A stretch of DNA of 32,502 nt from Kiritimatiellia bacterium (GTDB taxonomy: Bacteria > Verrucomicrobiota > Kiritimatiellia > RFP12 > JAAYLN01), in contig JAFSZJ010000012.1 in assembly GCA_017458965.1 (NCBI GenBank), forward strand, positions 1 through 32,502, given 5' to 3'. Every line of letters begins with the position of its first letter. Position 1 is the first letter of the stretch. This document shows, piece by piece, positions 1-32,502 of this stretch. The position numbers were made by a program, and so were the translations under genes. The notes beneath the pieces are model-generated. The model was given only the letters and a program-made list of their open reading frames with translations. It had not been told where the DNA came from and made no database searches.

Positions 1-1582
1 GCGAATGGATTTTGTCCGTCCTGACGGTTTTCCTGATTGATGCGTATGACCCCCTGTTGCCAGAGTAAGCCCAGATCCAGAATGTGTAGTATGTATCGGG
101 CATGAGCCCCGTGACGACGACGTTCGTCGCGTCGCCAACGTCGTTGTCAAAAAAAGCGAGGTTACTGCTCCAGGTGCCGCCTCGGCCACTGTCGACCTCC
201 AGCCAGTATCCTTCGGCGCCCGCAGCGGGCGACCAGCACACGGTGAAGGAGTTGCTCGAGACATTCGTCACATGCGGGTTTTCCGGCCTACATGGATAGG
301 CGGATACTACGAATGTCATGTTTGTGCTGCCATTGGCGTTCGTCGCGGCGAGGGTGAATTCGTAGTCATCGACGGCTGGCGGCGTGAATGTGAAGACGCC
401 ATCAACGAGCGTGGCAGAAGGATGGCCTGACTCTATCGAAATTGTGGCGGGGGCGTTCGTCGGCGTGTACACCCGGACATAGCCAGACACCAGCTGGCCG
501 ACATCCGGCTCGATGGTTCCGATCGGGCGGAAGCGCGGCGGATCTTCGGGCGCGGTTTCGCGGTCGCCGACCCATCCTGCGCGAACGGAGCGGAGCACGT
601 CCGCGTTGGCGCATTGGGCGTCGGTGTGGTCCTCACCGGACTGCGCCTTCCCCGTGGCGAAGTCCTTGGCGAAGTTCCAGAGTTCGTAGAAGTCCGCGTA
701 GCAGTCCTCGTCGCCGTAGTCGCGGTCGTCGCAGTAGCCGTATGTCCATCCTGCAAGCGCGGCGTCCGTGAACACGCCGCCGGTCCCTGCGTCGTTATCC
801 CAGCTATACTGGTTGTAGTCGGCGGCTGTTATCCAGCCGATCTCCGAGGAGTCGATTCCGCGCGCCGCGCCGCGTCGGCGCGATTCGCCAGCCCTGATGG
901 CGTCGATCGCGGCGCTTACGCGCCCTGCCAGTCCGAATGACGTGGCGACGGCGTCGTTGTCGATGGCCCTGGAGGATCCTGAACGTTCTGGAGGGTCCTG
1001 AAGGTCGGTAAGGGTCGCGCTTCCCCGCGCCCCTGTTGCGGATATGGCGTCTTCGTCGCCGTCCTGGCTCTTGAACAGCCCGCCAGAGTTGCATGCGTCA
1101 ACCATGACGACGACCTTCACCCCGCTCTGGAACTTGGCTAGGTCGGCCGCGAGTTCGGCATCGGTGTAGTTAGCGTTGTATGTGCAAAGGAAAACGTCGA
1201 GGCTGTCGTTGGCGCTGCTCGTGTTGCCGCCATGCGATGAGTGGTAGTAGAGGAAGACGTCGCCGGGGACGGCCTTCGCCGCGACGCGGGTGATGGCGGA
1301 GCGGATGCTTGTCTTGTTGGCACCGGAGTTCAGGAGGAGGGTGACGTTTTCAGGCTTCCATTCGCCGCGCTCGGTGATGTTGGTGCAGATATGGCATGCG
1401 TCCGGAACGCAACCGCTCAGCCATTGGGATCGCCGAATGTATGCCGTGCTGTACTGGTTGATGCCGACGCAGACCGCATAGTTCGTGGAGGCTGCGGCCA
1501 TTTCGCCGAACAACGCCGATGCCATGGCTATGGCTCCGGCGATGACGGCCGCAAGTCTCGGATGATGGTTATGGATGCACAT
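1..1582 (-). CDS. Secreted caspase-like (peptidase C14) protein with Ig-like and fibronectin III domains, partial
   Basis: The frame is open for 527 codons from an ATG at 1582 to the left edge, so the C-terminus is missing. Residues 1-31 look like a signal peptide ending in alanines. Residues 34 to about 260 look like a clan CD/C14 caspase-type peptidase. The catalytic His is in YYHSSHGG (His117) and the catalytic Cys in VVMVDACNSGG (Cys164), each after a hydrophobic strand. An Ig-like stretch follows (about 345-430), then a fibronectin type III-like domain (PENPHVTNVSSNSFTVCW onward, with a late PDTYYTFWIWAYS). The family cleaves proteins after basic or acidic residues; the substrate here is unknown. 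The signal peptide implies action outside the cytoplasm, unlike defence-associated caspases. An extended -10 box lies 22 nt upstream of the start and the ribosome site is weak. The family call is secure; the role is not. Confidence 0.85.
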   Translation of the reverse strand, partial: MCIHNHHPRLAAVIAGAIAMASALFGEMAAASTNYAVCVGINQYSTAYIRRSQWLSGCVPDACHICTNITERGEWKPENVTLLLNSGANKTSIRSAITRVAAKAVPGDVFLYYHSSHGGNTSSANDSLDVFLCTYNANYTDAELAADLAKFQSGVKVVVMVDACNSGGLFKSQDGDEDAISATGARGSATLTDLQDPPERSGSSRAIDNDAVATSFGLAGRVSAAIDAIRAGESRRRGAARGIDSSEIGWITAADYNQYSWDNDAGTGGVFTDAALAGWTYGYCDDRDYGDEDCYADFYELWNFAKDFATGKAQSGEDHTDAQCANADVLRSVRAGWVGDRETAPEDPPRFRPIGTIEPDVGQLVSGYVRVYTPTNAPATISIESGHPSATLVDGVFTFTPPAVDDYEFTLAATNANGSTNMTFVVSAYPCRPENPHVTNVSSNSFTVCWSPAAGAEGYWLEVDSGRGGTWSSNLAFFDNDVGDATNVVVTGLMPDTYYTFWIWAYSGNRGSYASIRKTVRTDKIHS

Positions 1583-1603
1583 GGCCAGCACTTCTCGTCG
1601 GGG

Positions 1604-1612
1604 ATTATAGCA
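1604..1612 (-). promoter_or_regulatory. Extended -10 promoter of the caspase-like gene
   Basis: On the minus strand TGCTATAAT is a perfect extended -10 element (TGn plus TATAAT, hexamer at 1609-1604). No convincing -35 box lies 17 nt upstream, as is usual for extended -10 promoters. The start codon at 1582 would leave a leader of about 15 nt. Confidence 0.6.
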
Positions 1613-1627
1613 GATTCGATATAATCG

Positions 1628-1933
1628 TTGCCCATGGCGCGTGGGTGTGGACGAACCGGCAGGGCGAGTAGGCCGCGAACCGCGTCGAAGCGAATGACCT
1701 CCATGAAGACCATCGAACGGAATATCGGCGTCGGCTTTTTCACGGACAACAAGGAGGTCTTACTAGTCGATGTCCGCGACAAGTTCCTGAACGCTGACGG
1801 CTCCTTCAGGACCGAGATGTACACCGAGAAGATGCTGGACGGCAACGGCCATTTCCTGCACCCGAGCCCCCAGGCGTACAAGGAGATCATCGTGCCGGCG
1901 GTGAAGGCGGCCATGGCCGCGCACGATATGTAG
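1628..1933 (+). pseudogene. C-terminal remnant of an SGNH/GDSL-type esterase
   Basis: The open frame ends in residues typical of the last third of SGNH/GDSL hydrolases: a strand VLLVDVRDKFLNADGSF, then GHFLHPSPQAYKEIIVPAV, which matches the terminal His block with its following helix. The family's N-terminal GDS nucleophile block and the Gly and Asn blocks are absent. The region where they should lie is the promoter of the divergent caspase-like gene. The first 25 or so residues of the frame are Arg-rich and do not look like protein. I see no ribosome site. I read it as a decayed, truncated esterase left beside the CE7 esterase that converges on it. Confidence 0.55.
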
Positions 1934-1948
1934 GCCGGCACACCGCCG

Positions 1949-3220
1949 TCAGAACCTCATGAATATGCCAGGTTCCGGCGGGACGTACATGTGGGTGGAG
2001 TTCTGATAGTAGGCGGCGCGCTTCGGGGCGCTGATCGAGTTGTATGCCGCCGTGATGCCCGACGGCGGACATGTGTAGTCGCCAAGCCCGATGCGCTGCA
2101 TGTCGACGAAGCATCCTCCGCCTATGCGCGCCGCATGGAATACGGGGTCGAAATAATCGAGCCCGCGCACATGGACGGGATGCCATCCTGGCAGACGGCC
2201 GTCAATCTCGGCGCCAGCAAGATTGCAGCACCATGTGATCGAAGGTTCGCACCGGTTGATCTCCGGCACCAGCGATGCCGACCAGATGGCCTGAAGTCCG
2301 CCCTGGCTGCCGCCCGTCGCGATCAGATCGCGCCCGTTCCATTCCGGCAGCGTCCTGAGATAGTCGAACGCGCGCATCGCCCTTAAGGCCATGCTGCGGA
2401 AATAGGCGGTGTCGGGATCGGCGTTCTCCACGGGCGACACGCCGTACATGTCGAGCTTCTCGAACTGCGCGAAAAAGCCGGCGTAGTATTCCTCGTCGCG
2501 GAACAGCTCGTAGCCGTGCGCGTTGACATGGAACGTTATCACGCCCGGGGTCATCATGCGGTGGCAGATCTTCGGCTCCTTGCTGTAGCCGTCGAATATG
2601 ACGCGAGCCGGGTATCCGCCCTCTCCCTTCGGCACCGCCAGAAAGCCGGTCACGGGATTAGGACCTGCGCAGGCGATCTTCACGGTGTATATCCGGAGCG
2701 AGTCGGGAATGCGTGTGCCGTCAGGGAAGAATGCGCCGATGTAGTGGTGCCGTTCAACCTCGAGCGGGACAGCGTCGAGAAGCGCGCGCTGCCGCGCCCA
2801 GTAGGCGTCGAAATCGTCGGGCTTCGTTATGGCCGGACGGATCTCGCCTATGTCCGCTCCGGCCCCGCCCTCGAAAGACAGCGCTTCCGGCACCTCCGTC
2901 TTTTCCACTGAAAGCGACACCGATGCCATGACATGGACAAACCCGGCGCGTTTCAGCGATGTGCGGACCGTGGCTGGATGGCAAAGGGATATCGGGCAGG
3001 CGTCCGCCGCGACCGTGCCGTCATCGCCTTCCAGGCGCCAGACGAGCTTAAGATCGGTCCCCGACGCCACTCCGGCCGGGTCCATGAGGACAAATACGAA
3101 GTCGATCTCGTCGCCGACGCGGTATTCGATCGGGTTCCCGCGCGTGAAGCCGACAAGTCTAAGACCGGATGCCGCCATGGCGGCAAGGGTGTCCTTTTCC
3201 GAAATCGTTGTGCCGGGCAT
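1949..3220 (-). CDS. Acetyl xylan esterase / cephalosporin-C deacetylase-like hydrolase (CE7 type)
   Basis: An alpha/beta hydrolase of 423 residues. The start at 3220 was chosen because AAGGAG lies just upstream; a longer frame to 3391 reads through a terminator and is low-complexity. The N-terminal 120 residues form a beta-rich domain. The AXE1-type catalytic domain follows: nucleophile Ser305 in ATGGSQGGLQ, probable Asp381 in GLGDYTCPPS, and His410 in NSTHMY, the usual CE7 order and spacing. CE7 enzymes remove acetyl groups from xylo-oligosaccharides and other small acetylated sugars. No signal peptide is visible, so it should act in the cytoplasm on imported oligosaccharides. It lies downstream of oadA but behind a good terminator, and I see no clear promoter of its own, so it may depend on read-through. 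Confidence 0.85.
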   Translation of the reverse strand: MPGTTISEKDTLAAMAASGLRLVGFTRGNPIEYRVGDEIDFVFVLMDPAGVASGTDLKLVWRLEGDDGTVAADACPISLCHPATVRTSLKRAGFVHVMASVSLSVEKTEVPEALSFEGGAGADIGEIRPAITKPDDFDAYWARQRALLDAVPLEVERHHYIGAFFPDGTRIPDSLRIYTVKIACAGPNPVTGFLAVPKGEGGYPARVIFDGYSKEPKICHRMMTPGVITFHVNAHGYELFRDEEYYAGFFAQFEKLDMYGVSPVENADPDTAYFRSMALRAMRAFDYLRTLPEWNGRDLIATGGSQGGLQAIWSASLVPEINRCEPSITWCCNLAGAEIDGRLPGWHPVHVRGLDYFDPVFHAARIGGGCFVDMQRIGLGDYTCPPSGITAAYNSISAPKRAAYYQNSTHMYVPPEPGIFMRF

Positions 3221-3251
3221 TGCCGATTCTCCTTCAGGGGGTAGGTGTGGC

Positions 3252-3287
3252 AAAACGCAGGAAGGGGCTAGGCACTCCCTTCCTGCG
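3252..3287 (-). terminator. Intrinsic terminator after oadA
   Basis: An 11-bp perfect stem (CGCAGGAAGGG at 3256-3266 with CCCTTCCTGCG at 3277-3287) has a 10-nt loop. On the minus strand TTTT follows it directly, 28 nt past the oadA stop. Confidence 0.8.
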
Positions 3288-3314
3288 TCGGTGACGATAA
3301 ACCCTCGGCTATGG

Positions 3315-5117
3315 TTAGCCGATGACGACCAGCGTGTCGCCGGTGTTGACCTTGTCCGTCTGCGCGACGAGGACGGAACGGACCGTGCCATCGCAAGGCG
3401 AGGTGACGGACTGCTCCATCTTCATGACGTCCATGACGAGGAGCTCGTCGCCCTTGGCGACCGTCGTTCCGGGCTGCGCGGTGATGCGGAGGATCGAGCC
3501 GGGGACGCTGGCCTTGACCTCTGTGCCGGCGCCGGCGGAGGCACCGCCTGCTGCAGGGGCGGCCTTGATGCCGTCCTCGACCTTGAAGGCGATCTCCTTG
3601 CCGTTGACTACGGCCTTGTCGCCCTTGAGCTCGATGCCGTAGGCCTTGCCGTTGACCGTGACGGTGCAGGGGCCGGTCGCGGCCGCCTTGGGGGCGACGT
3701 CCTTGTTGAAGCGGCAGCCCATGGGGGCCTTGGCCGGATCCTTGAGGAAGAGGATGCCCTTCTCCTTGCATGCGGCGGCGATGAAGACGTTTTCGTCCGT
3801 GATCGGAAGTCCGGCGTCCTTGAGCATCTTCTCGGCGGCGGCGCGGCCCTTGGCCGGGTCGGCGTTGTTGATCTCGAGGACGGTCTTGGTCGTCGGCTCC
3901 TTGTTGAGGAAGGCGGAGGCGAGCTTGACGATCTCGGGGTCGGGGGCGACCGGCGTCTTGCCGAAGTATCCGCAGACCATCTGGGCGTAGCCGGGGGAGA
4001 ACTTCTTGAACTTCCCGAACATGACGTTCTGGATCGCCTGCTGGGCGTAGAACTGCGAGACGGGCGTGACGGACGTGCCGAAGCCGCCGAGGCGCACGCA
4101 GTCGTACATCTCGGCGATCATGTCGTCGTACTTGTCCATCATGTTGTTGTCGCGGAGCATCTGCGTGTTGGCGGTGAGGGCGCCGCCGGGCATCGGGCTC
4201 CAGATGATGGCGGGCGAGACGTTCATCGCCTCCGGCGGGAGGAAGTAGTCCTTCATGCAGTCCTTGAAGACCGCCTCAGCCTTGCGGATCTTCTCGATGT
4301 CCACGTCGAGCGCGAAGTCGTCGTCGCCGTCGAGGGCGTGCCAGAGCGTGATGATGTCGGGCTGGCAGGTGCCGCCGGACATGGGCGCCATGGAGAGGTC
4401 GAGGCCGTCGGCGCCGCCGCGCAGGGCGGCGAGGTAGCACACGATGCCGTTGCCGGCCGTCTCATGGGAATGGAACTGGATATGGATCTTCTCGCCGAGG
4501 AGCTTGCGCGCGAGCTGCATGGTCTTGAAGACAGTGGCCGGCGTAGAGGTGCCGGAGGCGTCCTTGAAGCAGACGCGGTCGAACGGGATGCCGGCGTCGA
4601 TGATGCGTTTCAGGCGGCCCGCGTAGAACTCGGGGGTGTGAGTACCCTGGTTGTCGATGCCGGGGGGCAGGCCCATCATGGTGACGACGACCTCGTGGTT
4701 GAGGCCGGCGTCGTGGATGCACTGGCCGGACCACTTGAGGTTGTCGACGTCGTTGAGGGCGTCGAAGTTGCGGATCGAGGACATGCCGTGCTTCTTGAAC
4801 ATGTCGGCATGGAGCTTGATCATGTCCGAGGGCTGCGACTCGAGGCCGACGACGTTCACGCCGCGCGAGAGCGTCTGGAGGTCAGCCTCCGGCGCCGCCT
4901 TGCGGAACTTGTCCATGACATCGAAGGCGTCCTCCTGGCAATAGAAGTAGCACGATTGGAAGCGGGCGCCGCCGCCGGCCTCGAACCACCGGATGCCGGC
5001 GTCGTACGCGGCCTCCACGGCGGGGAGGAAGTCCTTGGATAGAACGCGGGCGCCGATGACGGACTGGAAGCCGTCGCGGAACGCCGTGCACATGAACTTG
5101 ATGTTTTTCTTTGCCAT
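3315..5117 (-). CDS. oadA: Oxaloacetate decarboxylase alpha / pyruvate carboxylase B-type subunit
   Basis: A 600-residue biotin-dependent carboxyltransferase. Residues 1 to about 300 are the HMGL-like TIM barrel with metal-site motifs FRDGFQS, CFKDASG (the lysine that is carboxylated in the family) and FHSHETAG. A conserved carboxylase domain follows. An Ala/Gly-rich linker (around 500-525) leads to a C-terminal biotinyl domain with acceptor lysine in DVMKMEQSV. The family transfers CO2 from oxaloacetate to biotin; with the beta and gamma subunits this drives Na+ export. The barrel is divergent: the usual TLRDxHQS is AFRDGFQS and HxHDTxG is HSHETAG, but the metal ligands remain. The start has AGGA 8 nt upstream. 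oadG lies 237 nt upstream. No oadB (the membrane decarboxylase) is adjacent, so a role as a soluble carboxylase subunit cannot be excluded. Confidence 0.88.
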   Translation of the reverse strand: MAKKNIKFMCTAFRDGFQSVIGARVLSKDFLPAVEAAYDAGIRWFEAGGGARFQSCYFYCQEDAFDVMDKFRKAAPEADLQTLSRGVNVVGLESQPSDMIKLHADMFKKHGMSSIRNFDALNDVDNLKWSGQCIHDAGLNHEVVVTMMGLPPGIDNQGTHTPEFYAGRLKRIIDAGIPFDRVCFKDASGTSTPATVFKTMQLARKLLGEKIHIQFHSHETAGNGIVCYLAALRGGADGLDLSMAPMSGGTCQPDIITLWHALDGDDDFALDVDIEKIRKAEAVFKDCMKDYFLPPEAMNVSPAIIWSPMPGGALTANTQMLRDNNMMDKYDDMIAEMYDCVRLGGFGTSVTPVSQFYAQQAIQNVMFGKFKKFSPGYAQMVCGYFGKTPVAPDPEIVKLASAFLNKEPTTKTVLEINNADPAKGRAAAEKMLKDAGLPITDENVFIAAACKEKGILFLKDPAKAPMGCRFNKDVAPKAAATGPCTVTVNGKAYGIELKGDKAVVNGKEIAFKVEDGIKAAPAAGGASAGAGTEVKASVPGSILRITAQPGTTVAKGDELLVMDVMKMEQSVTSPCDGTVRSVLVAQTDKVNTGDTLVVIG

Positions 5118-5133
5118 GGTGTGATCCTGAGTT

Positions 5134-5165
5134 GGAAAGTTGAGAAGTCGGGAAGTTGGGAAGTT
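5134..5165. repeat. Octamer tandem array (GGGAAGTT-like, 4 units)
   Basis: Four consecutive 8-nt units: GGAAAGTT, GAGAAGTC, GGGAAGTT, GGGAAGTT. They lie directly upstream of the oadA ribosome site and a G-rich run follows. Confidence 0.85.
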
Positions 5166-5235
5166 GCGGGGGGGGGCGGCGGGGGTGTCCGCGACAGGGC
5201 GCGGACGACAACACTCATATCAACATTGCAATCTG

Positions 5236-5333
5236 TTATCTATTACTTGTTATCTGTTATCTGTTTTCTATTACTTGTTATCTGTTATCTGTTATCTGTT
5301 ATCTATTATCTATTATCTGCTATCTGCTATCTG
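5236..5333. repeat. Heptamer tandem array (TTATCTG, 14 units)
   Basis: Fourteen 7-nt units in register, mostly TTATCTG or TTATCTA with a few TTACTTG, TTTTCTA and CTATCTG variants. The array fills the oadG-oadA intergenic space. It is AT-rich inside a GC-rich genome and reads open in several frames, so any peptide predicted from it (ICYLLSV-like) is an artefact. Confidence 0.93.
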
Positions 5334-5354
5334 CCTCGCCAGCGGCTACGCGCA

Positions 5355-5588
5355 CTAACGGCTACGCGCCACGGCTATGGCGATCGCTATCGCCTCGTCG
5401 TCGTTGGAGGCGGCCTTGGGCGCCGGCTTTTTCTTGGGCGCCTCGTCGGGGAGGATGTGGTTGAAGCGCGGGATGATCTTGGCGGACAGCGTCGTGACGG
5501 CCACGAGCACCGCCAGGAAGAAATACACGATCCCCATGCCGGAGATGAGAAGCACGACGCCTTGCTTGATAAGTTCAGTTCTGTCCAT
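5355..5588 (-). CDS. oadG: Oxaloacetate decarboxylase gamma subunit-like membrane protein
   Basis: A 77-residue protein with one N-terminal membrane segment (ELIKQGVVLLISGMGIVYFF and on to about residue 34), then a Pro/Lys/Ala-rich cytoplasmic tail with DEAPKKKPAPK. This is the plan of OadG, the small subunit that anchors the Na+-pumping decarboxylase and binds Zn. The initiator at 5588 is chosen because GGAAGGG precedes it; a longer frame starts inside the upstream terminator. It is the first gene of an oadG-oadA unit. The tail is shorter than in many OadG proteins and ends in an Ala/Ile run of low complexity next to the repeat array. Confidence 0.75.
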   Translation of the reverse strand: MDRTELIKQGVVLLISGMGIVYFFLAVLVAVTTLSAKIIPRFNHILPDEAPKKKPAPKAASNDDEAIAIAIAVARSR

Positions 5589-5622
5589 TTGCAGAAAACC
5601 CTTCCGTGAGTAATCATCTAGG

Positions 5623-5651
5623 ATTGTACCAAACCTGGGCGTGAAAGTCAC
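5623..5651 (-). promoter_or_regulatory. Candidate promoter of oadG-oadA
   Basis: On the minus strand TGG-TACAAT (hexamer 5628-5623) is an extended -10 box. GTGACT lies 17 nt upstream as a partial -35, inside the terminator hairpin of the preceding gene. The predicted leader is about 28 nt. Confidence 0.5.
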
Positions 5652-5658
5652 GCCCAGG
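5631..5658 (-). terminator. Intrinsic terminator after the GH127 gene
   Basis: A perfect 11-bp stem (CCTGGGCGTGA at 5634-5644 with TCACGCCCAGG at 5648-5658) has a 3-nt loop. On the minus strand TTTGG follows, 12 nt past the GH127 stop. The oadG promoter overlaps it. Confidence 0.75.
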
Positions 5659-5669
5659 CGGTACTTCGG

Positions 5670-7559
5670 CTATAGATCCTCCCACGGGCCGTGCTCGAAT
5701 GGGAACCAGGTGCGGTAGAAGTTGCCGCGACGCCATTCGTTGCCGGCGGAGGCGTAGTCGCAGAAGAAGACCGTCGATTCCAGGCGTCCCTCGGGGTTGG
5801 CGTGGTGCTGGCCGATGGGGAGGGCGGCCGACCACGCCATCCAGATGTCGTCGGACGGCGCTCGGACTTCGGCGAACGAGGCGACCTCCTGCCCGTCCTG
5901 AAGCGTCCACATGCGGAAAGGCTCCATCATGTCGCCGTCCGCGAAGCGGCTGTCGCGAGCCAAAAGGACGGGACCGCGGGTGAAGGCGACATGACCTTTC
6001 GCGACATGCGCCACGACGGGCATGGCGAAATCCATCTCGACAATGTCGCCTAGCCGCCAGTCGCGCTCGATTGTGAAGTATCCTGCCGCATCGCCGGAGC
6101 CTGGAAGCTCCTTGCCGTTCAGGCGGAACGTCGCCTTGCGGCACCAGCCAGGGACGCGGAAGCGGGTGGCGAGGCGCCCCTCGAAGTGGCTCACGATGCG
6201 GACGAAGCCGCTGCGCGGGTAAAGTGAGTACATGTCGAAGGCCGCCATGCGTCCGTCGGGCAGCGCGGCTTTGACGAGGGCGGAGGCGTAGAAGTCGAAG
6301 ACGACCCCTTCGCCGTCCGCGCGGAAGAGCTTCTTCAGGAAGCAGAGGAAGCCGCGCGGACCGTTGGCGTTGCAGCAGTCTATGTGCATGAAGCAGTGGT
6401 GCTGGCCATGGAAGCGCGATCCAGAGAGCGGGGTATAGCCGGCGAACTCCGAGCCATCGGGTTTGAGCGCGCCGAGATAGGCGTTGTAGAAGGTGCGCTC
6501 GATGCAGTCGGCCCACATCGGATCGCCAGTCACGACGAGGAGCTTTTCGCAAAGGCGCATCCAGGTCGTGGTCACGCACGTCTCCTGGAGGTGGACGTAC
6601 GGGATATGCTGCTTGTGGGCGCCGTGGAACCAGGCTTCGCTAGAAGCGCATCCGCCGGCAAGGTTGACCTCCTCGCAAGCGATGTCCTTTGCCGCGGCGA
6701 TGGCGGCGTCGAGAAGTTCGCGGCGTCCGGTCTCCTCCCAGAGCTCGACGAGGCCCTGGTAGCAGCTCATCATCTCGTACGCCTTCCAGCGGTTGTTCTT
6801 GCCGACGTAGCCGCCGTCCTTCTCCGGGGTGTTGCCGTGTCCGTTGCGGTCGGCGACCGAGATGCCGCGCAGGGCGAGGTCGATGAGGCGGGGACCGGAT
6901 TCGGGCTTCTCCATGCCGTCCGCGATGAAGAGGGCGAAGTCGAGGTAGCACTTGTCGCCGGTGCGGCGGTACAGCCAGACGACCGGCTCCAGGATCGACG
7001 AGCTGGCGTAGCCGGTCCAGTTACCGGTCTGCCATAGTTCGACTCCGCGCCGCCCGTTTGGACCGATTTCGGCGATGACGTAGTCGCAAAGCCGACGGCA
7101 TGCCGCGAGGGCCTCGTCCGCGCGGGAGTCGCGCCCCTCGGCGCGGGCGAGATCGTGGTAATGCAGAAGGCCGAGCATCGTGTACTTCATGCCCCAGACA
7201 TCCCAGCCTTCGCAGCAGCGGAGCTCGTCGGGATAGTTGCCTATGTAGCCGCACTCCTCCTGGGACGCGATGATGCGGTCGATACCGCGCTCGATCGAGG
7301 CGCGCAGCGTGGCGTTCTCGTGGTAGCGGAGGTATGGCACGGCGGAATGCATCCACTTGCCCCAGAACTCCGTCTGCCACCACTGTTTCGTCTCGGTCTT
7401 CTCCATGAATGGCGCCGTGATGTAGTCGGCGTCCATCGCGGCGACGTGGTGCGCGATCATGGAGTCGAGGGTTTCGCCAAGGCGCCCCTTCAGCGTCACA
7501 TCGCCGATGTTGTCGAGCACGCCGCGATTAGTCGCCAGCTCCGCCTTGTCATTGGTCAT
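5670..7559 (-). CDS. GH127-type glycoside hydrolase (beta-L-arabinofuranosidase family, DUF1680)
   Basis: A 629-residue (alpha/alpha)6-barrel protein. The Zn-thiolate active site typical of GH127/GH146 is visible: Glu326 and Cys328 in HLQETCVTT, and Cys395-Cys396 in HIDCCNANGPRG. The C-terminal beta-sandwich domains follow. The family hydrolyses beta-L-arabinofuranosides with a Cys nucleophile held by Zn. No signal peptide is seen, so it acts on internalised arabino-oligosaccharides. The start has AGGA about 10 nt upstream and the gene lies 15 nt behind holB, so it is probably cotranscribed with the LptF-like gene and holB. That pairing of a sugar enzyme with housekeeping genes is unusual. 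Substrate specificity within the GH127-like families cannot be told from sequence alone. Confidence 0.87.
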   Translation of the reverse strand: MTNDKAELATNRGVLDNIGDVTLKGRLGETLDSMIAHHVAAMDADYITAPFMEKTETKQWWQTEFWGKWMHSAVPYLRYHENATLRASIERGIDRIIASQEECGYIGNYPDELRCCEGWDVWGMKYTMLGLLHYHDLARAEGRDSRADEALAACRRLCDYVIAEIGPNGRRGVELWQTGNWTGYASSSILEPVVWLYRRTGDKCYLDFALFIADGMEKPESGPRLIDLALRGISVADRNGHGNTPEKDGGYVGKNNRWKAYEMMSCYQGLVELWEETGRRELLDAAIAAAKDIACEEVNLAGGCASSEAWFHGAHKQHIPYVHLQETCVTTTWMRLCEKLLVVTGDPMWADCIERTFYNAYLGALKPDGSEFAGYTPLSGSRFHGQHHCFMHIDCCNANGPRGFLCFLKKLFRADGEGVVFDFYASALVKAALPDGRMAAFDMYSLYPRSGFVRIVSHFEGRLATRFRVPGWCRKATFRLNGKELPGSGDAAGYFTIERDWRLGDIVEMDFAMPVVAHVAKGHVAFTRGPVLLARDSRFADGDMMEPFRMWTLQDGQEVASFAEVRAPSDDIWMAWSAALPIGQHHANPEGRLESTVFFCDYASAGNEWRRGNFYRTWFPFEHGPWEDL

Positions 7560-7574
7560 AGGTTCCTATCCTTT

Positions 7575-8576
7575 TCAAGGGCACATTTTCATGCGGTCGA
7601 GCCAGTAGGCGAGCACGGGGCCTTCCGGCATCGTCTTCTCCGCCATGCGGGCGATATCCTCGACCTGGGAGACGTTCGCCATTGCCTCGGCGAGCGTGAT
7701 GGCGTCCGCGACGCCGCGGAGCGTCCCGGCGTATTCCGGAAAGGCCAGAAGCGCCTCGTCTCCGCCGGAGCGCAGGACGAGGATGTCGCGGAACCAATCC
7801 TGCATCGTCTGGAATAGAAGCGAACGGTATTCGCGATAGCGTGCGCTGGCGCGTGCGTCGAGTTCGTCGTCGTCCACCTCGACGCCCTGCGCATCCTTCG
7901 CCTCCTCCCTCGTCTCGGCGTCGGCCGCGTCCTTCATGGCGGCCATGACGGCGCATAGCTTCGCCGACATGGTGGAGGCCGCGAGCGGCCCGGAGTGCCT
8001 GGCGGAGGCCAATGTGGCAAGCACCTGGCCGCGATATGGCTCGGGTAGGCATGGCCTGGCCCCGGCGACGTCGATGCGCTGGCAGCGCGACCGGATCGTC
8101 GGCAGGAGCTGTTGCGGAGCGTCCGTCACGAGGAGGATCAGCGTCTTCCGCGGCGGCTCCTCGAGGATCTTCAGGAAGGCGTTGGCGGCGGCCTCGTTCA
8201 TTCTGTCGGCCGAGACGATGATCGCCACCTTCCAGCCGCCTGCGAACGAGGTCCCGGAGAGCCATTCGAGGAGATATGGCGGTGGGACCTTGTTGTCGCC
8301 CCGCCCCTCGCGCATCTGGTCCACAGAGATGATGCGCGATTTCTTCATGGGCTCGACGACTAGCATGTCGCACCAAGTCCGCGCCGCCACCTGGTTGCAC
8401 GTCTCGCATTTCCCGCAGGGTTCCCCGCCGCCCTCGCCGCATGCGACCATCATGGTCGCATGGATGGCGAGGTCCATTGCCTCGCCTCGCGGCGGTCCGG
8501 CCAGAAGATAGGCGTGGGCAAGGCGCCCTGTTGCGAAGGCGTGGGAGAGAAGTGCTTTCGCGTCGTCAAGCAGCAT
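7575..8576 (-). CDS. holB: DNA polymerase III delta' subunit
   Basis: A 333-residue clamp-loader AAA+ protein. The N-terminal region HAYLLAGPPRGEAM is a degenerate P-loop, as expected for delta', which does not hydrolyse ATP. The zinc module CGKCETC follows, then the Walker B-like strand and NAFLKILEEPP, and the SRC motif (IRSRCQRI), all hallmark delta' features. It stimulates loading of the beta sliding clamp in the replisome. An Asp/Glu-rich linker (around residues 225-245) is specific to this protein. The start codon lies 7 nt after the stop of the LptF-like gene, indicating translational coupling. Confidence 0.88.
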   Translation of the reverse strand: MLLDDAKALLSHAFATGRLAHAYLLAGPPRGEAMDLAIHATMMVACGEGGGEPCGKCETCNQVAARTWCDMLVVEPMKKSRIISVDQMREGRGDNKVPPPYLLEWLSGTSFAGGWKVAIIVSADRMNEAAANAFLKILEEPPRKTLILLVTDAPQQLLPTIRSRCQRIDVAGARPCLPEPYRGQVLATLASARHSGPLAASTMSAKLCAVMAAMKDAADAETREEAKDAQGVEVDDDELDARASARYREYRSLLFQTMQDWFRDILVLRSGGDEALLAFPEYAGTLRGVADAITLAEAMANVSQVEDIARMAEKTMPEGPVLAYWLDRMKMCP

Positions 8577-8583
8577 GAGTGGC

Positions 8584-9939
8584 CTACCTGTTGCGGCGGA
8601 TCAGGACGAAGGCCAGGACGAGGCATACGACCGAGGGGATCCAGATCAGGATGTGCGGGTGGAACTCCGGTTTCTTCGCCACGCTCTTGGCGAGGATCAG
8701 GAACGCGTAGTAGAGGATCATGATGCCAAGGCTTATCGCGGCGCCGATGTTCGATTCGCGCCGGCTCGTGCGCATGCCCAGGGGGATGCCTATGAGCAGG
8801 AAAACCATCGGGGCGACGCCAAGCGCGAAGCGGCGGTTGAGCTCCGTGCGCATCTCCGATATCTTCCGCTCCTTCTCCTTCTGCGATTTGACGGCGTTCG
8901 CGAGGCGGGTCTCGTAGGAGGATGTGGTCGAAAGCCTGTCTTCCGTCTCCTGCGCGGCCTGCGCCACCGACGCCATGGCGTTGGAGTACGCAGGATCGTC
9001 CATCATGGCGGCAGGCTCGAAGCCGGCGGCGGCGAGGCGGTTCGATATCGCCTCGGCCTGCCCATGCATTTCCGCCAGCACCCCCCTGAGGCGTTCAAGG
9101 TCCGCGTGGGAATCGGCTATCTGCGCACGGCGTCCGTCAAGGCCGGCCACGATCTCGGCCACTTCGTCGGAGGTGCTCGCTATGGACGCGCTGAGCTCGC
9201 CGTTCAGGAAGCCGCCGACGCGCGGCTTGTACTGCGCCGGCGCGATCACGCCCTTGATGGTGTGGACGAGGCGCTCGGCCGTGGCTGCGCCGGGCTGCGT
9301 GGCCGAGAACGGGTCTATGCGCACGGAGCGCATGTCCAGCGTGATGTCGGGTTCGGCGATGGTGACCAGAGCCGATTCCGCCCTTATCTCGCGGATGAAG
9401 TTCGGGTCGGAGCGGTCGTATATGAGCACGTCGTAGAGGGTGTCGCCCTCCTTGCGGGCGAAGCGAACCGTCATGCCGGGGAACTCGTCGATGAAGCGGC
9501 CTGGCTCAAGGAGCTTGACGGCGCTCATGCCCCTTGCGCTAGTGGCGATCAGATGACGCGCGAGGTATCCGCGCGGCGCGACGAACGAGTTGACGAATAT
9601 CGACACGGCCGCAAGCGCGACCCCGAATGCCGCAAGCGGCGCCACCACCGTCCAGAGGTTGATACCGCACGCCCTCATAGCGCTTGTCTCGCCATCGGAG
9701 GACAGCCGTCCGAAGACGAGCAGTGCGCTCACCAGCACGGACAGCGGTATCGTGAACGAGAACGATTCCGGTACGCTTACGAAGAGGAAGTTGAGAATAA
9801 GCCCTGGCGCGAGTCCCTTGATGACGAGTTGCGTCGCCTTTACCAGGAGGCCGATGGAGAGCACGAACGTCAGGACAACCATGCCCAGCATGAAGGCCGA
9901 GACATAGCTTGAGAGGACGTATCGCTGGAGAATCTTCAT
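8584..9939 (-). CDS. LptF/LptG-family lipopolysaccharide export permease
   Basis: A YjgP/YjgQ-type protein of 451 residues from the ATG at 9939. Three N-terminal membrane helices (starting ILQRYVLSSYVSAFMLGMVV) are followed by a large periplasmic domain that includes an unusually long helical stretch (about residues 240-340, Ala/Glu/Arg-rich, coiled-coil-like). Three C-terminal helices end in VLAFVLIRRNR. Such permeases pull LPS from the inner membrane with LptB, so the cell should have an LPS-type outer membrane. I cannot say whether it is LptF or LptG. No ribosome site precedes the ATG: the upstream DNA is a heptamer array that stays open in the same frame and would add STIHYPL-type repeats if an earlier TTG at 10056 were used. 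I prefer 9939. Confidence 0.82.
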   Translation of the reverse strand: MKILQRYVLSSYVSAFMLGMVVLTFVLSIGLLVKATQLVIKGLAPGLILNFLFVSVPESFSFTIPLSVLVSALLVFGRLSSDGETSAMRACGINLWTVVAPLAAFGVALAAVSIFVNSFVAPRGYLARHLIATSARGMSAVKLLEPGRFIDEFPGMTVRFARKEGDTLYDVLIYDRSDPNFIREIRAESALVTIAEPDITLDMRSVRIDPFSATQPGAATAERLVHTIKGVIAPAQYKPRVGGFLNGELSASIASTSDEVAEIVAGLDGRRAQIADSHADLERLRGVLAEMHGQAEAISNRLAAAGFEPAAMMDDPAYSNAMASVAQAAQETEDRLSTTSSYETRLANAVKSQKEKERKISEMRTELNRRFALGVAPMVFLLIGIPLGMRTSRRESNIGAAISLGIMILYYAFLILAKSVAKKPEFHPHILIWIPSVVCLVLAFVLIRRNR

Positions 9940-9954
9940 CAGATAGGAGATAGT

Positions 9955-10045
9955 GGATAGTGGATAGTGGATAGTGGATAGTGAATAGTGGATAGTGGAT
10001 AGTGAATAGTGAATAGTGGAAAGTGGATAGTGGATAGTGGAAAGT
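9955..10045. repeat. Heptamer tandem array (GGATAGT, 13 units)
   Basis: Thirteen consecutive 7-nt units, mostly GGATAGT with GAATAGT and GGAAAGT variants, lie immediately upstream of the LptF-like start. A short run of the other heptamer (TTATCTG-type) lies nearby at 10074-10092. Confidence 0.93.
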
Positions 10046-10097
10046 GGATGGCCCAATGAGGAGGGCGTTGTATCTTTTATCTGTTATCTATGTGGCA

Positions 10098-10123
10098 GCG
10101 CCCGCCCTTTTCGGGGCGGGCGC
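10098..10123 (-). terminator. Hairpin terminator after the OmpA-like gene
   Basis: A perfect 10-bp GC stem (GCGCCCGCCC at 10098-10107 with GGGCGGGCGC at 10114-10123) has a 6-nt loop, 10 nt past the stop. No T-run follows on the minus strand, so termination may be incomplete. Confidence 0.6.
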
Positions 10124-10132
10124 TTGCCTACG

Positions 10133-11473
10133 CTATCGGAGCTTCTTCAGCGTGTCGGACACGTCGGTGTCCGTGACGCCCTTGACATAGACCTCGACGC
10201 GGCGGTTCAGCGGGGTGCCGTTCACAAGGTCGGGCTCGTACTGCGGGCGGTCGAAGCCATAGCCGACGGCGCGGAGACGGGACTCGGCGACGCCCTTGGC
10301 GGAGATGTAGCTGCGGACGGCCTTGGCGCGGCGCTCGGAGAGGTCGAGGTTGTGGCGCCTCTTCGAACGCGAGGTGCGGTCGGCGTGGCCTTCGATGACG
10401 GCGGTGGCCGTCGGATGGCGGAGGAGGATTGCCGCGACCTTGTCGAGATCCGGGTAGTCCTTCGGGTTGATGATGGCCTTGTCGTAATCGAAGAGGAGGT
10501 GGAGCTCGAAGCGGAGGAAGTCGTCGTTGCCGTTGCGCGGATCGGTTCCGTCCTCAAGGACCTCGTGGCCGTCGCGGACGCCGCCCTTGTCGGTATCCGG
10601 GTCGAGCGGGTCGGTGCGGTACTTGCGGACCTCGTCGCCGTCGGTGAGAAGGTCGTAGTCGGAGTCGGGGTTCAGCGGATCGGTCTTGTAGGTGAGGACC
10701 TCCTCGCCGTCCTTGAGGCCGTCGCCATCGGTGTCGGGGTTGAGCGGGTCGGTGCCGATGCGGAGCTCATACTCGTCGCTGAGGCCGTCGCCGTCGGAAT
10801 CGACTGGGCCGTCGGTCACGAGGATGGCCGGCTCCTGGCGGGCGCCCCAGTGCCAGACGATGCCGACGTCGATGATCGAGTTGAACTCGGTGTTGTCCGA
10901 CGTGAGGAGCATGCGCCAGTCGCCGCGCAGCGACCACTCGTCGGTGAGGCCGTACATGAGGCCCGCGCCGGCGCGGAAGACGAACTCGCTCTTGCCGTCC
11001 TCAACGACGTCCTTGCCGTAGATGTTGAGGCCGATGCCGCCCGCGAGGTACGGATCGAGGCGCTCCCAGCGCGTGAAGTGGAAGAGGAGGTCGGCGTATG
11101 CTTCAAGCATCCAGGTGTCGCCGAAGTCATGGTCCTTGCCGCGCGAGTGGGACGTCGGAGCGGGGATTGTGTGCCAGGTGCCGTCAGGCCCCTTGCGGTT
11201 GAGGTTCTTGTCGAACTGCTCGTCGAGTTTCGGCGCGAAGAGGAGGCCGCCTTCGAGGCTCCACCACTCGTTCAGATCGTAGCCAAGCCGGAAGTCGATC
11301 TCGAGGCCGTCCTTGAGCGGCTGGTCGCCTTCGGTCACATAGAAGCCGATGCCGGGGCTGAAGTACCAGCGCGCATAGTCCTCCGCCTCCTCGGCGAAAG
11401 CCGTGGCGGCTCCGATGCCTGCGATCGCGGCAAGCGCGATGGCGATTTTCTTCGTTGTCTGGGTGAGGTTCAT
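10133..11473 (-). CDS. OmpA-family outer-membrane protein with thrombospondin type 3 repeats
   Basis: A 446-residue protein with a signal peptide (residues 1-27, ending ATAFA). An OprF/OmpA-like beta-barrel follows (about 33-215). Four Ca2+-binding thrombospondin-3 repeats ([24 protein letters not shown] and two weaker ones lacking part of the DxDxDG loop) are separated by TDPLNP spacers. The C-terminal peptidoglycan-binding OmpA domain has [21 protein letters not shown]. It would anchor the outer membrane to the cell wall. It starts 33 nt after the stop of the V-ATPase rotor gene, so the two may share a message. GGAG lies upstream of the start. Confidence 0.9.
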
Positions 11474-11506
11474 TTCCGCTCCGTTTCCGTGGGGGTGGGT
11501 GTTGGT

Positions 11507-11983
11507 TTAAGCCTTGAACTTGAGAATGCCGAGAAGCGCGAAGACCATCGTGAAGATGGCGACGGTCTCTACGATGCCGATCGCGACGAGGTAGTTGGTG
11601 AAGCCCTTGCCCGTCTCGCCCTGCGCGTCGGCGGCGGCCGCGGCGCAACGGCCCTGCATGATCGCGGAGGCGCCGATGCCGAGTCCGGCGAAGAGGCCTA
11701 TGACCAGGCATGGGATGCCGGATGACGGGGACATGCGCACGTCGTCGCCGAACATGAGGAACATGAGGATCATTCCGTACAGCGTCTGGGTGAACGGCGC
11801 GCCGACGAACGAAAGCAGCGTGAACGGCGCGGGCTTGCCCTGCGCGTAGCACTTCTTCCAGGCCCCGACGGCGGCTCCGCCGGCGACACCCGTGCCTATG
11901 GCCGAGCCAAGCGCGCTCAAGCCCAGCGTGACTATTCCGCCCGCGACCGCGAGCCCCTGGCTCAATGCAGGATCCATTGCCAT
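11507..11983 (-). CDS. ntpK: V/A-type ATPase rotor (c/K) subunit, probably Na+-binding
   Basis: A 158-residue proteolipid of two fused hairpins (four membrane helices). The start at 11983 is chosen for the AAAGGA upstream; a second in-frame ATG lies 6 nt later. Thr65-Gln66 in the first hairpin, Gln110 in helix 3 and Glu139 in helix 4 match the Na+ ligands known from Enterococcus hirae NtpK (Thr64, Gln65, Gln110, Glu139), almost with the same numbering. That predicts Na+ rather than H+ coupling. The first hairpin has Gln where a second carboxylate would be, as in NtpK. No other V-ATPase genes are next to it. An outer-membrane gene lies downstream and a divergent gene upstream. Confidence 0.88.
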   Translation of the reverse strand: MAMDPALSQGLAVAGGIVTLGLSALGSAIGTGVAGGAAVGAWKKCYAQGKPAPFTLLSFVGAPFTQTLYGMILMFLMFGDDVRMSPSSGIPCLVIGLFAGLGIGASAIMQGRCAAAAADAQGETGKGFTNYLVAIGIVETVAIFTMVFALLGILKFKA

Positions 11984-12109
11984 ATACCCAATCCTTTTAT
12001 CGTAGATGATGCGCGCATGCCAGCGCATGTCCAAGATGATACACTTTCCGCGCCGGGGTTATCAAGGAAAAGCTGGCGATTCCAAAAAAGGCGCAAGAAG
12101 CCGGGATTG

Positions 12110-12118
12110 TGAGATAAT
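12110..12118 (+). promoter_or_regulatory. Candidate extended -10 promoter for the barrel protein and tgt
   Basis: TGA-GATAAT (hexamer 12113-12118) matches an extended -10 box. No good -35 is seen. The leader to the ATG at 12177 would be about 50 nt. Confidence 0.4.
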
Positions 12119-12176
12119 CGTCCCTGTACGCAATGCGACGGGGAAGGCCGTACGCGAACAACAAAAGGAGCGTTCA

Positions 12177-14008
<1,832 letters not shown>

Positions 14009-14067
14009 TCTTTGCGTCTCCGCGTTGAAAACGCTGGATCAGCCAAGGGTGGCGCTGCGCGCCTAGG

Positions 14068-15996
14068 TTATCTAAGCCCGGCGATGAACTCGCCCATCTC
14101 GCCCGGCGTCGCGCCCTCGAAGCACATGCGGTGCCAGATCTCGAGGTTGATGAGTATCCAGAGGCGGAAGTTGTGGTCGGCCTTGCCGCCGATGTGCTCT
14201 TCGACGAGGCGGTCGATCTCCTCCTTGCGGAAGAGACCGAGATCGACGAAGCGCGACTGGGCGAACAGGTTGCGCTGGAACTGCGCGAGGTCGCCGCGCA
14301 GCCACTTGGCGATCGGGAAGCCGAAGCCCTGCTTCGGGCGGTCGACGAGGTCGGCGCCCATGTAGCGCTTGGCGACGTTGCGCAGGATGTACTTCAGGCC
14401 GCGGCCGGTTCCGCGCAGCTTGATGGAGCAGGGGAGCGACGCCGCGAACTCCGTGACCTTGTAGTCGATGAGCGGCGGACGGACCTCGATGGAGTGCGCC
14501 ATAGACATCCTGTCCGTGATCGCCAGGAGCTGGTCGGGGATGCGCGTCTCCAGGTCGGTGTAGAGCATCTTGTCGAGATACTCGGACGCCGTGCCGTCGT
14601 CGAAGAACTTCAGTATCTGGCCGACCGAATCGGTGTCCGCTATCTGGCGGACGGCGCGATCGGTGAAGAGCGCCTCCTTCTGCTCCTGCGTGAAGCGCAG
14701 GACCGACATAGAGCGGGCGTAGGTCTCGCCCGGCGTGCGCGAGTGCGCGCCCACGTCGCTCAGCCAGCGCAGCTTGCCGGCGAGGCTCTTGTAGCCGAAG
14801 GACTCGGGGATGAGGCCTATCACGGGCGCGAGGACGCCGCGGCGCAGGAAGCCGGGGATGAGCCCGTACATGCGGGCGAGCTTCTGCCCGGCGAAGCGGT
14901 CGTAGCCGGCGAAGTTCTCGTCGCCTCCGTCGCCTGAGAGGACGACCTTGTCGTACTTGGCCGCGAGTCGCGAGACGAGATATACGCCCACGCCGAACGG
15001 GTCCGCCGGCTCGTCCATGTGGAAGATCATCTCCGGGAGCATCTCCACGAGGTTCGCCTCGACGGTCTCCGTCCGCCAGTCGAGGTTGTACTGCGTGGCG
15101 ATCTTCTCGGCCCACGGCAGCTCGTTGATCTGGTCGTTGACGCCGATGGAGAAGGTGTTGAACTTCCTGCCGGTGATCTTCGCCGTCATCGCCGTGATGA
15201 GCGAGGAGTCGATGCCGCCGGAGAGGAAGGTGCCGACGGGGACGTCGGATAGGAGGTGCATCTCGATCGTCTCAAGGAGGAGCTTTTCGAGATCGTCCGT
15301 GAGGGTCTTCTCGTCGCCCTCGCGCTTGTCCTTGAAGGTGTCGAGCCGCCAGTAGCGTTCCGTGCGGACCTTGCCATGCTCCCAGACGGCGTATGTCGCG
15401 GCCGGAAGCTTGCGAACGCCCCTGAAGAGCGAACGGTCGTCCGGAAGGTAGCGCAGCGACATGTAGTGCCAGAGCGCCTCGAGGTCGATTTCGCGTCCGA
15501 GGATCCCGGAGGCAAGGACGGACTTGGGTTCGGATGCGAATGCGATGTCGGCGCCTCGCGTCGCGAAGAAGACGGGCTTCTGCCCCATGTGGTCGCGGGC
15601 GAGGAGAAGGCGGCGGTTGGTCTTGTCCCAGATCGCCGCGCCGAACATGCCGCGAAGGCGCGCGAAGCACTTCTCGCCTACCTCCTCGTAGAGGTGGAGG
15701 ATCGTCTCGACGTCCGTGCTGGTGCGGAAGACATGGCCCTTCGCCTCGAGTTCCCGGCGCAGGTCTGGGCTGTTGTATATTTCGCCGTTGCAGACGAGGA
15801 GGATGTCGCCCTTCTCGTTGGCGATGGGCTGGTGGCCGTCCGATACGCCGTTGATGCTGAGCCGCCTTTGGCCGAGCGATATGAGGTCGTCGGAGTAGAA
15901 CCCCTCGTCATCCGGGCCGCGATACGACATGAGGCGGGTCATCGCCTCGATATGCTCTTCATGTCCCTGCCCGATGAAACCGGCAATCCCGCACAT
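14068..15996 (-). CDS. asnB: Asparagine synthase (glutamine-hydrolysing) family protein
   Basis: A 642-residue AsnB-type amidotransferase. The start at 15996 gives MCGIAGF, so Cys2 becomes the N-terminal nucleophile of the class II glutaminase domain; AGGAG lies upstream. The longer frame to 16080 would bury this Cys. The glutaminase domain (to about residue 210) has SYRGPDDEG, GQRRLSI and CNGEIYN. The synthetase domain has the PP-loop FLSGGIDSS and SGDGGDENFAGY. Length and features resemble the AsnB subfamily often found in polysaccharide or exosortase loci. No such locus is seen here, so ordinary asparagine synthesis is equally possible. It converges on tgt. Confidence 0.9.
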   Translation of the reverse strand: MCGIAGFIGQGHEEHIEAMTRLMSYRGPDDEGFYSDDLISLGQRRLSINGVSDGHQPIANEKGDILLVCNGEIYNSPDLRRELEAKGHVFRTSTDVETILHLYEEVGEKCFARLRGMFGAAIWDKTNRRLLLARDHMGQKPVFFATRGADIAFASEPKSVLASGILGREIDLEALWHYMSLRYLPDDRSLFRGVRKLPAATYAVWEHGKVRTERYWRLDTFKDKREGDEKTLTDDLEKLLLETIEMHLLSDVPVGTFLSGGIDSSLITAMTAKITGRKFNTFSIGVNDQINELPWAEKIATQYNLDWRTETVEANLVEMLPEMIFHMDEPADPFGVGVYLVSRLAAKYDKVVLSGDGGDENFAGYDRFAGQKLARMYGLIPGFLRRGVLAPVIGLIPESFGYKSLAGKLRWLSDVGAHSRTPGETYARSMSVLRFTQEQKEALFTDRAVRQIADTDSVGQILKFFDDGTASEYLDKMLYTDLETRIPDQLLAITDRMSMAHSIEVRPPLIDYKVTEFAASLPCSIKLRGTGRGLKYILRNVAKRYMGADLVDRPKQGFGFPIAKWLRGDLAQFQRNLFAQSRFVDLGLFRKEEIDRLVEEHIGGKADHNFRLWILINLEIWHRMCFEGATPGEMGEFIAGLR

Positions 15997-16046
15997 CCAG
16001 AATGTCTCCTGTGTAGAAGGCGCGTCCGCCGCGCCATGTTCATAGA

Positions 16047-16055
16047 ATAATACCA
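16047..16055 (-). promoter_or_regulatory. Candidate extended -10 promoter of asnB
   Basis: TGG-TATTAT on the minus strand (hexamer 16052-16047) is an extended -10 box, with no clear -35. The leader to the start at 15996 would be about 45 nt. Confidence 0.45.
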
Positions 16056-16090
16056 TGGAATGGCCGCCGCTGCGCGGCATGGCCAGCGGG

Positions 16091-16122
16091 ATAGTTGGGT
16101 AGTTGGGTGGTTGGGTGGTTGG
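16091..16122. repeat. Octamer tandem array (GTGGTTGG-like, 4 units)
   Basis: Four consecutive 8-nt units: ATAGTTGG, GTAGTTGG, GTGGTTGG, GTGGTTGG. They abut the left end of the 122-bp dispersed repeat. Confidence 0.85.
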
Positions 16123-16242
16123 AGGTGCGGCATCCTGCCGCGCACACTACTGCGCATGTCCCGCCAGTCCCGCACGTCTCGCACGTCATGCGCTTTATGA
16201 CTTGCGGGACGTGAGGGACATGCGGGACGTGCGACTGGGCGC
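16121..16242 (+). repeat. 122-bp dispersed repeat, copy 1
   Basis: This block recurs in the same orientation at 25087-25208 with only two substitutions, a G/A and an A/T near the right end. It begins with the palindrome GCGGCA-TCC-TGCCGC (16127-16141). The rest is an imperfect inverted array of 9-nt units: about four CACGTCCCG-like units, a TTTAT centre, then about four GGGACGTGC-like units. It would fold as a long hairpin. It has no protein-like reading. I take it as a REP/MITE-type intergenic element. Confidence 0.93.
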
Positions 16243-16263
16243 TTCGCGCTCTAGCGCGACCGC

Positions 16264-16291
16264 AGCGCCAAAATCCCGCCGTGACATCCCG
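16264..16291 (+). repeat. 28-bp dispersed block, copy 1
   Basis: A 28-nt stretch containing AATCCCGCCG matches 24851-24878 with three substitutions. It lies 22 nt downstream of the 122-bp element here, but 208 nt upstream of it at the other locus, so the two blocks are separate modules. Confidence 0.75.
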
Positions 16292-16367
16292 TCGCAGGCC
16301 ATTACTGCTCGCTCCGCGAGCGACGATGGTGGACGATTGTCCTGCGCGGCGACGCGGAGGCGTCCGT

Positions 16368-16409
16368 CATTTCGCCGCCCGGATCGCCGCTCGCGGCGCC
16401 GGCGAAATG
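16368..16409. other. Nested hairpin in the 16.0-16.6 kb gene-free region
   Basis: Outer arms CATTTCGCCG (16368-16377) and CGGCGAAATG (16400-16409) enclose inner arms CGCCGC (16385-16390) and GCGGCG (16393-16398). All arms are perfectly complementary. Smaller hairpins lie nearby, such as TCGCGCT-CT-AGCGCGA at 16244-16259. No gene is seen in 16000-16634. Confidence 0.75.
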
Positions 16410-16467
16410 CACGGCCGCAACTCCCCGCGACGCCGCGCGTCACATGACGACTCATTTCCCATGCGGA

Positions 16468-16563
16468 CGCGAAGGTGGCGGAGGAACAAGGGCTTGCGGA
16501 AGGCGGGCGTCGCAACGCGACGATCCGGCCCGCCAGACGAAGCCCGCTTCCGCCACCTTCGCG
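16468..16563. other. Long four-tier nested hairpin
   Basis: Outer arms of 15 bp (CGCGAAGGTGGCGGA at 16468-16482 with TCCGCCACCTTCGCG at 16549-16563) enclose GGGCTT/AAGCCC (16490-16495 with 16540-16545). Inside these lie GGCGGGC/GCCCGCC (16502-16508 with 16528-16534) and a tip GTCGC-AAC-GCGAC (16509-16521). In all, 33 perfect base pairs lie in 96 nt. The element could be a structured RNA, a cruciform DNA or a mobile palindrome. No T-run follows on either strand. Confidence 0.8.
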
Positions 16564-16630
16564 CAAGAGATCGCCCACTATCGTCGCGCCAAAGGCGCAG
16601 TTAAACCCGCTGGCATTCCGCTCTCGCCCC

Positions 16631-16654
16631 AAGTGTGCAAGTTTGCAAGTGTGC
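16631..16654. repeat. Octamer tandem array (AAGTGTGC, 3 units)
   Basis: AAGTGTGC, AAGTTTGC, AAGTGTGC in register, at the very start of the truncated surface-protein frame. It supports the view that the first part of that frame is not original coding sequence. Confidence 0.8.
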
Positions 16655-19337
16655 AAGCAGCCAGCATCCAACAACCAGTGCCAGTATCAGTTTCATTGGT
16701 GCTGGTGCTGACATTGTGTATTGGGTATTTGCACACTTTCACTACTGGCAGAATTCCATGCTCATCGGGTATGGCCAAAACACCTTCGCCTCTCTATGCG
16801 GCATGAGGTTGGCGAAATACTCCATCGACAGCAGATTCGTCAAGGACTCGCAGACGCTCTCGGTCAACGGCGCGGTCCGCGCCACGCGCACGGTAAACTC
16901 CGAGTACGACACGGGGCTCAACCTCTACCTCTTCGCCTGCAACAAGGACGGCTCGCCCGACTACTACACCAAGGGGCGCATCTACTCGCTCAGGATATGG
17001 GACCTCGCCGATGGCGAGCGCGACAGCCTCCTGCGCGACTTCCGTCCCTGCCTCGACGGCAATGGCGTCCCGTGCCTCTACGACGCCGTCACGGACGGCT
17101 ACTTCTACGACGCGCGATCCGGGACATTCGCCTACAAGACGTTAGATCCGCCCCAGGCCGCGACCGTCGATCACTACGTCGAGTACATCCAGAGCGACGG
17201 CACGCAGTTCATAGACACCGGCATAATCCCCATGCACGGCATGAAGTCGTCGCTTAGGATGAGCTTCGTCCAGGTGCCGGCAGACGGCGGCATCCTCTGC
17301 CTCCGCGAAAACGGCCACAGATTCTACCTTGCGCACTATTACCCGGGCAACAAAGGCTTTTTCTACGCCAACAGCGGCACCGCGAACATCCCCGCCAACG
17401 ACCATCTGGCGACTGCGGGAACCATTTACACGATACAGACCGACGTCTTCCGCAACGTGCGCAACTTCAATGTGAACGGCGAGGAAGTCGGGCCAAGATA
17501 TGATGGCGACAAAACCGACACCGCGATGCTGACGAAGACGTTGTACCTGTTCGGACTCCACGACGACGACACGTTCAGATACCCATCCAGCATGAAGCTC
17601 TACGAATGCACGATCTGGGCCTCCCCGCTGAACCTCAGGAGCGACGGCGAACTCGTCATGCTTGCCGACTACCATCCCTGCGTCGATACCGACGGCGTGG
17701 CGGGGCTCTACGACACCGTCTCCGGGCGTATTCTCTACAATAGCCGAAGCACCGGCAACGCCTTCGTCGCTGGACCTTCGCTTTCAACTGCGGCGCGCGT
17801 CATCGCCTCGAACGGCACGGAGTTCGAGGGCACCGCGTCGCCGGCATACGGCACCGACGACACCGTGGCGCAGGGAAACGTGACGACCTACACCTGCACC
17901 CGTTTCGTCACCAACGAGGTCGGGACGCTCTTCGAGTGCGTCGGCTACACGACCGCGACGAGCGAGGACGGCAGCTTCTGGAGCGCCGAGAGCGCGCTCG
18001 TCGGAAGCCGCAGCGCCACGCTGGAATATCCGGGCGGCTGGTGGCGGCTCACGTGGAACTGGCAGCGCGCCGGCTTCCACATTTCCACGATCACGCCGGA
18101 AGGGGCAACGGTGTCCGTCGCCTCGCAGGAAACCGACTATCCCGAAGGCTACTACGTTGACAACGAGAGCGTCGTCTTCACGGCCAGCGAAACGGACGGG
18201 GACGGCAACACATTCGCGGGCTGGACCGGCGACATCCCCTCTGGCGTCTTCGACGCGCGGCGATCCATCCCGATTGTCGCGAACGCCGATAAGACCATAA
18301 CGGCCCTCTACCGCCACGAATGGAGAATCGAGTCAATCTCCGGAAGCGTCACGAACATCACGGACGGAATCTGGACTGTCGAGGTCGAGAACGGCGTCGT
18401 CGGCAGGATATCCGAAGGCTACGGCCCGCTCGACTTTACGAACGTCGAGCGCGACCTCGGCTTCAAGATCACCTCGTTCAAGTCGTGGATGCCCAACACC
18501 TCCCATCTCGGCCCAAAGAACATCACGGCGATCATCGCCCCGGACGCCACGAGCGTCGAGGCCCTTACCTTCGTCGACTGCAAATATCTCGAGCGCGCCG
18601 TCCTCTCGCCCGCGCTGAACCACCTCGGTCGCAGCGCCTTCTACCGCTGCACCGCGCTAACATCGATTTCGCCATCGCTGTCGCAGTACTTCTCCCAGGC
18701 GGTGAACATGACGACCAACGACATCTTCGTCTTCCGCTATTGCGGGAATCTCGCCGAGGACATCGTCGTCGAGCGGCGGAAAAGCGCAGGACCGCTCGTC
18801 CTCCCCGACTCGTACTTTGAGCAAGCCGGCATCATCTCGGTTGACTTCTCCAAATGCCGCGGGAGGGTCGATCTGAGGACATTCGATTATGGCGGCATGG
18901 GAGGAGACTATTTGGGCACTTTCCGGCGCTGCGCCAACATGAGGACAATGACGCTCAACCCGAATCTGGTGGAGATCCCGCGCGGGATGTGCTGGGGGCA
19001 TGAGCGCCTCACCGACCTCTACATCACCGGGCGCCTTCCCGCGCCCGAGGACATCGGCGGGTTCTACTCATTCGAGTTCCACAAGCTCAGGATCCACGTC
19101 TCGAAGACGCTCAACCCGAACGTCGTGGCCGACCTCCAGCTGCGCGAGCCGACGGAAGCCGAGATGGCCCTTGCGACATTCCCGCGCGAGGCATACGAGG
19201 CCGGAAAGCTGCTTGGCGTGTGGGACCAGCCGACCGCCGGTTGGGGTGAGCTTGAATCCGACGGCAAGTTCCGCCAGATGTGGGTCCTCGACTGGACTCC
19301 GCCCTCCGAAACCGCGACATACCTCCTGGTGAGGTAG
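16635..19337 (+). CDS. LamG/InlB-repeat/LRR surface protein, apparently 5'-truncated
   Basis: The frame is open for 900 codons, but protein-like sequence begins only around residue 40 (NSMLIGYGQ). It opens inside a LamG-type domain whose front half, including the family's EYIQSDGTQYIDTG opening, is missing. A complete second LamG domain follows (HYVEYIQSDGTQFIDTG to about residue 375). Next come an InlB/Flg_new-like repeat (TFAGWTGDIPSG...ITALYRHEW, about 500-560) and a BspA-type leucine-rich region (about 590-830). No signal peptide, ribosome site or promoter is visible. The two intact relatives at 25357 and 31688 share a promoter block and a signal peptide that are absent here. It is either a broken gene cut at the repeat mosaic just upstream, or a silent donor cassette. 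Confidence 0.6.
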   Translation: MQVCKCASSQHPTTSASISFIGAGADIVYWVFAHFHYWQNSMLIGYGQNTFASLCGMRLAKYSIDSRFVKDSQTLSVNGAVRATRTVNSEYDTGLNLYLFACNKDGSPDYYTKGRIYSLRIWDLADGERDSLLRDFRPCLDGNGVPCLYDAVTDGYFYDARSGTFAYKTLDPPQAATVDHYVEYIQSDGTQFIDTGIIPMHGMKSSLRMSFVQVPADGGILCLRENGHRFYLAHYYPGNKGFFYANSGTANIPANDHLATAGTIYTIQTDVFRNVRNFNVNGEEVGPRYDGDKTDTAMLTKTLYLFGLHDDDTFRYPSSMKLYECTIWASPLNLRSDGELVMLADYHPCVDTDGVAGLYDTVSGRILYNSRSTGNAFVAGPSLSTAARVIASNGTEFEGTASPAYGTDDTVAQGNVTTYTCTRFVTNEVGTLFECVGYTTATSEDGSFWSAESALVGSRSATLEYPGGWWRLTWNWQRAGFHISTITPEGATVSVASQETDYPEGYYVDNESVVFTASETDGDGNTFAGWTGDIPSGVFDARRSIPIVANADKTITALYRHEWRIESISGSVTNITDGIWTVEVENGVVGRISEGYGPLDFTNVERDLGFKITSFKSWMPNTSHLGPKNITAIIAPDATSVEALTFVDCKYLERAVLSPALNHLGRSAFYRCTALTSISPSLSQYFSQAVNMTTNDIFVFRYCGNLAEDIVVERRKSAGPLVLPDSYFEQAGIISVDFSKCRGRVDLRTFDYGGMGGDYLGTFRRCANMRTMTLNPNLVEIPRGMCWGHERLTDLYITGRLPAPEDIGGFYSFEFHKLRIHVSKTLNPNVVADLQLREPTEAEMALATFPREAYEAGKLLGVWDQPTAGWGELESDGKFRQMWVLDWTPPSETATYLLVR

Positions 19338-19345
19338 GTGACAGC

Positions 19346-19362
19346 GCAGGCGCCGCCTGCGG
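19346..19362 (+). terminator. Short hairpin after the LamG/LRR gene
   Basis: CGCAGGC (19346-19352), a GCC loop, and GCCTGCG (19356-19362) give a 7-bp stem 9 nt after the stop. No T-run follows, so its function as a terminator is uncertain. Confidence 0.4.
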
Positions 19363-19404
19363 TGTGAGGCATACAGCGGGCAAGATGCACGCGCTGCTGG
19401 TTTC

Positions 19405-19428
19405 GCCGGGATATCGGGTTATCGGGCT
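19405..19428. repeat. Octamer tandem array (ATCGGGTT-like, 3 units)
   Basis: GCCGGGAT, ATCGGGTT, ATCGGGCT in register, running into the palindrome CGGGCTAGCCCG. Sixteen nt (19406-19421) recur exactly in inverse orientation at 31523-31538. Confidence 0.7.
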
Positions 19429-19453
19429 AGCCCGTGACAGTTTAAGGTTTCGG

Positions 19454-19482
19454 CTGACACGAGGGCGGAAACCTTGTACAAT
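19454..19482 (+). promoter_or_regulatory. Sigma70-type promoter of the Gfo/Idh/MocA operon
   Basis: CTGACA (19454-19459), a spacer of exactly 17 nt, then TACAAT (19477-19482). Transcription would start near 19490. AGGAAG precedes the first ATG at 19509. This is the only promoter I see for the four-gene operon. Confidence 0.7.
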
Positions 19483-19508
19483 CCACAGATGACACAGGAA
19501 GCGACATC

Positions 19509-20777
19509 ATGAAGAAACCGATCTCGATCATCATCGTCGGCGCGGGAGGGCGCGGCTTCACCTACGCCAACCTCGCCAAGAACATCCCGGACCTGTGCAA
19601 GGTCACCGGCGTAGCGGAGCCGCGCGACTTCTATCGCGAGAAGATGGTGGCCGAGCACGGCATCGCGCCGGACAAGGTCTTCCGCACATGGCAGGAGCTC
19701 GCGAAGAAGCCGCGCCTCGCCGACGCGGTGGCCATCTGCACCCAGGACGCCATGCACGAGGATTGCGCCCTCGCCTTCGCAAAGCTCGGCTACCACATCC
19801 TCCTTGAAAAGCCCATGGCCCCGACGGCCGCCGCATGCCGCCGCATCGTAGCCGCCGCGAAGAAGAGCGGCAAGCTCTTCTCCGTCTGCCACGTCATGCG
19901 CTACACGAACTACACGCAGCGCGTCAAGAAGCTGATCGAGAAGGGCGCCGTCGGCGACATCGTCTCCGTCCAGCACTATGAGCCGGTCGGCTTCTGGCAC
20001 CAGGCGCATTCCTTCGTGCGCGGCAACTGGCGCAACGAGAAGGAAAGCTCCTTCATGCTCCTCGCCAAGTCCTGCCACGACGTGGACTGGCTAAGCTACA
20101 TCATCGGCAAGCCCTGCCTCCGCGTCTCGTCATTCGGCGGGCTCTACTACTTCAACAAGGCCCACCAGCCCAAGGGCGCGGCGGACCGCTGCATGGACTG
20201 CAAGCTCTCGAAGAAGTGCCCGTACTCCGCCAAGGAGTTCTACTTCTCAAAGCTCGCGGACAAGGGTAGCTGGGGATGGCCGCTCGACGTGGTCGATCCG
20301 ACCTTCACGAAGAAGAACCTCGAGAAGGCGCTCCGCGAGGGGCCGTACGGTCGCTGCGTCTTCGCGTGCGACAACGACGTGGTGGACCACCAGGTCGTCA
20401 ACTTCGAGTACGAGGGCGGTGTGACGGCGTCCTTCACGATGACCGCCTTCAACGAGGGCAACGGCCGCAAGACGCGCATCTTCGGGACGACGGGCTGCAT
20501 CGAGACTGACGACAGCTCCGTCATCAGGGTCTTCGACTTCCTGACGCGCAAGTGGACGACGATCGACACTGCCGCGTCCGACGCCTCGATGGCCGGCGGC
20601 CACGGCGGCGGCGACGGCGGGATCTTCGACGCGTTCTGCCTGGCGGTCTCCAAAAACGACCCGAAGTACATCATCACCGGCCCGGACGCCACGCTCGAAT
20701 CGCACATGACGACCTTCGCGGCCGAAAAGGCCCGCCTTACCGGCAAGGTCGTCGAGATGGCGAAGTTCAAAGGCTGA
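19509..20777 (+). CDS. Gfo/Idh/MocA-family oxidoreductase with a cysteine cluster
   Basis: A 422-residue NAD(P)-dependent dehydrogenase. The Rossmann motif is IIIVGAGGRGFTYA (residues 7-20), the catalytic-lysine motif is EKPMAPT (Lys101), and the substrate-side motif SCHDVDW carries His190. The C-terminal alpha/beta dimer domain has an insertion with CMDCKLSKKCPYS (Cys228, Cys231, Cys237), seen in one branch of the family and probably a metal or structural site. Members oxidise sugars, inositols or glycosides, often making 3-keto intermediates; the substrate here is unknown. The MBL-fold gene starts 5 nt after the stop. The promoter at 19454 and a good ribosome site fix the start. Confidence 0.88.
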   Translation: MKKPISIIIVGAGGRGFTYANLAKNIPDLCKVTGVAEPRDFYREKMVAEHGIAPDKVFRTWQELAKKPRLADAVAICTQDAMHEDCALAFAKLGYHILLEKPMAPTAAACRRIVAAAKKSGKLFSVCHVMRYTNYTQRVKKLIEKGAVGDIVSVQHYEPVGFWHQAHSFVRGNWRNEKESSFMLLAKSCHDVDWLSYIIGKPCLRVSSFGGLYYFNKAHQPKGAADRCMDCKLSKKCPYSAKEFYFSKLADKGSWGWPLDVVDPTFTKKNLEKALREGPYGRCVFACDNDVVDHQVVNFEYEGGVTASFTMTAFNEGNGRKTRIFGTTGCIETDDSSVIRVFDFLTRKWTTIDTAASDASMAGGHGGGDGGIFDAFCLAVSKNDPKYIITGPDATLESHMTTFAAEKARLTGKVVEMAKFKG

Positions 20778-20782
20778 GAAGC

Positions 20783-21622
20783 ATGCGCGACATCGTCGAT
20801 GTCTGGCAGGCGGAGACCTCCAAGGTCGATGCCGCGACATTCAACCTATATCTGCGTGACGGCGACACGCGCGGGCTGAAGTCGCTGGAGCGCCTTGAAA
20901 AGGCGTTCGACAAGGTGCTGCGCGGAGCGCGCAGGACGAAGGTCGGCGACGTCCCCGCCGTGTGGAGCGTTTACAACATGGGGTTCGTGGTCAAGACGCG
21001 GGAGTCGCTCTTCTCCATCGATCTCGTGCATCGCCGCGCACAGGAACTCGCCCCGCTTCTGGACTTCGCCCTGATAACGCACAACCACGACGACCACTGG
21101 CGCGAGGACTTCTTCAATGCGATGGACGGCGCCGGCAAGACCGTCATCTCGAACTTCCTCGCCAACTACGGCGCCGCCGACTGGCGGAAGGGTGGTCCAT
21201 GCTGGTACGCGGCCGGCGGCTATACCCGCGCGAAGAAGGTCTTCAAGATCCGCGACGTCGAGATACGCACTTCGCTCATAGACCACAACAACTATCTCGT
21301 CGATTTCACCACGGCCTTCGAGATCCGCGTCGGCGACTGGACGCTCTACCACACCGGCGACGGCGGTTCCGGGACCGAGGGCAAGCTCGAGACCGTCTGG
21401 GGGCGTCCCGACCTATGGCTATTCTTCCCCGGCTGCGGCATAAACGTCGCCGAGGTGGTGAGGCGCATCAGGCCAAAGCGTCTTGTCTTCGGTCACCTTT
21501 GGGAGCTCGCCCACGATACCGGGCGGTGCGAGGCGCAGCACATCCGCGGCGCTACGGAGGCGGCGCGTTCCGAAGGCGTCGAGCCGGCCCTCGCACTCTG
21601 GGGCTCCCGCGTCGAAGGCTAG
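20783..21622 (+). CDS. MBL-fold metallohydrolase (UlaG-like)
   Basis: A 279-residue metallo-beta-lactamase-fold protein. The metal motif THNHDDHW gives His100, His102, Asp104 and His105. A later Asp lies in YHTGDGGSG and the last strand has LVFGHLWELAHD. The layout resembles the UlaG/lactonase-like branch, which opens sugar lactones or cleaves phosphoesters. A lactone-opening step after dehydrogenation would fit the flanking Gfo/Idh/MocA enzymes, but this is inference. The start at 20783 is 5 nt after the preceding stop, with only a weak GAGAAG site, suggesting coupled translation. A longer frame upstream reads the previous gene out of frame and is not real. Confidence 0.82.
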   Translation: MRDIVDVWQAETSKVDAATFNLYLRDGDTRGLKSLERLEKAFDKVLRGARRTKVGDVPAVWSVYNMGFVVKTRESLFSIDLVHRRAQELAPLLDFALITHNHDDHWREDFFNAMDGAGKTVISNFLANYGAADWRKGGPCWYAAGGYTRAKKVFKIRDVEIRTSLIDHNNYLVDFTTAFEIRVGDWTLYHTGDGGSGTEGKLETVWGRPDLWLFFPGCGINVAEVVRRIRPKRLVFGHLWELAHDTGRCEAQHIRGATEAARSEGVEPALALWGSRVEG

Positions 21623-21639
21623 ACGGGAGGAGGATTCTC

Positions 21640-22737
21640 ATGGACAAGATAAGAATGGGGCTAATCGGCTGCGGCAACATGATGCGGCAGCACCTTTCGG
21701 GCGTGGACCAGGTTAAGGCGGTAGAGTTCACCGCAGTGTGCGACGTCGTCCGCGAGAACGCGGAGAGGATGTCCGAGGTGCTGGGCGGGACCTTCGTCAC
21801 GACCGACTGGCGCGAGATGGCGGACAAGGTAGATGCCGTCCTTGTCGCCCTGCCGCACGACCTCCACTTCGAGTGCGGCCTCTTCTTCGCCCGCCACGGG
21901 AAGCACGTGCTGATGGAGAAGCCCCTCTGCAACACCGAGGAGGAATGCCGGAGGCTTATCGCCGTCTGCAAGGAGGAGGGCGTCGTCCTCATGTGCGCCT
22001 ATCCGGTGCCGCACTATCCGGGTGTCCGCAAGCTCTACGAGTTGGTCAAGTCGGGCGAATACGGCGCCGTGATGCAGATGTCGGTCTGGACGGAGCAGCT
22101 GACGCGCAAGGACGAGCTGCACTGGCTATCGACGGCGCGGATCGGCGGCGGCCAGTTCTTCAGCCACGGCTGCCACTACGTCGATCTCCTCCTGCGCTTC
22201 CTCGGGACGCCCGTACGGGGCTTCCACCTCGGCACGAACGCCGGGACGCCGTGGATGCTGCGCGAAGGCACGAGCGCGGTGGTTCTGCAGTTCGAGAGCG
22301 GTGCGCTCGCCTACCATGGCGCTACCTGGGGGGCGCGCGGCACACGCCTCGGCTGGGACATCCAGGTCCAGACCGAGAAGGGCATGCTCGAATACAGCAC
22401 CACGCTCGACGGCGCAAGGATCTTCCTTTACGACCAGCTCGCCAACCACCGCCCCGGCGTGGAGGAGTCGTCGAAGCGCCAGGTCGTCTGGGAGCTGTCG
22501 AACGATGGCGGCAACGCCAAGTTCACGCACTTCGAGATCGACCACTTCGCCGACTGCGTGCTCAACGGCAAAAAGCCCGTCACGGACGGCGAGACCTCGC
22601 TGAAAAGCCTCCAGCTCATCTGGAAGCTCTACGAGGCCGAGCGCACGGGCATCGTCCCCGACCTGCGCGGGTTCGCGATCCCGGAGGCGGACTTGGCCAA
22701 CTACTCCGAGTATGTCGCCAGTCTCGACAGGCGGTAG
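21640..22737 (+). CDS. Gfo/Idh/MocA-family oxidoreductase
   Basis: A 365-residue dehydrogenase with Rossmann motif MGLIGCGNMMRQH, catalytic-lysine motif MEKPLCNT (Lys94) and substrate-side motif GGGQFFSHGCHYVD (His179). It differs clearly from the first oxidoreductase of the operon (no cysteine insertion, shorter), so the two probably act on different intermediates or as a redox pair, one oxidising and one re-reducing a keto sugar. GGGAGGAGG lies 6 nt upstream of the ATG, the strongest ribosome site of the operon. It sits 17 nt after the MBL-fold gene and 12 nt before the transporter. Confidence 0.88.
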   Translation: MDKIRMGLIGCGNMMRQHLSGVDQVKAVEFTAVCDVVRENAERMSEVLGGTFVTTDWREMADKVDAVLVALPHDLHFECGLFFARHGKHVLMEKPLCNTEEECRRLIAVCKEEGVVLMCAYPVPHYPGVRKLYELVKSGEYGAVMQMSVWTEQLTRKDELHWLSTARIGGGQFFSHGCHYVDLLLRFLGTPVRGFHLGTNAGTPWMLREGTSAVVLQFESGALAYHGATWGARGTRLGWDIQVQTEKGMLEYSTTLDGARIFLYDQLANHRPGVEESSKRQVVWELSNDGGNAKFTHFEIDHFADCVLNGKKPVTDGETSLKSLQLIWKLYEAERTGIVPDLRGFAIPEADLANYSEYVASLDRR

Positions 22738-22749
22738 AGTGAGGCGAAA

Positions 22750-23625
22750 ATGACGACCGCGATTCTGTTCATGGTGCTGACAGGCGTGATCTGGACGGCC
22801 GTCGGCGTGCTCTTCGGCAGGGCCCCGACGGAGAAGGACAGGCTGTGTACCTTCTTCGCCCTGAACGGGGCCATCTTCGTCACCTTCGTCTATCTGGCGC
22901 GTCCGCCTACGGCCGCGCCTGCGGCCGAGGTGCTGCGGCTTTCCGCGCTCATGGTTCCAAGCGCATTTCTTGAGGTCATGGCCTTCCTGCTCCTAAAGCT
23001 GGCCATGGACCGCGGCAGCCAGGGGATCGCGTGGTGCATCGCCCAAAGCGCCATGGTCATATCGTTCCTGGGGTCGATACTCTTCCTGGGGAATCCGTCG
23101 TCGCCATTGCAATGGCTGGGAATGGCGCTCATGCTCGGCAGCCTTGCCCTCTTCGGGATGGCAAAACAAGCCGACGGCAAGGCTGTAAACGACGCGACAT
23201 TCTTCCGTCTCGTATTCGGCGCGTTCGCCATGGTCGGCGTAGGGCAGTTCCTCCGGCTGATACCGGGCTACGCGGGTTTCTCGCCGGAGACGCTGACATG
23301 GCGGCTGCCGCTCCAGGCGCCGGTCGGCATGGTCTTCTGGTCGGTGGTCTGCCTGTCGAAGGGCTTCTGGCGTCCGGGCGCCGTCTGGCGCCATTCGGTT
23401 CCGTACGGCATCGTCGTGGCGCTCGGGCAGGTCTGCTTCTACCTTGCGACGGACGCGGCGGACAAACTCCGCATAACGTCGGTCGTCATGCCCGTCTCGA
23501 TCGGGACGTGCATACTCTTCTTCACGCTCTGGTGCCGCTTCTTCCGAGGCGAGCGCCTTTCGCGCGTCGGCTGGGTCGCCGTCGCGCTCAACGTCGCCGG
23601 CATAGCGCTGCTCTCGTCAAGGTAG
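22750..23625 (+). CDS. DMT/EamA-type transporter
   Basis: A 291-residue integral membrane protein with about ten hydrophobic helices in two similar halves of five, the plan of drug/metabolite (EamA, RhaT-like) transporters. The first helix is AILFMVLTGVIWTAVGVLF and the last is VGWVAVALNVAGIALL. As the last gene of an operon with two sugar-type oxidoreductases and an MBL-fold hydrolase, it most likely moves the substrate or a product of that pathway. GAGG lies 5 nt upstream of the start, which is 12 nt after the previous stop. No clear terminator follows before the ATPase promoter. Confidence 0.8.
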   Translation: MTTAILFMVLTGVIWTAVGVLFGRAPTEKDRLCTFFALNGAIFVTFVYLARPPTAAPAAEVLRLSALMVPSAFLEVMAFLLLKLAMDRGSQGIAWCIAQSAMVISFLGSILFLGNPSSPLQWLGMALMLGSLALFGMAKQADGKAVNDATFFRLVFGAFAMVGVGQFLRLIPGYAGFSPETLTWRLPLQAPVGMVFWSVVCLSKGFWRPGAVWRHSVPYGIVVALGQVCFYLATDAADKLRITSVVMPVSIGTCILFFTLWCRFFRGERLSRVGWVAVALNVAGIALLSSR

Positions 23626-23649
23626 CGGCCGGGGATATCGCCCTTGCCG

Positions 23650-23678
23650 TTGGTTTGCATGAAACCAAACAGTATGAT
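23650..23678 (+). promoter_or_regulatory. Promoter with overlapping palindromic operator for the first AAA+ ATPase
   Basis: TTGGTT (23650-23655), a 17-nt spacer and TATGAT (23673-23678) form a sigma70-like promoter whose transcript would begin about 7 nt before the ATG at 23692. The palindrome TTGGTTT-GCATG-AAACCAA (23650-23668) covers the -35 box, so it looks like a repressor site. A second -10-like TATGGT lies at 23683. Confidence 0.55.
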
Positions 23679-23691
23679 ACAGTATGGTTCC

Positions 23692-24819
23692 ATGAAAGCG
23701 GGAAACAAGTGCGGCAATCCTTTTCGGTACGGATGCGTGGTAGAGGGTGGGTTCTATTGCCCGAGACCAAGGCTCGAAAAGCAGCTGTCAGGTTTCATTG
23801 AGGCCGGGCAGAATGTCGTCATACATGGCGAGAGGCGTATGGGGAAGACTTCCCTGATAAATGCCGTAGTCCATGGAATGCGCGGTTGGCGGATGCTTTA
23901 TGTCGATATGCTTCACGTGATGACAGTCGGTGACATCTGCCGCAGGATTGTCTCGGCTGTGCGAAACATGGAAGGCAAGGCTTCGCTGTTCGAGAAGGCC
24001 TTGAGGCTTTTACCGAGACTGAGGCCTGTCATGAAGGTTGATCCCGCAACTGGCGAGGTCGGCTTTGGCCTGGACGCCCGCGCAGCGGAAGATCCCTACG
24101 CCGTGGAGGAAGTCCTTGATATGCTTGCAAAAGTGGCGGCAAAAGGGCGGACGGTTATTGTGTTCGACGAATTCCAGGACGTCGCCAATGTCGCGGAAGC
24201 GCAGACCGTGTTGGCTCTAATGCGTGGCCGAATCCAATTTCAGGGCGACATACCGTATGTTTTCACCGGTAGTGTAAGAAGCCGCATGATTGACCTATTT
24301 GACAATCCGGACAGCGCGTTCTACAAGTCGGCGCTCACCTTGTGCGTCGGGGAGATTGACCATGATGCGTTCTCGTCGTTTCTTCGCCGTCGTTTTGAGA
24401 TCGGGAACCGGCGCATTTCAGAGGAGACCGTTGAGGCCATCATGTCCACGGTCGCGGACGTTCCAGGTGACGCACAGCAACTGTGCGAGGCCGTGTGGGG
24501 CGTGACGACGGAATCCGTCGAGCCGGAGGATGTCGATGCCGCGCTACAGGTCGTGTTCATGCGTGAAGGCGATAAATTCGAGAGCTTTTGCGAACGTCTT
24601 TCCCCAGTGCAGTTCAAACTGCTTCTGGCCATAGCCCGCAACGGGGGAAGGGAGATTCAATCGCGCCGATTTCTCGACGAAGCCGACATTGGCAACGCCG
24701 CCGCGGCCCGAAAAGCGGCGATGCGTCTCTGCGAATTGCGGCACATCTACTTCTTCCGTGGCGAATATCGGTTCGCCAGCATGTTTTTCAGGGCTTGGCT
24801 CCTGCGTCGCGGCTACTGA
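23692..24819 (+). CDS. AAA+ ATPase of the archaeal-type ATPase_2 (GxRRxGKT) group
   Basis: 375 residues from the ATG at 23692. Walker A is GERRMGKT (46-53), Walker B is VIVFDEFQD (155-163), and the sensor strand YVFTGSVRSRM is visible. The C-terminus is a winged-helix domain (LSPVQFKLLLAIARNGG to ASMFFRAWLLRR). The group is common in archaea, Bacteroidetes and PVC bacteria, usually as stand-alone genes of unknown role. The window holds a second member at 29468. No Shine-Dalgarno site precedes the ATG and the promoter lies a few bases away, so the mRNA is probably leaderless or nearly so. Codon use is less GC-biased than in the preceding operon, which hints at transfer. Confidence 0.8.
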   Translation: MKAGNKCGNPFRYGCVVEGGFYCPRPRLEKQLSGFIEAGQNVVIHGERRMGKTSLINAVVHGMRGWRMLYVDMLHVMTVGDICRRIVSAVRNMEGKASLFEKALRLLPRLRPVMKVDPATGEVGFGLDARAAEDPYAVEEVLDMLAKVAAKGRTVIVFDEFQDVANVAEAQTVLALMRGRIQFQGDIPYVFTGSVRSRMIDLFDNPDSAFYKSALTLCVGEIDHDAFSSFLRRRFEIGNRRISEETVEAIMSTVADVPGDAQQLCEAVWGVTTESVEPEDVDAALQVVFMREGDKFESFCERLSPVQFKLLLAIARNGGREIQSRRFLDEADIGNAAAARKAAMRLCELRHIYFFRGEYRFASMFFRAWLLRRGY

Positions 24820-24850
24820 CGCGCAAATCGGCAAATCCCGGCCCAAGCGA

Positions 24851-24878
24851 AGCGCCGAAATCCCGCCGCGACAACCCG
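24851..24878 (+). repeat. 28-bp dispersed block, copy 2
   Basis: Matches 16264-16291 with three substitutions. It lies in the 537-bp gene-free gap 24820-25356, which otherwise holds TCGACGA-rich degenerate repeats (about 24970-25055) and the elements listed separately. Confidence 0.75.
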
Positions 24879-24900
24879 GAATCCCCATATCCCGTTTCTC

Positions 24901-24919
24901 CGCGGGCAGGATGCCCGCG
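24901..24919. repeat. Short palindrome of REP type (core GGCAGGATGCC)
   Basis: CGCGGGCA-GGA-TGCCCGCG is an 8-bp perfect stem with a 3-nt loop. The same core, in inverse orientation, is the palindrome inside both copies of the 122-bp element. Its translation (AGILPA / RMPALPG) is one I associate with many tiny predicted proteins in Verrucomicrobia-like genomes, which suggests a widespread extragenic palindrome. Confidence 0.7.
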
Positions 24920-25086
24920 CTCCCAGGGGGTGCGCTGGCGCGTGGGGCAGGGCGCTTTGCCAAGGCGGCGCACTCGACGATATCGACTAACTCGACGGTT
25001 TCGACGAAGTCGAACAAACCGCCCTTTCGAAATCGTCGGCATCGTCGATATCGTCGACCGGGTCGCCGTAGCCGTGGGGAGTCTCC

Positions 25087-25208
25087 GGAGGTGCGGCATC
25101 CTGCCGCGCACACTACTGCGCATGTCCCGCCAGTCCCGCACGTCTCGCACGTCATGCGCTTTATGACTTGCGGGACGTGAAGGACATGCGGGACGTGCGT
25201 CTGGGCGC
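25087..25208 (+). repeat. 122-bp dispersed repeat, copy 2
   Basis: Differs from 16121-16242 at two of 122 positions and has the same orientation. Flanking sequences differ on both sides: a TCGACGA-rich stretch to the left and a 13-bp tandem repeat to the right. The homology therefore ends sharply, as for an inserted or recombining element. Confidence 0.93.
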
Positions 25209-25227
25209 GTTGCCCCCACCGCCAGGG

Positions 25228-25270
25228 ACTAGCCACTAGAACTAGCCACTAGAACTAGCCACTAGAACTA
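25228..25270. repeat. 13-bp tandem repeat (ACTAGCCACTAGA, 3.3 units)
   Basis: Three perfect copies plus ACTA. It sits between the 122-bp element and the hairpin upstream of the surface-protein promoter. Confidence 0.95.
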
Positions 25271-25297
25271 CCGGCGCGGGCGGGCAGCCCGCGCCGG
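25271..25297. terminator. GC-rich hairpin upstream of the surface-protein promoter
   Basis: A perfect 11-bp stem (CCGGCGCGGGC at 25271-25281 with GCCCGCGCCGG at 25287-25297) has a 5-nt loop, 8 nt before the -35 box at 25305. It may insulate the promoter from read-through. No T-run follows directly. Confidence 0.5.
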
Positions 25298-25304
25298 TTC
25301 GTCC

Positions 25305-25333
25305 TTGACGCCTGATATTTTTTTTTCTAGGAT
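25305..25333 (+). promoter_or_regulatory. Poly-T spacer promoter, copy A (T9, 17-nt spacer)
   Basis: TTGACG (25305-25310), then CCTGATA plus nine T plus C as a 17-nt spacer, then TAGGAT (25328-25333). AGGGGA precedes the ATG at 25357. The same block lies upstream of the surface gene at 31688 with eleven T and a 19-nt spacer. A T-run that sets the -35/-10 distance is a classic site for slipped-strand phase variation. With 17 nt this copy should be on. Confidence 0.72.
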
Positions 25334-25356
25334 ATTCGCGGAATAGGGGAAAAACC

Positions 25357-28300
25357 ATGAAGACAACAACACGCCTTTCACTTTCCATTTTCAACTTTAC
25401 ACTCGCGGCGGCGCTCGCTGTCGCCGCGCTCGCGGCGCCGGCACACGCGACGACGATAGCCCCGTCGAACTACGAGCACTCTATGACGATCAGGCCGACG
25501 ACGGGCAAGGTGACATCGACGCTCACAGGCTTCCCGCTGCTCGTGCGCCTCTCGACGGTGCGACAGCCTTGGTTCAACCCGCTTGAATGCGGCGCGAATG
25601 GCACGGACCTCCGCTTCGCCCTCGCGGACGGCACGCTCCTCGCCCACGAGATCGACACGTGGAGCGAATCGGGTGAGTCGGTCGTCTGGGTCAACCTCCC
25701 GACGCTCACCGCCTCCACCGAGATCAAGGCGTACTGGGGCGTGAAGGATTCTTCGCTCGCGCCGGCGGTGACGGCGAGCGACACCTGGTCCGACTACGTC
25801 GCCGTTTATCACCTCGGCGAAGGGGACCGGATCGCCTACGACTCCTCGGCAAACGGCTACAGCGCGACGAACGCCGCCGCAGTGTCGCTTGGGTCGAATC
25901 CCAGGGTGGGCGGCTGCGCCAACATCCACGACCTATATGTGACAGGCGTGACGAATCTCCTTGACACGAATGCCGCGAAGCCGCTTTCCAACAGGTCGAG
26001 CATCACCTTCTCCGCATGGGTGGCGATCGACAACTTCAATACCGGCAACAACACCTACGCCCAGAACGCGCGCGTCGAAATCGCAAGGAAATTCAACGGC
26101 GTTGCCGCAGACCGGCACAAGGGCGGTTTCAGCTGCCGGTATTTCGCCAACCTCAACTATCCTCCTAAAAACAACAACCCGCTTTTTGGCATTTTCCTAG
26201 ATGACAGCACCGGGATTAGCAGCACGGTTGAAAACTGGAACACCCATAATGCTCCGCCAAGCGATGGAGCCTGGCTCTACCTGACCTGCACAATCAATGG
26301 CACGACCGTTGCGAAATACATCAACGGTGCACTGTTGGCGGATTCTGACGGGAAAGGCAATCCGCGAAACTTAAGCCACGGCATCCTCGGGCCAGACGTG
26401 CTTCCGCTCGACTTCGGCGCCGCCGACAATTCCACCGCCTGCTCGACATACGCCCGAATGGACGAGATGCGCATCCGCGACGGCGCGGTTTCCGCTGCGT
26501 GGGCGGCGGCGGACTATGCGCAGCAGAACGAAGACGATTTCCTCGAATTCGAGGGCGAGCTGACCGGCTCCTTCGTGGTCTCGCCGATCCCCGACCAGGT
26601 TGTCATGTCCTACGAGGACATTTCGGGCGGCGTCACGCCGTCCGTGACGGTCGAGAACGTCGATGCGCAGGCCGAACTCGTACTCAACACGGACTACACA
26701 GTCGCCTACTCCAACAACACGGCGGCCGGCACCGCATACGCGATCGTCGCCGGCCTCGGCGGCTACGCGGCCAACACGAACGTGGTCGCGTTCCAGATCC
26801 GCGTCATCGCGAACTACTACATCGTCGATATCGACCATAGTGCCAATCTCGACGCGATAAACACATCGTCCATATCCGGCGAAGCCGGCGCGACCGGCTG
26901 GTCAACGACGCAGGGCGGCTCCAGGTCCGTGAACGGCATCACCGAGGATGACGCCATCTACCACGTCTGGACCAACCGCTCCGTCCGCACGCCGCTGCGC
27001 CTTAACTACTCGACGCCGCTGTCATCCTCAATCATCGTCGAACCGTCGTGCGAATGGGAACTCCTCGACAAGTTGTGTGGCAACACGCTCACCCTGAACA
27101 ACGTTACGATTGGCGCTGGCGCGACGCTGAAGTTTTCGCCAGCAAACGACAGCGACGAGCGCAACGACACGCTCGCCGGCACTTTCACCCTCGAGGATGG
27201 TGCGACGCTACGGGTCTCTGCCTCCAAGGACCGGGACTCCGCAAGGTGGATGACCCTCTCCGCAAGCGTCACGGGGCGCGGCGCGATCTTCATGCCCTCG
27301 ACGACCACCGAGTACACATACTCCGGCGTCCTTGAAAACAAGATAGTCGGCGACATAACCGGCTTCACCGGCGACATCGGAACGTGGAACGGCAACAACC
27401 CCACATCCTTGGAACTCGTGTACGCCGACTCGCTCCCCGGCGACCCCGAGCCCGGAGAGGTCGCCTACGTCGTCGTCACGAACTCCGCGACGTTGAAGGT
27501 CGATAACAACTGGGTCTCGCCGACGAACCGCATCTGGATCCTTGGCGACGCCGGCACGCCGACAATCGAGGTTCCGGCCGGCATGACGGTTGAGATCAAC
27601 GGCGACCTGGTCGGCTCGGTCGGCTTCGTCAAGACCGGCGCTGGGACGCTCGTCCTGCGCGGCGCGTCGCCCGATTTCTCCGGCGAGATCACGATTTCGG
27701 CCGGTACGCTGCGCCTCTCCGGCAAGGCGGCGCTACTCAGCAGCGCGGCGGACGTGACGATCACGGAGGCGGGCGGTCTCCTCGAAGTCGCGTCGCTCTC
27801 CATCTCGCCCATTCCGGAGCAGACGGTTTATTCGCTCGAAAACCTCGCCGACGGCGTGAAGCCGACGCTGGTCGTCTCGAACCTCGACGCGCATGCCGAA
27901 CTCGTCCTTGGCACCGACTACACCGTGGCATACTTGAACAACACGACGTCGGGCGTCGCGACGGCCATTGTGTCGGGCATCAACGACTTCGAGGGAATGG
28001 TGAAGTCAAGGGACTTCATCATCCATGCGGTCAAGAGGATTACGGCGAGCATCAACCTTGCCGGTGACGAGGACTGGTCGGGCTTCGAGTCCATTTCCGT
28101 CGTGTCGGATGGCGTCACGCTCGACCTCAAGGGCCACAAGCTGACGATCACCGGACTGGACGGCCTCGGCCGTGTTACAGACACTGTCGGCGGCGGAGAA
28201 CTCCACTACTACGTGCCCGCAACCTACGCGAGCGGCTACGAGGCGAAGATCGAGAACGTCTCGCTAATGGGCCTGCTCAAGCTCGTCAAGGAGGGCGAGG

Positions 28301-29244
28301 GCGTCCTCACTGCGATCAAGACGCAGCAGTCGTACACTGGCGGCACCGTGATCGACGGCGGCATCCTCAGGTATGGATGCACCGACAAGAACATCGACAA
28401 CATGTATCCGTTCGGCGCAAAGTCTGCGGACAGCCCGATAACGATCAATGCCGGCGGCGTTCTTGACCCGGCAGGTTCGATGGGCTGGGGAAACCACTAC
28501 GTTGTTTTCAACGGCGGCACCGTCTCGAACACCGTTCTATGGGCCGCTACAACCTACGGCGTCTTCAACCCGCACCAAATCGTCAATGCCGACTTCACCT
28601 TCGCCACCATGCGGAACTACGGTTGGGCTGTCGGCGAGCTCGATGGCCATACCGCCACCGTTTACGTTGCCATGGGCGACGCGACGCTCTTCCTCCAAAG
28701 CCATCCCTCGGAGCCGCCGACGTCCGGATGCCTAAATGTCGTGCTGGGCGGTTACATCTCGACCTTCGCTCCAATTCTGAACCGGCCTACCGCTTTCGAG
28801 AACGTCGATTTCCTGTGCAATGCCGCGCTGCGGCTTAATGATACTGCGCCGTTGTCGTTCCGGGATTATGCCGCGAACTATCTCTATAACTACAGCTGGG
28901 GCTACGCTGCGTTGAACGTCTATGGAACTTTCACGCCGAACAGCGACTACTTCTACGGCCCCGTGATGCAGGACGGCTCGACGATTGATCTTTCGGGGAA
29001 GACAGGCGCGTGGAACGTCACAGGATCACTTTCCTCTGGTAGCGCGACGACCACGTTCGCCTCCGGCGCGACAGTCACGGTTGAATTGGGCGACAGGGCC
29101 ATCAGAAAGGGCGACAAGGTCATTTCATGGACGACCCAGCCCGACGCGACCTTCACAAGCAGGGCGTGGCTCTTCGAGTCGCGCGCCGATGGCCTCTACG
29201 TGACTGGCAAGAACGCCAGGGCGACGATCATCACCCTGCGGTAG
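25357..29244 (+). CDS. Giant secreted DUF2341/LamG protein with autotransporter-type beta-strand repeats
   Basis: A 1295-residue protein with a signal peptide (residues 1-31, ending PAHA). A DUF2341-like domain (about 45-120: TGFPLLVRLS ... EIKAYWG) and a LamG/concanavalin-like domain (about 125-400) come first. A module of about 78 residues (SPIPDQVVMSYEDISGG ... TDYTVAYSNNT) occurs near 407 and again near 814 (SPIPEQTVYSLENLADG ... TDYTVAYLNNT). Autotransporter-associated beta-strand repeats (FVKTGAGTLVLRG...GTLRLSG near 755; LVKEGEGVL...GTVIDGGILRYG near 975) predict a long beta-helix. No beta-barrel translocator or known sorting signal ends the protein; the last residues are ATIITLR. It probably binds glycans at the surface. 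The promoter has a poly-T spacer (see 25305). Confidence 0.85.
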   Translation: MKTTTRLSLSIFNFTLAAALAVAALAAPAHATTIAPSNYEHSMTIRPTTGKVTSTLTGFPLLVRLSTVRQPWFNPLECGANGTDLRFALADGTLLAHEIDTWSESGESVVWVNLPTLTASTEIKAYWGVKDSSLAPAVTASDTWSDYVAVYHLGEGDRIAYDSSANGYSATNAAAVSLGSNPRVGGCANIHDLYVTGVTNLLDTNAAKPLSNRSSITFSAWVAIDNFNTGNNTYAQNARVEIARKFNGVAADRHKGGFSCRYFANLNYPPKNNNPLFGIFLDDSTGISSTVENWNTHNAPPSDGAWLYLTCTINGTTVAKYINGALLADSDGKGNPRNLSHGILGPDVLPLDFGAADNSTACSTYARMDEMRIRDGAVSAAWAAADYAQQNEDDFLEFEGELTGSFVVSPIPDQVVMSYEDISGGVTPSVTVENVDAQAELVLNTDYTVAYSNNTAAGTAYAIVAGLGGYAANTNVVAFQIRVIANYYIVDIDHSANLDAINTSSISGEAGATGWSTTQGGSRSVNGITEDDAIYHVWTNRSVRTPLRLNYSTPLSSSIIVEPSCEWELLDKLCGNTLTLNNVTIGAGATLKFSPANDSDERNDTLAGTFTLEDGATLRVSASKDRDSARWMTLSASVTGRGAIFMPSTTTEYTYSGVLENKIVGDITGFTGDIGTWNGNNPTSLELVYADSLPGDPEPGEVAYVVVTNSATLKVDNNWVSPTNRIWILGDAGTPTIEVPAGMTVEINGDLVGSVGFVKTGAGTLVLRGASPDFSGEITISAGTLRLSGKAALLSSAADVTITEAGGLLEVASLSISPIPEQTVYSLENLADGVKPTLVVSNLDAHAELVLGTDYTVAYLNNTTSGVATAIVSGINDFEGMVKSRDFIIHAVKRITASINLAGDEDWSGFESISVVSDGVTLDLKGHKLTITGLDGLGRVTDTVGGGELHYYVPATYASGYEAKIENVSLMGLLKLVKEGEGVLTAIKTQQSYTGGTVIDGGILRYGCTDKNIDNMYPFGAKSADSPITINAGGVLDPAGSMGWGNHYVVFNGGTVSNTVLWAATTYGVFNPHQIVNADFTFATMRNYGWAVGELDGHTATVYVAMGDATLFLQSHPSEPPTSGCLNVVLGGYISTFAPILNRPTAFENVDFLCNAALRLNDTAPLSFRDYAANYLYNYSWGYAALNVYGTFTPNSDYFYGPVMQDGSTIDLSGKTGAWNVTGSLSSGSATTTFASGATVTVELGDRAIRKGDKVISWTTQPDATFTSRAWLFESRADGLYVTGKNARATIITLR

Positions 29245-29258
29245 CGCATGGTGAAGAT

Positions 29259-29290
29259 GCGGTTAAGAAGTTAAGCGGTTATGCGGTTAA
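29259..29290. repeat. Octamer tandem array (GCGGTTAA, 4 units)
   Basis: GCGGTTAA, GAAGTTAA, GCGGTTAT, GCGGTTAA in register, just downstream of the giant surface gene. Confidence 0.85.
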
Positions 29291-29431
29291 GCCGTGCCTT
29301 CGTTCAAGTGCAATTGCCATCGCTGTCATTGGTAGCATTGCTGGCATTGAGAGTTGATGGACATTGATGGAGATTCGCTGGCGTTCGCGCCGGCGACGCG
29401 AACATCCATCACGTCATTTGCGTCACGGAAC

Positions 29432-29460
29432 TTGCGTGATAACGGCCGCTCTGCTAGAAT
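29432..29460 (+). promoter_or_regulatory. Promoter of the second AAA+ ATPase, predicted leaderless
   Basis: TTGCGT (29432-29437), exactly 17 nt, then TAGAAT (29455-29460) preceded by TGC, an extended -10. The ATG is at 29468, about where transcription should start, and no ribosome site exists between them. Confidence 0.6.
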
Positions 29461-29467
29461 TCCCATC

Positions 29468-30583
29468 ATGAAACTTACGAATCCCTTCGTTCTTGCCGGA
29501 TATCGTGGGCCGGAATACTTTTGCGACAGGGTCAAGGAAACCGCGAAGCTTTGCCGCGCCATACGCAATGACGGCAACGTTACGCTTTTGTCCCCCCGCA
29601 GATACGGGAAGACCGGGCTGATCATGAACGCCTTTCGCGAACTCCGCGAGGGCGGGGAATGGAGCACCATCTACATCGACATATTTGGTACGCAGAACAT
29701 GGCGGACTTCACCCAGGCCCTGGCGAACGCCACGGTCGGTCATCTTGACACGCCTTTTGAGAAAGTCGAAGGCGCGGCCAGGAGAATCATAAAGGGGGTA
29801 AGGCCAACCGTCACATACGACGAGGCGAGCGGACAGCCCTCGCTTTCGTTTGACATAACGTCCGACACCGCGCGAAAGACGCTTGAGGAGGTCTTCGCAT
29901 ACTTGGCAGAGCGGAAGCGAAGGACGGTCATAGCGATAGACGAATTCCAGCAGATAGGCAACTACCCGGAAAAGGGCGTGGAGGCCACGCTGCGGGGCTT
30001 TGTGCAATTCTCGCCCGTCCGCTTTGTCTTCGCCGGGTCAAAGCAGCATCTCATGCGAGACATGTTCACGTCTCCAAAAAGGCCGTTTTTCCAGTCAACG
30101 ACAATGATGCCGCTAGGTGTGATTGACGAGGAGCCGTATTACGCCTTTGCCGGGAAGTTCTTCCGCGATGCGGGGCGCAAGCTTGATCGCAAGGTGTTTG
30201 CCGAACTGTACCGCCGCTTTGACGGCATTACATGGTACCTACAGGCGATACTTTGGGACTTCTATGCCTCCGGCGAAGACATCTCGGACGTGGAGCAGCT
30301 TGAGGACGCCATATCCCAGCGCATAGATGCGAACGAATACGATGAGCAGAGATTGCTGGAACTTCTTCCGGACGGCGCCAGGCGACTGCTCAAAGCGATC
30401 GCGCTGGAGGGAAGCGTCGCCGCGCCCCAGTCAAGCGCATTTGTCTCGCGTCATAGGCTCCGGGCGCCGAGCAGCGTAAAGACTTCCCTTGACATGCTTC
30501 TGGAAAAGGAACTCGTCTATCGCAACCCGGACGGATACGTCGTCTACGACAGGTTCCTTGCGGAGTATCTACGCAGGCGCTAG
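29468..30583 (+). CDS. AAA+ ATPase of the archaeal-type ATPase_2 group, second paralogue
   Basis: 371 residues from the ATG at 29468; a longer frame from 29354 crosses the promoter. Walker A is SPRRYGKT (42-49; Ser for the first Gly, common in this group), Walker B is VIAIDEFQQ (154-162), the sensor strand is FVFAGSKQHLM, and a C-terminal winged helix ends VVYDRFLAEYLRRR. It shares plan and length with the ATPase at 23692 but little direct identity, so the two are old paralogues or separate arrivals. The role is unknown. The gene lies between a surface protein and a VapBC pair, and its base composition is less GC-rich than that of the core genes to the left. Confidence 0.8.
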   Translation: MKLTNPFVLAGYRGPEYFCDRVKETAKLCRAIRNDGNVTLLSPRRYGKTGLIMNAFRELREGGEWSTIYIDIFGTQNMADFTQALANATVGHLDTPFEKVEGAARRIIKGVRPTVTYDEASGQPSLSFDITSDTARKTLEEVFAYLAERKRRTVIAIDEFQQIGNYPEKGVEATLRGFVQFSPVRFVFAGSKQHLMRDMFTSPKRPFFQSTTMMPLGVIDEEPYYAFAGKFFRDAGRKLDRKVFAELYRRFDGITWYLQAILWDFYASGEDISDVEQLEDAISQRIDANEYDEQRLLELLPDGARRLLKAIALEGSVAAPQSSAFVSRHRLRAPSSVKTSLDMLLEKELVYRNPDGYVVYDRFLAEYLRRR

Positions 30584-30835
30584 AGCGGTTCCAAATAATC
30601 TGTAGCCGCAACATTCATGTCACGCGACGTGCACGGTTGCGTGGCAGAGCCAGCGGAATATCTCACGCGGAGGCGCAGAGGTTGCGAAGGCGACACCGAG
30701 TGGACGCAGACGCGCCACGCACATGGCGCATCGGCCCTGTGGCACCCTTTGCGTTTTACCCGCGAAAATCCGCATCATCATCTGATAGCATTGTCACCAA
30801 GATGTGCAATCACAAGTGCTGTTAGGAGGCGTCAA

Positions 30836-31087
30836 ATGAAGACCATGACAATACGAAACATACCAGACGGCGTGGCGGATTACCTTTCAAGCCGCGCCGC
30901 GAGCGAAGGGCGAAGTGTCAATTCAACTATCGTCTCGCTCTTGACAAGGGCGGCGGGGCTGGAGCCCAACAATCGCAAACGCCGTGACCTTTCCTGGCTC
31001 TCTGGCACCTGGACTGCTGCCGATGTTCGCAACTTTGACGCCGCCGTGGCCGAGTGCCGGACTGTCAGCCCGGAGGACTGGAAGTGA
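30836..31087 (+). CDS. vapB: VapB/FitA-like ribbon-helix-helix antitoxin
   Basis: An 83-residue protein preceded by a strong TTAGGAGG site that fixes the start. The N-terminal strand MKTMTIRNIPDGVADYL and helices ...AASEGRSVNSTIVSLLTRAAG match the ribbon-helix-helix DNA-binding fold of FitA/VapB antitoxins. The C-terminal tail (DLSWLSGTWTAADVRNFDAAV) would wrap the toxin. It should bind and neutralise the PIN toxin encoded next, and repress its own promoter. Its stop overlaps the toxin start by 4 nt (GTGA). The 252-bp gap upstream (30584-30835) holds no gene I can support and no convincing promoter. Confidence 0.88.
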   Translation: MKTMTIRNIPDGVADYLSSRAASEGRSVNSTIVSLLTRAAGLEPNNRKRRDLSWLSGTWTAADVRNFDAAVAECRTVSPEDWK

Positions 31088-31473
31088 GAATCTGCCTTGA
31101 CGCCAACGCCTACAGCGCCATATGCCGCGGTAACGCCGCAGTCAGGGCGCTTGTCGAGGAGGCGGACGAAGTATTCCTTCCGGCCACAGTGCTAGGGGAA
31201 CTTGTCTTCGGTTTTCTCAAGGGAGCGAAGTTCTCGCAAAACGAGGCTGCGCTTAACCGCTTCCTCGAACAGGATGGCGTATCTCTTCTGCCTGTGTCGC
31301 GAGGCATTGCCGAACGCTACGGGTATGTCAAGGCCGCGCTGAAGAAGAATGGCACACCCATCCCCGAAAATGACATCTGGATAGCGGCTGCGGCTTTGGA
31401 GACAGGCTCTAGGCTCGTGTCATTCGACACGGACTTTGACAATGTGGGCGGTCTGGTCCGTCTCGCGCCATAG
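31084..31473 (+). CDS. vapC: VapC/FitB-like PIN-domain toxin
   Basis: A 129-residue PIN ribonuclease starting at GTG 31084, which overlaps the antitoxin stop in GTGA; the overlap decides the start. The acidic active site is complete: Asp6 in CLDANAYSA, Glu39 in VLGELVFG, Asp97 in IPENDIWIAA and Asp115/Asp117 in VSFDTDFD. Family members cut tRNA or rRNA when the antitoxin is degraded. The motifs place it with the FitB-like branch. It forms the only toxin-antitoxin pair in the window and may stabilise the accessory stretch around it. Confidence 0.9.
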   Translation: MRICLDANAYSAICRGNAAVRALVEEADEVFLPATVLGELVFGFLKGAKFSQNEAALNRFLEQDGVSLLPVSRGIAERYGYVKAALKKNGTPIPENDIWIAAAALETGSRLVSFDTDFDNVGGLVRLAP

Positions 31474-31515
31474 AGGCGCCACAGGCTCCGTTGGAACTGG
31501 GATAGCGCCTCAGAT

Positions 31516-31539
31516 ATCCCGGTAACCCGATATCCCGGA
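31516..31539. repeat. Octamer tandem array (ATCGGGTT-like, 3 units, inverse)
   Basis: On the minus strand TCCGGGAT, ATCGGGTT, ACCGGGAT. Sixteen nt (31523-31538) are identical, inverted, to 19406-19421, so this array type is dispersed. Confidence 0.7.
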
Positions 31540-31542
31540 AAT

Positions 31543-31601
31543 CGACATTCGACGGCCGGCAACCGACATCCGGGTTGTCGGACGCCGGTTGTCGAATGTC
31601 G
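31543..31601. other. Nested hairpin between vapC and the last surface gene
   Basis: Outer arms CGACATTCGAC (31543-31553) and GTCGAATGTCG (31591-31601) enclose CCGGC/GCCGG (31556-31560 with 31584-31588) and CCGACA/TGTCGG (31563-31568 with 31576-31581) with a 7-nt loop. The 22 bp are interrupted only by 2-nt symmetric mismatches. It has no T-run, so a simple terminator role is doubtful. Confidence 0.75.
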
Positions 31602-31628
31602 CTTAAATCTCTTAGCGTCAATTCGCCC

Positions 31629-31659
31629 TTGACGCCTGATATTTTTTTTTTTCTAAGAT
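31629..31659 (+). promoter_or_regulatory. Poly-T spacer promoter, copy B (T11, 19-nt spacer)
   Basis: TTGACG (31629-31634), a 19-nt spacer with eleven T, then TAAGAT (31654-31659). It is homologous to 25305-25333 and the similarity continues to the ribosome site (TAGGAG here). The spacer is 2 nt longer than optimal, so expression should be weak. An inverted repeat, GCGTCAA-N7-TTGACGC (31615-31635), overlaps the -35 box in this copy only. Confidence 0.68.
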
Positions 31660-31687
31660 ATCCGTGGAATTAGGAGAAAAACCACCG

Positions 31688-32502
31688 ATGGCAAAAATAC
31701 ACTTCGCATTTTCCACTCTCCACTTAACACTTGCCGTCGCGACGCTTAGCGCCGCGACGGCGTCCGCCGCCGCGCTGCCGGACGCGTACACCGCCGTCGA
31801 GTACATCCAGAGCGACGGCACACAGTACATCGACACCGGGGTTGTGCCGAAGACAACGACGCGCGTCGTCTGCGACTTCCGCCTCACCGCGATGCCGTCC
31901 GACCGCGTTCGCTGCGGCTGGGCGTCGGCCGGCAGCAAGGAGGCCTTCTGGTTCGGCACCGACAACGACCATGCGAACTTCTCCGCCTCCGTTTGCGGGA
32001 ACTCCGTCCAGGCCAACACCGGCGTCCCGGTCGACACCACCCGCCACACCTTCGACATCTCGATGTCGGCCGTCAAGTTCGACGACGCCACTGTCGCCAA
32101 TCCCGGGGCGGCCTTCACGGACGCCGCCAGCGGCAACACGATGTATCTCTTCGCCTCGCGCCAGGGGTGGAACCCGAACATCGGCGCCTACGGCAGCATG
32201 GAGATCTATTCCTGCCAGATCTACGATGGCACCACGCTCACGCGCGACTTCGTTCCCGCCGTTCGCCTTTCGGACGGCGCGGCCGGGCTCTACGAAACGG
32301 GAAACGGGGTTTTCTACGAAAATCAGGGTTTGGGTGACTTTAGCGCCGGGCCGGCGAAGTCGGCTGACTACTATGTCGCCGTCGAATACATCGAGTCGGA
32401 CGGCGACCAGTACATCGACACGCTCTTCACCCTCGGCAGCAACCACGTCTCCACCATCGAAGTCCAGCCTACGGAGCTGCCGACCATTAACGGAACGGGC
32501 AC
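31688..32502 (+). CDS. Secreted LamG-repeat surface protein, partial
   Basis: The frame runs open from ATG 31688 off the right edge (271 codons seen). AGGAG lies 11 nt upstream. A signal peptide (residues 1-28, ending ATASAA) leads directly into a LamG-type domain starting YTAVEYIQSDGTQYIDTG. The domain closes with the typical IYSCQIYDG ... DFVPAVRLSDGAAGLYE near residue 210, and a second LamG domain begins YYVAVEYIESDGDQYIDT. Such tandem LamG domains bind carbohydrate or protein ligands outside the cell. Its promoter block and signal-peptide DNA resemble those of the gene at 25357. The truncated gene at 16635 shows what an intact member of this family loses without them. Confidence 0.85.
   Translation, partial: MAKIHFAFSTLHLTLAVATLSAATASAAALPDAYTAVEYIQSDGTQYIDTGVVPKTTTRVVCDFRLTAMPSDRVRCGWASAGSKEAFWFGTDNDHANFSASVCGNSVQANTGVPVDTTRHTFDISMSAVKFDDATVANPGAAFTDAASGNTMYLFASRQGWNPNIGAYGSMEIYSCQIYDGTTLTRDFVPAVRLSDGAAGLYETGNGVFYENQGLGDFSAGPAKSADYYVAVEYIESDGDQYIDTLFTLGSNHVSTIEVQPTELPTINGTG

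Follow-up and report, generated by a model that had tools for sequence, protein, structure and literature searches.

The window, that is, the whole stretch of DNA that was analysed (32,502 nucleotides, contig JAFSZJ010000012.1 of a Kiritimatiellia bacterium), carries two genes for predicted secreted proteins on the forward strand, each preceded by a similar promoter-like block with a run of T. Gene a encodes a protein of 1295 aa, and gene b runs into the contig end and has many relatives in the order. The signal peptides of both were read by eye, and the surface location is a prediction. The preliminary description of this DNA had called the products two LamG adhesins, which holds for gene a as far as its LamG_3 and PATR domains go; the visible part of gene b gave no Pfam match, and adhesion is established for neither. 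A search of the gene set with the gene a product did not return gene b, nor did the reciprocal search return gene a, and by these protein comparisons the two mature proteins are unrelated past the signal peptide. Between the two genes (29354-31473) lie an AAA protein of the ATPase_2 type and a FitA-like antitoxin with a PIN (VapC-like) toxin, and a second AAA protein of the ATPase_2 type was found before gene a (23644-24819). The features of the two copies are as follows.

25298..25406, + strand: copy a of the 5' module common to both genes, with promoter, ribosome site and start of the signal peptide; 79% identity to copy b over 113 columns
25305..25310, + strand: predicted -35 box TTGACG of copy a (sequence; TTGAC-N17-TAnnnT is enriched in this genome)
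25318..25326, + strand: T9 run within the 17-nt spacer of copy a (sequence, copy alignment, genome run count)
25328..25333, + strand: predicted -10 box TAGGAT of copy a (-10 box scan)
25345..25349, + strand: probable ribosome site AGGGG of copy a (sequence)
25357..29244, + strand: gene a, predicted secreted protein with LamG_3 and PATR (gene call, Pfam match)
31622..31734, + strand: copy b of the shared 5' module (alignment to copy a)
31629..31634, + strand: predicted -35 box TTGACG of copy b (sequence)
31642..31652, + strand: T11 run within the 19-nt spacer of copy b (sequence, genome run count)
31654..31659, + strand: predicted -10 box TAAGAT of copy b (-10 box scan)
31672..31676, + strand: probable ribosome site AGGAG of copy b (sequence)
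31688..32502, + strand: gene b, predicted secreted protein ending at the contig end (gene call, protein search)

Copy a (25305-25333) reads TTGACGCCTGATA-T9-C-TAGGAT with a spacer of 17, and copy b (31629-31659) reads TTGACGCCTGATA-T11-C-TAAGAT with a spacer of 19. The -35 box and the upstream part of the spacer are repeated exactly, and in both copies the homopolymer lies between the predicted -35 and -10 boxes. The coordinates, hexamers, T counts and spacers in the preliminary description were exact on re-reading, and the similarity that it had traced as far as the ribosome site was found to extend on into the signal peptide (25298-25406 versus 31622-31734). This similarity begins about 7 bases before the -35 box and fades within the signal peptide, with 54 of 62 columns matching from the promoter to the start and 44 of 72 after the start codon, while the 40 bases upstream of the module match at only 8 positions.

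A profile search of the genome with this module returned a third copy before another secreted-protein gene (L144:16565-16677, E 7e-13), which starts only at the -10 box, without TTGAC or a T-run, and a weaker fourth copy at a signal peptide (L186:12841). These further copies indicate that the 5' module is one that has been copied in front of different predicted secreted proteins, with the T-run in two of the copies. In the family, a DNA search with the 113-bp module returned copy b and otherwise, for the most part, short stretches of similarity to simple repeats of the CTTTCCAC type, together with a small number of gene-start regions, and these were set aside. Such degenerate heptamer-like tandem repeats (CTTTCCAC, CTATCCA, TAACCAC and others) are abundant between genes, at 8584-10056 and 5121-5609 of the window and also in L038, L044, L121, L134 and L170, and some enter the coding start of a signal peptide; they are reminiscent of the short tandem repeats of cyanobacteria. 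Another repeat, dispersed and about 210 bp long, lies at 16381-16588 of the window and has relatives at roughly 15 or more places in the genome; because several of these sit at contig ends, it probably breaks the assembly. Directly after it lies a EYIQSDGTQYIDTG-type surface-protein gene (16635-19337) whose signal peptide and the beginning of whose first domain seem to be missing; this gene seems to be 5'-truncated or silent.

The 18-base core TTGACGCCTGATATTTTT occurred twice in the window with up to 3 mismatches allowed, against 0.01 expected, and this paired occurrence is far above chance. Genome-wide, searches with 1 mismatch, with the downstream half and with 4 mismatches gave two copies only, both in the window, the extra weak matches at 4 mismatches all being without a T-run. 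When all copies of the motif followed by a T-run were collected in this and related genomes, as the preliminary description had proposed, only copies a and b were found. Matches with one mismatch in the order lay mostly within coding sequence, had no T-run and were rejected. The motif including the -10 box gave 14 scattered matches in 84,980 species genomes, mostly AT-rich ones, which we read as chance, and none in IMG/VR.

The draft genome that holds the window is 63% complete; its 122 contigs amount to 1,750,765 bases with a GC content of 63%. Runs of A or T of lengths 5 to 11 numbered 631, 117, 34, 7, 2, 2 and 1, so that only five in 1.75 Mb reach at least 9; two of these are the T9 of copy a and the T11 of copy b, and no A/T run in the genome is longer than the latter (at 31642), which is the sole run of 11. 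The T9 and T11 runs are thus true outliers for a genome of 63% GC. Long runs of other bases were also observed, namely a C12 in a short reading frame just past a signal peptide (L123:10453, G000:C69), which is a possible coding slippage site, a G15 in an upstream region (L130:2496, G000:C76) and a C13 at a contig end (L139:4336, G000:C85).

To determine the spacing preferred by the organism's own promoters, 696 regions of 60 bases or more that lie upstream of called genes were scanned for TTGAC-N-TAnnnT and compared with shuffles. As a result, spacer 17 was observed 17 times versus 0.7 in shuffles and spacer 18 9 times versus 0.5, while in the same regions there was no excess at spacer 16 (0 versus 0.4), at spacer 19 (2 versus 0.8, one of the 2 being copy b) or at spacer 20 (1 versus 0.3). 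Judging from this enrichment at 17 and 18, the organism uses sigma70-type promoters with sharp spacing, and copies a and b, whose boxes are predicted, look like real promoters of this type. Their T-run lengths put the spacers within (17) and outside (19) the preferred 17/18, and the earlier claim that the length of the run sets the -35/-10 spacing was borne out. No alternative -10 hexamer with a TA...T frame was found within reach of the -35 box of copy b when other spacers were scanned. Since 17/18 is preferred and 19 shows no enrichment, we expect activity from copy a and a weak promoter in copy b.

An order-wide search was performed in 157 genomes for runs of at least eight T between TTGAC and TAnnnT. 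Among the 27 further sites listed, 24 had a spacer of 17 or 18 (5.4 expected with free gaps), and none had 19. When runs of at least seven T were allowed, 64 of 88 distinct sites fell at 17/18 versus 17.6 expected, and 6 fell at 19, some of which have another -10 reading 2 bases earlier. The commonest form in the order is T7-T9, then GG or GA, then a TATAAT-like box. In relatives, T-tract spacers precede NusA, D-Ala-D-Ala ligase (Ddl), glutamate 5-kinase (ProB), peroxiredoxin, a MurJ-like protein (scoring below the family cut-off), a tRNA-Ser/tRNA-Gly pair and secreted proteins. In species pairs the T8 was the same before ProB, the MurJ-like protein, NusA, a glycosyltransferase and tRNA-Ser, a stability that is overstated because the sites were gathered with a minimum T-run of at least 8 and shorter orthologous runs would be missed; for the T8 site of one relative no counterpart was found in the sister species, which is uninformative. 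Since T7-T9 spacers are common at 17/18 and precede constitutive genes, the poly-T spacer is mainly a promoter form in the order and in itself no sign of switching. The step taken in the preliminary description, from a poly-T spacer to phase variation, thus found no support in these relatives, where T8 was moreover kept between species. Copy a (T9, spacer 17) fits the T-tract form of the order (TTGAC, T7-T9, TAnnnT, spacer 17/18) and copy b (T11, spacer 19) lies outside it, being the only promoter spacer with at least ten T among 346 genomes of the class. In relatives, 33 of the 64 sites at 17/18 carry a G, GG or GA after the T-run and before the -10 box, which makes it common but not universal. 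Copies a and b have a single C at this position and may differ in promoter form from the T-tract promoters of relatives, because they are without the G(G/A) before the -10 box.

As a base-swap control, the same order search was performed with A7 in place of T. The poly-A spacers were more widely spread than the poly-T ones and included multi-copy families. Family X, TTGACGGCAAAC-An-TGC-TAAATT with close variants, has A7, A8 or A9 between otherwise near-identical flanks, which gives spacers of 16, 17 and 18. In G069 there are ten copies, some with A7 (spacer 16) and the others with A9 (spacer 18), and for each length three of them have identical flanks. G121 holds five, all of them A7 or A8. 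Of these five, three lie within about 10 kb (G121:C59, at 9778, 15122 and 19873), and one (G121:C11:54643-54670) lies 739 bp upstream of a match to the gene b product (C11:55409-55648). The sites of the family include G121:C38:17037 and others in G059 and G068. Family Y is a conserved promoter-like site, TTGACAGG-An-TCG-TATAAT, with runs from A7 to A13 and unusually short, varying spacers of 13-17; it is found usually once or twice per genome in about a dozen genomes (G049, G054, G058, G059, G061, G069, G072, G087, G097, G119, G123 and G160). These poly-A families are stronger candidates for slippage-controlled expression than copies a and b. In viral contigs the poly-A family gave one match without an A-run, which was taken as chance.

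Promoter homopolymers of this kind have been described in other bacteria. In opc and porA of Neisseria meningitidis, which encode outer-membrane proteins, a promoter homopolymer sets the distance between the boxes (Sarkari 1994, van der Ende 1995, both as cited in PMC5084427), as the T-run does here by its position; however, for those genes it was demonstrated that the length varies and that expression changes with it, whereas here the difference is known from two paralogues, and the run consists of T, as is usual for tract-bearing spacers in this lineage. Every vlp gene of Mycoplasma hyorhinis has a poly-A run in its promoter (Citti and Wise 1995, as cited in PMC10502178), so that there, too, surface-protein genes have a promoter region in common in which an A/T homopolymer differs in length. 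The vlp genes, however, form a lipoprotein family with demonstrated switching, unlike genes a and b with their unrelated mature proteins, and the poly-A families of relatives are closer to vlp than copies a and b are. The promoter of sabA, a surface-protein gene of Helicobacter pylori, has a poly-T tract whose length tunes output (PMC4081817), although this tract is not part of the spacer: it adjoins the -35 box and works via DNA shape and UP-like elements. The promoter A-tract of nspA of N. meningitidis also differs in length, by one base among strains, and alters expression (PMC6389960); unlike copies a and b it has no -35 box, and although its length differs it gave no sign of phase variation, a caution that holds for the two copies as well. 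Within the Verrucomicrobia, the genome of Akkermansia muciniphila has long homopolymers as possible slippage loci (PMC3048395), but these sit inside genes and slippage there is predicted only. By analogy, copies a and b would work like, and may be, a switch of the opc, porA or vlp type, a kind defined by a run length that varies within a population and by reversible changes of expression.

The reading that we favour, and hold to be moderately probable, is that of a duplicated 5' module in which the T-run sets promoter strength, copy a being on and copy b weak or off, with any switching incidental. One module, with a sigma70-type promoter, a T-tract spacer, a ribosome site and a signal-peptide start, would have been copied before two otherwise unrelated genes, and the length of the T-run would fix the -35/-10 distance. 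With T9 and a spacer of 17, copy a would be at the organism's optimum and is predicted to be on; with T11 and a spacer of 19, copy b would be beyond the normal range of the organism's own and its relatives' promoters, so that we expect it to be weak or off. From the observed sequences, shared module and spacing preference we infer transcription, relative strength and slippage at the two copies. The T-run would be a promoter element first, because poly-T spacers are widespread in the order and serve constitutive genes, although the poly-A spacer families in relatives, which vary in length, are a counterpoint. Switching, if any, would most likely be an incidental or local property of the over-long run of copy b, where occasional slippage to T9 or T10 would bring the spacing back into the working range.

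That copy b is phase-variable is a plausible hypothesis. A true phase variation, in which frequent and reversible slipped-strand mispairing would turn each gene on (T9/T10) or off (T11, T8) independently as a selected bet-hedging of surface proteins, appears possible but rather unlikely. The two spacers lying inside and outside the working range would suit it, as would the exceptional T11 in genome and class, the secreted products, one of them with LamG, the variable poly-A promoter families of relatives with one copy upstream of a gene b homologue, and the precedents of opc, porA and vlp (PMC5084427, PMC10502178). Against it, the comparison is one of two paralogues, in which a 2-base difference needs one or two slips since the duplication and many other positions differ too; the poly-T spacers of relatives precede constitutive genes and keep T8, only two such loci exist in the genome, and MutS is present, as judged by motif. 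It is less probable still that the difference is fixed, copy b having drifted to a longer run with a weaker promoter, or one tolerated since expression is set otherwise, with no switching at all. Homopolymers change fastest in any duplicated promoter, and the nspA A-run varies among strains without evidence of phase variation (PMC6389960); however, gene b seems to be in use, because its -35 region, ribosome site and start are kept and its frame is open to the contig end. That the T11 is an assembly or sequencing error, both promoters really having the same or nearly the same length, we regard as very improbable: homopolymers are the usual site of length errors and the metagenome draft is only 63% complete in 122 contigs, but runs of 9 to 11 are within short-read reach, a 2-base error is less likely than a 1-base one, and an A/T run of 11 occurs nowhere else in the genome.

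On a wider scale, slippage-prone A/T spacer runs (poly-T here, poly-A of A7, A8 or A9 in related genomes) might serve the order as a common switch for large repertoires of surface proteins, new proteins receiving the promoter and the start of the signal peptide through copying of the module; we offer this as a speculative suggestion that is more doubtful than not. In the literature collection that was searched, no paper joined Kiritimatiellae with phase variation. If the T-run does switch, it would represent promoter-spacer phase variation in a lineage for which none has seemingly been described, and it would give a handle on surface variation in an uncultured group. Even without switching, the T-tract spacer is a normal promoter feature of the order, and therefore a poly-T run alone should not be called a contingency locus there. 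The multi-copy poly-A promoters of relatives would be the first place to look for such switching.
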